Virus record (IMG/VR): IMGVR_UViG_3300027763_000059
Location: 1 to 64,000 of that record
Direction: 5' to 3' (one strand)
Source: a virus
Length of the DNA stretch: 64,000 nt
Shown here one piece after another: positions 1 to 64,000 of this stretch. The notes under the pieces were generated by a model that searched no databases, was not told the origin of the DNA, and worked only from the letters and a program-made list of their open reading frames with translations. The translations under genes and the position numbers were made by a program. Numbering within the stretch: position 1 is the stretch's first letter; the number at the start of each line of letters is the position of its first letter.

Positions 1-37
1 AACGCGTGTGAATAGTGCGGGGTTGGTTGAGTTAGTG
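1..37. repeat. terminal direct repeat, left copy
   Basis: The first 37 bases match the last 37 bases of the window (63964-64000) at 36 of 37 positions. The only difference is G at 25 against A at 63988, a synonymous TTG/TTA leucine change. Both copies lie in the same reading frame of a tail-protein gene. This is most simply the overlap of a circular or terminally redundant genome of about 63,963 bp. Confidence 0.75.
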
Positions 38-1648
38 CCTTATAATTTGTTGCAATACTCGGAGCAATTTAACAATGGGGTTTATAATCAAAGTAATGTT
101 TCAGTTACAAGCAATTCAACCATTGCTCCAAATGGAACTACAACCGCAGATACAATTACGGATACTGCATCAAGTGGATTAATACTTCAAACATCAGCAA
201 GTGTTAATGAAGGTGCAACAGTTACTCTTTCTCAATATTGTAAGCGTTCAAATAATGATTGGATTTATTTAGGCATGGGCCGAAGTGGTGTAACTACTTA
301 TGGTGAAGTTGTCGGATTCTTTAATTTAGCAACGGGAGCAACGGGAAGCAATATAACTTATGGAGCGGGTGTTTTTGTTTCGCTTAATATTGAAAATGTT
401 GGGAATGGTTGGTATCGTTGTTCGCTTACTGCATATGTTTCAAGTGCAACTGCTTATGTAGTTTATTCGGGTAATGCTAATGCTAATGGAGTTCCTTTTG
501 TTTCAGATATCGGAGATGCTCGTTTTCAATGGGGCGCTCAACTTGTCGAAGGCTCAACCGCGAAGGACTACCAACGTACCGAAACACGCCTAAACATCCC
601 ACGACTTGACTACTCAAATGGTACTTGTCCAAGTTTGTTAGTAGAACCGCAGAGGACGAATCTTGTTACTTATTCAGAGCAATTAGATAATGTAGCTTGG
701 ACTAAAACAGCAGTAACAATTACCGCAAATAATACAACTGCACCAAACGGCATTTTAACTGCTGACAAAGTAATCCCAACTAACATAAATGCCTTTCATA
801 ATATATACAATCTTGCAACTGCATTAACGGGTAATTATTCTTTTAGTGTTTACGCTAAAAAAGGAGGTTTAAATTTTGTCAATTTACAAGACCAATTTGG
901 AGGAGTGTTTAACACTTGTTTTGATTTAGTCAACGGAACATTTACTTCTTATTTTGGAACAGCTACAATGAAGGCTGTTGGTAATGATTGGTTTTTATGT
1001 TCGGTAATTGGCAACGGATTAGCTGCTACAGTAATTCCTTCAATCATTCCGTCAAACTCACTTTCAAGTTTCCCTATTTTTGTAGGAAACAATGTAGATG
1101 GAATATTTATTTGGGGAGCACAACTCGAAGCGGGTTCATACCCAACATCCTACATCCCTACAACATCAGCAAGTGTAACACGCAACGCGGACGTAGTTTC
1201 AAAGACGGGAATTAGTAGCTTGATTGGACAAACGGAGGGAACTTGTTTTGTTGACTTCTACAACTATGGAAATAGTACAGCTGATTCAAATGTTCCTTTT
1301 GCAATTAGCAATGGAGCGTATGGAAGTGCGGTTTATTTTGAGCAATATTTAGGCAATTGGTACGGTATTATTTACAACGGTTTTGTATCTCAATTTTCAT
1401 TTAATGCGGGTACGTTAAGTATTGGAAGACATAAATTTGCTATTGGTTACAAAACAAATGATGTTGTATTCTACGTTGATGGAAATTTAGTGTCAACGGA
1501 TACGAGTGCAACTATTCCCACTTGTTCTCGTGTTGACATAGGAACGGTTGGAACATCAACAACACCCGAAGAGCTTTCAGTCAACGCCACCGCCCTTTGG
1601 AAAACTCGCTTAACAAATACTCAACTCGCACAACTCACAACGATATGA
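2..1648 (+). CDS. tail fibre / receptor-binding protein, 3' part (5' end at the other window edge)
   Basis: The frame is open from the window edge, so the start is missing here; joined to the fragment at 63842 it gives a protein of 589 residues. Two copies of a beta-rich module are visible, each opening with a YSEQ motif: NLLQYSEQF near residue 15 and NLVTYSEQL near 222. Each runs through an AP-N-G-TAD stretch to a GAQL-E-G-S segment. The C-terminal ~150 residues, with alternating strands and FYVDGNLV, look like a LamG/concanavalin-type sugar-binding fold. This architecture is common in fibres of phages of Bacteroidota. A function in receptor or polysaccharide binding at the tail is inferred. 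The next gene overlaps the stop codon (ATGA), suggesting translational coupling. Confidence 0.8.
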   Translation, partial: TRVNSAGLVELVPYNLLQYSEQFNNGVYNQSNVSVTSNSTIAPNGTTTADTITDTASSGLILQTSASVNEGATVTLSQYCKRSNNDWIYLGMGRSGVTTYGEVVGFFNLATGATGSNITYGAGVFVSLNIENVGNGWYRCSLTAYVSSATAYVVYSGNANANGVPFVSDIGDARFQWGAQLVEGSTAKDYQRTETRLNIPRLDYSNGTCPSLLVEPQRTNLVTYSEQLDNVAWTKTAVTITANNTTAPNGILTADKVIPTNINAFHNIYNLATALTGNYSFSVYAKKGGLNFVNLQDQFGGVFNTCFDLVNGTFTSYFGTATMKAVGNDWFLCSVIGNGLAATVIPSIIPSNSLSSFPIFVGNNVDGIFIWGAQLEAGSYPTSYIPTTSASVTRNADVVSKTGISSLIGQTEGTCFVDFYNYGNSTADSNVPFAISNGAYGSAVYFEQYLGNWYGIIYNGFVSQFSFNAGTLSIGRHKFAIGYKTNDVVFYVDGNLVSTDTSATIPTCSRVDIGTVGTSTTPEELSVNATALWKTRLTNTQLAQLTTI

Positions 1649-2226
1649 TAAAAAGTATTGGCATATATAAAATAACAAATCCGAAAGGCAGCATTTATGT
1701 AGGTCAATCTATGCACATTGAACGTAGGTTTCGAGGTTATAAAAAATTGACAAATTGCAAAGGACAAACAAAATTGTATAATTCACTTGTCAAATACGGA
1801 ACTATTAATCATACTTACGAGGTAATTGAATTATGTGAGGTGCAAATGCTGAATGAACGTGAAAGATTTTGGCAAGAACATTTTGATTGCATAAAAGGTT
1901 TGAATTGTAATTACGTTTCAACTGAAACTCAAAAGCAAATACCATCGGATGAAGTAAGACGAAAAATGAGTGTAGCAGCTAAAGGTAAAAAACATAGTGC
2001 GGAACACGTGGCAAATAGAATGATGTCTAAAAAAGGTTATAGACATTCAGACCTTACAAAACAAAAACTATCCGAGAAGCGTAATAAATTAATTATTGAT
2101 TTATCTACGGGTATTTATTTTGACAATACAAAGGATGCTGCAAATTCATTGGGTATAAAAACACCTACATTTCAAGCTATGATGTGTGGTAGAAATAAAA
2201 ATAAAACATCTTTAATTTACGCATAA
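1645..2226 (+). CDS. GIY-YIG homing endonuclease with NUMOD motifs
   Basis: The N-terminus has the GIY-YIG signature (SIGIYKI, then SIYVGQS 10 residues on), followed by an arginine-rich helix (ERRFRGY) and a glutamate near residue 76. The C-terminal half has a NUMOD3-like helical repeat (RRKMSVAAKGKKHS) and a NUMOD1-like end (FDNTKDAANSLG). Such enzymes cut one strand or both at a long target and copy their own gene into uncut genomes. The start at 1645 is chosen because its ATG overlaps the upstream stop codon; an earlier ATG at 1597 would run 50 bases into the fibre gene. The gene is more AT-rich than its neighbours, in keeping with an invading element. It sits between the fibre gene and the lysis genes without disrupting either. 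Confidence 0.88.
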   Translation: MIKSIGIYKITNPKGSIYVGQSMHIERRFRGYKKLTNCKGQTKLYNSLVKYGTINHTYEVIELCEVQMLNERERFWQEHFDCIKGLNCNYVSTETQKQIPSDEVRRKMSVAAKGKKHSAEHVANRMMSKKGYRHSDLTKQKLSEKRNKLIIDLSTGIYFDNTKDAANSLGIKTPTFQAMMCGRNKNKTSLIYA

Positions 2227-2585
2227 TGACAGAAAAAATATACAAGCTAACATACGAAAACAAGGAACAAGCAACCTCAGACCTTTACGCTAAGGGAATC
2301 TTAGTTGAGGTAGAATTCAACGGAGAAAAACACGAAGCATACGGAGAAGGTGTGGCTGCGGTTGTCGAGATCGGTCTCATCATGATTGAGCCACCGGTAA
2401 TGGATGGAATGACAATTGTTACACCACCCGTTTATGCGGATGGATATCACTACGACGTAATGTCAGACAATGAGTATGACTTTGGTGCTAATTTGGTTGA
2501 TCCAAAGAACCCTAAGCACGCATTTGCAGGACACGCAACAACTGATGAGGTTGAACCGTTTGTTTTAGAGTCATGGCAAAAGTAA
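2226..2585 (+). CDS. conserved phage protein of unknown function, 119 aa
   Basis: This acidic, soluble protein has no membrane segment or signal peptide. A central PPVMDGMTIVTPPVYADGYH stretch is rich in prolines and beta-branched residues, suggesting a small beta fold. The start overlaps the stop codon of the endonuclease (TAATG). It lies between fibre and lysis genes in a tightly packed late operon, so a virion or assembly role is possible but not shown. Confidence 0.7.
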   Translation: MTEKIYKLTYENKEQATSDLYAKGILVEVEFNGEKHEAYGEGVAAVVEIGLIMIEPPVMDGMTIVTPPVYADGYHYDVMSDNEYDFGANLVDPKNPKHAFAGHATTDEVEPFVLESWQK

Positions 2586-2710
2586 AAGAATTTACTAACT
2601 TTGTGTCCAATCCTAAAGTTAAAAGGGTAGGTACACACTCAAAAAGCAAAACGTCTAAGCTCAAGACATCTAAGCTTTATAAAAAAAGATACAGGGGGCA
2701 GGGGAAATGA
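2573..2710 (+). CDS. small basic protein, 45 aa
   Basis: ATG at 2573 opens a 45-codon frame, MAKVKEFTNF to YRGQGK, overlapping the end of the previous gene by 13 bases and the start of the holin gene by four (ATGA). About 15 of its residues are Lys or Arg. The tight overlap on both sides argues for a real gene. It has no recognisable domain; nucleic-acid or membrane-surface binding would fit its charge but is a guess. Confidence 0.7.
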   Translation: MAKVKEFTNFVSNPKVKRVGTHSKSKTSKLKTSKLYKKRYRGQGK

Positions 2711-3201
2711 AAGGAAAAATAACCATATTCATCGTAGCGTTGACATCTTTATTAACACCGGTAGAGTTATCGGTAATCTGCTTAATGGGTATCATATTGA
2801 TTGATACCATAGTAAAATTAATCTCGTTAAGGTACATCGCCAAGAAAGAGAACCGAAGGTACAGAGATGTATTTCAGTCTAAGATGCTTAGACGTGGGTA
2901 TATATTTAAGTCACTTGGGTACGCGTTCTTAGTAGTTCCATTGTTTCCACTTGACTACTACGTATTGACTCCGTTCTTGGATGTAGTGCTTAAGGCGTTA
3001 GATTACGACATCGTACTTAACAAGGCGGTGCTTACAAATGGATTATTAATTATATTTGCAATCATTGAGCTTGCATCTATCAACGAGAATTGGTTTGACA
3101 TCTCAGGTAACAACGTACTAAGTGGTGTTTGGGTAACTGTTAAAAAGATCCGTAGAGCTGCAGAGGGTGTAGCAGAGACATACAGAAACATAAAGAAATA
3201 A
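2707..3201 (+). CDS. holin-like membrane protein
   Basis: The 164-residue protein has hydrophobic stretches near residues 5-35 (through ICLMGIILIDTIVKLI), 75-92 (LGYAFLVVPLFPLDYYV) and 110-122 (LTNGLLIIFAIIEL), with a highly basic stretch between the first two (RYIAKKENRRYR). It ends in a charged tail. Length and topology fit multi-pass phage holins of Bacteroidota, which open the inner membrane at the end of infection. Its place just before a lysin-like gene and a spanin-like gene makes holin the best call. Confidence 0.75.
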   Translation: MKGKITIFIVALTSLLTPVELSVICLMGIILIDTIVKLISLRYIAKKENRRYRDVFQSKMLRRGYIFKSLGYAFLVVPLFPLDYYVLTPFLDVVLKALDYDIVLNKAVLTNGLLIIFAIIELASINENWFDISGNNVLSGVWVTVKKIRRAAEGVAETYRNIKK

Positions 3202-3202
3202 T

Positions 3203-3781
3203 ATGGTTCGTGCATTTAAAGATATAGAACTCTTAGAAAGAGTTAAACAACTCGACTCTTATAGAGAGATACCCGTTGGCTATTGGCTATTGGGTGTTAG
3301 GTCTAAAGAAGACACGCCAAATAAGTTTGACGATAAGATATACCTATTTAAGGGTGAAGAGTTTATCGAGGTAACATCAGCTACAACTAATCCGGGTACA
3401 CCTACACTAAAGCAATTTGAGAAGGTGAACAACGATGGGGCTGCTGTAGTTAAGTCTGATGAGTGGTACTACAAGCTTTGGAAGTACGGAAAGCACAACG
3501 GAAAGGTAGAGGGATTACTTCAGTTAGGAAACAAGATAAAAGTATATCGTGATACTGACAAGGATGTTAAGTCTGAAGAGCAAGGAAAGCTTCAAGAGGG
3601 ATACTTCGGTATAAACTTCCATCCTAACACGTATAACCTTGACAACAAAGTTACTAGTTCAGACATAGGTTGGTTCTCAGCCGGATGCCAAGTAGTAAAT
3701 AACCCGAACAAGTACAAGACTATGATCAGGCTATTGAAGACTGAGAAGTTGGTTACTTACTGTCTAATAAATGAGTTCTAA
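3203..3781 (+). CDS. putative endolysin with L,D-transpeptidase-like active-site motif
   Basis: The C-terminal part carries GINFHPNTYN (His near residue 139) and, 18-23 residues on, WFSAGCQV. This resembles the conserved His and the S-x-G-C catalytic motif of YkuD-like L,D-transpeptidases, enzymes that act on peptidoglycan peptide stems. A related arrangement occurs in phage lysis proteins. No signal peptide is visible, so it would need the holin next door to reach the wall. The position between holin and spanin genes supports a lytic role. Cutting rather than cross-linking activity is inference. It is followed without a gap by a small basic gene whose ATG shares the A of this TAA. Confidence 0.6.
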   Translation: MVRAFKDIELLERVKQLDSYREIPVGYWLLGVRSKEDTPNKFDDKIYLFKGEEFIEVTSATTNPGTPTLKQFEKVNNDGAAVVKSDEWYYKLWKYGKHNGKVEGLLQLGNKIKVYRDTDKDVKSEEQGKLQEGYFGINFHPNTYNLDNKVTSSDIGWFSAGCQVVNNPNKYKTMIRLLKTEKLVTYCLINEF

Positions 3782-4065
3782 TGAGAAACAAATTAGCAGG
3801 TACTAAGACAGGTACATCAAAGACAGCAAAGTACTACCACGACAACCCGGAGGCACGCAAGAAAAAGTTAGCCTACGACTCTAAGTACGAGGACACTCCA
3901 TTAAGACAAAAGTACAGAGCGGAGCTACAAAAAATAAACAGAGAGAAGGGAACACACGGTAACGGAGACGGAAAGGACGTAGCACATACGTCAAAGACCA
4001 AGACACGTATGCAGGCTCAGTCTAAAAACCGCGCTGATAAGAAACGCTCATTCTTCAAGTCATGA
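3781..4065 (+). CDS. conserved small basic phage protein, 94 aa
   Basis: The protein is rich in Lys and Arg and has a TAKYYHDNPEARKKKLAYD segment, a KYRAEL helix and GTHGNGDGKDVAHTS near the middle. I recall similar proteins in phages of Bacteroidota and marine phages, without a known function. It lies inside the lysis cassette, overlapping the lysin stop by one base and the spanin start by four. The charge suggests DNA, RNA or envelope binding, but nothing in it fixes the role. Confidence 0.7.
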   Translation: MRNKLAGTKTGTSKTAKYYHDNPEARKKKLAYDSKYEDTPLRQKYRAELQKINREKGTHGNGDGKDVAHTSKTKTRMQAQSKNRADKKRSFFKS

Positions 4066-4508
4066 AACGAATTGCGCTCATATTTGTTACAGTGCACCTA
4101 CTATTCTCGTGCTCTGTAAACTACCATCTTAATAAGGCTATTAAGAAGGGTTACAAATGCGAGGAGGTTTCTGACACAATCAAGATAACGTCAGTAGACT
4201 CGTTCCCTGTCATCGTACACGACTCAATCGTGTGGGAGAAGGTATTAGTTCAAAAGGATACAATCATTCGTAATAAGACCTCTTATGTGCCAAGAACGAG
4301 GTATGAGACAAAGCTAGCTTATAGGTACAAGATAAAGTATGTTAAAGCTGAAGCTCAAAAAGTAAAATACCAAAACAAGTACATAACAAAGTACAAGACG
4401 CGTTGGTTATTTGTAATCATTGCATTTGTATTAGGATTTTTATTAAGAGTAACATTAAGTGAAACATTCCGTAGTAGAATTAGTCTACTTTTTAATTTAT
4501 TTAAATAA
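4062..4508 (+). CDS. putative unimolecular spanin (u-spanin)
   Basis: The N-terminus is a lipoprotein signal: MKR, a hydrophobic core, then LLFSC with the lipidated Cys at 17. A charged periplasmic stretch of about 95 residues, rich in Lys, Tyr and Val, follows. Residues about 115-131 (WLFVIIAFVLGFLLRV) form a C-terminal transmembrane helix. Outer-membrane lipid anchor plus inner-membrane helix in one chain is the defining plan of u-spanins such as phage T1 gp11, which fuse the two membranes in the last step of lysis of Gram-negative hosts. The length of 148 residues is similar. Its place after holin and lysin genes agrees. A plain lipoprotein with a second anchor is the alternative. Confidence 0.75.
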   Translation: MKRIALIFVTVHLLFSCSVNYHLNKAIKKGYKCEEVSDTIKITSVDSFPVIVHDSIVWEKVLVQKDTIIRNKTSYVPRTRYETKLAYRYKIKYVKAEAQKVKYQNKYITKYKTRWLFVIIAFVLGFLLRVTLSETFRSRISLLFNLFK

Positions 4509-4513
4509 AATTT

Positions 4514-5608
4514 ATGGGTAAAAAAATAGGCCGTCCAATCGTAAGCAAGGGCGTTCCTAGGGTTAGACTTAATCCTCAGGAGTTAGACTTGATCAAGCAG
4601 TACAGAGCAATTAAAGACAAGTCAAATGAGATGGGTCTTAATGAAAACGATGTTAAGCATGGTTGGATTAAGACAAAAGACGCATCACTATTCTTCGCAA
4701 ACCCATCCTTTGCGTCCGGAAAAGAACTAGACCTAGACTTCGAGAAGATACTCGAAAGTGCTCCCAAACTAAACATAGAGAAGATAGGTAAGAAGACTTA
4801 CGAAGGCGAATTCGATAAGCTAGTCTTTACAGATGTACACATTGGAATGGACTCAAGCGACAAGGGACGTTCATTGTATCCATCAGAGTGGAACGAGGAC
4901 ATACTATTCGAGCGTTTGGAGAAGATGGTATCTTACACGTTAGCTAATCAAAAAAGTAATACACTTTACTTACTTGACCTAGGTGACTACCTAGACGGGT
5001 TTAACGGTCAGACTACACGCGGTGGTCACTCACTACCTCAGAACATGAGCAATCAAAAAGCGTTTGATGTAGGGTTCACGTTTAAGTCAATGCTAATAAC
5101 GTACCTAGCACCATTCTACGATAAGATATACGTGCGTAATATATGCAACGATAACCACAGCGGTGACTTCTCATACTTCGTCAATCAGTTCTTTAAAAAG
5201 TACATCGAGAGAGACCTAAAGAACGTAACGGTAACCAATCAGACGCTATTTATAGACCATGAGATAGTTGGCAAGTACTGCTTTGTTACAACACACGGTA
5301 AGGACACGCACAACTTAAAGTTCGGTTTTAGACCGAAGATTGACAACGGTCAGATCAACAAGATTATAGGATACCTAAATACAAAGGACTTACTTAACAA
5401 GGGATACGAGATAATCTTTGAGAAGGGTGACAGTCACTTGTATCTATTCGATTCGTCAAGCTCTGACGTATTCAAGTACTACAACTACCCTGCGTTTAGT
5501 CCATCAAGCAATTGGGTTGCTACTAACTTCCAACTAGGGAAGAGTGGGTTCGTACACTTTAATTATGGCGTAGATCAAAAGAGTATTAACGAATACTTCT
5601 TTAAATAA
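4514..5608 (+). CDS. calcineurin-like metallophosphoesterase
   Basis: The 364-residue protein shows the metallophosphoesterase motifs in order: D-x-H in FTDVHIGMD (D107, H109), GD in LDLGDYLDG, N-H in CNDNHSGDF, and two later His-containing blocks, THGKDTHN and KGDSHLYL. These bind two metal ions in the calcineurin fold and act on phosphodiesters or phosphomonoesters. The N-terminal ~100 residues are charged and helical with no recognised domain. It is the last gene of the lysis-side operon and ends just before a promoter. The substrate is unknown; DNA or a nucleotide is possible, as for Mre11/SbcD relatives, but no SbcC partner gene is present. Confidence 0.8.
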   Translation: MGKKIGRPIVSKGVPRVRLNPQELDLIKQYRAIKDKSNEMGLNENDVKHGWIKTKDASLFFANPSFASGKELDLDFEKILESAPKLNIEKIGKKTYEGEFDKLVFTDVHIGMDSSDKGRSLYPSEWNEDILFERLEKMVSYTLANQKSNTLYLLDLGDYLDGFNGQTTRGGHSLPQNMSNQKAFDVGFTFKSMLITYLAPFYDKIYVRNICNDNHSGDFSYFVNQFFKKYIERDLKNVTVTNQTLFIDHEIVGKYCFVTTHGKDTHNLKFGFRPKIDNGQINKIIGYLNTKDLLNKGYEIIFEKGDSHLYLFDSSSSDVFKYYNYPAFSPSSNWVATNFQLGKSGFVHFNYGVDQKSINEYFFK

Positions 5609-5629
5609 AAATCATTATCTAATAAATTG

Positions 5630-5637
5630 TATCTTTG
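5630..5637 (+). promoter_or_regulatory. Bacteroidota-type promoter -7 element
   Basis: TATCTTTG matches TAnnTTTG, 20 bases before the ATG at 5658, in a 49-base gap between genes. It would start the fibre-head-terminase operon. No clear TTG lies at the usual distance upstream. Confidence 0.65.
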
Positions 5638-5657
5638 TAGAAATTAAATAAAATAAA

Positions 5658-5927
5658 ATGAAAGTAGTAAAAGGAAAACACAACACTGTGGCAGACGTTA
5701 AGAAGTTATCACAGGAAGAATTGGACATGATCCAACAAATGAATTCAGACTTCACTAAGGCTAAGATCTCTTTAGGAGACCTTGAGCTAGAGAAGTATGC
5801 GTTGTTACAGAGAATTGAACACTTGAAGATGGCGTTCGCAGAGAATGAAAAGCTCTTGATCGTTAAGTACGGTGAAAACTCTGTCATCAACATTAAGACA
5901 GGAGAAGTAACAGAGAAAAACGATTAA
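5658..5927 (+). CDS. small coiled-coil phage protein, 89 aa
   Basis: The sequence is charged and helical, with leucine-rich heptads from LSQEELDMIQQ through LELEKYALLQRIEHL, so a coiled coil is likely. Similar small helical proteins precede the head genes in other Bacteroidota phages, without known function. It is the first gene after the promoter at 5630 and is followed 2 bases later by a fibre gene, so it may be a chaperone or connector for that protein. Confidence 0.72.
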   Translation: MKVVKGKHNTVADVKKLSQEELDMIQQMNSDFTKAKISLGDLELEKYALLQRIEHLKMAFAENEKLLIVKYGENSVINIKTGEVTEKND

Positions 5928-5929
5928 AC

Positions 5930-6679
5930 ATGAAAATTAGTTCATACACAGTATTATCAAATCCACAGCTTGGAGATAAGTTAATTGGTACAGACGTTAA
6001 TGACATGGATGTAACCAAGAACTTTACAATTAGCTCTCTATTTCAACTTGGAGCTTCATCAGGATTATTTGTTCCCTACACGGGAGCAATTGATGATGTT
6101 GATTTAGGTTCAAATAGTATTACAGCTAGTTCATTTATTAAGTTAGGTGGTACATCATCTCAGTTCTTAAAGGCTGATGGTTCGGTAGATAGTAATACGT
6201 ATGCAACTTCTTTATACTACGGAAGTTTCTTTGATACAACTAATCAGACTGCTGCAGCTATAAATACTGCATATCCTGTTAAATTAAACGGGGTTTTTGG
6301 TAGTGCTACAAATGGTGTGTCTGTAATTTTAGATGCATTTAGTAATAAGACTATTATTAAGACAGCAAATGCAGGTGTATATAACATTGCATTCTCAGCT
6401 CAATTAAGACGTGGTAGTGGTGGATCTTCTGAGACGGTTGATTTTTGGTTGAGAAAGAACGGAGTAAATGTTGTTTACACAAATACATCTGTATCAGTTC
6501 AAGCTAACGCAGGCTTATTAGTAGCTGCTTGGAACTTCTTTATTCAGATGGATGCAGGAGCAGAAGCACAGTTAATGTGGGCAACTACATCAACTGCTAT
6601 TGATATGGCGTATGCAGGTGCAACAGCACTTCATCCTGAGACTCCATCAGTAATCTTAACAGTAAATAAAGTTTCCTAA
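5930..6679 (+). CDS. fibre protein with C1q/jelly-roll-like C-terminus
   Basis: The N-terminal ~90 residues have the low-complexity pattern of phage fibre shafts (GAIDDVDLGSNSITA, then GTSSQFLKADGSVDSNTYA). The remaining ~150 residues alternate strands with GVYNIAFSAQLRRG, VDFWLRKNGVNV and a final PSVILTVNKVS, which resembles C1q/TNF-like trimeric heads. Such heads are common on phage head or tail fibres and bind receptors or sugars. Being far from the main tail genes and close to terminase and portal, it could be a head fibre. The start overlaps nothing and follows the coiled-coil gene by 2 bases. Confidence 0.72.
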   Translation: MKISSYTVLSNPQLGDKLIGTDVNDMDVTKNFTISSLFQLGASSGLFVPYTGAIDDVDLGSNSITASSFIKLGGTSSQFLKADGSVDSNTYATSLYYGSFFDTTNQTAAAINTAYPVKLNGVFGSATNGVSVILDAFSNKTIIKTANAGVYNIAFSAQLRRGSGGSSETVDFWLRKNGVNVVYTNTSVSVQANAGLLVAAWNFFIQMDAGAEAQLMWATTSTAIDMAYAGATALHPETPSVILTVNKVS

Positions 6680-6906
6680 TGGAAATTAGAAAGATATCAA
6701 TTGGTCCTGACTATAAGGGTGGTGCAATGCACTACCTTGTAGGGCAGCGTGTATGCGGTGATTCAAATGAGATTCATTTAATCAAGCGTGATGCTACGAC
6801 TAATTCTATCAAGATCTTTATTATTAATGAAAAGGAGGAAGTGGTACTTTGGAAAGAGTTCAACGATACCATTCCCGTTGCAATTGAATATAATATAAAT
6901 TTTTAA
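6679..6906 (+). CDS. conserved phage protein, 75 aa
   Basis: A small mixed alpha/beta protein with a YKGGAMHYLVGQRV segment followed by alternating strands. Its ATG overlaps the stop of the fibre gene and its own stop overlaps the next start (TAATG), so it is translated as part of the head operon. Similar proteins sit at this place in other crAss-like phages as far as I recall; no function is known. Confidence 0.7.
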   Translation: MEIRKISIGPDYKGGAMHYLVGQRVCGDSNEIHLIKRDATTNSIKIFIINEKEEVVLWKEFNDTIPVAIEYNINF

Positions 6907-7469
6907 TGAAATCTCCATTCTACTTTATTGCTAAGCCAATAAAGGGGAAAAGATACGACAATACTAAAGAGATAGGTGGATTAGAGCTTATCATTAGTAC
7001 ATCAGAGGAGGACCATAAGTTCTCCAATCGTTTTGCTGAAGTTGTTGAGACTCCCTTAGGCTATAAAGGTCCTATCACAATCGGTGATACCCTACTCGTC
7101 CACCACAACGTATTCAAGTTCTATAACGACATGAAGGGTCGTCAGAAAAGTAGCAAGAGCTTCTTTCGTGATGACATATTCTTTGTAGATGCCGAGCAGT
7201 TCTATATGTACAAGCACAACGACACATGGATGGCCTACGACAGGTACTGCTTTGTTCGTCCAATCCCCGCGATTGAGACATACATCAAGAAGCCATTTAC
7301 AGAGGAGCCACTTATGGGGGAGATGGTATACCCAAACGATTACTTAATTAGTCAAGGCGTAAAGCCGGGTGACTACGTATGCTTTAAACCGGATAGCGAG
7401 TACGAGTTTACTGTGGATGGAGAGAAGCTGTACAGGATGTTTGACCATCAAATAACAATTATCTTATGA
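6906..7469 (+). CDS. conserved head-module protein, possibly GroES-like
   Basis: The 187-residue protein is rich in beta strands. Two segments, KGPITIGDTLLVHHNVFKF and KPGDYVCFKPDSEYEFTVDG, look like the G-D-x-V motifs of the GroES (chaperonin-10) beta barrel, and the last strand ends MFDHQITIIL. Phage T4 gp31 and related proteins are GroES substitutes needed for capsid folding, so a role in head assembly would fit its place two genes before the terminase. A clear GroES gene exists elsewhere (59420), which makes this one either a second co-chaperone or only a fold relative. The assignment is tentative. Confidence 0.5.
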   Translation: MKSPFYFIAKPIKGKRYDNTKEIGGLELIISTSEEDHKFSNRFAEVVETPLGYKGPITIGDTLLVHHNVFKFYNDMKGRQKSSKSFFRDDIFFVDAEQFYMYKHNDTWMAYDRYCFVRPIPAIETYIKKPFTEEPLMGEMVYPNDYLISQGVKPGDYVCFKPDSEYEFTVDGEKLYRMFDHQITIIL

Positions 7470-7753
7470 GCAATACAAAAGATATAAAGCTTAGGATCAT
7501 CGAGGCAGGTGAGTTTGCTGTTGAGCAACTCATTAAGGTAGCCAAGGAGCAGATTATTAAGCTTGACTCTGAGGACGATTTGGCCGCGGATAGATTAAAG
7601 AACGCTGCTGCTACAAAAAAATTAGCTATATTCGATGCATTCGAGATACTTAGCCGTATCGAGATGGAGAGAGAGAACATTGAGATCATGGAGCATGGTC
7701 CTTCAAAGACAGATACAAAACAAGGGTTTGCAGAACGTAGAGCAGGAAAATAG
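7466..7753 (+). CDS. small helical protein upstream of TerL, candidate small terminase or connector
   Basis: The 95-residue protein is almost entirely helical and charged (LRIIEAGEFAVEQLIKVAKE, then a helix through RIEMERENIEIMEHG). It lies immediately before and overlaps the large terminase gene, the usual place of a small terminase subunit, but it is shorter than most and has no visible helix-turn-helix. The overlap with the preceding gene is four bases (ATGA). Function by position only. Confidence 0.6.
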   Translation: MSNTKDIKLRIIEAGEFAVEQLIKVAKEQIIKLDSEDDLAADRLKNAAATKKLAIFDAFEILSRIEMERENIEIMEHGPSKTDTKQGFAERRAGK

Positions 7754-10700
7754 ACTATACCGAGTTGTAGAGAACCACGTTCCCTCCAAGGTAATGAGTC
7801 GCAAGAATGGCGGTAGGACTTGGGTATACGGGTATAACTCTGACTACGACATGGTTGTCATATCTAAGACAGGACAGGTTGGACAGGTTATAAATATCTC
7901 AGGACTAAACATTGGTTTGCCAATTGCACCAAAGGAGTGCATTAAGAGAGGAACGACATCACCCGATCAGTATTGGGAGAGAACAGACCTACCAAAGGAA
8001 CTAAGCAGGATACAGTCTATATTCCATTGGAATGATATGCCGTCTGAGTTTAAGAACAGGTGGGTAGACTACATTGAGAGAGAGTTTGATTACAGGGACC
8101 AAGGTTGTTGGTTCATGAATAAAGGAGTCCCAACATACATTACAGGATCGCACTATATGTACCTTCAATGGTCTAGTATTGATGTTGGGTACCCCGATTA
8201 CCGAGAGGCAAATAGAATATTCTTTATATATTGGGAGGCCTGTAGAGCAGACAACAGAAGCTTTGGGATGGTCTACTTAAAGATTAGACGTTCCGGGTTC
8301 TCCTATATGTCATCATCTGAGTGTGTCAACATAGGAACACTTGCAAAAGATGCAAGGGTTGGTATCCTATCCAAGACAGGATCGGATGCTAAGAAGATGT
8401 TTACAGATAAGGTAGTTCCAATCAATAGCAGACTTCCTTTCTTTTTCAAGCCAATCATGGACGGTATGGACAAGCCTAAGACAGAGCTTGCGTACCGTAT
8501 CCCGGCATCAAAGATTACAAAGAAGAATATGCACGAGCTTGATGACAACGAGATTCAAGGATTGGATACAACAATAGATTGGAAGAATACAGAAGAGAAC
8601 TCATACGATGGTGAGAAACTATTGTTCTTGGCACATGACGAATGTTATGCTCCAAATACAAAAATATTAATGAGTGACTTTACTTTTAGAGAGATAAAAG
8701 ATATTAATATTGGAGATAAGGTAATTGTTGAGGGAGGAATTGTGAAAACAGTTATGAAAAAAACAAATGGAATAGCTGATAGGTATATAGTTAAACAGCC
8801 TTATGGAGAAGATTATATAGTTACTAAAAACCATAGACTTGTATTTAATGAGTACAATAAAGGTGAGGTTATAATGAATCCTAAAGAGTATATTAATAGT
8901 TCTAAATTCAGAAAAAAACATTTAACAAGAATTACTTCAAAAGGAATTGAATCATCAGATAAGTTTGATGGTATACCTCCTTATTTATTAGGCCTATGGC
9001 TTGGTGATGGAAGACAAAGTTCATTAACAATATTAGTTAATAAATATGAAGAACCTGAGATATTACAATATTTAGGAAGGTTTGCAGATATTTATAATAT
9101 TCCATTTAAATTAATAAAAAGTACTTCAGATAAAATTATTGAGTTTAGATTTGAAGGAATTAATTCTGAACTAAGAAAATTAAATGTATATAACAACAAG
9201 CATATACCAATGCAGTATATGCAGTCATCTATTGAAACAAGACTTCAGTTATTAGCGGGTTTAATAGAATCTGATGGTTATTCAGATAAGAAAAAAAACA
9301 TCATATCTATAGGCATGAGTAGAAAAAATCTTATTGAGCAGATTAGATTTTTAGCATTATCTTGTGGATTAAGTTGTAGTAACGTTCAAGAACAAAATAC
9401 AAATTTTAATACTAAGTCATATAGAATAAGTATTTCAGGAGAATTATCAAGAATACCTTTGATTACTGAAAAGAAATCATTTGAAGGATATAAACCTATT
9501 AGCAGAGGTAGAAGAAATAAAGTGTCTGTAGAATATTTTGATAAAGGCGAATACGTAGGTATACAGGTAGATGGAGAAAATGATGATGAAAGAAAATTAA
9601 TACTTGGCGACTTTACTATTAGTATGAATAGTGCTAAATGGGTAAAGCCGAATAACATCCTAAACAATTGGCGTGTAACTAAGACGTGTCTACGTTTGGG
9701 TTCAAAGATTATTGGTAAGTGTATGATGGGGTCTACATCAAATGCGTTAAGCAAGGGTGGAGACAACTACAAGAAACTTTACGAGGACTCTCGCGTGACT
9801 ACACGTAATGCCAATGGTCAGACCAAGTCAGGACTATACGCATTGTTCATTCCTATGGAGTGGAACATGGAGGGGTTCATTGACAGGTACGGTATGCCTG
9901 TATTACGCAGACCACTAGATAAGATAAAGGGTGTAGACAATCAGTGGATAACTAACGGTGCTATTGACTATTGGGAGGCAGAGGTTGACTCGTTAAAGAA
10001 CGATCCGGATGCACTTAATGAGTTTTACCGTCAGTTCCCGCGCACAGAGTCACACGCTTTTAGGGATGAGAGTAAGTCATCACTATTTAACTTGACAAAG
10101 ATATACCAACAGGTAGACTACAACGATACATTAATTGAACAGCATTACTTGACACGAGGCTCGTTTCATTGGAGAGATGGTATTAGGGATACAAAGGTTG
10201 TATGGACACCTGACCCTAAGGGTAGGTTCTTAGTTAGTTGGCTGCCTGCTCAAAGGTTACAGAACAGAGTAACCGATAGGAGTGGGATAAGGTACCCTGC
10301 TAACGAGCACCTAGGGTCATTTGGATGTGACTCCTACGATATCTCAGCTGTAGTAGATGGGCGTGGATCAAACGGTGCGTTACATGGACTGACTAAGTTC
10401 CACATGGACGATGCTCCAACAAATGAGTTCTTCTTGGAGTACATAGCTAGGCCACAGACCGCAGAGATATTCTTTGAGGAGGTACTGATGGCGTGTGTGT
10501 TCTATGGTATGCCAATCTTAATTGAGAACAATAAGCCAAGGCTATTATATCACTTTAAGAATAGAGGCTACAGAGGATTTTGTTTAAGCAGACCCGACAA
10601 GCACTCATCTAAGCTCTCTAGGACAGAGAAAGAGCTTGGTGGTATACCTAACTCATCTGAGGACGTTAGACAGTCTCACGCGTCAGCTATTGAGGGATAC

Positions 10701-10964
10701 ATAGAGAAGTACGTTGGTTACGATTCTACAGGAGAGTACAGAGATTCAGATCAGATTGGTAGTATGCCATTTAACAAGACGCTAAACGATTGGGCAAAAT
10801 TTAACTACGATGACCGTACTAAGTTTGATGCCTCGATTAGTTCAGGGTTGGCTATTATGGCCAATCAGAAGCACTTATATGTGCCGGAGAAAAAAGAATC
10901 AAAAATAAGCATTAAATTTGCAAGATATAGTAATAAGGGACACAACAGTGAATTGATTCAATAA
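7728..10964 (+). CDS. terL: large terminase (ATPase-nuclease) interrupted by an intein
   Basis: TerL cuts and pumps DNA into the prohead. Reading outward from a TTG at 7728 the precursor has 1,078 residues, 749 after intein removal, a usual TerL length. The ATPase part has a degenerate Walker A (IRRSGFSYMSS) and Walker B LLFLAHDE, whose Glu is directly followed by the intein. Host sequence resumes at SAKW. The nuclease half shows an acidic block GCDSYDISAVVDG. An ATG exists at 7635 and another at 7695, but the residues from there look like the out-of-frame shadow of the gene before, so the start is placed at or near 7728. The C-terminus, IKFARYSNKG, is intact and the stop overlaps the next endonuclease gene. 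The sequence resembles crAss-like terminases. Confidence 0.9.
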   Translation: MQNVEQENRLYRVVENHVPSKVMSRKNGGRTWVYGYNSDYDMVVISKTGQVGQVINISGLNIGLPIAPKECIKRGTTSPDQYWERTDLPKELSRIQSIFHWNDMPSEFKNRWVDYIEREFDYRDQGCWFMNKGVPTYITGSHYMYLQWSSIDVGYPDYREANRIFFIYWEACRADNRSFGMVYLKIRRSGFSYMSSSECVNIGTLAKDARVGILSKTGSDAKKMFTDKVVPINSRLPFFFKPIMDGMDKPKTELAYRIPASKITKKNMHELDDNEIQGLDTTIDWKNTEENSYDGEKLLFLAHDECYAPNTKILMSDFTFREIKDINIGDKVIVEGGIVKTVMKKTNGIADRYIVKQPYGEDYIVTKNHRLVFNEYNKGEVIMNPKEYINSSKFRKKHLTRITSKGIESSDKFDGIPPYLLGLWLGDGRQSSLTILVNKYEEPEILQYLGRFADIYNIPFKLIKSTSDKIIEFRFEGINSELRKLNVYNNKHIPMQYMQSSIETRLQLLAGLIESDGYSDKKKNIISIGMSRKNLIEQIRFLALSCGLSCSNVQEQNTNFNTKSYRISISGELSRIPLITEKKSFEGYKPISRGRRNKVSVEYFDKGEYVGIQVDGENDDERKLILGDFTISMNSAKWVKPNNILNNWRVTKTCLRLGSKIIGKCMMGSTSNALSKGGDNYKKLYEDSRVTTRNANGQTKSGLYALFIPMEWNMEGFIDRYGMPVLRRPLDKIKGVDNQWITNGAIDYWEAEVDSLKNDPDALNEFYRQFPRTESHAFRDESKSSLFNLTKIYQQVDYNDTLIEQHYLTRGSFHWRDGIRDTKVVWTPDPKGRFLVSWLPAQRLQNRVTDRSGIRYPANEHLGSFGCDSYDISAVVDGRGSNGALHGLTKFHMDDAPTNEFFLEYIARPQTAEIFFEEVLMACVFYGMPILIENNKPRLLYHFKNRGYRGFCLSRPDKHSSKLSRTEKELGGIPNSSEDVRQSHASAIEGYIEKYVGYDSTGEYRDSDQIGSMPFNKTLNDWAKFNYDDRTKFDASISSGLAIMANQKHLYVPEKKESKISIKFARYSNKGHNSELIQ
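8643..9629 (+). mobile_element. TerL intein with LAGLIDADG homing endonuclease
   Basis: The 329-residue insertion starts with Cys (CYAPNTKILMSD, splice block A). It has a T-x-x-H block B (VTKNHRL, about residue 61), two LAGLIDADG helices (LLGLWLGDG near 114 and LLAGLIESDG near 202), and ends GDFTISMN before an extein Ser. Cys1, the final Asn and the +1 Ser are the residues needed for protein splicing. The penultimate residue is Met, not the usual His. The coding sequence is clearly more AT-rich than the flanking exteins. It interrupts the Walker B motif right after the catalytic DE, a classic place for inteins because the site cannot change. The endonuclease would copy it into intein-free terL alleles. 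Confidence 0.92.
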
Positions 10965-11632
10965 TGGCATATTTATACAGACACATACGACTTGATAAAA
11001 ATGAGCCATTCTATATTGGTATAGGTAGCGATGATAAATATCAAAGAGCTAACTCTAAAACCCATAGAAATAATCATTGGCTGTCCATTGTAGATAAAAC
11101 TGATTATAGAGTTGAAATACTTATTGATGATATCAGTTATGACTATGCAAAAGAAAAAGAAATAGAATTTATAGATATCTATAAAAGAACGGAAGATAAA
11201 GGTACTCTTTGTAATATAACAAAAGGTGGAGATGGTGTTTTAGGTCTAAAGCATACTGAAGAAGCTAGAAGAAAAATGGGGGAACCCAATAAGAATAAGG
11301 TAATATCAGAGTGTCATAGGAAAATAATATCTGAGTTTCATAAAGGTAAAAAACATTCTGAAGAGACTAAACTTAAAATGTCACAAAAAGCATTAGGTGA
11401 AAATAACCATATGTATGGTAAAAACGTATCTGAAGAGACAAAACAAAAAATGATATCTTCAGCAAAAAGAGGTGAAGATAATTTTTCTTCTAAACTAAAA
11501 ACTGAAGATGTATTAGATATTAGAAGATTAAGTAATGAAGGGATGAGTCAAAGAAAATTAGCTAAGCAATTTGATATTGCAAAAAGTAGTATAGCTTGTA
11601 TTATTAAAAGAATAACTTGGAAGCATATATAA
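10964..11632 (+). CDS. GIY-YIG homing endonuclease with NUMOD3 repeats and helix-turn-helix
   Basis: The N-terminus YLYRHIRLDKNEPFYIGIGS is a GIY-YIG variant (YLY...YIG). It is followed by conserved ITKGGDGVLG and three NUMOD3-type helices (TEEARRKMG, SEETKLKMSQKA, SEETKQKMISSA). The last 40 residues (LSNEGMSQRKLAKQFDIAKS) form a DNA-binding helix-turn-helix. Gene and flanks are AT-rich. It starts on the terL stop codon (TAATG) and ends one base before the portal gene, so it was inserted without loss of either. Together with the terL intein this gives two different homing systems within 3 kb. Confidence 0.88.
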   Translation: MAYLYRHIRLDKNEPFYIGIGSDDKYQRANSKTHRNNHWLSIVDKTDYRVEILIDDISYDYAKEKEIEFIDIYKRTEDKGTLCNITKGGDGVLGLKHTEEARRKMGEPNKNKVISECHRKIISEFHKGKKHSEETKLKMSQKALGENNHMYGKNVSEETKQKMISSAKRGEDNFSSKLKTEDVLDIRRLSNEGMSQRKLAKQFDIAKSSIACIIKRITWKHI

Positions 11633-11633
11633 A

Positions 11634-14072
11634 ATGAAAGAAATAGAAATAAACATATCTCAAACTGCTTTTCCTAGTCAATTTGTCCCGGATTCAGTCA
11701 AAGAAACATTTGAATTTGGATTGCAAATAGGAAATTCCATACAGTGGGAATGGTTCCGCAAAGACGGAAATCAACAATGTAGATACTACGGTCAGTGGAG
11801 AGACTACCATAGACTAAGGCTATACGCACGAGGAGAGCAGTCAGTTGCAAAGTACAAGAACGAGCTAGCTATTGACGGTGACTTGTCTTATCTTAATTTA
11901 GATTGGACTCCCGTACCTGTGCTACCTAAGTTTGTAGATATCGTTGTAAACGGTATGTCCGATCGTTTGTTTAAGGTAAAGGCGTATGCACAAGATGCAA
12001 TGTCTCAGGCTAAGAGAAGCAAGTACCAAGATCTAATTGAAGGTCAGATGGTTGCAAAGCCTGTGCTTGAGAAGATTCAACAGAAGACAGGTGTAGACCC
12101 GTTCATGATGGACCCGGCTCAACTTCCACAAACTGATGAGGAGCTATCATTGTATATGCAACTTAACTATAAGCCTGCAATTGAGATTGCAGAGGAAGAG
12201 GCTATCAATACAATCCTTGACGAGAACCATTACATGGATCTTCGCAAGAGATGTGACTACGACATTACAGTGCTTGGTATTGGTGTAATGAAGCATCAGT
12301 TCCTTGCAGGGGCAGGTGTTCAATTAGACTACGTTGACCCGGCAAATATTGTATACAGCTACACCGAGGACCCATACTTTAAAGATTGTTTCTATTGGGG
12401 AGAGATTAAGACAATTCCAATTACAGAGATATTAAAGATTGACCCTACGATAACTAACGATCAGTTACAAGAGATCTCTCAGTACAGTCAATCATGGTAC
12501 AATTACTTTAACGTAGCTCAGTACTATGAGAACAGTATGTTCTACAGAGACACGTGTACGCTACTATACTTTAACTACAAGACCACTAAGAAGATTGTCT
12601 ACAAGAAGAAGATCCTTAAGAATGGTGGTACTCGAATGATTCAAAAGGATGATACCTTCAACCCGCCTGTAGAGATGATGGAAGAAGAGAAATTCGAGAA
12701 AGTAGAGAAAACAATTGACGTTTGGTACGATGGTGTTATGGTCATGGGTACCAACATCATGCTTAGATGGGAGATGTCCAAGAACATGGTACGTCCTAAG
12801 TCATCAAGTCAACACGCATTACCAAACTACATCGCGTGTGCACCACGTATGTACAAGGGAGTAGTTGAGTCATTGGTTCGTAGAATGATTCCATTCGCTG
12901 ACTTGATTCAGATTACACACTTAAAGCTACAACAAGTTATTGCAAGAACAGTTCCTGACGGGGTGTTCATCGATGCAGATGGATTGAATGAGGTAGACTT
13001 GGGTACGGGTGCAGCTTACAACCCTGAGGATGCGTTAAGACTATACTTCCAAACGGGTAGTGTAATCGGACGTAGCTACACGCAGGACGGTGAGTTTAAC
13101 AACGCACGTATTCCAATCCAACAGCTTACATCTAACTCAGGTGCAAGCAAGACACAGATGTTGATTGCTAACTACAATCACTACATGGGTATGATACGTG
13201 ACGTTACAGGACTTAACGAGGCTCGTGATGGGTCTATGCCTGATCCGGACTCATTGGTTGGCTTACAGAAGCTTGCTGCGCTTAACTCGAATACAGCTAC
13301 ACGTCACATCTTAGACAGTAGCCTATACATATTTAGATCATTAGCTGAGGCTCTTACATATAGAGTTGCTGATATCTTAGAGTACGCAGACTTCAAAGAC
13401 GACTTTGCTAATAAGATTGGTAAGTACAACGTGTCGTTACTAAACGACATCAAGGACCTATACATATACGACTTTGGTATCTTTATTGATATCTCTCCGG
13501 ATGAAGAGCAAAAAGCTCAGCTTGAGGCTAACATTCAGATGGCACTTTCTAAAGGTGACATCAACCTTGAGGATGCAATTGACATCCGTGAGATTAGAAA
13601 CCTTAAGCTTGCAAACCAATTGCTTAAACTTAAGAGAACTAAAAAGCAGGAGAGAGAAGAGAAGATGGCTATGCAACAGCAAGCTATCACAGCTCAACAA
13701 CAACTTCAGTCTCAACAGATGGCAGCTCAGACAGCTATGCAAGGTATCCAAGCAGAGACTCAGTCTAAGATTGCAATCAAGCAAGCAGAGGTTGCATTCG
13801 ACATTCAGAAGATGGAGAAGGAAGCTGAGTACAAGAAGATGCTAATGGCTGAGGAGTTTAACTACACTATGCAGGTACAGGGTATGACACAGAGTCAACT
13901 TGACAAGCGTGAGAAGGAGAAGGAAGACTCAAAAGCTAAAAGAATTAGCCAACAAAGCGAAGAGCAATCTAAGCTAATTCATCAACGTAAGAACAATTTA
14001 CCGCCTCAAACATTCGAGTCAAACGAGGATTCACTTGATGGCTTTGACATGGCGGAGTTCGAGCCGAGATAA
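11634..14072 (+). CDS. portal protein, crAss-like
   Basis: The 812-residue protein has the conserved portal segments I recall from crAss-like phages: LRLYARGEQSVAKYKNEL, GDLSYLNLDWTPVPVLPKF and VDIVVNGMSDRLFK within the first 120 residues. A central region with DYVDPANIVYSYTEDPYF follows. The C-terminal ~150 residues are a Gln/Lys-rich coiled coil (from about 675), probably the barrel or crown inside the capsid. The portal forms the dodecameric DNA channel at one capsid vertex and binds terminase during packaging. Length agrees with crAss-like portals. It lies between terL and the scaffold and capsid genes, the standard order. Confidence 0.92.
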   Translation: MKEIEINISQTAFPSQFVPDSVKETFEFGLQIGNSIQWEWFRKDGNQQCRYYGQWRDYHRLRLYARGEQSVAKYKNELAIDGDLSYLNLDWTPVPVLPKFVDIVVNGMSDRLFKVKAYAQDAMSQAKRSKYQDLIEGQMVAKPVLEKIQQKTGVDPFMMDPAQLPQTDEELSLYMQLNYKPAIEIAEEEAINTILDENHYMDLRKRCDYDITVLGIGVMKHQFLAGAGVQLDYVDPANIVYSYTEDPYFKDCFYWGEIKTIPITEILKIDPTITNDQLQEISQYSQSWYNYFNVAQYYENSMFYRDTCTLLYFNYKTTKKIVYKKKILKNGGTRMIQKDDTFNPPVEMMEEEKFEKVEKTIDVWYDGVMVMGTNIMLRWEMSKNMVRPKSSSQHALPNYIACAPRMYKGVVESLVRRMIPFADLIQITHLKLQQVIARTVPDGVFIDADGLNEVDLGTGAAYNPEDALRLYFQTGSVIGRSYTQDGEFNNARIPIQQLTSNSGASKTQMLIANYNHYMGMIRDVTGLNEARDGSMPDPDSLVGLQKLAALNSNTATRHILDSSLYIFRSLAEALTYRVADILEYADFKDDFANKIGKYNVSLLNDIKDLYIYDFGIFIDISPDEEQKAQLEANIQMALSKGDINLEDAIDIREIRNLKLANQLLKLKRTKKQEREEKMAMQQQAITAQQQLQSQQMAAQTAMQGIQAETQSKIAIKQAEVAFDIQKMEKEAEYKKMLMAEEFNYTMQVQGMTQSQLDKREKEKEDSKAKRISQQSEEQSKLIHQRKNNLPPQTFESNEDSLDGFDMAEFEPR

Positions 14073-14089
14073 AATACAAAAAAAATGTA

Positions 14090-14097
14090 TAAATTTG
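14090..14097 (+). promoter_or_regulatory. promoter -7 element before the capsid genes
   Basis: TAAATTTG matches TAnnTTTG, 19 bases before the ATG at 14117, in a 44-base AT-rich gap. It would drive the scaffold-capsid pair that ends at the terminator at 16703. Confidence 0.6.
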
Positions 14098-14116
14098 TAA
14101 ACTTAAATATAATCTA

Positions 14117-15226
14117 ATGGAAATTAAAGTAAAAGAAGTAGGGTTCACTGATTCAAAGAGTGTACAAGAAAGAGAGCGAGAACTTCATGAGCAACATGAA
14201 CAAATGCTTAACGGGGAATTAGAGATTAACAACGAGCCGGTTATTAACGCAGGCGACATGGCAATCGACAACGAGCCAATTGTAATTGATGAGGATGAAC
14301 TTTCGGAAGAAAAAGTTCTTTCATATTTGGGAAAAAGATACGGCAAAGAAATCAATTCATTTGATGATTTAGTTCAAGAGAGAACTGAGTCTGAAGATAT
14401 GGATGAGGAGGTTGCTACGTATTTAAAATATAAGAAGGAGACAGGTAGAGGATTCGATGACTTTAAACAGTTAAGTAAAGACTACGACACCATGGACCCT
14501 GATCAACTTCTTAGAGCTTACCTATCTGCTACGCAGGAAGGTCTTGACTCTGACGATATTGATGTTCTTATGGATGAGTATTCATTCGATGAGGACTTTG
14601 ATGATGAATCAGACGTTAAGAAAATTAAGCTCAAAATGAAAAAGTCTGTAAATGAGGCGAAGAAATTCTTCAATCAACAGAAGGAAAAATATAGAGTGCC
14701 GCTTGAGTCAAGCAGGTCTTCTATTCCGGAAGCTGATAAAGAAGAGTATGAGTCTTATAAACAGTATATACAATCAGCTAAGAATCAAGAGGAGGAAAGC
14801 GCGCGTAAGAGTAAGTGGTTCGAACAAAAGACAGATGAAGTCTTTGGTGGAGAGTTCAAAGGTTTTGAGTTCAACGTCGGAGAGAAAAATATTTCATTTG
14901 CACCGGGAGATGCCGCTGAACTAAAAAAGTTACAATCAAATCCATACAGCTTCATTACGAAGTATTTGGATGAGGATGGAATGATGAAGGACGCAGCAGG
15001 ATACCATAGATCATTAGCGATGGCATTGAACCCTGAGAAGTTTGCCAAGTTCTTTTATGAGCAAGGCCAATCAGATGCTACAGATGACGGGATGCGTAAG
15101 ATAAAAAACATTAATATGTCTGAGCGTCAAGCACCTGTAAACATGAACAAGGGGGAGATGAAAGTAAAGGCTGTTAATCCTGACTCCGGAAGAGGACTCA
15201 AGATTCGCAGTATTAAAAATGTTTAA
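14117..15226 (+). CDS. scaffold-like / capsid assembly protein
   Basis: A 369-residue, strongly acidic and helical protein (for example DELSEEKVLSYLGKRYG, a Asp/Glu-rich stretch near 150-165, and charged helices to about 230), ending in a basic tail (RGLKIRSIKNV). Scaffold proteins of tailed phages are typically acidic coiled-coil proteins with a basic capsid-binding C-terminus and lie directly before the major capsid gene, as here (19-base gap). No protease motif is visible. Assignment rests on composition and position. Confidence 0.68.
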   Translation: MEIKVKEVGFTDSKSVQERERELHEQHEQMLNGELEINNEPVINAGDMAIDNEPIVIDEDELSEEKVLSYLGKRYGKEINSFDDLVQERTESEDMDEEVATYLKYKKETGRGFDDFKQLSKDYDTMDPDQLLRAYLSATQEGLDSDDIDVLMDEYSFDEDFDDESDVKKIKLKMKKSVNEAKKFFNQQKEKYRVPLESSRSSIPEADKEEYESYKQYIQSAKNQEEESARKSKWFEQKTDEVFGGEFKGFEFNVGEKNISFAPGDAAELKKLQSNPYSFITKYLDEDGMMKDAAGYHRSLAMALNPEKFAKFFYEQGQSDATDDGMRKIKNINMSERQAPVNMNKGEMKVKAVNPDSGRGLKIRSIKNV

Positions 15227-15244
15227 CTTTAAAAATTAGAAAAA

Positions 15245-16690
15245 ATGCCAACACAATTAAACTCGATACCAACTTATGCGTTGCAGCCGAATGCTCAACA
15301 AGTTGCGTTATCAACAAATTACATTACTAACTTCGATTTCTTGAATCAGTATCTTCCTGATACATACGAGAAAGAATTCGAGCGTTACGGAAACCGCACA
15401 GTTGCGTCTTTCTTACGTATGGTAGGAGCTGAGATGCCTTCTAACTCTGACATGATCAAATGGGCAGAACAAGGTCGTCTTCACACTAAGTACATCAACT
15501 GTGACTCAAATGCAAATGTAGCAGCAAATACAGCTACAATTACTGTAAATGATGTTCTTATCCCATCAGGATCAGGTAAGCCAATCGCTATCCGTCCGGG
15601 ACAAACTGTATCTATCTCTGCTAACGTAGGTGGTGCTTCTAACAAAGCAATCGTTACTGCAGTTGATACAACTTTAGGTACATTCGATGTAGCTTACTAC
15701 GAAGCAGCAGGTCAAGCATTTGCTAACGCTGACGTAATCACTGTATGGATCTACGGTTCTGAGTTCCGTAAAGGAACAAACGGAATGGTTGGTTCATTAG
15801 AAGCTGACGATATCTTCTTCGAAAACTCTCCAATCATCATCAAAGACAAGTACTCAGTATCAGGTTCTGATATGGCACAAATCGGATGGGTTGAGATCGA
15901 AACAGAGAACGGAGCATCAGGATACCTTTGGTACTTGAAATCAGAGCACGAAACTCGTTTACGTTTTGAAGACTATTTAGAGACAGCTATGATTGAAGCA
16001 GTTCCTGCTGAATCAGGTTCAGGTGCAGCTACACAAACAGCAAATGCTCAAGTTGGAGACAAAGGTTCTGAAGGAGTATTCTACGTAGTAAACAACCGCG
16101 GAAACGTATGGGGTGGTGGTAACCCAACTTCAATCGCTGAGTTTGATACAATCATCTCTCGTTTGGACAAACAAGGTTCTATCGAAGAGAACGCGTTGTT
16201 CTTGAATCGTGATTTCAGCTTGGATATCGACGATATGTTGGCTGCACAAAACTCTTACGGAGCAGGTGGTACATCTTACGGTTTGTTTGATAACGATAAA
16301 GACATGGCGTTGAACTTAGGGTTCACAGGATTCCGTCGTGGTTCTTACGATTTCTACAAAACAGATTGGAAATACTTGAACGATCCAACAATGCGTGGTG
16401 GTCTTTCTACAGGAGCTAACGCTACAGGTACAGTAACAGGTTTATTGGTTCCTGCAGGTTCAACAACTGTATACGATCAAATCATGGGTCAAAACGCGAA
16501 ACGTCCGTTCTTACACGTTCGTTACCGTACAGTTAACGCTGAAGACCGTCGTTACAAAACTTGGATTACAGGTTCTGCCGGTGGTGCACAAACAAGTGAC
16601 TTAGATGCTATGGAGGTAAACTTCTTGTCTGAGCGTTGTGTATGTACACTTGGAGCGAATAACTTCGTATTGTTCCGTTACGGAGCATAA
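15245..16690 (+). CDS. major capsid protein, crAss-like HK97 fold
   Basis: The 481-residue protein has the N-terminal stretch FDFLNQYLPDTYEKEFERYG, then RTVASFLRMVGAEMPSNSDM and a WAEQGRLHTKY segment, which I recognise from crAss-like major capsid proteins; length agrees. The codon choice is visibly more uniform than in neighbours (many GGT, CGT, TAC, AAC codons), as expected for the most abundant virion protein. A strong terminator follows within 15 bases, and a promoter lies before the scaffold gene, so the pair can be expressed at high level. Confidence 0.93.
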   Translation: MPTQLNSIPTYALQPNAQQVALSTNYITNFDFLNQYLPDTYEKEFERYGNRTVASFLRMVGAEMPSNSDMIKWAEQGRLHTKYINCDSNANVAANTATITVNDVLIPSGSGKPIAIRPGQTVSISANVGGASNKAIVTAVDTTLGTFDVAYYEAAGQAFANADVITVWIYGSEFRKGTNGMVGSLEADDIFFENSPIIIKDKYSVSGSDMAQIGWVEIETENGASGYLWYLKSEHETRLRFEDYLETAMIEAVPAESGSGAATQTANAQVGDKGSEGVFYVVNNRGNVWGGGNPTSIAEFDTIISRLDKQGSIEENALFLNRDFSLDIDDMLAAQNSYGAGGTSYGLFDNDKDMALNLGFTGFRRGSYDFYKTDWKYLNDPTMRGGLSTGANATGTVTGLLVPAGSTTVYDQIMGQNAKRPFLHVRYRTVNAEDRRYKTWITGSAGGAQTSDLDAMEVNFLSERCVCTLGANNFVLFRYGA

Positions 16691-16702
16691 TAGAAACAGA
16701 AT

Positions 16703-16739
16703 GGGTGTGTCTTCAAAGACACACCCTTCTTTTTATTTT
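16703..16739 (+). terminator. strong intrinsic terminator after the capsid gene
   Basis: GGGTGTGTCT (16703-16712) pairs perfectly with AGACACACCC (16717-16726) across a TCAA loop and is followed by a T-rich tract to 16739. It closes the scaffold-capsid unit. Confidence 0.9.
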
Positions 16740-16756
16740 AATTTAAATTATATCTA

Positions 16757-17518
16757 ATGAAAATACAAGCAAACAAACCTGCATTAGCAGACAAGGTGTA
16801 CAAGTTGAGAAACGATGCTGCACCACTTTCTTTTACATTACCATCAAGAAGTAGCAAACGATTTCCGTTACTTTGGTTTGATGAGGAAAACAATGTAAAC
16901 AGACCATTGCGATACGCAATCAATCAAAGGTCCCCATTCGAGGACGAACAAGACGGTAATGCAATTGTAGATCCAATCATTTTTGAAGATGGATTTTTGC
17001 ACGTACCAAGAACAAACCCTAACTTACAACAGTTTCTTCACTATCATCCATTAAATGGATCATCATTTGTTGAGGTCAACAATGAGAGAGATGCAGAGCA
17101 AGAAGTTGAATGGTTATCTGTTGAAGCAGATGCGCTTATCAAAGCACGTGAGCTTTCATTAGAAGAGATTGAGTTGATGACACGAGTATTATTTAACCGT
17201 GACCCATCTCGATACACAACTGCAGAGTTGAGACGCGACATCTTGGTATACGCTAAGAGAGACCCACGTGGATTCTTAAATGTTATGGACGACTCATCTT
17301 TACGAGATAAGTCCCACGTTAGATCATTCTTTGAGGCTAAGCTATTAACTTTTAGAAATAGCAACAAAGAGATTTGGTTTAATACACCATCAAACAAAAA
17401 GAAGATGGTAGTCATTCCTTACGGAGAAGACCCTTACGAGGTAGCTATTCAATTCCTTCACAGTGACGAAGGTATTGAGTCATTAAAGATGCTTGAGAGC
17501 AATATGGAGCTACTTTAG
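16757..17518 (+). CDS. conserved structural-module protein, 253 aa
   Basis: The protein lies directly after the capsid gene, where crAss-like phages keep a conserved virion gene. It has an N-terminal beta part (NDAAPLSFTLPSRSSKRFP, then FEDGFLHVPRTNP) and a helical C-terminal half (LSLEEIELMTRVLF, ELRRDILVYAKRDP). It stands alone between two terminators. A head-completion or portal-associated role is likely by synteny only. Confidence 0.65.
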   Translation: MKIQANKPALADKVYKLRNDAAPLSFTLPSRSSKRFPLLWFDEENNVNRPLRYAINQRSPFEDEQDGNAIVDPIIFEDGFLHVPRTNPNLQQFLHYHPLNGSSFVEVNNERDAEQEVEWLSVEADALIKARELSLEEIELMTRVLFNRDPSRYTTAELRRDILVYAKRDPRGFLNVMDDSSLRDKSHVRSFFEAKLLTFRNSNKEIWFNTPSNKKKMVVIPYGEDPYEVAIQFLHSDEGIESLKMLESNMELL

Positions 17519-17540
17519 TAATAATATATATAGAGAGGAG

Positions 17541-17567
17541 AAGGGGGGTTTAGGCTTCCCTTTTTTT
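17541..17567 (+). terminator. intrinsic terminator
   Basis: AAGGGGGG (17541-17548) pairs with CTTCCCTT (17555-17562), two wobble pairs included, over a six-base loop, and a T run extends to 17567. It separates the 253-residue gene from the neck operon. Confidence 0.8.
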
Positions 17568-17570
17568 ATT

Positions 17571-17578
17571 TATCTTTG
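17571..17578 (+). promoter_or_regulatory. promoter -7 element of the neck/tail operon
   Basis: TATCTTTG (TAnnTTTG) lies immediately after a terminator and 14 bases before the ATG at 17593. It would start the neck-tail operon. Confidence 0.75.
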
Positions 17579-17592
17579 TAAAAAGAATTATA

Positions 17593-18345
17593 ATGATAAA
17601 TTCGGTTAGAAACACAGTACTATCTATACTAAACAAAAATAACTACGGTTATATCTCACCATCAGACTTCAACTTACTTGCGATACAAGCACAGATGGAG
17701 ATATTTGAGGAGTACTTTAGTAGTTATAATAAAGTAATTAACTCAGAGAATGGTCGTGTATCAGGAACAGACTATGCTAATATTGAGAAGAACATCTCAG
17801 AGGTATTAGAGTCTTTCTTAGTAAATGACTTCTTGTCTCAGGTATCACCCTTAACTAATGAGTACTACGTACCATCGTTAACAACTACAGGTTATAGTCC
17901 ATACATGATAAGCAAGATTACTTGCTATGATCCAAATACTTCATTAAGATTAAAAGATGCTGAGAAGGTAAACAACGGAAGAATCAATCTTTTGTTGGAC
18001 TCTATATTAACAGCTCCAAGCTTGCAGTACCCTGCGTATATCATTGAGGGAGAAAAGATTACAGTTTATCCTGACGTAATCAATGGGGTTAACTCATTGA
18101 AGTGTTCTTACTTTAGAACTCCGTTAGCTCCTAAGTGGACGTACATCAACTTACTAAACGGTGAGCCGGCATTTGATCAAACACAGCCTGACTATCAGGA
18201 CTTCGAGTTACCGATAGAGGATGAGTACAAGTTAGTTACAAAGATGCTTGAGTACTGTGGTATTGTTATCCGTGAGTCTGAGGTGTCTCAGTTCGGAACA
18301 CAGCAGCAACAACACGAGGAACCAACATTCAGTCAACAACAATAA
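17593..18345 (+). CDS. neck / ring protein of the tail connector
   Basis: The 250-residue protein has an N-terminal helical region (TVLSILNKNNYGYISPSDF, AIQAQMEIFEEYF), a central beta part with YPAYIIEGEKITVYP, and a C-terminal helix before a Gln-rich tail. The pattern DFN-L-A-AQ-EIFEEYF and the YP-AYIIEG-I-VYP strand recur in crAss-like ring proteins between capsid and tail. It is followed after 6 bases by a P22 gp4-like gene, so connector or ring protein is the best call. Confidence 0.68.
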   Translation: MINSVRNTVLSILNKNNYGYISPSDFNLLAIQAQMEIFEEYFSSYNKVINSENGRVSGTDYANIEKNISEVLESFLVNDFLSQVSPLTNEYYVPSLTTTGYSPYMISKITCYDPNTSLRLKDAEKVNNGRINLLLDSILTAPSLQYPAYIIEGEKITVYPDVINGVNSLKCSYFRTPLAPKWTYINLLNGEPAFDQTQPDYQDFELPIEDEYKLVTKMLEYCGIVIRESEVSQFGTQQQQHEEPTFSQQQ

Positions 18346-18351
18346 TAAGAC

Positions 18352-19275
18352 ATGGCATATATTTCACAGTATCAGTATTATGAGAACGGGGGCAATGCTC
18401 CTGAGGATGCCAATTGGGGTTCGTATCAGTACGTTAGCTTAGCTGACATCGTTACAAACTTCCAATTGATGTACTCCGGAAACCACTCATTGGTAAACAA
18501 TGAGGAGCGGTATAAGATCTTGTTCCACGCAAAGCGTGCGATTCAAGAGTTGAACTACGATGCGTTTAAAGAGATTAAAGTACTTGAGTTGGACGTATGT
18601 GAGCAACTACGCTTTGTATTGCCGTCAGACTACGTTAATTGGGTTCGTATCTCGATGTACAAGGATGGGTATCTATACCCTTTATCCGAAAACATTCAGA
18701 CCCTATCATCTAGGGCATACTTACAAGACAACAACTGTAGGATATTATTTGATGAAGATGGTAACGCACTTCAACCTGAGTTCTCCGAGATTGATTGGGA
18801 ACGAATCAAGGGTACAAAGAAGAGTATATACTTAAACCATGGTAATCAGTTTGATGGCCAAGAGGGTTACTGCTGTGATGGAAATTGGTACTTTGACTAC
18901 GCGATTGGAACTCGATACGGTTTAAATACAGAGACAGCTAATAGAAATCCTACATTTAATATCGATAAGAAGGCAGGAGTTATTAACTTTGACTCAGGCA
19001 TGGCTAATAAGTCTTGTATCCTTGAGTACGTATCTGATGGTATGGAGAACGGTGACAATAGTTTAATTACCGTAAACAAATTATTTGAGAAGTATGTATA
19101 CGCTTATATTCAGTATGAGATCCTTAACTCTAAGTTAGGTGTTCAAGAGTACATTATTAGTCGTGCACGCAAGGAGAAGACAGCTCTTTGGCGTAATGCA
19201 AAAATTAGAATGAGTAATATACATCCCGGAAGACTCTTAATGAACTTAAGAGGAATGGACAAGTTCATAAAATAA
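18352..19275 (+). CDS. tail tubular / head-completion protein (P22 gp4-like)
   Basis: The 307-residue protein contains HAKRAIQELNYDAFKEIKVL, followed by LRFVLPSDYVNWVRISMY, a pattern typical of gp4-like adaptor proteins that bind below the portal. A Cys-containing loop (GYCCDGNWYFDYAIG) and a helical C-terminus (VYAYIQYEILNSKL) follow. In crAss-like phages this gene comes just before the large gp10-like tail protein, as here (one base apart). Role: continuation of the DNA channel between portal and tail hub. Confidence 0.78.
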   Translation: MAYISQYQYYENGGNAPEDANWGSYQYVSLADIVTNFQLMYSGNHSLVNNEERYKILFHAKRAIQELNYDAFKEIKVLELDVCEQLRFVLPSDYVNWVRISMYKDGYLYPLSENIQTLSSRAYLQDNNCRILFDEDGNALQPEFSEIDWERIKGTKKSIYLNHGNQFDGQEGYCCDGNWYFDYAIGTRYGLNTETANRNPTFNIDKKAGVINFDSGMANKSCILEYVSDGMENGDNSLITVNKLFEKYVYAYIQYEILNSKLGVQEYIISRARKEKTALWRNAKIRMSNIHPGRLLMNLRGMDKFIK

Positions 19276-19276
19276 T

Positions 19277-22200
19277 ATGTCAAACATAACAAGAAACTTT
19301 ACTGCAGGCCGAATGAACAAGCTCGTTGACCAACGACTTGTGCCTAATGGAGAATACGTAGACGCGTTAAATGTAAGGATGGGTTCTACTGAGCAATCAG
19401 AGATGGGTGTCATTGAGAACACTAAGGGAAACCTACCACTTACAGAGATTGGGTACATAGATGGTACACCGTTAAGTATTGAGGCAAGATGTATTGGTGC
19501 ATTTGAGGACGGATCAAAGGAAACTGTGTATTGGTTTGTACATGACCCGAACTTCTCTGTAGGTGCTACAGGGAAACTTGACCTTATCATGTCATTTAAT
19601 ACGTTAACGAACATACTAACGTATCACGTTATTAGTATTGACAATGGAGATGGTTTAGACACAACGCTTAATTTCAATCCAAAGTACTTAATTACAGCTG
19701 TAAATAAGATAGATGACTTATTATTCTTCTCTGATGACTACAATCCACCAAGATGGATTAATGTTGCGGAGAACTATGCTAACCCATCTCCAACAAATAT
19801 TGACTACTACGTAGCAGTTCCTCCAACCGCTATAGCACCTCATCCTGAGATTTTAAGTGAGAGACTTAAGGTTGTTAAGAAGCCACCTGTAGAGTCGCCT
19901 ACGTTTCAGTTAACGAACACAGGAGGACAACAAAACTTCTTGCATGATACATTTATCTGCTTTGCATATCGTTATCGTTATGAAAACAGTCAGTACTCTG
20001 CAACATCTCAGTTTACTTTACCGGCATTTTTACCGGGTGCATTTGATTTCTCTGCAAGCAGTCTATTGAACAATGGAATGCAGAACTCAATTAATACAGC
20101 TATTATTACCTATAACTCAGGTGGGCCACTTGTAGTTGGAATTGACCTCTTGTTCAAGGATGCAAGCAATAATATCATTAAGGTAATTGAGAAATTAAAC
20201 AAGGCGGACCTTGGTTTAGTTGACAACACTGACTACACTTACACGTTCTCAAATAGCAAAATATTTACAATACTACCTGACTACGAGATACTTAGGTTGT
20301 ATGATAACGTACCACGTCTAGCTAAAGCGCAGACAATTATGGGTAATCGTTTGATGTATGGGAATTACCTTGAAGGATATGACCTACTTGATAAGTATGG
20401 AAACCCTGTAAATTTTCAATACTATACAGAGTTAAATACCGAGGACATTGGATTTATAAATGTACAAGATGCAACAGAAAGTGGAAACTATAATATTGAT
20501 GGATCTGTTAGTATAGGTGATGCAGTTCTTTCATTTGATTTATCAAATTCTAATTTAGTTTCAGGATCTATAATTTCTTTTGATATAACACTAAGTCACG
20601 ATTCTTTTTCAGGAAGCACACCGTTTCCTACTGAAGAAAATGTCAATGTTGGAATAACATTTTCTTTTATACTTCCAACAGATTACGCCTCTGTTTACGA
20701 TTTAGCTATTAGTGCTTCATTTCAAGAAGCAATTGGAACCATAGGTAACATACAACCAATTACAACTGCTTGTGATGGAACAACTATGACTGATGTGTTT
20801 AACTGTGTGATAGCTCAAAACTTAAATACATACATAAAGTACAATAGTGGTATAAATGCTGTAGGAGAACCGATATTAATTGGAACAAGTCCAAGTAGTG
20901 ATTTTATATCCTTACAATTTCCTGTTGCTGTATATGTTAATAATATTACAACTCCTACGTATACAGTATACGAGTACTTTAATGTTATTGGCTCATCTAT
21001 AACTTTTCAAGAGATATCAAGTACTCAGAGCTTACATAGTAACAGAGGTTATGAGATTGGTATTGTTTACATGGATGACTTTAATAGATCTACTACAGCA
21101 TTAGTTAGTAAAAATAATACTGTTAACGTACCATGTGGAAACTCTCAGTTTAAAAACTACATACGTGTAACTATACCAAGTTCACCTGTTCCACAGATTG
21201 CACCTTCATGGGCGACAAGATATAAGTTTGTTATTAAGCCTGACAAAGAGGATTATAATACTATATACTCTAACTTGTTCTTTGAAGACCCTAATACAAA
21301 TAATGTATACTTTTTACTAGAGGGTGAGAATGCAAGAAAAGTTGAGTCAGGTATTAGACTAATTGTTAAAGCTGACACTGAAGGAGCTACTAACAGTTGC
21401 ATATATACCACTGTACTTGACAAACAATCTCAGCAAGCTGATTTTCTAGAAATACCAAGCTCTGCAAATCCATCTGTAAATCTATCTATTCCTGCAGGTG
21501 TTTACATAAAAATAAACCCTAATAATTTTAGTGTTGTATTTGATGAAGACGCAATCAAGGGAGGATCAACTTCTCAGGCAAGCATGGGTATTGCAGGAGA
21601 TTTCCCTGCCATTACCTATCCAATGAACGGTGCTTTATCACCCACAGGCCCCTTTATTGATTATACAGTTCCTCAAGGGAGTAGAATTGTAATGTCTTTT
21701 AAGTTTGAACGCAAAGGTACAGGAAGCGGAAATCAAAACTGTGAAAGAAGAATATATACATTAGAAAAAACATTAACATCTTCTGCCACCTATAACAACA
21801 TGAAAGATTGGTGGGATGGAGATAATGTTCAAGCTATTTTAAATACAGGCACTCAAGAAGTAGGTGGTACAGGAAACTGTCCTGTAGGAAATGTATATGA
21901 TCCTTTACTTTCAAGTGTTCCCACTGTTGCACCTGATTTATGTAACAATAAATATCAATTTATTAGAGACCCTTCAAATAACGCTTTATATTTATACGTA
22001 TCAGGTACAGCATCTTGTGGTGACTCAGATAAAAAAAAATCAAGTGTAAAAGTACAAATTACAGTATATAGAGCTGATACTACATTTATATTTGAGACAG
22101 AACCTAGCGAGGCAAACCCGGATATATTCTTTGAAAACGATCAATCGTTTGAGATTGACTCAAATGGTCAGCACAAAGGTAATGTACTAAACCAAAACTT

Positions 22201-23947
22201 AACTTTAGGGATTCCTGCTGTTATAGATACGAGTTTCTTTAACTGCTATGCGTTTGGTAACGGAGCAGAGAGCTACAAGATACTTGATTCAATTGTTGGG
22301 GACACGTTTAACTTGGGTAACCGAGTTACTGCTGTAGCCAATGAAGAGTACAAAGCAGCGAGAAGGTTGTCAGATATGACCTATAGTGGTGTATACAACA
22401 ACGAGACAAACGTAAATAAACTTAACGAGTTCAACTTAGGCTTGCTTAACTTTAAGCCGTTACAGAGCTCATTTGGGCCTATCTACATACTAGATGCTCG
22501 TCAGACTGACGTACTTGTTCTACAGGAGGATAAAATATCCTACGTGTTAGCAGGTAAGAACTTATTGTCTGATGCTGCCGGTGGTGGAGCTGTTACGTCT
22601 GTACCTGAGGTATTGGGTACGCAGATTGCGCGTACTGAGAAGTATGGTATTAGCTTTAACCCTGAGAGTTATATCCATTGGGGGTACGACAGATACTTTA
22701 CGGACGCTAAACGCGGAGCTGTCATTCAGCTTAAGGGTGGTATGTCAGAGATGGATCAGTTAACTGTTATCTCTGATGACAACATGAGCACTTGGTTCCG
22801 TGATTTATTCATCGAAGACTTTAATACTCAGAAACTTGGTGCATACGATCCTTACTTAGATGAGTACGTGTTAAGCTCTAACAATATTACTATACCAACC
22901 GTAACTAATTGTTTAGCTTGTGGTGTAACTCAAGAGTTTACATTTACAGAAGAAGTTAAAGGATTCGAGTACTGTGTTAACGTAGGTCAAATAGTTGGTG
23001 ACGTAGAGATTACGTACAACGTAATATCACTTCCTGTTGATGGAGAGTTCCAAGTTCAAGCTGAGTACAATGGAAATACATTTACAACGGGTATCGTTAC
23101 CACATCAGGTTCATTGGTGGTTAACAAGGACTCAAATATAGAGGATACTGTATTGGTGTCAATTGGAACAAACGGCCCTGCTGTACTTCAAATTAATGTA
23201 AACTGTCCAACAGCAAACGTGTTAAAGATTGTAGAGGTCGTATTGACAGCCGCATCTGAGGCAGGTCAATCAGTTCGTACAGAGTACAGATACACAGACG
23301 GTGCGTACGTTGGTTCATTGCAGTCTAACTTAGTGTTCTTTGATACGGGTACTAACCCGGTAGTGTCAAGGTACAATACAGTTATTGGCTTCCAAGGTAC
23401 AGCGAGCATTCCTACGGATAACAGTACAATGAGGATTATATCAAATGGTGGAGGGTTTCTTACATTCCAATTTGATCCTGCATCAGATAACTTTAGGTAC
23501 TTAAGAACTAACACGTTATACAACAACAACACTGTTGATATTAATGCATTGGTTACTGCATCAAATAATGCAGTTCCTATTTTGGGAGCAGGAGATTATT
23601 TCTACGCTGACTTTAACGTTGGTACTACAGACGACTACTTATACTTGATATGGGACTTTAGAAACTCTGAGCCTGTTGACCTTTGCTACTCTTCAACAGA
23701 AGAGGGCATCGCTGTTATATGCTGTGAATGTACCCCATGTGATGATCCATGTAAGTCTTGGAACTTTAGAAATGTTGGAGAGGGTATAGCTCACGTTCAG
23801 TACATAGACTGTAATGGAGCACGTCAAGATGTTTATATAAACGAGAAAGCAAATGAGACAGTATGTGCATTAGCATCTACTACACCACAAATAATCTCAG
23901 GAAATTTATTAATAACGGTTGTCCAAGAGTGTGGATGTCCAAACTAA
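19277..23947 (+). CDS. tail stabilisation / muzzle protein (P22 gp10-like), 1,556 aa
   Basis: The N-terminus (RNFTAGRMNKLVDQRLVPNG, then YVDALNVRMGS and NTKGN) is the signature of P22 gp10-like hub proteins, which have a beta-propeller-like fold. Long beta-rich insertions fill 400-950. The gp10-like core resumes around 990-1180 (GLLNFKPLQSSFGPIYILD, YGISFNPESYIHWGYDRYF). The last ~65 residues are a Cys-rich beta domain that resembles the end of the next gene product. In crAss-like virions this protein forms the muzzle closing the tail. The DNA coding for about 390-960 is more AT-rich than its flanks, suggesting exchange of surface domains. Confidence 0.85.
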   Translation: MSNITRNFTAGRMNKLVDQRLVPNGEYVDALNVRMGSTEQSEMGVIENTKGNLPLTEIGYIDGTPLSIEARCIGAFEDGSKETVYWFVHDPNFSVGATGKLDLIMSFNTLTNILTYHVISIDNGDGLDTTLNFNPKYLITAVNKIDDLLFFSDDYNPPRWINVAENYANPSPTNIDYYVAVPPTAIAPHPEILSERLKVVKKPPVESPTFQLTNTGGQQNFLHDTFICFAYRYRYENSQYSATSQFTLPAFLPGAFDFSASSLLNNGMQNSINTAIITYNSGGPLVVGIDLLFKDASNNIIKVIEKLNKADLGLVDNTDYTYTFSNSKIFTILPDYEILRLYDNVPRLAKAQTIMGNRLMYGNYLEGYDLLDKYGNPVNFQYYTELNTEDIGFINVQDATESGNYNIDGSVSIGDAVLSFDLSNSNLVSGSIISFDITLSHDSFSGSTPFPTEENVNVGITFSFILPTDYASVYDLAISASFQEAIGTIGNIQPITTACDGTTMTDVFNCVIAQNLNTYIKYNSGINAVGEPILIGTSPSSDFISLQFPVAVYVNNITTPTYTVYEYFNVIGSSITFQEISSTQSLHSNRGYEIGIVYMDDFNRSTTALVSKNNTVNVPCGNSQFKNYIRVTIPSSPVPQIAPSWATRYKFVIKPDKEDYNTIYSNLFFEDPNTNNVYFLLEGENARKVESGIRLIVKADTEGATNSCIYTTVLDKQSQQADFLEIPSSANPSVNLSIPAGVYIKINPNNFSVVFDEDAIKGGSTSQASMGIAGDFPAITYPMNGALSPTGPFIDYTVPQGSRIVMSFKFERKGTGSGNQNCERRIYTLEKTLTSSATYNNMKDWWDGDNVQAILNTGTQEVGGTGNCPVGNVYDPLLSSVPTVAPDLCNNKYQFIRDPSNNALYLYVSGTASCGDSDKKKSSVKVQITVYRADTTFIFETEPSEANPDIFFENDQSFEIDSNGQHKGNVLNQNLTLGIPAVIDTSFFNCYAFGNGAESYKILDSIVGDTFNLGNRVTAVANEEYKAARRLSDMTYSGVYNNETNVNKLNEFNLGLLNFKPLQSSFGPIYILDARQTDVLVLQEDKISYVLAGKNLLSDAAGGGAVTSVPEVLGTQIARTEKYGISFNPESYIHWGYDRYFTDAKRGAVIQLKGGMSEMDQLTVISDDNMSTWFRDLFIEDFNTQKLGAYDPYLDEYVLSSNNITIPTVTNCLACGVTQEFTFTEEVKGFEYCVNVGQIVGDVEITYNVISLPVDGEFQVQAEYNGNTFTTGIVTTSGSLVVNKDSNIEDTVLVSIGTNGPAVLQINVNCPTANVLKIVEVVLTAASEAGQSVRTEYRYTDGAYVGSLQSNLVFFDTGTNPVVSRYNTVIGFQGTASIPTDNSTMRIISNGGGFLTFQFDPASDNFRYLRTNTLYNNNTVDINALVTASNNAVPILGAGDYFYADFNVGTTDDYLYLIWDFRNSEPVDLCYSSTEEGIAVICCECTPCDDPCKSWNFRNVGEGIAHVQYIDCNGARQDVYINEKANETVCALASTTPQIISGNLLITVVQECGCPN

Positions 23948-23957
23948 ATAATTTAAT

Positions 23958-25268
23958 ATGACTTATTACTTAGATGCCCCATCACTTGGATCAGCAACAG
24001 CTGTGTATACGGATGCCGCATTAACGATATGTGCGCTTGATGGGTTTTACTCTGACAACTCAATTGTTAGAGAGCTTGTCGGATGTGTACTACAGCCACA
24101 ACAAATGTGCCCATCATGCGGTATAGCTTGTAATAACGAATGTGGAAATTCAGAGTTAAAGGTAGGTGTGTACAAGGTGACAATTGATTTAGGTAATGAC
24201 CCAACAAGCATTGGAGCTATTATTATTGAATTTAACCCTCAGGATTATCCTAAAGGATTTGAGGCTGAGTATGATGGTATAGTATACAACGCACTAAGTT
24301 CACCAATATATGGATTCCTACAAGGGAGTCTTGGTGTACCAACCTATATTGGAGATGAGGATTTAGATTGCGGCTTAACTACAGGATTTCATGTCTTACC
24401 AAATTATATATTTAATCAGTCTACACTTGTATATGAAATTGATGGCACTACTCAAGTTGTAAATATATTTCCATCTCAAGTACAGACTACAGTCAATAAT
24501 CCGGCTAATTGTATATTGGTTATACCAAAAACATCTATTAATCCTTCATCATTAACAATTACAATATTCTCACCGTGTAGCTCTAACTTTGATTTAAACG
24601 TATCATGTCCAACTGTACTTCCTATATTTTATGGAGGTCAAACAACGTTGACACCTGAAGAGGCTTGTGAGTTCCAAGATACCATTACCTATTACAGCGC
24701 ACCTGTAAATGGAAACGGTGTAACACTTGGTTTATTTGATTGGGTATTCTTAGATGAGAATGGAGAGTTTCATGCACCGGATGGTTACTACTACGCACCT
24801 ACAGCTTTAACTCCACCGTACGAATGGTTTAGATTAGAGAACGGTGTTATCGTAGAGTTTGGTGAGTGCGGTTATAGCAACTTTATTATTGAGCGTTGTG
24901 CAGATGGATTACAGTTAGTAGCTGACTCATCTATAACAGGTATAAACGTAGGTGACTTTGTGAATATATCTGATCCGTTCTACGGAGGTTGTGTGTTCCA
25001 AGTTATGTCTTACACGGCAACAACTAATACAGTTACAATTGATACAGAGGTGGCAATTTCAAGCTGCGAAGAGGTATGTGTTAGCTACAAGGTAGACAAC
25101 TTTACGTTAGACACTTACACAGTAGAATACAACGACTGTACAGGAACGCCTCAAACAACTACTGTAGCAGCATCAACAATTATATACGTATGCGCACAAG
25201 TAGGCTCTGTAGTAGTAGTTGGAGAACCTGCAGGTGTGGTAGTATCATTAGAGTCATGCACTTGTTAA
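23958..25268 (+). CDS. tail protein with Cys-rich beta domains, 436 aa
   Basis: The protein has an N-terminal APSLGSATAVYTDAALT segment, a CPSCGIACNNECG cluster near residue 52, beta-rich middle parts, and a C-terminal domain (YTVEYNDCTGTPQTTTV, ending SLESCTC). The end parallels that of the preceding 1,556-residue protein (VQYIDCNGARQDVYI, ending QECGCPN). The shared domain and adjacent position suggest that both sit on the same part of the tail. It has no recognised enzymatic motif. Disulphide-rich surface domains would be odd in the cytoplasm and fit an external virion part. Confidence 0.65.
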   Translation: MTYYLDAPSLGSATAVYTDAALTICALDGFYSDNSIVRELVGCVLQPQQMCPSCGIACNNECGNSELKVGVYKVTIDLGNDPTSIGAIIIEFNPQDYPKGFEAEYDGIVYNALSSPIYGFLQGSLGVPTYIGDEDLDCGLTTGFHVLPNYIFNQSTLVYEIDGTTQVVNIFPSQVQTTVNNPANCILVIPKTSINPSSLTITIFSPCSSNFDLNVSCPTVLPIFYGGQTTLTPEEACEFQDTITYYSAPVNGNGVTLGLFDWVFLDENGEFHAPDGYYYAPTALTPPYEWFRLENGVIVEFGECGYSNFIIERCADGLQLVADSSITGINVGDFVNISDPFYGGCVFQVMSYTATTNTVTIDTEVAISSCEEVCVSYKVDNFTLDTYTVEYNDCTGTPQTTTVAASTIIYVCAQVGSVVVVGEPAGVVVSLESCTC

Positions 25269-25278
25269 AAATAAATAG

Positions 25279-26076
25279 ATGTCAGAATATACATTAGCAT
25301 ATAGCGAAAAAGTAAAGGGATGGACATCGTTCTACTCTTTTATCCCCGATTGGATGATTGGGATGAATAACTTCTTTTACACGTTCAAGGGAGGTAACCT
25401 ATACCGACACAACGTGAATAGTGTTAGAAATAACTTCTATGGTGATCAGTATAGCTCAACACTACAGACGGTGTTTAACGATGCTCCACTACATAATAAG
25501 TTGTTTAAGACCTTAAACATAGAAGGTGATGACGCTTGGGCAACAACTATGCAGACTGACATTCAGACCACAGGATTCATTGAGTACCCATGGTTTGAGA
25601 AAAAAGAAGGGTCATGGTTTGCATTTGTTCGTAACTCCGGAACAGTTCCCGCACTCGCAGATGAGTACGCGTTGCGATCATTGAATGGTGTAGGGAGAAG
25701 CGCGTCAATCACGGGTCCTGCAGGTGCATTAGTGATTAACTTCTCGATCGCACCGTTGGTTGCGATCGGAAGCATTGCAAGTATTGGTGACTACCTTTAC
25801 TACGCATTGCCACCGTATACCACTCCTGTGCTTTGCGGTGAGATTACAGGCATTACACAGGACTACCCGGCAGGTGACAACTTCTTTGTGGTAGATACTA
25901 CGGCAGGTGGAGCTATTCCGCCTATTCAGACACCGTACTTCTTGTACATCAAGAGCTCAGTTGCTGAGTCACATGGTGTACTTGGTCACTACTGCGTAGT
26001 TAACTTAGAGAATGACAGTACGTCAAAAGTTGAACTTTTTGCTATTGAGTCCGAGGTAATGAAGAGTTATCCTTAA
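25279..26076 (+). CDS. tail/neck structural protein with EKVKGW-type N-terminus
   Basis: The 265-residue protein starts with YSEKVKGWTSFYSFIPDWMI, followed by NNFFYTFKGGNLYRHN, a motif I recall from crAss-like and marine T4-like tail proteins. The C-terminal half is beta-rich with Gly-Asp strands. It closes the neck operon; the next gene has its own promoter. A place at the tail hub is likely from the neighbours. Confidence 0.68.
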   Translation: MSEYTLAYSEKVKGWTSFYSFIPDWMIGMNNFFYTFKGGNLYRHNVNSVRNNFYGDQYSSTLQTVFNDAPLHNKLFKTLNIEGDDAWATTMQTDIQTTGFIEYPWFEKKEGSWFAFVRNSGTVPALADEYALRSLNGVGRSASITGPAGALVINFSIAPLVAIGSIASIGDYLYYALPPYTTPVLCGEITGITQDYPAGDNFFVVDTTAGGAIPPIQTPYFLYIKSSVAESHGVLGHYCVVNLENDSTSKVELFAIESEVMKSYP

Positions 26077-26083
26077 TTTTTAA

Positions 26084-26091
26084 TATCTTTG
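26084..26091 (+). promoter_or_regulatory. promoter -7 element very close to a start codon
   Basis: TATCTTTG ends only five bases before the ATG at 26097. If it is used, transcription starts at or near the A of ATG, giving a leaderless message for the acetyltransferase gene. Confidence 0.6.
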
Positions 26092-26096
26092 CACTA

Positions 26097-26519
26097 ATGG
26101 ATTTAAATACAGGTTTCAGCATAAGACCATTAGAGGAGAATGACTACGATGATATTCTTTTTGATTGGTGGAAAGATTGGGGGTTTACCCCTCCCGTAAA
26201 GGATTTTTTACCTGAGAATGCAACGGGTGGTATGATTGTTTACGATGGAGATGTACCTGCTTGCGCGGGATTTCTTTATATAACAAACTCTAAGGTTGCC
26301 TTAGTTAATTGGATAGTATCCAATAAGCAGTATAGAAAGAAACCAAATAGAAGAATAGCAATAGACTTGTTGATACAGTCTTTAACAAATATGGCTAGGT
26401 CTTTAGGATACGAGTACTCTCACGTGTTGATAAAGAACTCAGCACTTGAAAGTACATACGAGAGACTAGGTTATACCAAGTCTATTACTTATACAAATGA
26501 ATTAATTAAAAAATTATAA
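26097..26519 (+). CDS. GNAT-family N-acetyltransferase
   Basis: The 140-residue protein has the GNAT order: a N-terminal strand-helix (FSIRPLEENDYDDI), a GGMIVYDGDVPACAGFLYI hairpin, the acetyl-CoA site VNWIVSNKQYRKKPNRRIAIDLLIQSL in which Q/R-x-x-K replaces the usual Q/R-x-x-G-x-G/A, and a final NSALESTYERLGYT typical of phage GNATs. It would acetylate an unknown protein or small molecule. It begins the operon of the ejection proteins, one base before the next gene, so its target may be a virion or early host protein. Confidence 0.78.
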   Translation: MDLNTGFSIRPLEENDYDDILFDWWKDWGFTPPVKDFLPENATGGMIVYDGDVPACAGFLYITNSKVALVNWIVSNKQYRKKPNRRIAIDLLIQSLTNMARSLGYEYSHVLIKNSALESTYERLGYTKSITYTNELIKKL

Positions 26520-26520
26520 C

Positions 26521-27417
26521 ATGGCAGTAGGAACAGCTTTAACAATAGCAAGCGTTGCAACAACAGCCGCAGGAGCAGGTATGTCATTTGCTCAGGCAAA
26601 CAAACAGAAGAAACTTTACGAGCAAGCTCAAGAAGATGCAGCAAAGTCAATGGCAGAAGCAAAGAAAGCAATCAACGTAAACTACTACGAAGGCTTAGCT
26701 ATACCAACTCAAGCATATAAAATGGAGGCTGATATCTTAAAGTCAGTAGCAGCACAAGCTATGGAGGCGGGTAGAGAAGGTGATCAAAGAGGTGTAGCTG
26801 CAACAGCAGGACGTGTACAGGCTGCAGTTACCGATAGTGCAAGAGGCATACGTTCCGATATGTCCAAAGAGTTGTACGACTTGAATAAATTAACACAGAC
26901 TGAGAATAGAGACATCGCAACTAAGTTAGCAAACTTAGACTTAGCTGAGGCACAAGGTGCTCAGTTAGCATCAAGAGATGCTCAAGAAGCAAGGTCAGCA
27001 GCTATGACTCAAGGATTTAAAAGTGTTGCTTCATTGAGTGGTCAGTTAGCAGGAGCAGCTAATCTTTACGGTAAGAGCGACCAAGCTAAACTCTTAGGTG
27101 GCATAACAAATGATTATGAGAAAGCTCTTAAATCAGGACAATTAGGAGCTGATTACTTAAATCCTGATAGCACAACGATGACAGCTCAGCAAGCAATTGC
27201 AAAGGCAGGGGGATTTGGTCCTGAGGTAGCAAATTTAAGTGAGGCTGAATTTCAAGATTATATCACTAAGTTGCCTATGGATAAACTTCAGGCACTATAC
27301 AACAACAAGTCATTTACTGATAACTTAAGCTCATACGATAAAACTCTTCAGAATAATATGAAGTATCAATTTGACGAGCCTTGGGCGTTACCCGTTAATT
27401 CAGTTACAGCACCTTAA
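26521..27417 (+). CDS. internal virion / ejection protein 1, 298 aa
   Basis: The N-terminus is a hydrophobic Ala/Gly helix (TALTIASVATTAAGAGMSFA) followed by long Ala-rich helices (QEDAAKSMAEAKKAI, ARSAAMTQGFKSVASLSGQL). The plan of one membrane-active helix plus coiled coil is that of small ejected core proteins such as T7 gp14. It is the first of three consecutive genes of rising size (298, 540, 3,227 residues), matching the cargo-protein arrangement of short-tailed phages. Function inferred from composition and context. Confidence 0.7.
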   Translation: MAVGTALTIASVATTAAGAGMSFAQANKQKKLYEQAQEDAAKSMAEAKKAINVNYYEGLAIPTQAYKMEADILKSVAAQAMEAGREGDQRGVAATAGRVQAAVTDSARGIRSDMSKELYDLNKLTQTENRDIATKLANLDLAEAQGAQLASRDAQEARSAAMTQGFKSVASLSGQLAGAANLYGKSDQAKLLGGITNDYEKALKSGQLGADYLNPDSTTMTAQQAIAKAGGFGPEVANLSEAEFQDYITKLPMDKLQALYNNKSFTDNLSSYDKTLQNNMKYQFDEPWALPVNSVTAP

Positions 27418-27427
27418 TAAATAAACT

Positions 27428-29050
27428 ATGGCAACATATTACAAATATGCTGAGAGAGAAGCGGACAGTCAAATAAATTGGGAGGAGATAAGTAAGAACT
27501 TATCCGACACACTTACTGAGGCAAATAACTTAAGAGAGCAAAAGAAGACGGCTATTGACGAGTCTACTCGTGCATTCTCAAAAACATTAGCTAACGCTAC
27601 ACAAGGAGAGAATGGTCTTGTAAACCAAAAAACATTGGATTATGCAGAAAATGCAACTCAGTTAATGTTAATCCAAGAACGATTATTAAAGTCAGGTCAG
27701 ATGAAGTTTAAGGATTACGCTACTGTAAGACAAAACTTAATTGACAGTACAGATCAAGCGTTTGGTTTAGCTAAAGAGTACCAAGAGGAGTACTCGAAGA
27801 AAATGCAGCGATTGGAGTCAGGTGTATCTTCAGGATTAGAATCTTGGGAGATGGAGCAATTAGAAGGTTACGCTAACTTAAGTGGCATGAACTTCTATCT
27901 AGACCCTACTACAGGTAACGTAAGTATGGCTAAGGTACTAAAGAAAGAAATTGATGGGCAGACAGTAGACGTTATGGATGAGGATCCAAACAACTATGTT
28001 AATGTCAATACAGCTCGTAACCGATTGAAATCATACCACGATAAGTTTAAAGTTGAGGAATCTTTGCAAGAAGCTGCCAAGATGTTGGGTAAAAACAAAG
28101 AAGATGTTATAAAAGCAGGTGGTTCGTTTAGAGCAGGTCAGATTATAACAACTTCTGATCCAACTAAAAAGAAGGATCTAGATGGAGCTATCAACCTTTA
28201 CAACAAGGCTGAGGAGAACTTTATATCTTCTCGTTTATCTAACGACTACAATGTTCAGTCTGTACTATACGATCACGAGAAATACGATCCGGCTACAGGA
28301 GAAGCATATAGATACTCATTTGATCCTAAAGACCAAGGGAGTAATGTCATCTTAATGAAGACTGAGAACGGAAGGACTGTAGTTGATACAAGTGGTAAGT
28401 ACTACAAAGAACAATACGGTGTTGCAGAAAAGTATATGCAACAACAGTTACGTAGTATGCTTGACCGTGAGGTTTCAAGAGATACTTATACTGAGCCTTC
28501 TAACTATACACCTGAGTATATTCTTGATAGACAAGATAAAGGAAGAGCTGAAAAACAACAGAAGACTGAGGCTGCAAATATGTTAGGATTACTTTACTAT
28601 GGTAACGAAGGTGATATTCAAGCAGCGTCTACTTACTTCCAACAGAAAGACCCTGATATTGTTAATGTTGTAAGAGGAAACAATGCAATCCTTGTCTATA
28701 GACAAATTAGAGATAAAGATGGATCTTACTTAAGAACTACTGAAGAGAAGATTCCTTTAAGGGATGTAAATGGAATGAAAATATCTCAGGATAGATTTAT
28801 TCAGGCTGCATCACCTAGATTAGCAGGAATAAATGATATCTTTACAGGATTAGACGAAGGTAGTTACGTTAAAGGCAAACCATTATACAATGTGGAAAAA
28901 CCTATATACACTAAAAGTAAAAGCAGTGATTTGCAGCCTTCAGGTAGTAAACCAAATCTGACTGCTGAACAATGGAATACAAAATGGGAAACCCTTAAAA
29001 AAGGTCAAACAATGGTTGGATTAGATGGTAAAACTTATACTAAACAATAA
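27428..29050 (+). CDS. internal virion / ejection protein 2, 540 aa
   Basis: A largely helical, charged 540-residue protein without signal peptide or membrane segment (NWEEISKNLSDTLTEANNL at the start, several long helices to about 150, a Lys-rich end). No enzymatic motif was seen. It sits between ejection protein 1 and the giant protein, six bases before the latter, and is probably packed with them and released through the tail. The C-terminal GLDGKTYTKQ resembles short segments at the N-terminus of the giant protein. Confidence 0.65.
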   Translation: MATYYKYAEREADSQINWEEISKNLSDTLTEANNLREQKKTAIDESTRAFSKTLANATQGENGLVNQKTLDYAENATQLMLIQERLLKSGQMKFKDYATVRQNLIDSTDQAFGLAKEYQEEYSKKMQRLESGVSSGLESWEMEQLEGYANLSGMNFYLDPTTGNVSMAKVLKKEIDGQTVDVMDEDPNNYVNVNTARNRLKSYHDKFKVEESLQEAAKMLGKNKEDVIKAGGSFRAGQIITTSDPTKKKDLDGAINLYNKAEENFISSRLSNDYNVQSVLYDHEKYDPATGEAYRYSFDPKDQGSNVILMKTENGRTVVDTSGKYYKEQYGVAEKYMQQQLRSMLDREVSRDTYTEPSNYTPEYILDRQDKGRAEKQQKTEAANMLGLLYYGNEGDIQAASTYFQQKDPDIVNVVRGNNAILVYRQIRDKDGSYLRTTEEKIPLRDVNGMKISQDRFIQAASPRLAGINDIFTGLDEGSYVKGKPLYNVEKPIYTKSKSSDLQPSGSKPNLTAEQWNTKWETLKKGQTMVGLDGKTYTKQ

Positions 29051-29056
29051 AATATA

Positions 29057-32000
29057 ATGGCTAAACAATGGACACCACCTAGTGATGGATTAGCAACTAA
29101 AAGCACTAAATTTGTACCACCATCCGATGCAGTTGAAGTAAAAAAAAAAGCTTCTTCAGAATTGGATTCCAAGTTGGAAGAACCTACTTTGGTTTCTTCT
29201 GCCAACGAAGTTGAAGACGGAGGGTTAAAAGTAATTCCGGGCGGGGGTACATTGCGTACACCTGAGAAAATGAAATATACAGGCGATTACAAGCCAACTG
29301 AGAAAAAAATATCAGGAGATGGTGAAGTACTTGAAAGTAATGATGGGACAAAATACCGTTATTATAATGGAAAGTACTATACGTTTACAGATACCTCTGT
29401 AGATAAAAAGACAGGGGCTAAAGTAAATAATTATAATACACAGATTGATAACTCTCAAAGAGTTAAGACGTTAGACAAGATGTTTAACAAGGCTGAGTAT
29501 TATAAAGGTTATCCGGGTAAAGAAGAAAAAGAATACCGTTTCAAGTACAATCAATGGTATGAGGATGATAAGTCCGGTAAAGGATTTAAACCTATCCAAG
29601 ATCCTGTACGAGTAGGAGCTTTAAATAAGCAATTCAAAAAAGAAGGAAGTACTGTCCTAGGTGAAAAAGTATTTGTTGGTTATCCGGGTAAGGAGTCAAA
29701 CGAATACAAAGTATCAGACGATGGTGCATGGATGTATCGACCAAAGGGAAGTAACAATTGGTCTGTAATTACAAATGAAGGTTCTATACTTTCTTTGAAC
29801 AAACAATACGGCCAAAAGGTTGACCCTAAAAAACAAGACCTTCAAAACTTAGCAGTTAAAAACTCAGAGTTAAACGATATCAATCACAAGATTGATGCAT
29901 ACGTTACATCTAATTTAATTGACGATAGCGAAGAGGTAGTTACCGATGTCTTATCTAAGAAGTTTCCTCAATTTAATTTTGAGCAATCCAAAGCAGGAGT
30001 CGATAGGATGACTGTCTCGTTAAAGGGAAGCCAAGATCCTAAGGATAGAATCGAAATTGTATTAGACAATTGGGAGGATTCTGATGACAAGTTAAATGCA
30101 AACTTACTAAAGAGTTTCATGAAGGAGAGAGTTAATATGGCTGAGAGTCGTACTAGCTTGCAAGAAAAAGAAAGTCCATTCCTAACAAGAGATATCGAGT
30201 CAAAGCAAAGAGCTCTTGAAGCAGGGTCAGGTCAAAAAGAATTTGAGCAACCTGAGCTTGTTATTAATAAAGATGGAAGCGTGTCTTACGCTGAGAAACC
30301 AAAGACTACTGCTACACAAAAAGCTGTTCAAGGAATTGAGGAGAAACAACAGTTAAAAGAAGCTAGACAAGAATACTTTTCAGATAAATCAAACTACTTA
30401 AAGACAATAAAGAATAGCTACTCAAGGGGAGAGATTGACAATAAAGAGTTTCAAACTGCAGTAGCTGCTATTAAGGTAGATGACAAAGAGATTAAAAGAA
30501 GTGATGAGTTTATTAATGACGTTAATTATTCAAGAAAAAAATTAACAGAGTCTCAAGACTTCCAAGAAAAGTACATTAACGATGTAACTGAAAAGTTAAA
30601 GTCCGGAGAGATTACTCAGGAGCAATACGATGCTGAGTATCAGCCAAAGATTGCCGAGATGAATGACTCTGTAGAAAAACAAAAGGAACAGCTCAATATA
30701 GATAACAAGAGCATGAACGGTTCGTTGAAAGCTATAGAGAGATCCGTAGCTGAGAATAGACTTGTTCAAGAACAGATTGGTAGCACAGGTGGTGCGATTG
30801 CATACAACGCTATTAAAATGGCTACAGACCTTGGTCGATTAGCAGGGTTAACACCTGAGGATCAAGAGGCGTTTATTCGTGATAATTTTGGAATTGTTAC
30901 TACTGAAGAATTTATAGGCTCTGAAGATAGAACATTTTTGCAACAGGCAGCAATGTCGAGTGCATCTACCGGAGTTGCAATAGCAGCAGGACTTGTAGGT
31001 GGTGCTCCACTTGCCCTTGCTTCGTTATGGGCCGCAGGAACATTTGAGATGTTTGATGATGAAGAATTAAAAGATGTCCCAAAGAGAGATAAATTTTTAA
31101 TGTCTGCAGCATACGGTGTTGTATCATCTTACTTAGAGAAAATAGGTTTAGATGAGTTAGTTGGTGGTGAGATAGGTAAGAAGTTAGCAATGAATGTTGT
31201 TAAAGATGCGGCTAAAAAACTTACTAAGGATGCTCCAAAAGAGTACGTTGAGAACTTATTAATTAGCGAAACCAAATCAAGGCTGCAACAGGCAGGAGTA
31301 AAGATTGGTGTTGGTATGCTTGCTGAAGGAACCACTGAGGCACTTCAATCATTAGCTAATGTAAGTACTAAAGAGGTTTACGATCAATTGAAAGGGACTG
31401 AGTACTTCAATAATAAAACAGGTTGGGAGATAGCTAGTGACGTACTATACGATGGTGCCTTAGGTGCTGTAGGTGGTGGTATGATCTCTAGTGTTGTAAC
31501 CGGTGCTCAACAAACAGTAGAAGGCAGAAGAGCAAATAAGATGGATGCTGAGATTAAAGCATTGATCGCTGCTGCTGAGACCGAGGGTATGAGTGAAGCG
31601 GTTAAGACAACTCTTAAGGCTAAAATTATTCGTGGAGAGATTACCAAAGCGGATGCAATTAATATATTAGGAGATTTTGACATAATCAAGTCAAAGGTAG
31701 ATCAGATGCCAAATACCCTTACGGAAGAAGGTAAGGCTGCATCACTTGACTTAATGCTAGAAAAAGATAAACTAGAAAAACAAATTGAAGGGAAAGACCC
31801 GAATCTTGTTGAGCCACAAAAGAAAAGGGTAAATGAGATTAATGATAGACTAAAACAAATTGGAAAAGATGCCGTTCAAAAGCAAACAACAAGTGAAGTT
31901 CCTATTCAGTCAGAAGCCGGAGTTGGCCAAGAAGTGGAGGGAAGAGTCTCCGAACCAACAGTTGAGCAAACTGCCCAAGAAGTTGTCGGAGAAAAAATTG

Positions 32001-35000
32001 TCGGAGAAGAAGCTCAAGGTAAGCAAGCTCAAGCAGAGATCACTCAACAAGAAGAAATAATTGTTAATCCTTCACAAGGATATTCATTTACATATGCTTC
32101 AAAAGAAGATGTTCCAAATGAACTAAAAGGAGTTGAAGCAATAAATGAATCAACTACTACGATAGGAAAAAGTAAAAGTTATAAACTTACATTTAGTGGT
32201 CAGCAATTAATAGATGCAGGCCTTGGTAAACAAGAAGGGGTAGTACCAACTGAAACAGCTCCAAGTACTGAGGCTGAGTTAGACTTCGAGGTTACGCCTG
32301 AGGTTACTCAAGAAGCTGACGCACTTGAGAAGTTATTGGCTGATGAGGGGATTACGGTAGAATTACCGATGGTAGAGGAGACTGTATCTGAAACTGTTAC
32401 CGCTCCTGAAGAAACTATTGTAGACACCTCTGAGGTGTCCGATAGAGACGTAATGGAGATTGAGGATAACACTGAGAATATAAAGACAGAACAAGATAAT
32501 ATTAAAGAGTATCAAGATGAGGCTAAAGCCAAGGTTGATAAGATTAATAATTCTAAGTGGTCTCCTGTAAGAAAGAAAAATGAGATTGCTAAAGTTCGTC
32601 AAGAGTATAAAGATAAGATTGAAGACGCAAGGATTACTATAGCAACTAATAAGAGTGATCTTAAGAAAGCTGAGACACGTGTTCGTAAAGCTACTAAGAC
32701 AGTTCCTGCTCCGGTAGTTGAAACTCCTATAGCAGAAGCTGCTCCGGTAGCTGAAGCTAAACCTACTGCAAAACCAAAGGCTGTTAAGAAGTTAACTCAA
32801 AAGGAAACTATTCAAAAGTACAACGATCACATCGACTCATTGATTAAGGATGAGAAGGAAAGATCAGATAGGAGAATTGCTCAGATTGCTAACCAAAGAA
32901 ACTTAGCTACAGGTCAAAGACGTACTGAGCTGACTCAAGAGATTCAAGACCTAGAGTTTGCATTTAGAGCTAAGAAACGTGGCTTAGATAGCAAGAAAGA
33001 TGATAAGCAAGCTGCTATAGACTTTAATGAGCAAGGGAATATTAATCCTATTGATATACTATTCCAACTTGACTCAGATAAAGAGACAACTGATAAAAAG
33101 AAAGAGCTACTAGATATAGCTACTGCTATGATGGAAGAGGCTGAGAAAGAAGGATTCTCAGAAGAAGCATTTACAGGAGAACAACCTGAGCCACAAGTAG
33201 AGCTAATTACAATTGACATTAAAGAGAACACCGAGCTAGCTAACAAGGTAAAAAGAATGGGTCTTTCTGAACTTATCGGAAAGAAGATAAACCTTGTAAT
33301 GGCAGACCAACTAAAAGTTGATAAAGGACTAATGGGAGGACCGTTCTTTCCTTTGATTAATAAGCTGTTTGGAAAGGTTGCATGGGCATCTATTAACGAT
33401 ACCGCTGCTATTAAGATTATCAACGGAGCAATTAAGTCTGATTATACTGTGGTCTATAATATGAACCCGGAGGCTATTGATTCTAACGTAGCGGTACTTG
33501 ACTCATTTGAGAGAAAGATTCAAGAGCTACCTAAGAAAATGCAACAGCAGGTATTCATAGAACTTACTGAGTACTTAAATGAGAAGAAGTTTGGGGAAAA
33601 GACAGATGATATACGTAAGATGGCATCAGAGTCAAATAACTTAAATGAGTTCTTGACTAAGCTAAACGAGCTAGATGTTGATACCATTGCTGCAGTTGTT
33701 AAGAGCGTGCTTCCATCAAAGACTGTTAAGGCAGGCACTAAGATTGGTGCTACTCTTCAGTCTCAAAATATTAGCATTGAGGACATCAGAGAAGAGAACA
33801 TCGAGCAGTTTGTAGCAGGACTACCTGCAGGTGCACTGACTATGGTGTTGCAGGTAACTGATAAGAACGGTAACAAGGTAACTAAGCAGACAGCAAGAGA
33901 GGCACTTATGAGCAGAGATCAGCAAAAAGCTGAGGGACTGCCAATACATAAGAACTATCCTGTATACATTAGAGGTAAAGCAGTTGGTATCCTAAAGGAG
34001 ACTACTCCGTTTTGGAATGTGTTCAAGGACTCGTTAAACGAAATAAACGTAAAAGTTGCAGGTGTTGTTAAGCACTCTACAGGTAGAAAGATTACATCAA
34101 AAGAGGCTGTATCTAACGAGATGAGAAGTGCGTCAATGACTGCTTCACAGGCTAGAAAAGTTTCTGAGCCTACTGTTGATATGTACAAGAAGTTTGTTAG
34201 CGTGTTATCTCGTTCTATTCCGGGAGTAAATGTTGTTACATCTCAAAAAGAGTTCAATGACCTGCTAGAGAACTTGAATACTCAAAAGCTATCTACTAAA
34301 AACCAAAAGGTATATGGTGCTGTATATAAGGGTAAGATTTATTTGAATCCATCACTACAGAACTACAACACACCTATCCACGAGTTTGGGCATATTTGGC
34401 TTAATGTAACTAAGACTGCAAACCAAGAGCTATACAATAAAGGTATTGACCTAGTAAAAGACTCAGAGTATGTTGATCAGATTAGAAACAATAAAGACTA
34501 TCAGCGTGTAGTTAATGAGATGCTTAAGAATGGATCAACTCAAGAAGAGGTTGACAACTACATCTATGAGGAAGCACTTGCTACCGCAATCGGTGATAAG
34601 GGTGAGTCATTTGTTAAGGCATCTCAAGCTCTAAAAGACTTTAAGAGTTGGTTAGATAAGCTATACTCATTTGTGAGAAAGATTACAGGTATATCGAAGT
34701 ATACAGCTGAGCAATTGCAAGACATATCACTTGATGAGTTCTTACAGGCTGTATCTGTTGACTTGTTATCAGGAGAGAAGTTATTTGATGTGACTGAGGA
34801 GAGTATGTCTGATGCGCTTCAGCTAATGTCTAAGAGCGAAAACATATCTAAGATAGTAGATATTGCGGCTAAGAATGGCGTATCTAATGAGGCTGTTAAG
34901 ACATTGCTAGCGAGAAAAGGATTCTCGATTAGTGATATCAACGCTGCATTTGTTAAGAAAGCAGCTCCTATTAAAAAAGGAAAGGTATCCAAGGTAACAG

Positions 35001-38000
35001 TTAACGAGAAGACTGCGTTGAAGGATCAAATTAGATTTGAAGCTCGTGCAGCTCGTGAGGCCAAGAAAGATTTGAACGATAAGAGAAAAGACTTAGCTAA
35101 GACTATCTCTGACATGGAGACCACAGGTAAGATTACCACTAAGCAGGCTCAGGCATTAATGGCGCGTATAAGCAAGATTAACATGGACAACCCGGCAAAG
35201 GTTGATGCATTTGTTGAGTACGCAGGTCGAGTATTTGAGAACGCTGAGTTTGCACAGGATGTAGCTAGAGCTAACGCACTTAAGTCAAAAGTTAAGAACA
35301 ACGCTAAGACTAAGCTTGGTATCGCTAACGACTTGATCTCTGAGATTTTGAAAATGGCTTCTATTAATCCATCATTGATTCCATCTAAGGTATTCGATAC
35401 GTACTTGGAGACTATGGAGATGCTTGGTCAAAGAACGACTGTTCTGAAGCTTGAGGATAGGGGAGAGCTTACGCAAAAAGTGTCCGACATATTGGACGCG
35501 GTTAACGAGGAGTTATCCGTAGCCGGTGAAATGTCTGAGCGTTTTGAAGCTTATGACAAGAAAGAAGTTGATAGTGAAGGGAAGATAGACTTTGCTAAGA
35601 CATTAAGTAAGATGGTAGCTGACGGTACGATTACCGAAGAAGATGCTGACATCATGCGCAAATACAAGTCTGAGATAATTGACAAGGAGTCAACTAAGAT
35701 GACTGAGGAAGAACTTGAGACAGAGAAAAAATCATTGATTAGCATACTTAAAAAAGATGTTATAACTGATGAGGCTATCAAAGATCTACCATCAAGACTA
35801 GAAAGAGATGATGCTAAATCACTTAAAGAATTAATTAATACTGATGCAGTTAAGTCATTGAATAACACTACGTTAAAGAACTTACTAAAATTAGTTGATA
35901 ACGTAAACAACGGTTTCTTTCCTCACTTTGGAAAGGTAATGCAAAGAAGATTAAATTCTATTAATAATGCTCCTACATTAAAATCTTCTGTTAAAAATGC
36001 TAATCCACTAAGAGTTAGTTCTGCTCTAAGTAAGATTAAATCATTGTTTGTAAAGAAAAGAAATTATGTTTTAGATATGGAACGTAGTATTTCTTTAGCA
36101 AATATTGATCAGGTATTCGGAGATTTTAAAACAGAGAATATTTCAGAGACAATGTTTGATCCATCTCGAAAAGCGCACGCTGCATTTGAATCCACGTTTA
36201 GAGTGATTCAAGATAAGTTAGAGAAAGCTAGACAAGATGTATTTATTTCTTTGGGTAAAAGTCCGAATAAAGCAATTATGTCTGACTTTAAGACTATGAC
36301 TTATTTACTTCAACTTGAGAAAGAGTCTAACCCTGATAGCAAACAAGTAAACAATGCTGTTGACTTTATTAATGCTACAATAAGTCAAATTAATGATGAG
36401 TCATCAAATTACACAGAGAAAGATGCTAAGTTCTTACAGGAGATATTAGATGAATATACTAATAAAAAAGCTTTAGTAAAAGAGTATGGTAAACCATATG
36501 AAAAATTTACTGCAGTTGAAAAGTCAAGTATTGAATTAGATAACAAAAAACTTTACAACTCGTTTAATGCATCTGAGAAAGCTTCTATTAAAGCTATTCA
36601 GGAAGCAAATGAATCTATGACTGAGAAGGCTGTATACACATCAGGAATTATTAGAGGTGATAAGATTGACCCAATTGCTAACTATGTACCACACGTTGTA
36701 CTTGCAGAGGTTAGACCGGGAGAAAAAATATCAGGAGCAAGTGATGTAGATAGCTTTAATAAATCAAGAAAGCCATCTACTAAGGCTAATAACTTAGTAA
36801 AACGTACAGGTACTGTAACAGCTATTAGCTTTGATCCATATCAATCTACTCTTAATGCAACTAAGAACGTATTGCTAGATTTCTATATGACCGATCCAAT
36901 TATTACAGCGAGAATGACTATTAATGAGACTCGTAAAAAATTAGAAGAGGAAGGTATTACGAAGGAACAAAATTTATTTTTAAATGCAATTAGAGACGCA
37001 TTTGAAGAGGCTACAAAAAATGTATTAGTAAATAGTTTCCAACAAGATGAGATCTTAAGCAAGGTGGCTAGAGTTATTACAAAGGCAGGATATAGATCTT
37101 TGTTAGGTACAAGCACAGTTCGTACTGCATCAGAGTTACTATCTAACATGAGTGCTGTTGCATTGATGGAAGGAAAAGCATTTCTTAAAGGGGCATCTAA
37201 AGAATTCAGGAAATACTCAAATCCTGAAGAAGGAATTGATATCATGATAAATAGTGGAGCCACTCAAATTAAGCGTGTTATGGGTGGTAATACTCAAGGT
37301 AGTATGTTTATTGATCCTGCTATTATGAATAGCGTTGTTGGTATGAAAGATGGAAAAGCAAAATCCAAATTAGAGAACACGATGCAAATGATTTATAATA
37401 GATCACTTAAGAATCCTGTTAATTGGATTGAGGCTACATCAGATGTTATGATGTCTGCTCCCGATATACTTGTAACAAGACCCACTTGGTTTGGAGCATT
37501 TGCTAATGAGTTTGAGAAGGTGTCAGGAAATAAGGTTGACTTTGATAAGATTAAGGCCAATGATGAGGCTTACATGAACGATAACAAGGATGCTATTGAA
37601 GCTGCAAGAAAGAGAGCAGATAAGGCTGTATTCAAGTTGAGTGCTACGAATAACCCTTACATGGGTGTATTAAAGAATAATATATCACCTGATATTAGTG
37701 GAATTGCTAAGACTATTAAAATATTCGATAACTACTTGAATACATTTACTATGTATGAGTATACTAATGCTCGTACTGCAATCTATGCATTGGCAGGTCA
37801 AGGTATGATTAGTAAGAAAGAGGCTATATTATTATTAGCAGGTGTTACTACGCGTATGATCACATACTCATTACTATTAAAGGTATTAGGTAGTTCTTTA
37901 TTAGGATTATTTATGGGGGATGATGATGAAGATGATGATAAGACCTTCATGCAAAAGCTTGGGCAAGCTGCGGCATCTGCCGGGACGACAATGATGCTTG

Positions 38001-38740
38001 GTAGAAACTTCGGTAACATTGCAAGAAATGTTATGGGATATGGTGCTGAGCAATTCAATAAGAATTATCTTACAGCACTAAGAGAAGGTGACTACGATGC
38101 GTATGAGGATGCTATTCAGTATACAGTATTGCCTCAAGAGAAGAAACAAGATATGGGTCAAGGTGTTGAACTATTTGATATATATCAAAATATGTTAGGG
38201 CCTGCAGGACCATTTGTTAAGTCACTTGATTATTCACTCAAGAAGTTAACTGAGAAGGATAGAGTTGCTCCGAAAGAAAGCGATAGCGATGCTGTTAAAG
38301 CTAAGAGAAGAGAGGCTGTACTTAGACAGCAGAGAGAGAGAAATATTCGTGTTCCTTTAGAACTTACAGGAACCTTGGGATATGTACCATTCTATAAAGA
38401 TATTAGAAAGGTAGTCAATGAAATGATCTATACTGATCTTAAGAAGTCTCTAAAAGAACAAGAGGCTAATAAGGAAAAGAAGGCTGAGATGTTGATGGGC
38501 TACGAGAGCAAAGCTGACATGGAGCTACAGAATCCTAAGCTATACGAGAAACTTTACGATAAAGGTGGTAAATACTATGCTCAAGAAGAGGTTAGGTTAG
38601 CTAATGAGAATCTAAAGAATAACATCAAAAAGATTCAGGATAGAGAAAAGTACGGGGATATTAGTCCAATGTATGCTAGAAACCTAAAGAAAGCTGAGGA
38701 AAGAAAAGCAAGGACAAGGATAAAAAGAGCAAACAGATAA
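29057..38740 (+). CDS. giant ejection protein with zinc-metalloprotease motif, 3,227 aa
   Basis: One uninterrupted frame of 9.7 kb. Residues ~100-255 hold tandem copies of a ~60-residue module (LDKMFNKA or LNKQFKKE, then GYPGKE-EY). A Gly/Ala-rich hydrophobic helix pair lies near 635-665 (GVAIAAGLVGGAPLALASL). A long charged helical region (~960-1380, with Ala/Pro/Glu-rich linkers) follows. HEFGH at 1775-1779, with EEALATAIG about 60 residues later, is a gluzincin-type zinc site. A second hydrophobic segment is near 2915-2955, followed by a Asp/Glu cluster. Polyvalent giant proteins of podoviruses enter the cell with the DNA; this one may form part of the channel and cut wall-linked or cellular protein. 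The DxDxD polymerase motif of crAss giant proteins was not found. A hairpin follows the stop. Confidence 0.78.
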   Translation: MAKQWTPPSDGLATKSTKFVPPSDAVEVKKKASSELDSKLEEPTLVSSANEVEDGGLKVIPGGGTLRTPEKMKYTGDYKPTEKKISGDGEVLESNDGTKYRYYNGKYYTFTDTSVDKKTGAKVNNYNTQIDNSQRVKTLDKMFNKAEYYKGYPGKEEKEYRFKYNQWYEDDKSGKGFKPIQDPVRVGALNKQFKKEGSTVLGEKVFVGYPGKESNEYKVSDDGAWMYRPKGSNNWSVITNEGSILSLNKQYGQKVDPKKQDLQNLAVKNSELNDINHKIDAYVTSNLIDDSEEVVTDVLSKKFPQFNFEQSKAGVDRMTVSLKGSQDPKDRIEIVLDNWEDSDDKLNANLLKSFMKERVNMAESRTSLQEKESPFLTRDIESKQRALEAGSGQKEFEQPELVINKDGSVSYAEKPKTTATQKAVQGIEEKQQLKEARQEYFSDKSNYLKTIKNSYSRGEIDNKEFQTAVAAIKVDDKEIKRSDEFINDVNYSRKKLTESQDFQEKYINDVTEKLKSGEITQEQYDAEYQPKIAEMNDSVEKQKEQLNIDNKSMNGSLKAIERSVAENRLVQEQIGSTGGAIAYNAIKMATDLGRLAGLTPEDQEAFIRDNFGIVTTEEFIGSEDRTFLQQAAMSSASTGVAIAAGLVGGAPLALASLWAAGTFEMFDDEELKDVPKRDKFLMSAAYGVVSSYLEKIGLDELVGGEIGKKLAMNVVKDAAKKLTKDAPKEYVENLLISETKSRLQQAGVKIGVGMLAEGTTEALQSLANVSTKEVYDQLKGTEYFNNKTGWEIASDVLYDGALGAVGGGMISSVVTGAQQTVEGRRANKMDAEIKALIAAAETEGMSEAVKTTLKAKIIRGEITKADAINILGDFDIIKSKVDQMPNTLTEEGKAASLDLMLEKDKLEKQIEGKDPNLVEPQKKRVNEINDRLKQIGKDAVQKQTTSEVPIQSEAGVGQEVEGRVSEPTVEQTAQEVVGEKIVGEEAQGKQAQAEITQQEEIIVNPSQGYSFTYASKEDVPNELKGVEAINESTTTIGKSKSYKLTFSGQQLIDAGLGKQEGVVPTETAPSTEAELDFEVTPEVTQEADALEKLLADEGITVELPMVEETVSETVTAPEETIVDTSEVSDRDVMEIEDNTENIKTEQDNIKEYQDEAKAKVDKINNSKWSPVRKKNEIAKVRQEYKDKIEDARITIATNKSDLKKAETRVRKATKTVPAPVVETPIAEAAPVAEAKPTAKPKAVKKLTQKETIQKYNDHIDSLIKDEKERSDRRIAQIANQRNLATGQRRTELTQEIQDLEFAFRAKKRGLDSKKDDKQAAIDFNEQGNINPIDILFQLDSDKETTDKKKELLDIATAMMEEAEKEGFSEEAFTGEQPEPQVELITIDIKENTELANKVKRMGLSELIGKKINLVMADQLKVDKGLMGGPFFPLINKLFGKVAWASINDTAAIKIINGAIKSDYTVVYNMNPEAIDSNVAVLDSFERKIQELPKKMQQQVFIELTEYLNEKKFGEKTDDIRKMASESNNLNEFLTKLNELDVDTIAAVVKSVLPSKTVKAGTKIGATLQSQNISIEDIREENIEQFVAGLPAGALTMVLQVTDKNGNKVTKQTAREALMSRDQQKAEGLPIHKNYPVYIRGKAVGILKETTPFWNVFKDSLNEINVKVAGVVKHSTGRKITSKEAVSNEMRSASMTASQARKVSEPTVDMYKKFVSVLSRSIPGVNVVTSQKEFNDLLENLNTQKLSTKNQKVYGAVYKGKIYLNPSLQNYNTPIHEFGHIWLNVTKTANQELYNKGIDLVKDSEYVDQIRNNKDYQRVVNEMLKNGSTQEEVDNYIYEEALATAIGDKGESFVKASQALKDFKSWLDKLYSFVRKITGISKYTAEQLQDISLDEFLQAVSVDLLSGEKLFDVTEESMSDALQLMSKSENISKIVDIAAKNGVSNEAVKTLLARKGFSISDINAAFVKKAAPIKKGKVSKVTVNEKTALKDQIRFEARAAREAKKDLNDKRKDLAKTISDMETTGKITTKQAQALMARISKINMDNPAKVDAFVEYAGRVFENAEFAQDVARANALKSKVKNNAKTKLGIANDLISEILKMASINPSLIPSKVFDTYLETMEMLGQRTTVLKLEDRGELTQKVSDILDAVNEELSVAGEMSERFEAYDKKEVDSEGKIDFAKTLSKMVADGTITEEDADIMRKYKSEIIDKESTKMTEEELETEKKSLISILKKDVITDEAIKDLPSRLERDDAKSLKELINTDAVKSLNNTTLKNLLKLVDNVNNGFFPHFGKVMQRRLNSINNAPTLKSSVKNANPLRVSSALSKIKSLFVKKRNYVLDMERSISLANIDQVFGDFKTENISETMFDPSRKAHAAFESTFRVIQDKLEKARQDVFISLGKSPNKAIMSDFKTMTYLLQLEKESNPDSKQVNNAVDFINATISQINDESSNYTEKDAKFLQEILDEYTNKKALVKEYGKPYEKFTAVEKSSIELDNKKLYNSFNASEKASIKAIQEANESMTEKAVYTSGIIRGDKIDPIANYVPHVVLAEVRPGEKISGASDVDSFNKSRKPSTKANNLVKRTGTVTAISFDPYQSTLNATKNVLLDFYMTDPIITARMTINETRKKLEEEGITKEQNLFLNAIRDAFEEATKNVLVNSFQQDEILSKVARVITKAGYRSLLGTSTVRTASELLSNMSAVALMEGKAFLKGASKEFRKYSNPEEGIDIMINSGATQIKRVMGGNTQGSMFIDPAIMNSVVGMKDGKAKSKLENTMQMIYNRSLKNPVNWIEATSDVMMSAPDILVTRPTWFGAFANEFEKVSGNKVDFDKIKANDEAYMNDNKDAIEAARKRADKAVFKLSATNNPYMGVLKNNISPDISGIAKTIKIFDNYLNTFTMYEYTNARTAIYALAGQGMISKKEAILLLAGVTTRMITYSLLLKVLGSSLLGLFMGDDDEDDDKTFMQKLGQAAASAGTTMMLGRNFGNIARNVMGYGAEQFNKNYLTALREGDYDAYEDAIQYTVLPQEKKQDMGQGVELFDIYQNMLGPAGPFVKSLDYSLKKLTEKDRVAPKESDSDAVKAKRREAVLRQQRERNIRVPLELTGTLGYVPFYKDIRKVVNEMIYTDLKKSLKEQEANKEKKAEMLMGYESKADMELQNPKLYEKLYDKGGKYYAQEEVRLANENLKNNIKKIQDREKYGDISPMYARNLKKAEERKARTRIKRANR

Positions 38741-38741
38741 G

Positions 38742-38763
38742 AGTAGTGCCGAGAGGCACTACT
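38742..38763. terminator. hairpin between convergent operons
   Basis: AGTAGTGCC (38742-38750) pairs perfectly with GGCACTACT (38755-38763) over a GAGA tetraloop. It follows the stop of the giant gene by one base and covers the TAG of the leftward nuclease gene (38759-38761). No long T tract is present, so it may act as a weak two-way terminator or as an RNA-stabilising end. Confidence 0.7.
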
Positions 38764-39172
38764 TAAACCTTATGTACTTAAACTCTTTTTGTTTGTCGTA
38801 GTAGGCCATTAACTCGTTATCGTTAGTTGCTCCTTCTCTGTTTGGTCTACCACCCAACCGGATGGTTCCATACAGCGAGAACATCTTACCATAGATGATA
38901 CCATCATCGCACGACCATATAACCACGGGGTTAAGTCTTTTCTCTGACAACTTGTGTAGCTTACGTATAGCAATAGGGAGAGGATACGCGTCTCTCAATG
39001 CACGTATCCTTCCCTTTACCTCGACATAAGCAATTAGTTTCTTGTCCTTATCAAAGACCTTATAGTCTACATCGTGTGGGCCTAACTTCTCGTATGACCC
39101 TCCGAATATTGCAACAAATGTTTCTATGGCTTTTTTCTCTCGTCTTCTGTCTTCTTCTGATTCAAAAGTCAT
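38759..39172 (-). CDS. PD-(D/E)XK-type nuclease, 137 aa
   Basis: HDVDYKVFDKDKKLIAYVEVKGR gives the D-(x)n-E-x-K triad (Asp near residue 35, E-V-K near 52-54) of restriction-like nucleases. The size suits a single-domain phage nuclease such as a resolvase or a small DNA-processing enzyme. It is the last gene of the leftward operon and ends in the hairpin shared with the giant gene. The exact substrate is unknown; Holliday-junction or branched-DNA cleavage before packaging would suit a late-end position. Confidence 0.72.
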   Translation of the reverse strand: MTFESEEDRRREKKAIETFVAIFGGSYEKLGPHDVDYKVFDKDKKLIAYVEVKGRIRALRDAYPLPIAIRKLHKLSEKRLNPVVIWSCDDGIIYGKMFSLYGTIRLGGRPNREGATNDNELMAYYDKQKEFKYIRFK

Positions 39173-39350
39173 CGTGCTCTATAGATTTTAGAAGCATACG
39201 TAGCTCGGAGATAACGGAGATGATATCCTTGTCGACCTTGTGAAACTCACGGTCAACTAACTTTTCATAGATATCAGCTAAGGACCTGTGACATATGTCA
39301 ATAGTGAAGGCGATGCGCCTTGCTCTGTCCATTTCATTATTTCCTTCCAT
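39162..39350 (-). CDS. small helical protein, 62 aa
   Basis: A short, fully helical, charged protein (MDRARRIAFTIDICHRSLAD, DIISVISELRMLLKSIEH). It overlaps the following nuclease gene by 11 bases, which supports its reality and suggests coupled translation. No family recognised. Confidence 0.6.
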   Translation of the reverse strand: MEGNNEMDRARRIAFTIDICHRSLADIYEKLVDREFHKVDKDIISVISELRMLLKSIEHDDF

Positions 39351-39354
39351 ACGC

Positions 39355-39897
39355 TTACCTCATTATAAGACTATTAAAAAAATTATGAAGCCTAGCTTCA
39401 ACGTAATCCTCTTGGCCGATAGGCGTTCTATCGTTGATTACCCAAAGGATTTTCTGTAGTCTATCGTACTTTAGTTTCTCGCTTAAGTACTTTTCATTTT
39501 TCAAAGATAAACTTTCTATTTGTTTGTGCAACATCATTGAGTTATTTATTATCTTAATCTCCTGAATATCTTTTAGTTTTGGTTTCATCTCCATGAACTT
39601 TTCCTTGAGGTAGAGGTACGTCTCACGAAACTCTGTGCTGCTACTAAACAACCAATCAAAGTTCTTCATGTAGTGTATAATAGTTGCGTGGTCTTTACCA
39701 ATATGTTTACCAATAGCCTTGTACGAGTGGTTAGATTCGCGTGCAATCTTTGCATAGATAATGCGTGCATCTACAAGGTTTCTCTTCCTTGAGTCACCAA
39801 ATATACTGATGTCTAACTCACCCTCCACAATAATCTTAATTGCATCTAATTCAGTCTTTGGGATTCTCTCCTCTAAATACTTCTGTTCTAATTCCAT
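39355..39897 (-). CDS. DnaA domain IV-like DNA-binding protein, 180 aa
   Basis: SRKRNLVDARIIYAKIARE followed by IGKHIGKDHATIIHYMK is the pattern of the C-terminal DnaA domain, which reads DnaA boxes through its helix-turn-helix and a D-H-A/T-T-I/V-x-H signature. The ATPase domain of DnaA is missing. The C-terminal ~100 residues are a coiled-coil-like extension. Such DnaA-C-only proteins are known in phages of Bacteroidota. It may bind the phage origin or compete with host DnaA. It overlaps the VRR-NUC gene by 47 bases. Confidence 0.8.
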   Translation of the reverse strand: MELEQKYLEERIPKTELDAIKIIVEGELDISIFGDSRKRNLVDARIIYAKIARESNHSYKAIGKHIGKDHATIIHYMKNFDWLFSSSTEFRETYLYLKEKFMEMKPKLKDIQEIKIINNSMMLHKQIESLSLKNEKYLSEKLKYDRLQKILWVINDRTPIGQEDYVEARLHNFFNSLIMR

Positions 39898-40105
39898 GTT
39901 TATTTAATTCTTTAATTCTAAACTCTTGTAACTTACTTAGCTTTCCATCCGGACGCTTGACCTCGCTGAACAGCACACCTGTGTTAGGTGGTATAGCGAT
40001 AAGGTCCGGGATACCGTTCTTGTTTGTCTTGATTAGCTTTATGACGTAGTATCCTTCAGCCTCAAGTGACTTAATACGCTTGGCTTGAATCTGTTGCTCG
40101 GTCAT
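39851..40105 (-). CDS. VRR-NUC domain nuclease, 84 aa
   Basis: The protein is a single VRR-NUC domain: an N-terminal helix, NGIPDLIAIPP with the catalytic Asp, FSEVKRPDGKLSKLQ with the E-x-K pair, and a final EFRIKELNKHGI helix. This PD-(D/E)XK subfamily includes structure-specific nucleases acting on branched DNA. Stand-alone phage forms of about 85-100 residues are common. Together with the nuclease at 38759 the leftward operon has at least two small restriction-like nucleases. Confidence 0.87.
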   Translation of the reverse strand: MTEQQIQAKRIKSLEAEGYYVIKLIKTNKNGIPDLIAIPPNTGVLFSEVKRPDGKLSKLQEFRIKELNKHGIRTEVFRGENPKD

Positions 40106-40313
40106 AGATTTCTATTTCTTGTTTAACCCCCATCCAATAATCAACTTGAGTGGTATAGTTTTCGTGTACTTCATCGTAATCTTTACAGCACTTAATTGCT
40201 ATATCAACTGCAATCAATGCACATTGCTTGGCTTGTTCCCAATCATCACAATGACAAGGTATTTCATCGCGCATTTTATCTATTAACTCTTTTGCTTTTT
40301 CTTTTGGTGTCAT
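40071..40313 (-). CDS. small phage protein, 80 aa
   Basis: MTPKEKAKELIDKMRDEI followed by a Cys/His patch (CHCDDWEQAKQCALIAVD) and helices with CCKDYDEVHE. This helical type is frequent in Bacteroidota phages, often annotated only as hypothetical. It overlaps its neighbours on both sides (4 and 35 bases). No function can be given. Confidence 0.65.
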   Translation of the reverse strand: MTPKEKAKELIDKMRDEIPCHCDDWEQAKQCALIAVDIAIKCCKDYDEVHENYTTQVDYWMGVKQEIEIYDRATDSSQAY

Positions 40314-40939
40314 AACTTTTCTATTTTATTTGATTTCCTTAAATTGTCTTCAGCCCATAACGGCTGTATATTAGTATAATGATTTAATCTTATAACGTCT
40401 TCTTCGTTATTAGCCATAGATAATGGTATTATGTGATCTAAATGCCATTTACCATAATTTTCAAATGACATTCCTTCTGATAATTTACTTGATATGTATC
40501 CTGTAAAGAATCCAACAGTGCAACATAGTATATCTTCAGTTTTTTTAGACTTTTTGAATTTATTATTAAATGATCTTCTAAAAGAATCTCTAATTAATCC
40601 CCTTACTCTTGTTTTGAATCTAAATAAAGAATCTGATTTTAATCTAGCTGTAGTTCTAATTAAAACCTTTCTGTTTATCTCTTTTTTATTTAAGTGATAA
40701 TACTCTAATTTTTTTTTATTTAACTCTTCTCTATTTTTAGAGCTCCATTTAGCCCAATTAGCTTTATCTCTTTCTTTATTTTTTAGTTTATACTTTTTGC
40801 TTTTTATAGGACAGTAATGTCTTTTATCATCTTTTGCTTTACATTCTTTACAATAATTATAACACCCATCCGGTCTATTTCTAGCTTTACTAAAAGCTAT
40901 ATAATCTTTTTTTTCTTTACATTTTGCACATACTTTCAT
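40310..40939 (-). CDS. HNH homing endonuclease
   Basis: An N-terminal zinc-finger-like part has four cysteines (MKVCAKCKEKKDYIAFSKA, YNYCKECKAKDD). A long basic linker follows, and the C-terminal HNH core is WHLDHIIPLSMAN, then LNHYTNIQPLWAEDNLRKSN. The gene is strikingly AT-rich and Lys/Ile/Asn-rich beside its neighbours, as expected of a free-standing homing endonuclease. It lies directly after a transcription terminator (40943-40989), so it may be silent or expressed by read-through. Confidence 0.87.
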   Translation of the reverse strand: MKVCAKCKEKKDYIAFSKARNRPDGCYNYCKECKAKDDKRHYCPIKSKKYKLKNKERDKANWAKWSSKNREELNKKKLEYYHLNKKEINRKVLIRTTARLKSDSLFRFKTRVRGLIRDSFRRSFNNKFKKSKKTEDILCCTVGFFTGYISSKLSEGMSFENYGKWHLDHIIPLSMANNEEDVIRLNHYTNIQPLWAEDNLRKSNKIEKL

Positions 40940-40942
40940 AAT

Positions 40943-40989
40943 AAAAAACCCATCGCTTTTCGAGGTTGCGGTCTCTACTCAGCAATGGG
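40943..40989 (-). terminator. intrinsic terminator after the helicase gene (leftward)
   Basis: On the minus strand CCCATTGCT (40989-40981) pairs with AGCGATGGG (40957-40949), one wobble, and six T follow (40948-40943). The 23-base loop can form a further small stem. It closes the primase-helicase operon just ahead of the HNH gene. Confidence 0.8.
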
Positions 40990-41025
40990 TATTGTTAAAT
41001 GTTTTTAAATGTAGCCGCAACTCTA

Positions 41026-42468
41026 CTATACAAATTTAGCACAATCTTTTTTAAATATGTTTAATGTATAGTCTTTTTTATTTTTTACAGCTTTATATAT
41101 ATCTTCTTCAATTCCACCAACACTAAATATCCAATATACTTTATTGAATTTTCTTTTCATAGTAGTCATTCTATCTTTTGATTGGAAGTACGAAGTCGCA
41201 CTGAAGTCGATGTTGTAGTACACCAAGTAGTCGGCATTTTTTAAGGATATACCCTCACGACCGGATACAATTTGTAAGGCTATAACCTGATATCCATCGT
41301 TGTCAAACTTGTCAAGCTCAGTTGTAAGCTTATCACCAAACACTTGCTTGAGTGCCTTGAGCTCTTCCTTAAACTTGTAGAAGACACCTATCTTAAAGGA
41401 CGAAAACTTCGACCTTATAAACTCAGCCTTGCTTAGGTCAAGTATCATAGAGTTTCCACTCTCGAACTTAATGGTTCCACTGCATAGCTGATGTACTTTC
41501 TGCATAAGCTTCACCGGTGTGTCGGCTAAGATTAGCTCTTCCTTCCCCTCAATCACCAAGTCTTTCTTAAGCTTCTTGATCATTGCGTAGGTCGAAGGCT
41601 TCAGGCTAACGTACAGGATCTCCTCCTCTACTTCACTATCAAAGCCTGCTTCCTTCTGCGTGTAGCTTATCATGTAAGGCTTCATTAGCTCAAGAATAGA
41701 TGGCTTTCCATCTGAGTAGTCTCTGATGCGTAGGCTGTTGATCATTCGCTCCTTCACGTTCACGTGCTCGTTTGCAAACTTGTAGAACGTAGGGCATCCT
41801 CTGAACGGGTTACCGGGGATTGCGCTTACTTGGTGATACATCTGTGAGTAAGACTCAGGCGTTGGTGTACCCGACAGCAAGATAACGTATGGCTTGTTGA
41901 CTCTGATGAACTCAGCTACAATCTTCGCTCTATTACTTGCCTTAGGAAACGCACCCATACCATGGGCCTCGTCCAATATGATGAAGTCGTATCCGGTCTT
42001 CTCAATTGTGTGAAGGCTCTCGTAGTTGATGACGTTTATTCTAAACGATGGGTCTAACAACTCATAATCTTTTTGGATTGTTGATATGGCTTTCTTCTTG
42101 GTTACGAATAAGACCTTCTTAGCGTTCAATAGCTCGCATATGCCGAGACTTGTGAGTGTCTTACCTGTCCTTACCTCCATCGCTAAATAAACGAAGTTAT
42201 ACGCCACTAAAATATCATACGCTTTTTGAATAATTTCTTTTTGATAATCTCTAAACTCTATCTTCATGTTCTTATATTTTTCAATGCTACGTTTAACTTT
42301 CTCAATGGGTTCTTTCATGTTGCGATACATAGGTACCTCTGTAGATACAATGTTCTTACCTCTTCCTGAGGTAGCGATCTTGGTCTTACTCATTACCTTA
42401 AATACTGCGTTGAGTTGATCAAGCATCATCTTGTTGCTGTATCCGGGTATTCGTTCTATTGTATCCAT
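41026..42468 (-). CDS. SNF2/SF2-type DNA helicase
   Basis: The 480-residue protein has Walker A MEVRTGKTLTSLG (about 97-109), motif II ILDEAHGMG, motif III LLSGTPTPE, and the C-terminal motifs V-VI QIVSGREGISLKNADYLVY and QSKDRMTTMKR. This is the helicase core of SNF2-like superfamily 2 enzymes, which translocate on double-stranded DNA to remodel forks or displace proteins. Such genes are conserved in replication modules of crAss-like phages. It is the last gene before the terminator at 40943. Confidence 0.9.
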   Translation of the reverse strand: MDTIERIPGYSNKMMLDQLNAVFKVMSKTKIATSGRGKNIVSTEVPMYRNMKEPIEKVKRSIEKYKNMKIEFRDYQKEIIQKAYDILVAYNFVYLAMEVRTGKTLTSLGICELLNAKKVLFVTKKKAISTIQKDYELLDPSFRINVINYESLHTIEKTGYDFIILDEAHGMGAFPKASNRAKIVAEFIRVNKPYVILLSGTPTPESYSQMYHQVSAIPGNPFRGCPTFYKFANEHVNVKERMINSLRIRDYSDGKPSILELMKPYMISYTQKEAGFDSEVEEEILYVSLKPSTYAMIKKLKKDLVIEGKEELILADTPVKLMQKVHQLCSGTIKFESGNSMILDLSKAEFIRSKFSSFKIGVFYKFKEELKALKQVFGDKLTTELDKFDNDGYQVIALQIVSGREGISLKNADYLVYYNIDFSATSYFQSKDRMTTMKRKFNKVYWIFSVGGIEEDIYKAVKNKKDYTLNIFKKDCAKFV

Positions 42469-42469
42469 G

Positions 42470-42808
42470 CTAACGTGTTATTATGTTCTTACACACAGCA
42501 CACCTCACCTCATCGTACTCATAGCTTAAGATGTCGGGGTAGTCACACTGACACTCGTAGTCATTTGGTGTACCATCAAACTTAAACCTCAGGTCGTATA
42601 CCTTCTTTAGATAAGCGCAGTGCTCGAACATCTCCTTGTCTTCAAAGTAAGTAATTATCATCTTGATATTACCTGAGTCTAGTGGCTCATCAGGTAGGTG
42701 AGCGAACATAGCAATTGGCGACTCAACTATCTCATCGTAAGTTGCGTTACGTGTGATCAAGTTGTATGAGTTAAGCATAGCTACGTGCAGTAATTGTTTT
42801 TGTCTCAT
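42470..42808 (-). CDS. phage protein with C-terminal Cys cluster, 112 aa
   Basis: The N-terminal part is helical; the C-terminal part has CQCDYPDILSYEYDEVRCAVC, a C-x-C...C-x-x-C pattern that could bind zinc. The start overlaps the upstream gene by four bases and the stop is one base from the helicase start. No family recognised; a helper of the helicase is possible from its place. Confidence 0.62.
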   Translation of the reverse strand: MRQKQLLHVAMLNSYNLITRNATYDEIVESPIAMFAHLPDEPLDSGNIKMIITYFEDKEMFEHCAYLKKVYDLRFKFDGTPNDYECQCDYPDILSYEYDEVRCAVCKNIITR

Positions 42809-42990
42809 CTTGTGCTTTGTTTGTAATCAATTATAAATCCTATTGCTACTACGATATTCAATCCGATTGACGTTACAATCTCTGTAATGTCTTCGTATAC
42901 GCTTGTCATTAGATGGATGTGACCTATAGACCAAAACGGGATGGCTAGGTTCTGACTGATCCAAACTACTAAGAACGTAACAAATCTCAT
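42805..42990 (-). CDS. small membrane protein, 61 aa
   Basis: Two hydrophobic segments are visible: MRFVTFLVVWISQNLAIPFW and IGLNIVVAIGFIID, ending in a short basic tail. Both ends overlap neighbouring genes by four bases. An inner-membrane location is likely; function unknown. Confidence 0.62.
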   Translation of the reverse strand: MRFVTFLVVWISQNLAIPFWSIGHIHLMTSVYEDITEIVTSIGLNIVVAIGFIIDYKQSTR

Positions 42991-43244
42991 TTTATCTCGT
43001 ACTTAACTTTTATCTCTTGCTTGATGTCCTTCAACTCCTTCTTCATAGACTCAAGCTCTTGCTTGATTCGCTCAATGTACAGGCTTAAGTCCATCGCTTC
43101 TTCCTGTGCGTGAGTTAACCAATCAGTTAACTCTAGGTCATCACGCGTTAGCATTGTTCCGTACTTATTAATTCCTGCCTGACTACGCTCGTAGTACTTT
43201 GCCATGACCTTCAATACGATTGGGTCTTCTACCTTCTGTTTCAT
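42987..43244 (-). CDS. possible MazG-like nucleotide pyrophosphohydrolase, 85 aa
   Basis: From ATG at 43244 the protein reads MKQKVEDPIVLKVMAKYYER, then INKYGTMLTRDDLELTDWL and THAQEEAMDLSLYIERIKQE. The E-E-x-x-D helix and the preceding KYG-L-R motif resemble all-alpha NTP pyrophosphatases of the MazG/dUTPase-like type, common small phage enzymes that clean nucleotide pools. An in-frame ATG 57 bases upstream lies inside the previous gene and is rejected. Fold assignment is tentative. Confidence 0.55.
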   Translation of the reverse strand: MKQKVEDPIVLKVMAKYYERSQAGINKYGTMLTRDDLELTDWLTHAQEEAMDLSLYIERIKQELESMKKELKDIKQEIKVKYEIK

Positions 43245-43245
43245 A

Positions 43246-43551
43246 TTATTCTTCTGTGTTATTTGGTTTAAAACTAGGGAAATCTGAAAATGATAATCCA
43301 TATTGTAAACTAAACCATTGCATTTGTTTTTCTGCTAGTTTAGCCGGTGTGCGTAAATTTGTTTGAAGGTATTTTTTACCCCACGTTTGCCATTCCTCAT
43401 TTTGAGCTATGGTCATAGTATACTGTTGAAACCAATTATCTTGGCGCGTTTTAACGTCTTCAAATGTAACATCATGGCCTGCTATGATAAACATTTGGTT
43501 GATTAAATCTTCAACAGATTTTTCTTTCTTTTGTTCTCTTGTTAGTCTCAT
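43246..43551 (-). CDS. conserved phage protein, 101 aa
   Basis: A helical protein: basic N-terminus (MRLTREQKKEKSVEDLINQM), then FEDVKTRQDNWFQQYTMT and LAEKQMQWFSLQYGL. Similar proteins accompany replication genes in other Bacteroidota phages as far as I recall; no known role. It overlaps the upstream gene by four bases. Confidence 0.65.
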   Translation of the reverse strand: MRLTREQKKEKSVEDLINQMFIIAGHDVTFEDVKTRQDNWFQQYTMTIAQNEEWQTWGKKYLQTNLRTPAKLAEKQMQWFSLQYGLSFSDFPSFKPNNTEE

Positions 43552-43943
43552 TTGTCTAGTTTTTTGTGCAATAAACTTGACCTATAGTCTATCTCTTTCC
43601 TAATGATATCAAGGTGCCACTCAGCTCCACCATACTCTAAGATTGCCCATAGGTAGTCGTCCTTGATATCGCATATCGGAATATACGTTAGTGGCTGTCT
43701 GCCATCCACACCACGGCTACCTCGTACGGCATACTTCCGTACAATCTCGAATGGATCGTCTGCGTATATGTATTTGGTCTCAATCTTCTCCATGTCTATG
43801 GCTCCGTATCTCTCGTACTCATTACCTCCATCAACCATGGCGCTGTTAGGGCATCCACAGGTATTGTAATCGTGCAGGCTGTAGCTTACTATTGTCTCGC
43901 CACACTCAAGGCACTTAATCGCGTTATATACTATCTGTCTCAT
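43548..43943 (-). CDS. phage protein with zinc-ribbon-like N-terminus, 131 aa
   Basis: The N-terminus has IKCLECGETIVSYSLHDYNT followed by CGCPNSAM: four cysteines with a spacing suited to a zinc ribbon. Conserved-looking VDGGNEYERYGA and RGSRGVDGRQPLTYIP segments follow, and then a C-terminal helix. The type is widespread in phages of Bacteroidota and unnamed. It overlaps both neighbours by four bases. Confidence 0.68.
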   Translation of the reverse strand: MRQIVYNAIKCLECGETIVSYSLHDYNTCGCPNSAMVDGGNEYERYGAIDMEKIETKYIYADDPFEIVRKYAVRGSRGVDGRQPLTYIPICDIKDDYLWAILEYGGAEWHLDIIRKEIDYRSSLLHKKLDK

Positions 43944-44188
43944 ATCATATTGTTTTTAGTGAAGTAATCTGCCACCTGACCGATGTCATCGAACTTAATG
44001 TTATCAAATCTCTTCTCCTCAAAGTTGTACTGCACAAGGCTTTGGCTCTTAACCGATCGCTCAAACGTACATATCTTACAGACCCTGTTTCTTCCAAGGT
44101 CTGTCTTCAATGTGTAATGCCTTCTATTCTCGGTGAAGCTTTCCAAAGGTAACATCCTTCTACAACTAAAGCACTGCTTCGACTCCAT
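43940..44188 (-). CDS. small zinc-finger protein, 82 aa
   Basis: CFSCRRMLPLESF and CKICTFERS provide two C-x-x-C pairs about 30 residues apart, the pattern of small treble-clef or HNH-like zinc fingers, but no HNH core follows. It overlaps the primase-helicase gene by 23 bases and is probably co-translated with it. A DNA-binding accessory is possible. Confidence 0.65.
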   Translation of the reverse strand: MESKQCFSCRRMLPLESFTENRRHYTLKTDLGRNRVCKICTFERSVKSQSLVQYNFEEKRFDNIKFDDIGQVADYFTKNNMI

Positions 44189-46586
44189 CCTCGTTAGGTT
44201 TGCGATTAATAACTATCCATCTGCCTTTGTCCTCTCTGCCCTCAGTTGGCATGACCCCGTGCTTGTACATTGAGTAAGACACTAACCACTTGTAGAACTT
44301 CGTTCGACTGATCGTCATCTTAGCCTTCGGTCCGTAGTCAGGGTACTCGTTGATGAAGTCAAAGTATAGGTCGTTCTTGAAATACTTGATGCTTGGGTAC
44401 AACCTTTGGTCATCCTTGTTGGCATCGTCAATCAATCCAACCCACTCAATGAAGTCATGACAGGTCTCAGCAGATAGCTGACGTATCTTAAGGTTAACGA
44501 ACTTAGACTTAACTAATCCGGTGTTCAGGTACCCTTGTAGACAAGCTACCATGTAGTTATCAAACTCACACCAATCCTCATCGTTCCAATCTGCAAAGAA
44601 GTGACGGCCGAACTCATCCTGAGGAGTGAAGTTCATGTTGTAGTGCTGATGCAGTTCCAACTCCCACTTACGTCTTGCGAATGAGTTACCGGCTCCCTTG
44701 ATTGCGTAGTTCGTTGTGATAGCTACCTTAGGTGACTTACTGAATGGTATCTTGATTGCGTCCTTGTTCTTCTTCTCAAGCGTTAATCCCTCTGTAATGA
44801 CAGAGAACAGTCTCTCGAAGTCAAAGTATCGTTTAACGTCATCAAAGCATAGTATCTGTGTGTCTGCACTAAGTAGCTGATATGGGAAAGACTTCTCAAA
44901 TGCGAACGCCTTACCATCTATCACTACTAGCTTCTTCATCTGACTAAGCGCGTTCATGAACAGACCCTTACCCGTACCACCCTCAGGGTTATCACTGATC
45001 ACCTCATCGTTTAGGATGACAGCCGGACAGAACGATAGGTTCTTGTACCCGTGCATAAGGAATCCAATCGTGCTCTCCATCGTAGCTACTCTATACTCAT
45101 CGTTAGCACAGATGTTAGAGATGAACTGAACGTAGTCGCACTTGTCAGTGATGTCGCAGATGTTAAAGCTTCTGTCAATGACGTGCTCCTTCCACACGTA
45201 CCCACCTAAGTCCAAGTAGTCGATGGTCTTTATCTCTCCCTTGGATATGTGAACAGCGCAGTTCCTGTAGTACAGGTACGCTGAGTCCTTGGTGTCCTCG
45301 ATGAAGTAGATGTCAATCGTTGCTAACATAGATAAGAACTCTTCCTTAAAGAATCGCGTGTTGTCAGCGAAGTAGTTGTACACGTTGATGTCATCCAAGT
45401 TCAGTAAAAGGTCAAGGATAAAGTCCTTTATCTCCTTCTCTGATGTGTGGTCTATCAAGTTGTTAGTTACCTTCACGAACACGTAGTTCTTACCACCCTC
45501 CGGGCAGTACTTGTAGAACCCATTGTCTTCCAAGAACTGCTTGAATAGTATGTGTACTACCTTGATGATTCCCTTGTCGTTCTTTGACCAAAACGTAGAG
45601 TTAGCGTTCTCCTCCTCTACCTTGTTCAGTACTGAATCGATTGTCTCCGTATCCAAATGGGAATCTTGTAGCTGAATACGTATCTCCTTTTTTGATACAC
45701 CTCGTCTTAGCTTTGCTTTGACTTGATTTACTCTCTCCTCGTCCTCGTAGTACTTGGTACCGAAGTTAGCTGTGTTCTTGTACGCTGAGTCAATTGTAAT
45801 TGATATCTCAGACAACGTGAAGTCTTTTGTAGCGAACTGATTAAGCACGTAGGATGCAAGGCTCTTGTTGATGCCGAAGTCATTGAACGCCATCGCTAGA
45901 ATGTACGCGTTGTGATTGCGTTGTCCCTCAACCATCGGGTGCTTCTTCTCCCACCACTTTAGTAGTATCTCAACTACCTTGTTCTCATCGGTGATTGGAA
46001 TGGTAGCTATGTCTCTAAACTTTGTTACCTCTTGGTACTCAGGCTCCTCGATTACATCCCAAAGAGATGAGTTCTCGTTGACAAAGATTAACGGATCGTA
46101 TGACTCGTAGCACACGCGACTGATGTTCTTTGATGTCTTGTCGAAGTATGGTGAGTCAAAGTACTTCTCTAGGCTGTTGAAGTAGTTCGTGTGGTTCTCT
46201 GAGTCCTTAGGAACTTTAACCAATACCTTTAGTCCGTTACCTGATGGTGAGATAAACACCGAGTACACGTACTTGTTCTTTGATATGTTCTCCTTGTCCT
46301 GAAGTAACTCCTTTTGTTTTTGGTAACCATCGAAGTCCAAGCAGATGAGACCGCTGTGTTCCACCAAAGAGCTGTCTGTACGCTTCGTAAAGGTACCGCT
46401 GAAGCAAACTGCAGGTAAAAGCTTTTTAAGGTCGTTACGCACGTCCTTACGCTTCTCTACGCGTATCTTCTTAACTAAGTCCTTGGACGCTCCATTCTTA
46501 ATCCTATCAATGATGTTCTCAACATCTCTGTAGAACGGAGTGTCTGTCTCCTTAATGTTTTTGAATATTGTTATGGTGTATGTCAT
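44166..46586 (-). CDS. primase-helicase (BT4734/VirE-N-like primase plus SF3-type helicase)
   Basis: The 806-residue protein opens with an archaeo-eukaryotic-type primase part: GLICLDFDG (D84, D86) and SPSGNGLKVLVKV (113-125), as in BT4734-like proteins. The middle is helical (ILLKWWEKKHPMVEGQRNHN). The helicase part has Walker A NPEGGTGKGLF (about 530-540), Walker B ILCFDDV, sensor KVAITTNYAIKG and an arginine finger in SFARRKWELE. It would lay primers and unwind the fork for a host DNA polymerase, since no phage polymerase is visible. The start lies next to TGTCGAT repeats (46591-46660). It is the first gene of the second leftward unit, after a terminator at 46760. Confidence 0.9.
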   Translation of the reverse strand: MTYTITIFKNIKETDTPFYRDVENIIDRIKNGASKDLVKKIRVEKRKDVRNDLKKLLPAVCFSGTFTKRTDSSLVEHSGLICLDFDGYQKQKELLQDKENISKNKYVYSVFISPSGNGLKVLVKVPKDSENHTNYFNSLEKYFDSPYFDKTSKNISRVCYESYDPLIFVNENSSLWDVIEEPEYQEVTKFRDIATIPITDENKVVEILLKWWEKKHPMVEGQRNHNAYILAMAFNDFGINKSLASYVLNQFATKDFTLSEISITIDSAYKNTANFGTKYYEDEERVNQVKAKLRRGVSKKEIRIQLQDSHLDTETIDSVLNKVEEENANSTFWSKNDKGIIKVVHILFKQFLEDNGFYKYCPEGGKNYVFVKVTNNLIDHTSEKEIKDFILDLLLNLDDINVYNYFADNTRFFKEEFLSMLATIDIYFIEDTKDSAYLYYRNCAVHISKGEIKTIDYLDLGGYVWKEHVIDRSFNICDITDKCDYVQFISNICANDEYRVATMESTIGFLMHGYKNLSFCPAVILNDEVISDNPEGGTGKGLFMNALSQMKKLVVIDGKAFAFEKSFPYQLLSADTQILCFDDVKRYFDFERLFSVITEGLTLEKKNKDAIKIPFSKSPKVAITTNYAIKGAGNSFARRKWELELHQHYNMNFTPQDEFGRHFFADWNDEDWCEFDNYMVACLQGYLNTGLVKSKFVNLKIRQLSAETCHDFIEWVGLIDDANKDDQRLYPSIKYFKNDLYFDFINEYPDYGPKAKMTISRTKFYKWLVSYSMYKHGVMPTEGREDKGRWIVINRKPNEDGVEAVL

Positions 46587-46590
46587 CTTA

Positions 46591-46660
46591 ATGTCGATTT
46601 AATGTCGTTTTCAAATTATAAATCCCTTTATTAATAAGGGTTATGTCGATTCTGTCGATT
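46591..46660. repeat. TGTCGAT repeat array, copy A
   Basis: TGTCGAT or TGTCGTT occurs at 46592, 46603, 46644 and 46653. The last two form TGTCGAT-N2-TGTCGATTTTAT, and an inverted CCCTT...AAGGG pair lies between. The block sits 5 bases before the primase start. A near-identical pair recurs at 57086-57105 in copy B. Confidence 0.75.
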
Positions 46661-46684
46661 TTATTTCCTTGTATATAAGAATAA

Positions 46685-46732
46685 AAAATAATATATATAA
46701 ATATATATAGAGAAGTATATAGAGAGATATTT
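46685..46732. other. AT-only tract beside repeat array A
   Basis: A run of alternating A and T (about 46687-46709) leads into TATATAGAGAA and TATATAGAGAGA. The same order (TGTCGAT pair, TTTTAT, alternating AT, TATATAGAGAA) is found at 57086-57168. Easily melted DNA beside binding-site repeats is typical of origins; it could also be a promoter region for the primase operon. Confidence 0.6.
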
Positions 46733-46759
46733 TTTCTTGTCATTTAATTCTTAGGGGTT

Positions 46760-46785
46760 AAAAAAGGGGAGCGCTAACTCCCCTT
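46760..46785 (-). terminator. intrinsic terminator after the SSB-like gene (leftward)
   Basis: On the minus strand AAGGGGAG (46785-46778) pairs with CTCCCCTT (46771-46764), six-base loop, then a run of T to 46760. It closes the first leftward unit 21 bases after the SSB-like gene. Confidence 0.85.
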
Positions 46786-46806
46786 GACTAACTGATAATC
46801 AATAGG

Positions 46807-47106
46807 TTAGAACGGTAAGTCCTCTTCATCTTCCTCTTGCATAGCCGGTTTAGAACTGACATTAGGTCTCTTAGATTCGGCATTGGAATCATTTCCCTTA
46901 CCCTCGTAGGTGTCTAACTCAAGGTATGGGTTGCCACTACGTCCGTACTTGGCATCTAGGTTTACCCACCCGTTCTTCTCGTTCTGACGTAGGAATGCGA
47001 TAGCCTCGTCTACTTTGATTGATAGCCTACCGATCACGAAGTCCGGTGCATCTTCTCTTCGCTTGAAAATAAATCCGTCTGCGAATACTTTTTCTTTTTG
47101 TTCCAT
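46807..47106 (-). CDS. single-stranded DNA-binding-like protein, 99 aa
   Basis: The first ~65 residues are a beta-rich domain (VFADGFIFKRREDAPDFVIG, GWVNLDAKYGRSGNPYLELD). A flexible linker follows and the chain ends QEEDEEDLPF. An acidic tail ending in D-x-P-F is the protein-interaction tip of bacterial SSBs and of many phage SSBs. The gene lies between recombination and primase genes. The core does not look like the standard SSB OB fold, so it may be an analogue. It is the last gene before a terminator, and likely abundant. Confidence 0.75.
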   Translation of the reverse strand: MEQKEKVFADGFIFKRREDAPDFVIGRLSIKVDEAIAFLRQNEKNGWVNLDAKYGRSGNPYLELDTYEGKGNDSNAESKRPNVSSKPAMQEEDEEDLPF

Positions 47107-47124
47107 TGTATTTAATTTAATTGA

Positions 47125-47241
47125 TTACTTAAAAAATATTTGTTGTATTAACGCGCCAACAACTAACGATAAGCTTATTGCTACGACAGCTCCCGTAACG
47201 TAGAAGGAGAACTCTTCCTTCTGTCTTTGTCTCCAACTCAT
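47125..47241 (-). CDS. 38-residue single-pass membrane protein
   Basis: ATG at 47241 starts MSWRQRQKEEFSFYVTG, then a hydrophobic helix VVAISLSLVVGALIQQIFF and a terminal Lys. A basic-charged N-terminus and one membrane helix are visible. It starts one base after the stop of the lipoprotein gene. Short, but position and composition support it. Confidence 0.6.
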   Translation of the reverse strand: MSWRQRQKEEFSFYVTGAVVAISLSLVVGALIQQIFFK

Positions 47242-47242
47242 C

Positions 47243-47467
47243 TTACCAAGATTGTACGTTGGTGATGCAGTAGTCACTGCCGGGATGAGCGTTCATCCAA
47301 TCACCTTCACTAAGGTAGAATGTCTTGTTGTTACCTGAGCAACTATTCCTAATTACTATGGAGTAGTCTGCTACGTTATCACTTTGAATTACACCGCAGT
47401 TGCAGTTCTCTTTTGTGCAAGACATCATCGTCAATGTGATTCCCGCGATTAAAATTAATTTTTTCAT
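47243..47467 (-). CDS. small lipoprotein, 74 aa
   Basis: MKKLILIAGITLTMMSC is a lipoprotein signal with lipidated Cys17, followed by a short Cys-containing domain (C-N-C-G, C-S-G, C-I-T). The mature part is about 58 residues. A phage lipoprotein made with the early genes could alter the envelope, for example to exclude other phages. That is inference; no family recognised. Confidence 0.7.
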   Translation of the reverse strand: MKKLILIAGITLTMMSCTKENCNCGVIQSDNVADYSIVIRNSCSGNNKTFYLSEGDWMNAHPGSDYCITNVQSW

Positions 47468-47479
47468 TGTTCTTGTTGT

Positions 47480-47722
47480 TTAGTAATAACTAAATCCTAA
47501 TTGACTTTGAGCAAGAAATGTATCTTCTTCCTCATCACTTACTAATCCTAGTGATATACTTTCACCATGGCAAGTACAAGTTGGATTTCCATCTTCATCT
47601 ATTCCAAAGTAAATGAAACCTGCACTAATTGGATTCATATGTTTGAAGTCACTATGTACCATAATTTCTCCAAAGACAATAATTTCTTTGTCTTTTGTCT
47701 TAATGTATTTTATTTTTTTCAT
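47480..47722 (-). CDS. conserved phage protein, 80 aa
   Basis: A small beta-rich protein with a Lys-rich start (MKKIKYIKTKDKEIIVFGEI), NPISAGFIYFGIDEDGNPTC, and an acidic end (DEEEDTFLAQSQLGFSYY). No domain recognised. The start codon is preceded by CAAGAACAATG, like the lipoprotein gene after it. Confidence 0.62.
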   Translation of the reverse strand: MKKIKYIKTKDKEIIVFGEIMVHSDFKHMNPISAGFIYFGIDEDGNPTCTCHGESISLGLVSDEEEDTFLAQSQLGFSYY

Positions 47723-47771
47723 TGTTCTTGTTGTTTAGTTATCATTTCTATTTAAGATATGTGGTAAAAAT

Positions 47772-47831
47772 TGCCACTTATTCTTTATTGTTTTGTTATC
47801 AAACATTTGCCACTATTTTGATTTAGTGGCA
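47772..47831. promoter_or_regulatory. TGCCACT(T/A) sites, possible operator
   Basis: Three copies of TGCCACTW lie in 60 bases: 47772 (+), 47808-47815 (+) and 47824-47831 (-). The last two form a perfect 8-base inverted repeat with an 8-base spacer. The gap lies between two early genes and has no T tract, so a protein-binding site or an mRNA hairpin is more likely than a terminator. Confidence 0.5.
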
Positions 47832-47835
47832 TTTG

Positions 47836-47943
47836 TTAGTCATACTCTTCGTTCTTGTACCTATCCATGATAAATCTCCATGACCTTATCACCTTTAGGT
47901 ATCGTCTGTGCAATACTTTTTGCAGTGGGCTCGTTATTCTCAT
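47836..47943 (-). CDS. possible 35-residue basic protein
   Basis: ATG at 47943 opens MRITSPLQKVLHRRYLKVIR and ends NEEYD. It starts one base after the exonuclease gene stops, the same spacing as its neighbours. Basic first half, acidic end. Short, so moderate confidence. Confidence 0.45.
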   Translation of the reverse strand: MRITSPLQKVLHRRYLKVIRSWRFIMDRYKNEEYD

Positions 47944-47944
47944 G

Positions 47945-48679
47945 CTAGTCTAGTGTCTCGTCAATGTAATGGTTGTCCACCTCGTCTAGCTGATTCTCTC
48001 CAAAGAACGTGTCGTACACGACAATCGCCTTCTCTACCTTTCTCTCACCACCCAACAAGAAGTTCTCTGTTGGTCTGAAGATACCTAGCTGACCCGTTAG
48101 CTTGTCAATCACAAAGAAGATTAACGGCTTACCGAATAGCTTTTGGTAGATGTACGCTTGGCTGTCGTAGTTGTACGCCTTCGCTGAGTACTTGAACTTG
48201 TGTATGTCGCTCGTTGTCTTTAGATCAATGATGACCTCGTCTGTTACGATGTCAGCCTTTCCCTTCCACATACGCCCTTGAATCTCACCGATTGCGGGTT
48301 GCTCGTACACATTTCCATCCTTGTATATCTCGTCAAAGAAGTAGATGTTTTGTCTCATGACAGATGCCAATCGCTCCATCTCCTCCTTCTCGCTCTGTAG
48401 CATACAGAATGGGATGTTGTTCTCTGTGCAGTAGTCCTTGTACAGCTTTGTGTTGCGCGTGGATGCCTCAACGAAGTACGCCACGTCCGCCTTGTCAGGC
48501 TCAATCAATAGCTGATGAAAGTACCTGCCCTCTGCGAAGTTCTTGTTATCCTCACGTGTTACACCAAACTCCCTTGGGTTGCGAAGTAGGACACCGATGT
48601 CTGAATTGGAGAGGTACTTCTTTCCCTCTCCACCATAGTACTCGGCATCGTTACGTAGGATGTCAATTACGCTGTCCAT
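47945..48679 (-). CDS. PD-(D/E)XK exonuclease of a recombination pair
   Basis: The 244-residue protein has SNSDIGVLLRNPREFG and FAEGRYFHQLLIEP near the N-terminus, and EQPAIGEIQGRMWKGKADIV followed by VIIDLKTTSD: the E...G-x-x-D...D-L-K-T set of RecB/RecE-like nucleases (DUF3799 type). Later, a Y-x-x-Q-x-x-x-Y helix (YNYDSQAYIYQ) completes the active site. Such enzymes resect double-stranded ends. The ATG overlaps the stop of the annealing protein gene by one base; the two together form a Red/RecET-like single-strand annealing system. Confidence 0.85.
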   Translation of the reverse strand: MDSVIDILRNDAEYYGGEGKKYLSNSDIGVLLRNPREFGVTREDNKNFAEGRYFHQLLIEPDKADVAYFVEASTRNTKLYKDYCTENNIPFCMLQSEKEEMERLASVMRQNIYFFDEIYKDGNVYEQPAIGEIQGRMWKGKADIVTDEVIIDLKTTSDIHKFKYSAKAYNYDSQAYIYQKLFGKPLIFFVIDKLTGQLGIFRPTENFLLGGERKVEKAIVVYDTFFGENQLDEVDNHYIDETLD

Positions 48680-49305
48680 TACTTGAACATATTTTGAATC
48701 ATCTTACGGGACAGAGCTGATAGCAAGTACTTGCGACCTATCTGCTTAACTATCTTGTCCTCACCAAGTGCCTTGTTTGCGTTGATGTACTCCTCAATCT
48801 TAGTGAACTCAGGTGTGTTTGGCTTAAGGATTGGCAACTGCTCGTCCTCGCCCTCTTTCTTCTCACTATCAACTCTCTTCTTTGCTACGTTAGGCTTGGC
48901 TGTCACCATCTCAGGCATATCCTCACCCGTCCACAGCTGAAGTCCTAGCCCGTGCATAGCGATTGCCTTAGCAGTCGAACGCTGAATAGCCTTGTTCACG
49001 TCCATGGACGTTAGCTTGTCTAGTCTGATTGACTGATTACGGAAGTCCATGATTGGTAGGTAGTCGATGTTCTCCATCCCCTCTACGTCAACGCCAACCT
49101 TCACGTATGCCGTGTTGCCGTCTGTGAAGTAGTTAAGGTTTGTGTCAGGATTCTCATAGATAATCCTCTTGGCTTTTGGGTAGTTCATCTTTAGTATCTC
49201 CCATGCGTATGACCATGACATATACTTTACGTTACCCTTCGTCTCGATTTTTTTACTAATGTCTACAGACGACAAGACATCAAAAACTGATTTTTGCTTT
49301 TCCAT
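48679..49305 (-). CDS. single-strand annealing protein (DUF1071/Sak-like)
   Basis: The 208-residue protein contains NVKYMSWSYAWEILKMNYPK, then VKVGVDVEG and LPIMDFRNQSIRLDKLTSMD, and VNKAIQRSTAKAIAMHGLGL, the pattern of DUF1071-type proteins related to Rad52/Sak annealases. They coat and anneal complementary single strands in phage recombination and concatemer formation. The C-terminal ~60 residues are a charged linker. It is coupled to the exonuclease gene that follows. Confidence 0.85.
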   Translation of the reverse strand: MEKQKSVFDVLSSVDISKKIETKGNVKYMSWSYAWEILKMNYPKAKRIIYENPDTNLNYFTDGNTAYVKVGVDVEGMENIDYLPIMDFRNQSIRLDKLTSMDVNKAIQRSTAKAIAMHGLGLQLWTGEDMPEMVTAKPNVAKKRVDSEKKEGEDEQLPILKPNTPEFTKIEEYINANKALGEDKIVKQIGRKYLLSALSRKMIQNMFK

Positions 49306-49323
49306 TTTATTTGATTTTATTGG

Positions 49324-49620
49324 TTATATACTCCTGTTAATTGTGTTGATGATGGACGCGATGTCCTTGTCCTCGTTCATGCGTAGTTGCATCTGCTTAA
49401 CGCCATGAATTATAGTCGTGTGAGAGACATCAACGTCTCTCTCCTTAAGGTACTCCTGAATGGTGGTGTACCTCATGTCTCTGAGCGCACATAGGAAGTA
49501 TAGCAGTTGTCTTGCGTCAACTACGCTACGCTTCTTGCTCTGTGCAAACATCTCATCCTCAGTTATGTTGAATAGCTTGGTGATGGACTTGATGAAGTGA
49601 TTAAAGATTTGTTTTTTCAT
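49324..49620 (-). CDS. DnaA domain IV-like protein, 98 aa
   Basis: KKRSVVDARQLLYFLCALRD followed by DVSHTTIIHGVKQM is the DnaA C-terminal helix-turn-helix with its signature (D-x-S-H-T-T-I-x-H). The protein is only this domain plus a short N-terminal helix resembling the end of DnaA domain III (FNITEDEMFAQSK). It is the second such gene in the window (see 39355). It could bind DnaA boxes such as TGTGGATAA at 57696. Confidence 0.85.
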   Translation of the reverse strand: MKKQIFNHFIKSITKLFNITEDEMFAQSKKRSVVDARQLLYFLCALRDMRYTTIQEYLKERDVDVSHTTIIHGVKQMQLRMNEDKDIASIINTINRSI

Positions 49621-49655
49621 TTGATTTGTTCACAAATATAGTTAATAAGATTTAA

Positions 49656-49883
49656 TTATGTGCAATTTTTGAAACTTTTTTCGCACTCAAGTAGATCATT
49701 GTACTTTACGTACACGAATCCCTCGTGGATTATTTTCTTGCAGTTATTCCATTTGTATTCGTGTTGATACTCTACTTCCATTGCCTTAGCTTTTTGAAAC
49801 TCATTGAATAGTAGACGCATCCTATCAACACCTAAACATTGTGTCATAACATCCTCTAAGTACTCTACTGCGGTCTGTTTCAT
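49656..49883 (-). CDS. phage protein of unknown function, 75 aa
   Basis: Helical protein starting MKQTAVEYLEDVMTQ, with FQKAKAMEVEYQHEYKWNNC and a final ECEKSFKNCT. A HEGFVYVKYNDLLECE segment is the only distinctive part. ATG overlaps the upstream stop by four bases. Confidence 0.6.
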   Translation of the reverse strand: MKQTAVEYLEDVMTQCLGVDRMRLLFNEFQKAKAMEVEYQHEYKWNNCKKIIHEGFVYVKYNDLLECEKSFKNCT

Positions 49884-50026
49884 ATCTCATTTACTTTAAA
49901 TTTACCCATGTCGTAGCCTCCCTTGTTTAAAAGTTCAGACTTCATCCAATAGGCTAATGACCTATTGTTGAACGTCCACTCTTGGACTACTTTCTTTCCG
50001 ATTTGATATATTAGCTTGTACCTCAT
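49880..50026 (-). CDS. small phage protein, 48 aa
   Basis: From ATG at 50026 the protein reads MRYKLIYQIGKKVVQEWTFN, then RSLAYWMKSELLNKGG. The start is preceded by AAATCAAGAGACATG, a leader seen before several genes here. A longer in-frame start at 50080 overlaps the previous gene and is rejected. Confidence 0.58.
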   Translation of the reverse strand: MRYKLIYQIGKKVVQEWTFNNRSLAYWMKSELLNKGGYDMGKFKVNEI

Positions 50027-50037
50027 GTCTCTTGATT

Positions 50038-50439
50038 TTATCCGTATACTACTTCGCCTAACGCCATGTACTGAAAGCACATATCCGATGATGTTGCGTC
50101 ACCTTGCTCGGCTATCTCATCGAACAACGCCCATCCATCGCCCTCGTCTACCATCTTCTGTAGCCCATGCATGATGGTGTCCTCGTTGATAACGCCAATT
50201 GGCTCATCGTTCTCCATGTCCTCTATGTCATGTACCTCAATGCTAATGCGCTTGTCAAGTATAGCCTTGGCAAATGCCATGGAGAAAGATGGCTCTTCCT
50301 CTCTGCTAACTGCCTCACGTACCTTTCTTCCGTTCTCGTTGTTGATGTAGTACCAATAGTTGCTACCACCCTCTAGTGCAGTCACGAATATGTTCTCTAA
50401 TACGTCTCTGCTTACTTCTCTTTGAATGTTAAATTTCAT
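50038..50439 (-). CDS. conserved phage protein, 133 aa
   Basis: From ATG at 50439 (after AAATCAAATG context): MKFNIQREVSRDVLENIFVT, ALEGGSNYWYYIN, a central acidic region and EDTIMHGLQKMVDEG. The LEGGSNYWY motif recurs in conserved hypothetical proteins of many Bacteroidota phages. Function unknown. A further in-frame ATG at 50469 is less likely because it overlaps the previous gene by 41 bases. Confidence 0.68.
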   Translation of the reverse strand: MKFNIQREVSRDVLENIFVTALEGGSNYWYYINNENGRKVREAVSREEEPSFSMAFAKAILDKRISIEVHDIEDMENDEPIGVINEDTIMHGLQKMVDEGDGWALFDEIAEQGDATSSDMCFQYMALGEVVYG

Positions 50440-50677
50440 TTGATTTAAATTTTTCGTTATACAATACAAGGCTTATCTCCAACCAATCCGATATGATATC
50501 GTCAGGTGCGTTTACCTCTCTTAGTCCCTCTGTGATGTAGCCTACGCACTCTAAGGCGCACTCTGTTGCCATCTCTAAGGTCATCATCTCTCCTCGCTTA
50601 GTCTGTAACTTAAGGAAAGAAAAACGCAGGTCGAATACCTTGCGCTCAATCTTTTTTTGTCGCTCAGTCTTTTCCAT
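50429..50677 (-). CDS. small helical phage protein, 82 aa
   Basis: MEKTERQKKIERKVFDLRFS is followed by two helices (LEMATECALECVGYITEGLR, DDIISDWLEISLVLYNEKF). It overlaps both neighbours (11 and 14 bases). No family recognised. Confidence 0.6.
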   Translation of the reverse strand: MEKTERQKKIERKVFDLRFSFLKLQTKRGEMMTLEMATECALECVGYITEGLREVNAPDDIISDWLEISLVLYNEKFKSNEI

Positions 50678-50876
50678 TGTAGATGTGATTTAGGTACTGT
50701 TCTTTTCTTCCCGTAAACTTGCCATGCCAATCGGCTATGGTCTTAACAGATGTTGATGCCACCGATGGAGTGTGTGTCCTTGGTATAGGCTTTGCTTCAC
50801 ATGACTTGAGTGTCATGTAGGTCAGTAGTATACCCACGCAGAGATACCCAACCCGTTGGATTGTTTTTGCTTTCAT
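50664..50876 (-). CDS. small membrane-anchored or exported protein, 70 aa
   Basis: A basic start (MKAKTIQR) and a hydrophobic stretch (VGYLCVGILLTYMTL) are followed by a Cys-containing polar part and a Ser/Thr/Pro linker. It is either a signal anchor or a signal peptide. The polar part has no known domain. Confidence 0.62.
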   Translation of the reverse strand: MKAKTIQRVGYLCVGILLTYMTLKSCEAKPIPRTHTPSVASTSVKTIADWHGKFTGRKEQYLNHIYNGKD

Positions 50877-50932
50877 TACATTTGATTTAAGTTTAAAATA
50901 TGTGCGTTAACGAGGCGCACCCCTCGTGTGCA

Positions 50933-51274
50933 TTAAGATAGAGTCAACAAGTACAATGTCTCGTTTACCAATCCTAACATCTCGTCCATGATATTCTGTA
51001 GGTCAGACGCGTAGTTTACTCGCTCAGCCTCTAACATCTTCTGCATATCCTTCATGTGCGCAACTGCGTCCATGTTCTTAGCCTCAGGGATTACAAACTC
51101 AACGCGCTTGTTACGTCCGAAGAACTTCTCTGTGAAGCTATCCGTTAGGTCAAGGATGTTGTCGTAGTAGTTGTTCAATGCCTTGTGTTCAGCAAACGAT
51201 GTCGTCTGCAAGTGAGCGATGTGCATCATGTCTCTTGACTGAAACAACGCCCCGATAAATTTACTTGGTGTCAT
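50933..51274 (-). CDS. DUF5856-type ferritin-like phage protein, 113 aa
   Basis: FIGALFQSRDMMHIAHLQTT followed by SFAEHKALNNYYDNI and LTDSFTEKFFG matches the helical, His/Glu-containing pattern I recall for DUF5856 (H-x-x-H-L...E-H-x-A-L-x-x-Y-Y). The arrangement resembles Dps/ferritin-like four-helix proteins, but iron binding is not shown. Widespread in phages of Bacteroidota; role unknown. Confidence 0.65.
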   Translation of the reverse strand: MTPSKFIGALFQSRDMMHIAHLQTTSFAEHKALNNYYDNILDLTDSFTEKFFGRNKRVEFVIPEAKNMDAVAHMKDMQKMLEAERVNYASDLQNIMDEMLGLVNETLYLLTLS

Positions 51275-51305
51275 AATGAATAGTTTAAATATTTACACAA
51301 AGATA

Positions 51306-51500
51306 CTACATTTCTCGCACGGGTACAAAGACCTTGATACCACGATCGTTGACCTCGTTATCTAACGGGAACGCCTCAAATGAGCCAATCAATATCTCCA
51401 TGAATACCTCACGTCTCTTGCTTGGCAGGTACAACATTCGGTCAATCACCTCTTGGATGACCTCTTTTCTTTTCTGTTCTGTTAATGGTAGTGTGTACAT
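51306..51500 (-). CDS. small phage protein, 64 aa
   Basis: MYTLPLTEQKRKEVIQEVID, then a basic helix (LPSKRREVFMEILIGSFEA) and a short beta end (RGIKVFVPVREM). The start is preceded by AACTAAGAGATATG. No family recognised. Confidence 0.6.
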   Translation of the reverse strand: MYTLPLTEQKRKEVIQEVIDRMLYLPSKRREVFMEILIGSFEAFPLDNEVNDRGIKVFVPVREM

Positions 51501-51510
51501 ATCTCTTAGT

Positions 51511-51735
51511 TTAAAATTTTAGTTCGTCAAATTCTGTGTACATATCCACGTACTGCTCGGGATATCTCTTCTTTAATGCGTCCAACAACGTGTCGTTGTC
51601 GTAGTAGCCCTCGCCATCACGCTCTGCGTTAACGAGGGGGTTAATTACTTCTACGATGTCTTGGTCATCTAACGTAGTCACTAGGTAGAAGTCCTCTTCT
51701 GACCATGCCGTTGTGTTAACTCTAATTACTCTCAT
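51511..51735 (-). CDS. small acidic phage protein, 74 aa
   Basis: Acidic, mixed fold: VNTTAWSEEDFYLVTTLDDQ, then VINPLVNAERDGEGYYDNDT and a helical end. The leader is GACTAAGAGACATG. No family recognised. Confidence 0.6.
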   Translation of the reverse strand: MRVIRVNTTAWSEEDFYLVTTLDDQDIVEVINPLVNAERDGEGYYDNDTLLDALKKRYPEQYVDMYTEFDELKF

Positions 51736-51740
51736 GTCTC

Positions 51741-51893
51741 TTAGTCTTTAAATTCTTTAATACCTGATGCCTCTAGTAACTCTACGTCATCCTTGTCAAT
51801 ATACTTTGCTAGGCTCTGTAACTCTATTAACTCGCCTATGCTTATTCTCTCTGCTCTAAGTTCTTGTCTTAGGTACTCTAGTCTCTCTGTCAT
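51741..51893 (-). CDS. 50-residue helical protein
   Basis: ATG at 51893 after CAAAATCAAATG: MTERLEYLRQELRAERISIG, then helices to a DDVELLEASGIKEFKD end. Charged and helical throughout. It overlaps the next gene's stop by four bases and ends before the GACTAAGAGACATG leader of the gene at 51735. Confidence 0.58.
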   Translation of the reverse strand: MTERLEYLRQELRAERISIGELIELQSLAKYIDKDDVELLEASGIKEFKD

Positions 51894-52072
51894 TTGATTT
51901 TGTTTTTTAGGTAGTTATTAATCTTTGTAATCATCTTCTCGTACGATGTCTCCACGTCCATGTGACTGAACGTACCGAACATCGCCTCATCAAATAGGTA
52001 GGCAACTGATGTAGTTGCCCCACCCTCTTGCATGGTCTCAATTATCTTGAATCCCTTATACATTGCTTCCAT
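51890..52072 (-). CDS. small phage protein, 60 aa
   Basis: Start chosen at 52072 (MEAMYKGFKIIETMQEGGAT) because it carries the ACTAAACGACATG leader shared by several genes here. A longer start at 52117 would overlap the previous gene. Later parts: FDEAMFGTFSHMDVETSYEK and a basic end. No family recognised. Confidence 0.58.
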   Translation of the reverse strand: MEAMYKGFKIIETMQEGGATTSVAYLFDEAMFGTFSHMDVETSYEKMITKINNYLKNKIK

Positions 52073-52085
52073 GTCGTTTAGTTTA

Positions 52086-52238
52086 TTAGTTGTCTCTATC
52101 TCTAAAGTATTCTGCAATATTGATTAAGTCATCGAGCAATTGCTCGTCAGTTTTCAAGGCTAACTTTAATACATCGTCAGCCGTTTCGAATTCGTCTCGT
52201 GCCATGTCGTAGATGGCGTTAATTAGTTTCTCTCTCAT
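52086..52238 (-). CDS. 50-residue acidic helical protein
   Basis: ATG at 52238: MREKLINAIYDMARDEFETA, then LKTDEQLLDDLINIAEYFRD. Helical, acidic. The stop overlaps the leader of the next gene. Composition and packing support a real small gene. Confidence 0.57.
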   Translation of the reverse strand: MREKLINAIYDMARDEFETADDVLKLALKTDEQLLDDLINIAEYFRDRDN

Positions 52239-52250
52239 GATTTCTAAGTT

Positions 52251-52610
52251 TTAAAGTTCTGCTGTGAATTCGCAGTATCCGTTCTCGTTTATGCAGTCAA
52301 GTATTTGCTTACCTAACTTGTAGTCTGCGTAGTCACGTAGGTTACTTATGTGAAGTAAGTTCTCAGTCAATGTCTCATCGCTGTACGATGTGTTCTTGCT
52401 GAAGAAGTCATCCATTTTATGTAGGTGTTCTCCTAACGTCTCCTCTATTCTCTTTAGTTCAGCCTCAATATCTTCTTTGCTATCTTCATCAAAACAATAT
52501 TCTATGAAGTTAGGTACATGCCCCGTTACTCCAAATCTATCTGCCGAATCGCTTGGTTGAACGGCAAACCAAAATTTGCCTTCAATGTCTCCGTTATAAT
52601 ATCTTCCCAT
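52251..52610 (-). CDS. conserved phage protein, 119 aa
   Basis: Starting at ATG 52610: MGRYYNGDIEGKFWFAVQPS, then a RFGVTGHVPNFIEYCFDED motif and a long acidic helix (EDIEAELKRIEETLGEHLHK). The GDIEGKFWFAVQ-SDAADRFG pattern is familiar from conserved small proteins of phages and some bacteria. Function unknown. The longer in-frame start at 52655 lies inside the lipoprotein gene and is rejected. Confidence 0.66.
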   Translation of the reverse strand: MGRYYNGDIEGKFWFAVQPSDSADRFGVTGHVPNFIEYCFDEDSKEDIEAELKRIEETLGEHLHKMDDFFSKNTSYSDETLTENLLHISNLRDYADYKLGKQILDCINENGYCEFTAEL

Positions 52611-52636
52611 GTTTTCTATTTTTTTAAAGTTTATAA

Positions 52637-52792
52637 TTAATTGTACGCATCGCAAATGTGGTGATGCTTCTTGTGATGGTCAGCCTTCAATGGCTTGTAC
52701 TTTGTCTTGTACGCATCGCATGGATGGTACTTCGTGCTACCACATGACGTTAATAAAATTGTTAGTCCGATTGTTATAAGAATTGCTTTCAT
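52637..52792 (-). CDS. 51-residue His-rich lipoprotein
   Basis: MKAILITIGLTILLTSC is a clear lipoprotein signal (Cys17). The mature part is 35 residues with CDAYKTKYKPLKADHHKKHH and a second CDAY at the end. Seven His and two Cys could bind metal. The CDAY duplication is also seen in the DNA (TACGCATCGCA twice). Too short for the usual gene callers but well supported by its signal. Confidence 0.65.
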   Translation of the reverse strand: MKAILITIGLTILLTSCGSTKYHPCDAYKTKYKPLKADHHKKHHHICDAYN

Positions 52793-52816
52793 TTTGTTTT
52801 GGTTTTTAGTTAGTTA

Positions 52817-53098
52817 TTAATTATTGTACTCGTTTCCTTCTGCATCGTACCACTCGTCATCAATGTCATACATATCCCACTCCGTGTAGTAGTAATAGTT
52901 TTCGTTGTAGAAATATTCTAACAATTGGTCTACCTCTAGATCTTTTGATTTTACACCATTGCTATCTTCCCAATTTAGTTCTCTTAAATGGTATAATAAA
53001 TCCTCTTCATTACCAAAGCAAAGCTCTCCGTCTCCTACAACGTATCCTTCGTTAATGCCTTTTCCCGTAGCATCACAACGTCTTGCAAATTTTTCCAT
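52817..53098 (-). CDS. acidic phage protein, 93 aa
   Basis: Starts MEKFARRCDATGKGINEGYV with FGNEEDLLYHLRELNW; the C-terminal third is very acidic and Tyr-rich (FYNENYYYYTEWDMYDIDDE). Strong negative charge suggests a binding partner that is basic, or DNA mimicry, but this is only a guess. Similar proteins are frequent in early regions of Bacteroidota phages. Confidence 0.62.
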   Translation of the reverse strand: MEKFARRCDATGKGINEGYVVGDGELCFGNEEDLLYHLRELNWEDSNGVKSKDLEVDQLLEYFYNENYYYYTEWDMYDIDDEWYDAEGNEYNN

Positions 53099-53099
53099 C

Positions 53100-53336
53100 T
53101 TAGTTTAGTTTTAATCGTTCGTTAATCGCCTTCTTAATTCCATGTGGGATATGGTCTAGCATAGTCCCAAGGTGGTCACCTTCCTCAATCTCCGTTCGGT
53201 CACCGATGTACATATTGAATCCAACCCCTTGGTCGCTCATTCCGTACACGTCATCACCGATAAAGATTGTGTATCGGTCTAGGGTCTCCCCTCCGTTGTC
53301 GTAGATTACTACGTTCGCTTCCTTTCTCACTATCAT
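53100..53336 (-). CDS. small phage protein, 78 aa
   Basis: Beta-rich: MIVRKEANVVIYDNGGETLD, RYTIFIGDDVYGMS, then GFNMYIGDRTEIEEGDHLG and a basic helical end. This N-GGETxDRYT pattern recurs in unnamed phage proteins. Leader CTAAAAGAGATG. Confidence 0.63.
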   Translation of the reverse strand: MIVRKEANVVIYDNGGETLDRYTIFIGDDVYGMSDQGVGFNMYIGDRTEIEEGDHLGTMLDHIPHGIKKAINERLKLN

Positions 53337-53346
53337 CTCTTTTAGT

Positions 53347-53523
53347 TTAGTTTAATATCTCCGATAGGTACAATGGGACAACGTGTAATGCGCCCGTATC
53401 AGCGCATCGCACAATATAATGTCCCGTAGAACTTACTTGACCGATTAACTCGTAGTAACCGCTTAATGTTGAATGCATCCCGTCAATCAACATCGTATCT
53501 CTTTCTCTTAATTCAATTAGCAT
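53347..53523 (-). CDS. 58-residue phage protein
   Basis: ATG at 53523: MLIELRERDTMLIDGMHSTL, SGYYELIGQVSSTGHYIVRC, ending VVPLYLSEIL. It reads as a compact beta protein (SH3- or OB-like size). It fills the gap between two called genes with the same spacing as its neighbours. Confidence 0.58.
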   Translation of the reverse strand: MLIELRERDTMLIDGMHSTLSGYYELIGQVSSTGHYIVRCADTGALHVVPLYLSEILN

Positions 53524-53533
53524 ATCTCTTTTT

Positions 53534-53731
53534 TTAATGTGTTGAACCTACAGGTATTCCAATCTCATATCCCTTCTCTAACGCATCGTTCAATTCGTTA
53601 TGCGTATCAATTAGACTCTCTGAATCATCGTCCCATATGATGTATAAATCAAATAGGTTTAGGTCAAAAATTTGTCTTGCTCTTTTTTCGTTTACTAGCT
53701 TGTAAACAAATCCGTCGTTCATTACTTTCAT
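53534..53731 (-). CDS. small phage protein, 65 aa
   Basis: MKVMNDGFVYKLVNEKRARQ, FDLYIIWDDDSESLID, and a helical end ALEKGYEIGIPVG. Leader ACTAAACGACATG. No family recognised. Confidence 0.62.
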   Translation of the reverse strand: MKVMNDGFVYKLVNEKRARQIFDLNLFDLYIIWDDDSESLIDTHNELNDALEKGYEIGIPVGSTH

Positions 53732-53741
53732 GTCGTTTAGT

Positions 53742-54152
53742 TTAGTCGTTTAACTCTTTAATGAATACCTTTCCGTATCGCGCGAATCGTCCCGTAGGCT
53801 TTTCAATGCGTACAATGAAATCGTCCGTCTCAAAGTCATTGCCTTGCGCCAATCGTCCATGCACCGCGTTACGCGTTATCTTGAATAGGTCAACCAACCA
53901 ATCCGATGTGAACGTATACTTTAATTCCCACACGTCATCTACGTTTAACTCCATGTATGGTTTGATTTGAGCAAAGAAATACTTGTCGGGTGTAGTGTCA
54001 TAGAACTCCTTTAGAAAGTACTTCCACAATTGTGGCTTTGTCTCTATTCGGTTACACCATTGCGCATCTTGTGTTGACCATGCGCCATCAATTACCATTG
54101 CGTTTCCGTCTTGTATCCAAGACTCGAATCCTTCTAATTCAAATGTTTTCAT
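53742..54152 (-). CDS. conserved phage protein, 136 aa
   Basis: MKTFELEGFESWIQDGNAMV, with IDGAWSTQDAQWCNRI, then WKYFLKEFYDTTPDK and a basic C-terminal part (RIEKPTGRFARYGKVFI). Alpha/beta, soluble. Leader ACTAAACAACATG. Function unknown. Confidence 0.63.
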   Translation of the reverse strand: MKTFELEGFESWIQDGNAMVIDGAWSTQDAQWCNRIETKPQLWKYFLKEFYDTTPDKYFFAQIKPYMELNVDDVWELKYTFTSDWLVDLFKITRNAVHGRLAQGNDFETDDFIVRIEKPTGRFARYGKVFIKELND

Positions 54153-54163
54153 GTTGTTTAGTT

Positions 54164-54355
54164 TTAAATAAAAATTACTTTGTTAGTTGATAATTCGGGA
54201 ATACAATACGCATCCCAATCACCATTGTTTATTTTTTCATTAGCATAATCAATTGCTTTTTCCTCTTGGATGTTTACGCAAGGACAATCCTTGTAAATCT
54301 CATATGGTGTTTCTGATACAAAAACATCATTGTAATAAATGGTAACTAATTTCAT
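54164..54355 (-). CDS. small phage protein, 63 aa
   Basis: MKLVTIYYNDVFVSETPYEI, CPCVNIQEEKAIDYANEKIN, ending LSTNKVIFI. The two cysteines (C-P-C) are the only distinctive feature. Leader ACTAAACGACATG. Confidence 0.62.
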   Translation of the reverse strand: MKLVTIYYNDVFVSETPYEIYKDCPCVNIQEEKAIDYANEKINNGDWDAYCIPELSTNKVIFI

Positions 54356-54360
54356 GTCGT

Positions 54361-55053
54361 TTAGTGGTTTAAAATGTAAATACTCTTCTTTCCTTTTCCT
54401 TCAGTTCCCGAACACAATCCACATTTAGAACATGAACTTTTATATCCGCTTTCCTTGGATGCGGGACAATTAACGTACTCGTCTAGCTTTGTCTCCGTAG
54501 CTATGTACGAACGATATCCTTTGTCACTTGCATTTGCTTCACCTTGTGCATCGTGAACGGATGCCATAAAGTACTTGCCTAGGTCATTACGCATCCACTG
54601 ATGTGTATATCCCGTCCAATTTTGTGCGACGTTTACCATCCCCTCAATTAACTCAAACGGATGTAGTGAAGGCTCTCCGTACGTTCCGAATCGGATGAAC
54701 TTATTCGCGCTCATGCTAACAATCACCGCACCGATAAACTCATCGTATTCAGGAACATCTTCCCAAGTTTTAAACTCATTCTTGATTGATTTTAGCATGG
54801 ATTTGAATCCGACGTATTGATTGAATTTGTGTGTGTAACACTTGCCGAATTCGTTAAACGGACAATCCAAACAATTTGTATCTGCATGACTGAAAAACTC
54901 GCGCATCCCGTTTAAATCCTTCTCAAATTGTGAACGTGAAAAGGTATACGTTTGAACTATCTTGCGTTTCTTGTCTGATTCGATTTTGTCGTTTGTCGTG
55001 TTATCCAATCTGAATACTTGTAACGTTTCCTTGTGTTTGAATACTAATCTCAT
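54361..55053 (-). CDS. Cys-rich phage protein, possibly radical-SAM-related, 230 aa
   Basis: Two cysteine groups: CLDCPFNEFGKCYTHKFNQY near residue 60, and CPASKESGYKSSCSKCGLCS near the C-terminus. Between them lie FGTYGEPSLHPFELIEGMVN and WTGYTHQWMRNDLGKYFMAS. The G-E-P-x-x-H-P block resembles the G-G-E-P region of radical SAM enzymes and the last cysteines could hold an Fe-S cluster, but the classic C-x3-C-x2-C is not seen. The family is common in phages of Bacteroidota. It is the largest gene in the early block. Function unknown. Confidence 0.6.
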   Translation of the reverse strand: MRLVFKHKETLQVFRLDNTTNDKIESDKKRKIVQTYTFSRSQFEKDLNGMREFFSHADTNCLDCPFNEFGKCYTHKFNQYVGFKSMLKSIKNEFKTWEDVPEYDEFIGAVIVSMSANKFIRFGTYGEPSLHPFELIEGMVNVAQNWTGYTHQWMRNDLGKYFMASVHDAQGEANASDKGYRSYIATETKLDEYVNCPASKESGYKSSCSKCGLCSGTEGKGKKSIYILNH

Positions 55054-55072
55054 GTCGTTATTTTTTTAGTTG

Positions 55073-55366
55073 TTATTTTTTACTGCATTTATTACACGTG
55101 CCAAAGGCGTTAACTTCAGTAACATCCTTACCACATTTATTACATCCTATTACAAATTCCTCGTCCTCTTCATAGTCATCGTTATCCTCTATAGGATACA
55201 TATCCTTGAAGTAATGTTCGATGTTATCCAATACATCTTGGTATTCTTTTCCATCTATTAGTATTCCTCGTCCCATTGGATTGAATGCGTAGTACAATCC
55301 ATCTCTCTTTGTTTTGTGTAGGAAAGAGAATCCTAGGCTTTCGATTTGTGATTTGATTATGCTCAT
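55073..55366 (-). CDS. phage protein with C-terminal zinc ribbon, 97 aa
   Basis: The N-terminal part is alpha/beta (MSIIKSQIESLGFSFLHKTK), followed by an acidic linker and a terminal C-N-K-C-G-K...C-N-K-C ribbon (FVIGCNKCGKDVTEVNAFGT then CNKCSKK). A small zinc-binding protein; partner unknown. Confidence 0.66.
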   Translation of the reverse strand: MSIIKSQIESLGFSFLHKTKRDGLYYAFNPMGRGILIDGKEYQDVLDNIEHYFKDMYPIEDNDDYEEDEEFVIGCNKCGKDVTEVNAFGTCNKCSKK

Positions 55367-55367
55367 C

Positions 55368-55685
55368 TTAATTATTGTTTATTGCGTTAATAAATGCACG
55401 TTTGATGTGCGTTAAATTATACTTTAATGCGTCCAATCCATTGTCCTCCCAAATGGCTAACTTATCTACGTTGAATCTAGATTTGCCTATGAAATCGTAT
55501 TGACTCATTGATGCAGTTTCGATAGTCACGAACTGATTTTTTATTACGATTTGTTTGATGTTTACGATGTAAGGATGTGTTCCTCCTCCATACGTGTATG
55601 CGGTCAATTCCAAATCATTTGCTATCTGAATCAATTCGTTGATTTCAGTGATGCGTTTTGTTAGTGATGTGCTTACTTTTTTCAT
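55368..55685 (-). CDS. conserved early phage protein, 105 aa
   Basis: MKKVSTSLTKRITEINELIQ is followed by a beta-rich part (YTYGGGTHPYIVNIKQIVIK) and a final helix (LKYNLTHIKRAFINAINNN). No family recognised. It is the second gene after the early promoter. Confidence 0.63.
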   Translation of the reverse strand: MKKVSTSLTKRITEINELIQIANDLELTAYTYGGGTHPYIVNIKQIVIKNQFVTIETASMSQYDFIGKSRFNVDKLAIWEDNGLDALKYNLTHIKRAFINAINNN

Positions 55686-55704
55686 TGCTATTTGATTTTA
55701 AAGT

Positions 55705-55920
55705 TTATATTTTTGAACGTATTTCGTTGAATGATACGTTATTTCTTTGCTCATCTAATCTCGTCTCTATCTCGTATCTTTTTTGACCATGAACTATCTT
55801 TCCGTTTAAGTAGAATTGATTAGTTGATTTATGAGTCTTATCATCGAATTTTTGTGTACGAATCATCTTGTATTCGTTTCCATTGTGAATCAATGTGTTG
55901 ATGTGTTTAATGACTTCCAT
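55705..55920 (-). CDS. first gene of the leftward early operon, 71 aa
   Basis: MEVIKHINTLIHNGNEYKMI, then FDDKTHKSTNQFYLNGKIVH and a charged helical end. Basic, mixed fold. It follows the ~300-base structured leader and the promoter at 56227; leader ACACAACGACATG. As the first early gene it may act against the host, but no evidence fixes this. Confidence 0.62.
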   Translation of the reverse strand: MEVIKHINTLIHNGNEYKMIRTQKFDDKTHKSTNQFYLNGKIVHGQKRYEIETRLDEQRNNVSFNEIRSKI

Positions 55921-56009
55921 GTCGTTGTGTTTTAAAAGTTAGTCAATGCGGTGAGTATCGCTCTCATCAAATGCTCATTGCATCCGCATTGTTATTAGAT
56001 TGCACCACG

Positions 56010-56226
56010 CTTATATAGGTAGAATCGAACTACCACAATCTATAGGGGATGTCATGCTCCCCTTAATACCTTTCGGTATGCTTGCTCTATCTTTTCGGTA
56101 ACTAACCACCTGCTTTAGCTCGCAGTCTCTTGATACTAATACCCTCAAGTAAGGGAGTGACCTGTTGTAGATGTGTTACTGAACTTCGCATCATCTTACG
56201 GATTGCCGATTCCGTTTTAGCTGAAG
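56010..56226 (-). ncRNA. structured 5' leader of the early operon, with a tRNA T-arm-like hairpin
   Basis: Transcription from the promoter at 56227 would give a leader of about 300 bases before the first ATG. Read on the minus strand it holds successive hairpins: ACGGA/TCCGT (56215-56198), CCCT/AGGG (56155-56142), CTGC/GCAG (56125-56110), ATACC-GAAA-GGTAT (56079-56066), AGGGGA/TCCCCT (56063-56044), and GGTAG-TTCGATT-CTACC (56034-56018). The last is a perfect five-pair stem with a seven-base loop, like a tRNA T arm. No full cloverleaf is found. It could be a cis-regulatory element, a tRNA-like structure or a separate small RNA. Confidence 0.6.
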
Positions 56227-56234
56227 CAAAGATA
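56227..56234 (-). promoter_or_regulatory. promoter -7 element of the leftward early operon
   Basis: TATCTTTG on the minus strand (TAnnTTTG), preceded by AT-rich DNA. It is the only such element in the 800-base gap facing the 25-gene early block and probably its main promoter. Confidence 0.75.
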
Positions 56235-56710
56235 TGTATTCTTTGTGTAACTAATGCACATTAAATGAATTATTTTTGTGCAATACTCTGTATCCCTTAT
56301 ACAGCAAGGGATTCACGAGTAGTGATGAACGAAAGTTTTTTAAGATGCTAGGGAATAAAGGGATTGATTGCCTATAATTAATTAGTTAGGATAGAAATTC
56401 GAGGGGATGTTAAGCCTTCTCTCGCTGTATGCGTATTGTATTCGTGTCTTCGAAGACACAGCACCGCGCGAAACGTAGCAACAGCCTATGTGCTACAGCC
56501 TAGTGGGATGCCAATACGTAGCATGGACAAGGGATGCGGACGTAAGGGATGACCATGTGCGCGTCTAGTCCCTAGGGAAAAGCCAAAAAATCTGCAGGAA
56601 ATTTCCCTTTTTGCACCCCCCCACCTCGTTTAAAAAGCAGTTTCCGATCGGGGGCCGAGCGCGTCAAACGTGGTACAACCCCACTACTACGGATATCTAA
56701 TATTATTTTT
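56235..56710. other. non-coding control region, candidate origin
   Basis: About 475 bases without a gene lie between divergent transcription units. AAGGGAT occurs at 56306, 56358, 56529 and 56544, with one inverted copy at 56292 forming a perfect 7-base hairpin with the first. Palindromes include GTGTCTTCGAAGACAC (56454-56469), CCCTAGGG (56571-56578) and GGAAATTTCC (56597-56606). The part from 56610 to 56690 is unusually GC-rich. Repeats, palindromes and divergent promoters suit a replication origin or packaging start; direct proof is lacking. Confidence 0.55.
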
Positions 56711-56718
56711 TACCTTTG
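56711..56718 (+). promoter_or_regulatory. promoter -7 element
   Basis: TACCTTTG (TAnnTTTG), 15 bases before the ATG at 56734. It drives the first rightward gene after the control region. Confidence 0.7.
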
Positions 56719-56733
56719 TAAAAACTTAAGATT

Positions 56734-56952
56734 ATGATGAACAAGAAAGGAAACTTAGACGGACTAGAGGTACGTAACGGAAGGTTGATTAACAACGCGC
56801 CTGATGGTATGACCGGAATCCAAAAGATTGCGATTGCAAGAAAGGCAATGCGTATTGAAGAGAAGACCATGATCATGGAAAATGCAATGTATCGAGCAGA
56901 GATGAGAGCTGATATGATGGAGAACATGATGGGTAGTAAGGGCATAGACTAG
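56734..56952 (+). CDS. Met-rich small protein, 72 aa
   Basis: MMNKKGNLDGLEVRNGRLIN is followed by a helix with many Met (MRIEEKTMIMENAMYRAEMR); 12 of 72 residues are Met. It has its own promoter (56711) and terminator (56975). Such monocistronic small genes suggest an abundant product, perhaps a virion or DNA-binding protein. No family recognised. Confidence 0.65.
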   Translation: MMNKKGNLDGLEVRNGRLINNAPDGMTGIQKIAIARKAMRIEEKTMIMENAMYRAEMRADMMENMMGSKGID

Positions 56953-56974
56953 TCTTTTATCGCAACTTTTTAGG

Positions 56975-57005
56975 AAGGGAGGTTTTTATTAATCTCCCTT
57001 TTTTT
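56975..57005 (+). terminator. intrinsic terminator
   Basis: AAGGGAGG (56975-56982) pairs with TCTCCCTT (56993-57000), 10-base loop, T run to 57005. It ends the 72-residue gene's transcript. Confidence 0.85.
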
Positions 57006-57011
57006 ATGTTC

Positions 57012-57105
57012 TATGTCGATAATCGACATAATTATTGATTTTTATGTCGAGAGAATGTCGACTAAAGTACTGATAATCAACTCACTGTCGATAATGTCGA
57101 TTTTA
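57012..57105. repeat. TGTCGAT repeat array, copy B
   Basis: TGTCGA(T) occurs at 57014, 57023 (inverted), 57045, 57056, 57086 and 57095. The first two make TATGTCGATAATCGACATA, a 19-base palindrome with perfect 9-base arms. The last two form TGTCGAT-N2-TGTCGATTTTAT, almost the same as at 46644-46664. The region has no gene. Confidence 0.78.
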
Positions 57106-57129
57106 TCTTCTAATTCTAGTGGGAAAAAA

Positions 57130-57178
57130 ATTATATATATAATAATATATATATATATATATAGAGAAACTATTTTTG
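57130..57178 (+). promoter_or_regulatory. AT-only tract and TAnnTTTG element beside array B
   Basis: Alternating A/T (57131-57163) leads into TATATAGAGAAAC and TATTTTTG (57171-57178), a TAnnTTTG match. This mirrors the AT tract beside array A. No gene follows directly; the next ATG that fits a real gene is at 57344. Confidence 0.5.
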
Positions 57179-57203
57179 TCAATTGACAGGATTAAAATTT
57201 TTA

Positions 57204-57233
57204 TTGTTTATTTGAATAATAGTAATATCTTTG
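57204..57233 (+). promoter_or_regulatory. full Bacteroidota promoter (TTG-N19-TAnnTTTG)
   Basis: TTG at 57204-57206, exactly 19 bases, then TATCTTTG at 57226-57233. This is the best match in the window to the Bacteroidota consensus. Only about 65 bases downstream a terminator follows. Confidence 0.75.
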
Positions 57234-57239
57234 TGATGC

Positions 57240-57303
57240 ATTATTGCTTTTGCGTTTGGTTTAAGAAAGGGGTATCAGTTGAAAGCGGTGCCCCTTTTTT
57301 TTA
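57240..57303 (+). ncRNA. candidate small RNA of about 65 nt ending in a terminator
   Basis: From the promoter at 57204-57233 transcription would start near 57240 and meet a hairpin (GGGGTATC with GGTGCCCC, wobbles included, flanked by AAA/TTT) and eight T ending about 57303. No open frame of useful size lies between. A short RNA with its own promoter and terminator is the simplest reading; attenuation of the gene at 57344 is the alternative. Confidence 0.5.
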
Positions 57304-57305
57304 TG

Positions 57306-57313
57306 TATATTTG
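57306..57313 (+). promoter_or_regulatory. promoter -7 element
   Basis: TATATTTG (TAnnTTTG) directly after the terminator and 30 bases before ATG 57344. Confidence 0.65.
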
Positions 57314-57343
57314 TACTTTATAAACCCATTTAATTTTTTAGAC

Positions 57344-57634
57344 ATGGAAAAGTTTTTAAGTATCCCGGTAACAAGTGAGCAGAACCAATTATTATCTGCA
57401 ACAGGTATCGTATTAATTGAGCAAGAGTCAACAACTACTGTTCACGTTCATTACAAAGCGAGTACAGCAACTGACGTTGTAGTAATTACTCATGCTGCAG
57501 TTCCTGCGGGAAGTGAGGCTATGCGTGATGCGATCCAAGGTGCAGTTATTGCTGCATTGGCTACGCCATGGACGGCAGTAGCTTACCAAGTTGGTGTATT
57601 ACCATACGCGGTATCAGGTATTACTATCTCTTAA
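57344..57634 (+). CDS. small beta-rich protein, 96 aa, strongly expressed unit
   Basis: MEKFLSIPVTSEQNQLLSAT, then STTTVHVHYKASTATDVVVI and an Ala-rich helix (MRDAIQGAVIAALATPW). The frame is open further upstream to 57176, but that part crosses a terminator and a promoter and reads unlike a protein, so the start is set at 57344 after TTTTTTAGACATG. With its own promoter and terminator it is probably abundant; a small virion or capsid-decoration protein is a reasonable guess. Confidence 0.7.
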   Translation: MEKFLSIPVTSEQNQLLSATGIVLIEQESTTTVHVHYKASTATDVVVITHAAVPAGSEAMRDAIQGAVIAALATPWTAVAYQVGVLPYAVSGITIS

Positions 57635-57651
57635 TTAATAGTATACTACTT

Positions 57652-57683
57652 AAAGGGCATCTCTAACGGGGTGCCTTTTTTTT
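57652..57683 (+). terminator. intrinsic terminator
   Basis: AAAGGGCATCTC (57652-57663) pairs with GGGGTGCCTTTT (57668-57679), with a few wobble pairs, over a TAAC loop, followed by T to 57683. Confidence 0.82.
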
Positions 57684-57695
57684 GTTTCCTATAAA

Positions 57696-57704
57696 TGTGG
57701 ATAA
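57696..57704 (-). promoter_or_regulatory. perfect DnaA box
   Basis: TGTGGATAA is the complement of TTATCCACA, the high-affinity DnaA box. A single copy lies 11 bases before an ATAAGGGAT repeat (57714). The phage encodes two proteins made of the DnaA box-binding domain, which makes the site worth attention. Confidence 0.6.
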
Positions 57705-57726
57705 GTGGCAACATAAGGGATAAAAA

Positions 57727-57793
57727 CACATTATAATGTGCTTTTTATGGCACATTATACTTAATAGTCACAATTTATTGTTATTTTTGTGAC
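57727..57793. promoter_or_regulatory. operator palindromes over the groEL promoter
   Basis: CACATTATAATGTG (57727-57740) is a perfect 14-base palindrome, with a partial second copy at 57751. GTCACAA (57767-57773) and TTGTGAC (57787-57793) form an inverted repeat. Its right arm overlaps the promoter element TATTTTTG (57782-57789). A repressor bound there would block transcription of groEL. Confidence 0.68.
57782..57789 (+). promoter_or_regulatory. groEL promoter -7 element
   Basis: TATTTTTG (TAnnTTTG), 23 bases before the ATG of groEL at 57813, overlapped by an operator-like inverted repeat. Confidence 0.68.
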
Positions 57794-57812
57794 ATAATTA
57801 ATCAAATCAAAT

Positions 57813-59423
57813 ATGCAAGGACAAGGTTATATGCCGAAGGATTTATACTTCGAGGAGGAGGGCAGACGAAAGTTAATCTCCGGTGTTAAGAAGATGGCAG
57901 CAGCTGTCAAGAGTACGTTGGGTCCCCACGGGAACACGGTACTTATAGAGTCACCACACCACACACATGGTATCACAGTAACAAAGGACGGAGTGACGGT
58001 CGCTAAGTCGATCGAGCTAATGGATCCGGTTGAGAACCTAGCGGTCAAGATGATGAAAGAGGCATCTGACAGGACGGCTACTACAGCGGGTGACGGAACG
58101 ACTACGGCAATCGTGTTGACTGAGGCCATGGTATTGGGTGGTATGGAGCTCATCAAGCCTGAGCACAACAGAACTCAGGTGCTAAGGCACATGACAGAGA
58201 TAAGTGACTTGGTAGTTGAGCGTCTTAAGAAGAAGAGCAAGAAGGTCACTACGGGGATGTTAGCGGACGTTGCGACCATCTCGGCAAACAATGACAGGAC
58301 CATAGGTAAGATAATCGCTGACGTGTACAAGGACGTTGGTAAGACGGGTATCGTAACGGTTGAGAAGTCACAGTCGACTACAACATACGCTGAGACCACA
58401 GACGGACTACGCGTACAGAGGGGGTACTTATCGCCTATGTTTATAAATAATCAGGAGAAGGACGAGTGTGTCTTTGACGACACGCTTGTGTTGGTCTCTG
58501 ACATGGAGATAGGGAACATACTACAGATCGAGGCTGTGTTGAAGCCACTCGTTAAGGACGGGAAGAAGCTGTTGATCATCGCGCCTTGTTCTACAAACAT
58601 GACAAACACCTTGGCTGCTAACGTAGTTAAGAACGGTTTAAAGATATGCGCTATCCAACCACCGAACTTCGGGTACAAGCAGCACGAGCTGATGCAAGAC
58701 ATCGCGGTAAGTGTTGGTGCTACCTACTTCAGTGAGAAGACGGGTGACGACTTGAGCCACATGACGTACGCGGACTTGGGTCACGCGGGTAAGGTGATCG
58801 TTGGACGAGACGAGACCATCATCATGACGAGTGATGTGAAGGCTGACCAAGCAGAGATAGACGAGAGAGTCGCTCAGTTGTGGAAGGCTAACGAGGCAGC
58901 TACGAAAAAGAACGACAAGGACTTCATCTTGGAGCGAATTGCATCCCTAACGGGTGGAGTTGGTGTCATCTTTGCAGGTGGGAACACTGACCTAGAGCAA
59001 AAGGAGCTGTACGACAGGATTGATGACGCGGTTTGCGCGGTACGTTCAGCCTTGGAGGAAGGAATTTTGCCGGGTGGTGGTAAAGCCTTGGGTGAGATGA
59101 ACATATTCGAGGGCTTAGGCTTCGCAACTGACACACAGGAGAAGGTAATCGCTGCTAAGATCATGCAGTTGGCTGTAAATATGCCACTGATGCAGATCCT
59201 TAAGAACGCGGGTGTACCATTTGAGGACGTAGCGGACTGTATGGTAAACGATGGCTTTGGATACAACGTAAAGACAGGTGAGAAGGGTGACCTAATCAAG
59301 ATGGGCGTAATCGATCCGTTAAAGGTAACACGCTCAGCACTGCAGAACGCGGTGAGTGTAGCGGTTACGATACTAAGTACTAACGCTATCGTAACGATGG
59401 CACGCACAATCGGTGTAGAATGA
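57813..59423 (+). CDS. groEL: phage-encoded chaperonin GroEL (Hsp60)
   Basis: The 536-residue protein matches GroEL from end to end: VKSTLGPHGNTVLIE and VTKDGVTVAKSIELMDPVEN in the equatorial domain, the ATP motif TTAGDGTTTAIVLTEAM, the apical start GLRVQRGYLSPMFINNQEKD and hydrophobic groove, SLTGGVGVIFAGG, and SALEEGILPGGGKALGEM with the ATP-hydrolysis Asp upstream (RIDDAVCAVR). It lacks the Gly-Gly-Met tail. Length is close to the usual 545. It should form a ring that folds proteins, presumably capsid or tail subunits. groES overlaps its stop by four bases (ATGA). Operator palindromes lie upstream. Confidence 0.96.
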   Translation: MQGQGYMPKDLYFEEEGRRKLISGVKKMAAAVKSTLGPHGNTVLIESPHHTHGITVTKDGVTVAKSIELMDPVENLAVKMMKEASDRTATTAGDGTTTAIVLTEAMVLGGMELIKPEHNRTQVLRHMTEISDLVVERLKKKSKKVTTGMLADVATISANNDRTIGKIIADVYKDVGKTGIVTVEKSQSTTTYAETTDGLRVQRGYLSPMFINNQEKDECVFDDTLVLVSDMEIGNILQIEAVLKPLVKDGKKLLIIAPCSTNMTNTLAANVVKNGLKICAIQPPNFGYKQHELMQDIAVSVGATYFSEKTGDDLSHMTYADLGHAGKVIVGRDETIIMTSDVKADQAEIDERVAQLWKANEAATKKNDKDFILERIASLTGGVGVIFAGGNTDLEQKELYDRIDDAVCAVRSALEEGILPGGGKALGEMNIFEGLGFATDTQEKVIAAKIMQLAVNMPLMQILKNAGVPFEDVADCMVNDGFGYNVKTGEKGDLIKMGVIDPLKVTRSALQNAVSVAVTILSTNAIVTMARTIGVE

Positions 59424-59677
59424 AGGCAATCGGAAAAAATTTAGTGATTAAGACAGTAGAGGAGGAGATTAAGACCTCATCCGGTCTACTCTTGTCGGGA
59501 GAGGACTCCAATCAGATGAGATACAAGAAGGCTGTTGTCGCTGTCGCGGGTACGGACGTGAGTGCAATTAGCACGGGCGACTACATCTACTACGACAAGT
59601 CAAATAGCTACACGATGGTCATCAACGATGAGCAGTACACAATAATTCAGGAGAGAGACGTGGTGGTTGTACTATAG
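59420..59677 (+). CDS. groES: co-chaperonin GroES
   Basis: The 85-residue protein, slightly shorter than the usual 95-97, has MKAIGKNLVIKTVEEEIKTS, the mobile loop SSGLLLSGED that docks on GroEL, VVAVAGTDVSAISTGDYIYY and the final YTIIQERDVVVVL strand. It caps the GroEL ring. Translation is coupled to groEL through an ATGA overlap. Confidence 0.93.
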   Translation: MKAIGKNLVIKTVEEEIKTSSGLLLSGEDSNQMRYKKAVVAVAGTDVSAISTGDYIYYDKSNSYTMVINDEQYTIIQERDVVVVL

Positions 59678-59682
59678 TACAA

Positions 59683-60126
59683 CTACTCTGTCTCATTTTT
59701 TAGTTTGTTAGCCTTGATCTCCTCGTTCATTGAGATGATCATATTTCGGTACACCTTATCGCTGTAGCTAACGTTCCTTTTAAACATCGGGTTAAAGTTC
59801 TCGTGTGTGGCAATCTCCTCACCGTTAAGCTTCTTGTAAACGACCTCGATCATCTTCTTGGTTCTGTGAGGTAGGTGGTATAGGTTCTTACGCGGGCCGC
59901 TTCCTTTTCTAAACACCTCGATCCAACCATCACGTAGTAAGTTACCAAATCGGTTCTTGTCCCATGGGAACACTTGATTGAACTCAAGGAATCTGTCCTT
60001 GCTAAAGTAGCTCTCGGACTTAAGGAACAGGAGCATCTCTAGGTCTGCTTGTGTTATCCCATACTTGGCCTTGATATAGTACTTTACTATACGCCAATAT
60101 TTTAAGTAGTCATTCTTTTTTTCCAT
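59683..60126 (-). CDS. winged-helix (MarR-like) transcription regulator
   Basis: The 147-residue protein runs opposite to its neighbours. KAKYGITQADLEMLLFLKSE, RFGNLLRDGWIEVFRKGSGP and KNLYHLPHRTKKMIEVVYKK form helix, recognition helix and wing of a MarR-like fold. Such proteins are a conserved feature of Bacteroidota phages near structural genes. It lies between groES (convergent) and a small-protein unit (divergent), so it could control either, including the operators before groEL. Confidence 0.72.
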   Translation of the reverse strand: MEKKNDYLKYWRIVKYYIKAKYGITQADLEMLLFLKSESYFSKDRFLEFNQVFPWDKNRFGNLLRDGWIEVFRKGSGPRKNLYHLPHRTKKMIEVVYKKLNGEEIATHENFNPMFKRNVSYSDKVYRNMIISMNEEIKANKLKNETE

Positions 60127-60140
60127 TAGATTATATTTAT

Positions 60141-60148
60141 TACTTTTG
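60141..60148 (+). promoter_or_regulatory. promoter -7 element
   Basis: TACTTTTG (TAnnTTTG), 26 bases before ATG 60175, in the short gap between the divergent regulator and the small basic genes. Confidence 0.65.
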
Positions 60149-60174
60149 TAAAGTTAATTATTAAAATATAAAAG

Positions 60175-60312
60175 ATGGCAACTAAAGCAACACCAAATTT
60201 ACCGGCAGCTTCAAGATTGAAGGGACCTGCTGCAACAAATCAATCATCTGTTAAGCCTAAAGGCGCAATGGGTAAGCCTGCTAAGAAAATGATGGGCAAA
60301 AAAGCTTGTTAA
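60175..60312 (+). CDS. 45-residue basic Pro/Ala/Lys protein
   Basis: ATG at 60175: MATKATPNLPAASRLKGPAA, then SVKPKGAMGKPAKKMMGKKA and a final Cys. No folded domain is apparent; composition is like small DNA-binding or histone-tail-like proteins. It lies 9 bases before the next gene and is controlled by the promoter at 60141. Confidence 0.62.
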   Translation: MATKATPNLPAASRLKGPAATNQSSVKPKGAMGKPAKKMMGKKAC

Positions 60313-60321
60313 GAAATTAAC

Positions 60322-60597
60322 ATGACAAAGAAAGTATCTTTATCAATTGGTAGAGGTGAGAAATCGAAAACCGGTGGACTTACACAGAAGGGTATTAACA
60401 AATACAATAGTGCCACCGGATCGAATCTCAAGATGGCAGTTACGACTAAGCCATCAAAGTTAAAACCGGGTAGTAAGGATGCGAATAGACGCAAGTCATT
60501 CTGCGCTAGATCCGCAGGGCAGATGGCTAAATTTCCAAATGCTGCAAAAGATCCAAATAGTAGATTAAGACTAGCAAGAAAAAAATGGAACTGTTGA
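60322..60597 (+). CDS. DUF6321-type small basic protein, 91 aa
   Basis: GGLTQKGINKYNSATGSNLK followed by KPSKLKPGSKDANRRKSFCA and RSAGQMAKFP, ending ARKKWNC, matches the DUF6321 pattern I recall from phages and large DNA viruses. Very basic. Function unknown, probably nucleic-acid binding in the virion. Confidence 0.72.
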   Translation: MTKKVSLSIGRGEKSKTGGLTQKGINKYNSATGSNLKMAVTTKPSKLKPGSKDANRRKSFCARSAGQMAKFPNAAKDPNSRLRLARKKWNC

Positions 60598-60616
60598 ATT
60601 ATTAAAAACAAATATT

Positions 60617-60793
60617 ATGATGAATAGAGAATTCCCATTAGCACCTACTGACTTTGGAGACAAAGAGACAAGAATGAAGAAGAAGGCTGCAAGAAAAGAG
60701 AACAGAGAGATCAACAAGGCTGAGAGAAAAATCAAAAACAGCACAGGTCTTGAGTACGAGCCGCGTGTTAGAAAACGCGACATGAATCTATGA
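60617..60793 (+). CDS. 58-residue basic protein
   Basis: ATG at 60617: MMNREFPLAPTDFGDKETRM, then a highly basic helix (KKKAARKENREINKAERKIK) and EYEPRVRKRDMNL. The stop overlaps the start of the next frame (ATGA). Confidence 0.6.
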   Translation: MMNREFPLAPTDFGDKETRMKKKAARKENREINKAERKIKNSTGLEYEPRVRKRDMNL

Positions 60794-60909
60794 AGAAGAT
60801 AATTAAGAAGGCTGCAAAGTTTGAGTCTAAAAAATCTTTGGACGGTGCTATGAAGTTTCTAAAGGGAAACGTTGGCAAGGCAGTTAAGCCTAAAAACAAA
60901 CTAAAATAA
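60790..60909 (+). CDS. 39-residue basic protein
   Basis: ATG at 60790, overlapping the previous stop: MKKIIKKAAKFESKKSLDGA, then MKFLKGNVGKAVKPKNKLK. About one third Lys. Fourth in a row of small basic genes at 60.2-60.9 kb. Confidence 0.55.
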   Translation: MKKIIKKAAKFESKKSLDGAMKFLKGNVGKAVKPKNKLK

Positions 60910-60913
60910 TACC

Positions 60914-60921
60914 TATCTTTG
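60914..60921 (+). promoter_or_regulatory. promoter -7 element directly before a start codon
   Basis: TATCTTTG ends four bases before ATG 60926, the same layout as at 26084. A leaderless message is likely if it is active. Confidence 0.6.
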
Positions 60922-60925
60922 TCTC

Positions 60926-61138
60926 ATGGAACTAAGAACAGTTGTTACAGGCGTAAGACGCGATAGCATTGGACTAGGCGACACGATAGAGAAGTTCACG
61001 AGGGCAACAGGAATTAAGAAGTTTGTTGACACGGTATCTGATCTAACAGGAGTTGACTGCGGTTGTTCCGCGAGAAAGGAGGCTTTAAATGAGCCAAATA
61101 TATTAGTAAATAAATTATTTTATAATAAAGACAAGTAA
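60926..61138 (+). CDS. conserved small virion-associated protein, 70 aa
   Basis: MELRTVVTGVRRDSIGLGDT, then KFTRATGIKKFVDTVSDLTG and DCGCSARKEALNEPN. The F-T-x-A-T-G-I-K-K...D-C-G-C-x-x-R-x-x-x-L-N pattern recurs in many phages next to fibre or spike genes; no defined function. The next gene starts on its last base. Confidence 0.7.
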   Translation: MELRTVVTGVRRDSIGLGDTIEKFTRATGIKKFVDTVSDLTGVDCGCSARKEALNEPNILVNKLFYNKDK

Positions 61139-62490
61139 TGGCAGTAGTACCATCAGGACAGAAGTTTCACACGGTAGCAAGTACTGTAGTGACAACAAAT
61201 TTAGGATCAGCTTTAGCTAACGCACAGCGTGAGATCTTTACGATGCAGGACATCATCGACACTGTCGGAGGTGGATTGGGAGGAACTCAGTATGTATTTG
61301 TAGCCGCAGATGGTACAGATTTAGAGAACGCAGCAGAGCTACAAGCGGCTTATGTTACAGCTACGGGAATGTCTCCAAGTGCAACAAATAGAATCACTGT
61401 AATAGCTGCTCCGGGTAACTATAATTTTGATACTGTGAATTTTGTAATGGACACATCGTACATTGACTTAGTTTCATTAGATGGAAATAGGAGCATAGTA
61501 TTTAATGGCATAAATACAATAGAGATAACTGCAAATGATGTATTTGTCAGAGGTGTAGATGTCGGAACATTAAACTTTGCAATAGCAGACTCATTAAATT
61601 TATTAAAGGTTGAAAACTGCTCAGGCGGAGCTAATTCATTTAGTGTCCCTTATGGCACAATATTAGGTACGTTCACTAATTGCACAGGTGGAGATAATTC
61701 ATTTGGTGGTGATGGTTCCACAGCATCAGGTGTGTTTACTAATTGCATAGGTGCAAATTTTTCATTTGGAAGTGGTTATGATAGTTCCACAGCATCAGGT
61801 GTGTTTACTAATTGCATAGGTGCAAATTTTTCATTTGGAAGTTCTTCATTTGGTGGTTCATCAGCATCAGGTGTGTTTATTGATTGCACAGGTGGTATAG
61901 CATCTTTTGCCGCAGGTGGAGCCGCATCAGGCATATTCACTAATTGCATAGGTGGAAATTCACAATATGGAAACGGTTCATTTGGTGGTGGTTATGCACA
62001 ATATGCGTCAGGAACATTTACTAATTGTAAAGGAGGTAGTAGTTCATTTGGTGGTGGTGGTGGATCAGCCGAAGGTGTATTTATTGATTGCCAAGGTGGA
62101 GATTCTTCATTCGGTGGGTCAAGCGGAAATGCATCAGGTGTATTCACTAATTGCACAGGTGGAGATGATTCATTTAGTGGTAATGGTGGCACAGCAAGTG
62201 GTGTGTTTAATAGTTGCATAGGTGGAGATCGGGCATTTGCCGGTCAAGGAGGCACAGCAAGTGGTGTGTTTAATAGTTGCATAGGTGGAGATCGGCCATT
62301 TGGTGGTCAAGGCACAGCAAGTGGTGTGTTTAATAGTTGTATAGGTGGAAATCGGGGATTTGGCGAAAGTGGCACACTTGATGGATTTTTATATTATTGC
62401 AGACTAACATCAGGGACATTTGCAACTGTATCAGGTTTTGGTAGAACTGTATTATGTATAGATGGAAATAACGATCAAAATAATCAATAA
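61138..62490 (+). CDS. beta-solenoid fibre/adhesin with tandem repeats, 450 aa
   Basis: The N-terminal ~150 residues include ITVIAAPGNYNFDTVNFVMD, as in pectate-lyase-like virion proteins. Residues ~160-425 are 12-13 repeats of 20-25 residues built as A-S-G-V-F-x-N-C-x-G-G-x-x-S-F-G-G, one turn each of a right-handed beta helix with a Cys ladder. Gly-rich turns vary in length. The repeats are nearly identical in DNA in places (59 bases exact, 69 apart). The chain ends with a non-repeat cap. A long receptor-binding or depolymerase-like fibre is likely, with a repeat number that may vary by recombination. Confidence 0.8.
   Translation: MAVVPSGQKFHTVASTVVTTNLGSALANAQREIFTMQDIIDTVGGGLGGTQYVFVAADGTDLENAAELQAAYVTATGMSPSATNRITVIAAPGNYNFDTVNFVMDTSYIDLVSLDGNRSIVFNGINTIEITANDVFVRGVDVGTLNFAIADSLNLLKVENCSGGANSFSVPYGTILGTFTNCTGGDNSFGGDGSTASGVFTNCIGANFSFGSGYDSSTASGVFTNCIGANFSFGSSSFGGSSASGVFIDCTGGIASFAAGGAASGIFTNCIGGNSQYGNGSFGGGYAQYASGTFTNCKGGSSSFGGGGGSAEGVFIDCQGGDSSFGGSSGNASGVFTNCTGGDDSFSGNGGTASGVFNSCIGGDRAFAGQGGTASGVFNSCIGGDRPFGGQGTASGVFNSCIGGNRGFGESGTLDGFLYYCRLTSGTFATVSGFGRTVLCIDGNNDQNNQ
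61715..62355 (+). repeat. tandem DNA repeats in the fibre gene
   Basis: 61715-61773 and 61784-61842 are identical over 59 bases. A 45-base block starting GGCACAGCAAGTGG occurs at 62188 and 62251 and, nearly, at 62311. Period 60-69 bases, always a multiple of three, so gain or loss keeps the frame. Confidence 0.8.
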
Positions 62491-62491
62491 C

Positions 62492-62821
62492 ATGAAAACA
62501 TATCAATCAACTACAGAAGGAACTTGGGTAGAAATACTTAAAGTAAAATTAACAGAAGAACAAAAAGCTCTTATGGTGTCAACTAATGAAGAAGACAAAG
62601 AAGCTCGATTAACTTTAGTGCAAAGTATTAAAGCTCAAAGAGAGGCTGTAGTGCCTGAAGGTAAAGCAGCAGAGTTAATTTCTTTCTACAATACAATTAA
62701 ACCTGTATTAAAAGAAACAGATGTTTATCAGCTAATCTCTGCAGACTTATCTGAAGCAACTCCATTTCAAGGTATCTTAAACTGTAGAGTTAATGGAGAG
62801 CACACTCAGATTAGATTTTAA
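62492..62821 (+). CDS. small helical protein, possible fibre chaperone, 109 aa
   Basis: From ATG 62492: MKTYQSTTEGTWVEILKVKL, TEEQKALMVSTNEEDKEARL and further charged helices. It follows the fibre gene by one base and precedes a terminator, a common place for small assembly chaperones of phage fibres. No family recognised. A longer in-frame ATG at 62462 lies inside the fibre gene and is rejected. Confidence 0.65.
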   Translation: MKTYQSTTEGTWVEILKVKLTEEQKALMVSTNEEDKEARLTLVQSIKAQREAVVPEGKAAELISFYNTIKPVLKETDVYQLISADLSEATPFQGILNCRVNGEHTQIRF

Positions 62822-62860
62822 GTAATATATTATTTTAGTGATTCCAACACAAAGTAATCG

Positions 62861-62886
62861 AGCCACCTTAACCGGGTGGCTTTTTT
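62861..62886 (+). terminator. intrinsic terminator
   Basis: AGCCACC (62861-62867) pairs with GGTGGCT (62875-62881), 7-base loop, followed by T to 62886. It ends the fibre unit. Confidence 0.87.
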
Positions 62887-62902
62887 GTTTTAAAATATTG
62901 CT

Positions 62903-62910
62903 TATCTTTG
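62903..62910 (+). promoter_or_regulatory. promoter -7 element
   Basis: TATCTTTG (TAnnTTTG) after the terminator and 19 bases before ATG 62930. It starts the tail unit that runs on across the window edge. Confidence 0.72.
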
Positions 62911-62929
62911 CCTTATAAATTAATAAGAC

Positions 62930-63406
62930 ATGGCAAATTATCAAAAGTTGCAGGTTAGTACTGCTCTTAATATAGTAAAATCTGATAACGCAAACATTCC
63001 CTTTACAGCGCAAATTGCTGTAGGGGTTAATGGATCACCGTCACTTAACGAGCTAGAAGACGTTACGGGTACATTTATTACGTCAAATGTACAAACAGGT
63101 GACGTAGTATACAACACAACTACAGGGACTTCTGCAACTGTTACTAGAGTAATTAGCGAGACTAACTTATTTTTAAATGCAGACTTATTTTCGGGATCAG
63201 GAGACGCTTTTATTATCTACTCTCAGAACAGTCCAAAAGAAGGGTGTGTACTTTACATTGGTACCGGAGGAAATCTTCGCGTGCTTACCTCTTCAAGTAA
63301 CGATGTTACATTTTACAACGTATTAGGTGGTACATTCTTACCGGTTCAGGTGCTTAAGGTATTCTCAACAGGTACGAGTGCGTCAGACCTTGTAGCTCTT
63401 TGGTAA
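62930..63406 (+). CDS. small structural protein, 158 aa
   Basis: Beta-rich: MANYQKLQVSTALNIVKSDN, then TSNVQTGDVVYNTTTGTSAT and GDAFIIYSQNSPKEGCVLYI. The pattern (N-x-G-D-V-V-Y-N-x-x-T-G, then V-L-Y-I-G-T-G-G-N-L-R-V) is typical of small base-plate or spike-base proteins in Bacteroidota phages. Start of the last unit of the window. Confidence 0.66.
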   Translation: MANYQKLQVSTALNIVKSDNANIPFTAQIAVGVNGSPSLNELEDVTGTFITSNVQTGDVVYNTTTGTSATVTRVISETNLFLNADLFSGSGDAFIIYSQNSPKEGCVLYIGTGGNLRVLTSSSNDVTFYNVLGGTFLPVQVLKVFSTGTSASDLVALW

Positions 63407-63407
63407 G

Positions 63408-63845
63408 ATGATAGGTATAGCGATAGGTAATAGTGTTGGACTTGACATTAGGGGAGCACTGCACCCTTATAATCAGTCACCACCCGTAATAAGCGGTGTT
63501 GGTATTGAGTATAGTACACTCACATTAACATCACCCGGTACTTGGTACGGGGTACCTGTTATCACTTATACATATCAGTGGACAAGAAACGGGTTACCTA
63601 TACTAGGTGCTACATCTACTACGTATACACTAGTAGGTGCTGATGCATCTACAAACGTAGCGTGTGTTGTTACAGCTACTAACTCAGTAGGGTTTAGCGT
63701 TGCATCATCAAATGTCATATCTGTTATCAGCTATCCTCAGTACTTAATTAATCAATTTATTATAAGAGTAAGCAATGATGGAGGCTTTTACGAGGCAGAG
63801 TCTTGTCAGTTAGCACAGCTCACATTCCTAAATAACATATTATGA
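63408..63845 (+). CDS. Ig-like domain tail protein, 145 aa
   Basis: After a short N-terminal segment comes a clear Ig-like fold: LTLTSPGTWYGVPVITYTYQ, WTRNGLPILGATSTTYTL and NVACVVTATNSVGFSVASSN, with the W and C of the core. Phage Ig-like domains sit on virion surfaces and bind sugars weakly. It overlaps the next gene by four bases (ATGA). Confidence 0.75.
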   Translation: MIGIAIGNSVGLDIRGALHPYNQSPPVISGVGIEYSTLTLTSPGTWYGVPVITYTYQWTRNGLPILGATSTTYTLVGADASTNVACVVTATNSVGFSVASSNVISVISYPQYLINQFIIRVSNDGGFYEAESCQLAQLTFLNNIL

Positions 63846-64000
63846 GTCTACTAACTACAGCCTCTTTGGTCATCACACCGAATGCAGGAGATGAAGGTAC
63901 GTTGTATTCCGTTATTCCATCCGATGGTTCGGGAGATATGTCCGTTGTGAGAGCAACAACTGCAACGCGTGTGAATAGTGCGGGGTTAGTTGAGTTAGTG
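63842..64000 (+). CDS. tail fibre / receptor-binding protein, 5' part (continues at position 2)
   Basis: ATG at 63842 overlaps the previous stop. Visible residues: MSLLTTASLVITPNAGDEGT, then LYSVIPSDGSGDMSVVRATT and TRVNSAGLVELV at the window edge. The last 12 residues equal the first 12 readable at position 2. If the ends join with a 37-base overlap, the frame continues without change and the gene spans 1,770 bases (589 residues). Confidence 0.8.
   Translation, partial: MSLLTTASLVITPNAGDEGTLYSVIPSDGSGDMSVVRATTATRVNSAGLVELV
63964..64000. repeat. terminal direct repeat, right copy
   Basis: Matches bases 1-37 at 36 of 37 positions (A at 63988 against G at 25). See the left copy. Confidence 0.75.

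Follow-up and report, generated by a model that had tools for sequence, protein, structure and literature searches.

A candidate tRNA mimic in the early leader of a GroEL-encoding phage and the exchange of tRNA-like elements with hammerheads in related phages

Does a T-arm-like hairpin in the untranslated leader of a phage early operon reflect imitation of a tRNA, and, if so, what might such a mimic do in an mRNA? The question is raised by a stretch of 64,000 nucleotides, hereafter the window, taken from a phage record in IMG/VR that is 64,114 bp long. Besides GroEL/GroES (57813-59677, plus strand), the window encodes a P22-like portal, a Sak-like annealing protein and a primase that contains a BT4734-like domain. 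Among named phages, the closest relatives of this primase were found in a spring metagenome phage (MW202828) and a Flavobacterium Elemovirus. Comparison of the DNA with phage and plasmid records gave no similarity. An early operon of 17 kb runs on the minus strand from approximately 56221 to 38760.

Several other features of the window were recorded. A 72-aa ORF upstream of groEL (56734-56952, plus strand) was kept in more than 20 relatives at 44-78% identity and had no PHROG match, and the intergenic block around it (56570-57200) was likewise conserved. A 1109-aa protein (7635-10964, plus strand) with Hint and LAGLIDADG homing-endonuclease domains was read as a structural or terminase protein interrupted by an intein, and a protein with many imperfect repeats (ASGVFTNCIGG...SFG; 61138-62490, plus strand) probably represents the repeat region of a fibre or an adhesin-like protein.

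Structure and conservation of the early leader

A preliminary description had proposed an early promoter followed by an untranslated leader of about 300 nt, and the sequence agrees with this: the predicted leader spans approximately 56221-55921 on the minus strand, with a -7 box at 56234-56227 and the first ORF starting at 55920. A pattern scan gave no relatives of the first two early proteins. The features of the locus are as follows.

56227-56234, minus strand: Bacteroidota-type -7 promoter element TATCTTTG of the early promoter (sequence)
56198-56215, minus strand: hairpin H1, ACGGA-ATCGGCAA-TCCGT, 5' part of the leader (sequence)
56170-56195, minus strand: hairpin H2, with loop GAAGTTCAGTA common to L084/L085, 5' part of the leader (sequence)
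56129-56149, minus strand: hairpin H4, CTTGA-GGGTATTAGTA-TCAAG, 5' part of the leader (sequence)
56066-56079, minus strand: GNRA hairpin, ATACC-GAAA-GGTAT (sequence)
56045-56062, minus strand: hairpin GGGGA-N8-TCCCC, directly 5' of the candidate tRNA mimic (sequence)
55996-56042, minus strand: candidate permuted tRNA-top-half mimic comprising P1, T-arm and D-loop-like 3' strand (covariation, pattern scan, model R1)
56018-56034, minus strand: T-arm, GGTAG-TTCGATT-CTACC (sequence and relatives)
56003-56017, minus strand: near-invariant, D-loop-like linker TATATAAGCGTGGTG (alignment)
55938-55994, minus strand: three-way junction P2/P3/P4, then CTAAC (model R1, alignment)
55705-55920, minus strand: 71-aa ORF, gene 1 of the early operon (sequence)

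Both the GNRA hairpin (56079-56066) and the T-arm (56034-56018) were exactly as previously described. L002, the closest of the phages that share the leader, retained only the 3' 110 nt, in which the T-stem GGTAG/CTACC had become GATGG/CCATC around an unchanged TTCGATT loop. A pattern scan of IMG/VR added L083, L084/L085 and L088, and a second scan with the T-arm left out added L089/L095, whose loop TTCAATT obeys the TTCRA rule. The leaders of L084/L085 and of L089/L095 form near-identical pairs, the loci share ancestry, and IMG/VR records may be fragments. The L088 row was aligned minus an 80-nt insert lying between the two parts.

The preliminary description had named a lack of compensatory changes in relatives as one outcome that would speak against it, and such changes were present. 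Within the 3' 110 nt, all 26 base pairs were kept in six phages, with 100% of alignment cells paired, and 14 of the 26 showed two-sided changes, against 7.0 +/- 1.7 in shuffled alignments and 0-2 when the alignment was slid. RNAalifold recovered a nearly identical 26-pair structure unaided. The folding energy of the single leader was weak (z = -1.81, with 5 of 100 shuffles as good). From the covariation, we regard the structure as almost certainly real and conserved.

The 5' hairpins and the GNRA hairpin were variable. H1, H2 and H4 were also found in L084, and H4 in L083/L089, whilst L002 had none of the three. H1 showed one compensatory change in L084/L085 (ATGGA-ATCGGTAA-TCCAT) and was absent from L002, L083 and L088. 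The H4 stem was altered yet paired (CCGA/TCGG in L084, TCGA/TCGG in L083/L089) around a near-constant loop, GGGTATTARTR, with one difference in L089. The GNRA hairpin was not conserved in L002 or L084. TAnnTTTG occupied the equivalent position before the leader in L002 and L084, and was not found in the stretches of L083 and L088 tested. Genes downstream of the leader differed between phages.

In the conserved part, P1 (AGATTGT/GCAATCT) has 7 bp, the one nearest the T-arm being U-G, and the T-stem lies on its 5' side, giving 7+5 = 12 stacked bp, the size of a tRNA acceptor plus T-stem. The loop TTC[GA]ATT and the G53-C61 pair were kept whilst the T-stem covaried (GATGG/CCATC, GAGGG/CCCTC). The preliminary description had found that no D arm fits; this requires correction, in that the 3' end of the linker, AAGCGTGGTG (56012-56003), is invariant and resembles a D-loop strand (YGGT), and the linker portion ATAAGCGTGGTG was identical in all six alignment rows. 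Relative to a tRNA, the order of the parts is swapped, the T-arm coming first and the D-like strand after. The element thus carries every part of a T-arm/elbow module (5-bp stem, G53-C61, TTCRANN loop and a reachable GG strand), and we infer that the GG strand would dock on the T-loop. The stated lack of a 7-base anticodon loop held: the only conserved 7-nt loops were the T-loop and AGCGATA of P4, which has no U33. The other junction loop, that of P3, is AATGA, and ATG follows CTAAC; across the alignment AGCGAYA was invariant and the other loop mostly AATGA. Taken together, the leader element is probably a mimic of the top half of a tRNA.

No known RNA family accounted for the leader. The window record had no match to RF00005 at E <= 1, ARAGORN found no tRNA in the window, and a scan of Rfam 15, as had been suggested, matched the leader to no family at gathering cut-off; sub-threshold matches (BLV packaging, SscA, L20 leader) were dismissed as chance. 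The hammerhead core (CUGANGA...GAAA) is absent, as is any RF00008 match in the window, and a hammerhead identity of the three-way junction was rejected on the missing core. Nothing favoured the riboswitch-like element also suggested previously: a metabolite riboswitch is disfavoured because the downstream genes are unrelated, no terminator/antiterminator pair was seen after the leader and no Rfam match was found. T-arm pattern matches in L107 (Pseudomonadales; within an FKBP-type coding region) and in L082 and L087 (IMG/VR) were judged chance, and a weak match to model R2 in the Elemovirus (6271-6321) was rejected as lying within a primase/helicase gene. A DUF805b cis-regulatory RNA identified by Rfam in L083 (1594-1626, minus strand) is unrelated to the T-arm, though L083 has the permuted leader.

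tRNA-like elements and hammerheads before early genes of related phages

A T-arm scan of GroEL-phage loci showed that related GroEL-bearing phages carry tRNA-like elements in the normal order, either mini-tRNAs (acceptor, TGGT strand and T-arm) or pseudo-tRNAs lacking a proper anticodon loop. The common form comprises P1 (6-8 bp), a TGGT-bearing strand, a T-arm of 5-6 bp and, directly abutting it, P1', as in L021 (TCTGAG-AATGGTTGTA-GGGATG-TTCGATT-CATCCC-CTCAGA). Longer forms (L011/L143, L018, L026, L060, L066) possess a D-arm and a hairpin replacing the anticodon arm, the tetraloops or other loops of which do not look able to decode. The usual site is a gap between early genes, 19-45 nt 5' of an ATG, with unrelated genes downstream. 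Some pseudo-tRNAs passed the Rfam tRNA cut-off. Matches to the tRNA model above cut-off were located at 523-630 and 637-697 of MW202828, 40839-40926 and 44389-44490 of G007, and 22641-22749 of G009, several being unusually long (85-109 nt).

Enrichment was assessed with permuted loops, which provide an independent and fair control. The set contained 41 T-arm hairpins (mean 5.4, maximum 16 for 59 permuted loops), 12 of them in 5'UTRs (0.42, maximum 3). Elements with an outer stem numbered 36, a count that takes in two true tRNA genes (Lys in L089, Met in the Elemovirus), against a mean of 1.7 and a maximum of 7, and 22 lay no more than 60 nt before an ATG (0.41, maximum 3). GG was present in the linker of 36/36 elements compared with 47/101 pooled control matches, YGGW in 30/36 compared with 18/101, and a total helix of 12-13 bp (12 in tRNA) in 26/36 compared with 30/101. 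Model R3, trained on seven elements, recovered copies in L002, L036 and L066 outside its training set; covariation in the R3 alignment is partly built in, because its sequences were gathered by requiring pairing.

Hammerheads were found at the same kind of site. Rfam identified two type III hammerheads in L036 (2991-3045 and 4056-4109, minus strand), and 23 of 49 GroEL-phage records had matches (E <= 0.01), 1-4 per record and between early genes, most of these being below the Rfam cut-off, which three records pass. A scan for the core plus three helices yielded 36 distinct hammerheads; applied to 476 kb of simulated sequence, it gave none. All 36 were intergenic and, where a neighbour was found, lay 15-59 nt after a stop and 14-54 nt before an ATG. 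A hammerhead-like match below the Rfam cut-off was also seen in the cultured Flavobacterium phage elemoF (MT497071, 17865-17921).

The two kinds of element exchanged before orthologous genes. A 300-aa protein family was preceded by a hammerhead in L036, L005 and L011 and by a T-arm element in L021 and L024; a 40-aa family by a hammerhead in L030, L034 and L040 and by a T-arm element in L024; and a membrane-protein family by a hammerhead in L014, a three-way junction in L051 and a T-arm element in L005. Elsewhere the 300-aa gene had a GTGTC hairpin alone or no element, and the cassette is therefore optional. The same GTGTC-GACAC hairpin stood 5' of 28/36 hammerheads, of several T-arm elements and of the junction in L051, which was identified by eye (21.5 bits with R1) and has GC-rich stems and the loop AGCGAAA. 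In the window, GGGGA-N8-TCCCC stands directly 5' of the candidate mimic, and many relatives have a hairpin, often GTGTC-GACAC, immediately before the putative processing element. Junctions without a T-arm also lay between early genes in L064 and L048. A hairpin, GTGTCTTCRAAGACAC, that in relatives stands 5' of the putative processing elements occurred in the window at 56444-56459 (divergent promoter region) and at 16707-16722 (between two late genes).

Judged by these positions, tRNA-like elements and hammerheads are interchangeable before early genes, and part of the exchange at the three families could stem from common descent or from frequent early genes being reused by chance. Exchange was shown in the relatives, not in the window, because most permuted-leader phages, like that of the window, had no clear normal-order element; the exception, L002, has both forms. 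A hammerhead was found in 0/7 of the permuted-leader phages searched and in 23/42 of the others (nominal p 0.01, uncorrected for kinship). No description of this arrangement of tRNA mimics and hammerheads was found in the open-licence papers searched.

A proposed role in cleavage of early transcripts

The leader mimic probably marks a cut site in the mRNA, because the mimics of relatives occupy hammerhead sites. Our main reading is that the tRNA-top-half mimic marks a site of RNA cleavage, most likely for host RNase P (probability of roughly 0.5); that RNase P itself makes the cut is an even chance at best. RNase P reportedly gauges distance from the elbow down the stacked T-stem and acceptor and needs the T-loop, whilst the D-loop seems dispensable (PMC4919913). 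Since the elements replacing hammerheads keep what RNase P reportedly needs, punctuation by RNase P is favoured. RNase Z or another elbow-binding enzyme is a possible substitute (PMC4810234).

The leader RNA, with its 12-bp helix, T-loop cap and dockable YGGT strand, would resemble a tRNA in its elbow and acceptor half. It would belong to a set of 5'-UTR cassettes (mini-tRNAs, pseudo-tRNAs, the permuted mimic, the three-way junction and type III hammerheads) placed after the stop of an early gene and ahead of the next ATG, able to replace each other and fixing where the early transcript is cut, as 'tRNA punctuation'. Hammerheads would cut themselves, and the mimics would be cut by host RNase P on the 5' side of P1, which in the leader predicts a cut near 56042/56041. 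Each cut would give the downstream mRNA a structured 5' end, protected by the element, and the released upstream RNA a 3' hairpin protecting its end; the leader cut would also free a structured 5' RNA of approximately 175 nt.

The geometry of an RNase P substrate, a T-stem/acceptor stack of about 12 bp with a T-loop, is present in the window (7+5 bp). The 3' RCCA contact is missing, no CCA following the elements, and this is weak evidence because two inspected phage tRNA genes also lack CCA. We know of no RNase P substrate with the permuted topology. Among the earlier ideas, a tRNA mimic recruiting host tRNA-processing enzymes fared best of three: mimicry is supported by the acceptor-like stem, GG strand and T-arm of hammerhead-interchangeable elements at early-gene heads in relatives, whilst recruitment of an enzyme is something we infer from sequence. 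The function of the junction is the least certain part; a new ribozyme and a stabilising structure are both conceivable. The fullest version, in which hammerheads interchange with decoding-dead tRNA mimics cut by RNase P (one a non-circular permutation) and the junction is a new class of self-cleaving ribozyme, is an improbable extension.

Cutting might instead be enzyme-free, as in hammerheads, were the T-arm element, the junction or both new self-cleaving ribozymes. They share the intercistronic sites of hammerheads, the junction replaces one before an orthologous gene, and its invariant loops (AGCGAYA, and mostly AATGA) are typical of active RNA; pistol and hatchet were discovered by examining ribozyme-rich sites (PMC10085705). 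However, the T-arm constraints are those of a tRNA (G53-C61, TTCRA, GG strand, 12 bp) and needless for a ribozyme, and known ribozyme cores are absent, leaving this explanation doubtful. The elements could also be cleavage-free protein-binding sites at cistron heads, controlling translation or mRNA stability through a phage translational regulator, a TruB/TrmA-like enzyme or the ribosomal elbow contact. Their placement fits, with 19-45 nt separating them from the ATG of genes that are unrelated, as does the range of elbow binders beyond RNase P (the ribosome, RNase Z, TruB and CCA enzymes; PMC4810234), yet hammerheads at the same sites and the hairpin just upstream of both kinds of element would go unexplained; we hold this to be unlikely.

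Two further explanations fare worse than cleavage at a tRNA mimic. A put-like leader, by which RNA-modified polymerase would read through the 17-kb early operon, would suit a single copy right after the early promoter with varying genes downstream, but single modules are also found between genes far inside the operon, and a simple scan found no strong minus-strand terminator inside it, so that processive antitermination appears very unlikely. Decayed phage tRNA genes, or a functionless chance T-arm, would be least probable of all. True tRNA genes do exist in relatives (L089, Elemovirus), and certain pseudo-tRNAs score as tRNAs in Rfam, but the helices are maintained by compensatory changes, loss of the anticodon with retention of T-arm, GG and acceptor in frequent pre-ATG positions would be unexpected, and simple decay cannot produce the permuted form.

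Comparison with known systems

If correct, these findings would bring a novel class of tRNA-like structure to light in DNA phages, together with a permuted tRNA elbow and, in the 57-nt three-way junction, a short candidate for a new ribozyme or processing site. With tRNA (RF00005) the elements share the size of the 7+5 bp coaxial helix, the TTCRANN T-loop with G53-C61 and the YGGT strand, but they have no anticodon arm, and the window has its D-like strand 3' of the T-arm. Non-tRNA substrates of RNase P (tmRNA, 4.5S RNA, and viral and lncRNA tRNA-like structures) have a similar T-arm/acceptor-like stack, whereas the candidate substrates here recur between the genes of a phage early operon and are interchangeable with hammerheads. 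Mitochondrial tRNA punctuation likewise places tRNA-like elements between the genes of a polycistron; here they would be decoding-dead mimics in phage mRNA. The put RNA of phage HK022 is also a structured RNA starting an early operon, and differs from the leader modules in structure and in that these are also placed at other points of the operon.

Natural non-circular permutations of ncRNAs, in which functional parts are kept and their order changed, are described in PMC10085705, but for other RNAs, and swapping of tRNA T and D parts does not feature in the available part of that source. Bacterial and phage type III hammerheads (RF00008) share with the T-arm elements the intercistronic niche, the upstream hairpin and orthologous downstream genes, and differ in possessing the hammerhead core. 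Gene associations of bacterial hammerheads are strongest near Mu-like phage genes, for a reason given as 'still unknown' in PMC10085705; tRNA mimics at the gene boundaries that hammerheads occupy would offer a concrete, testable answer, namely mRNA processing.
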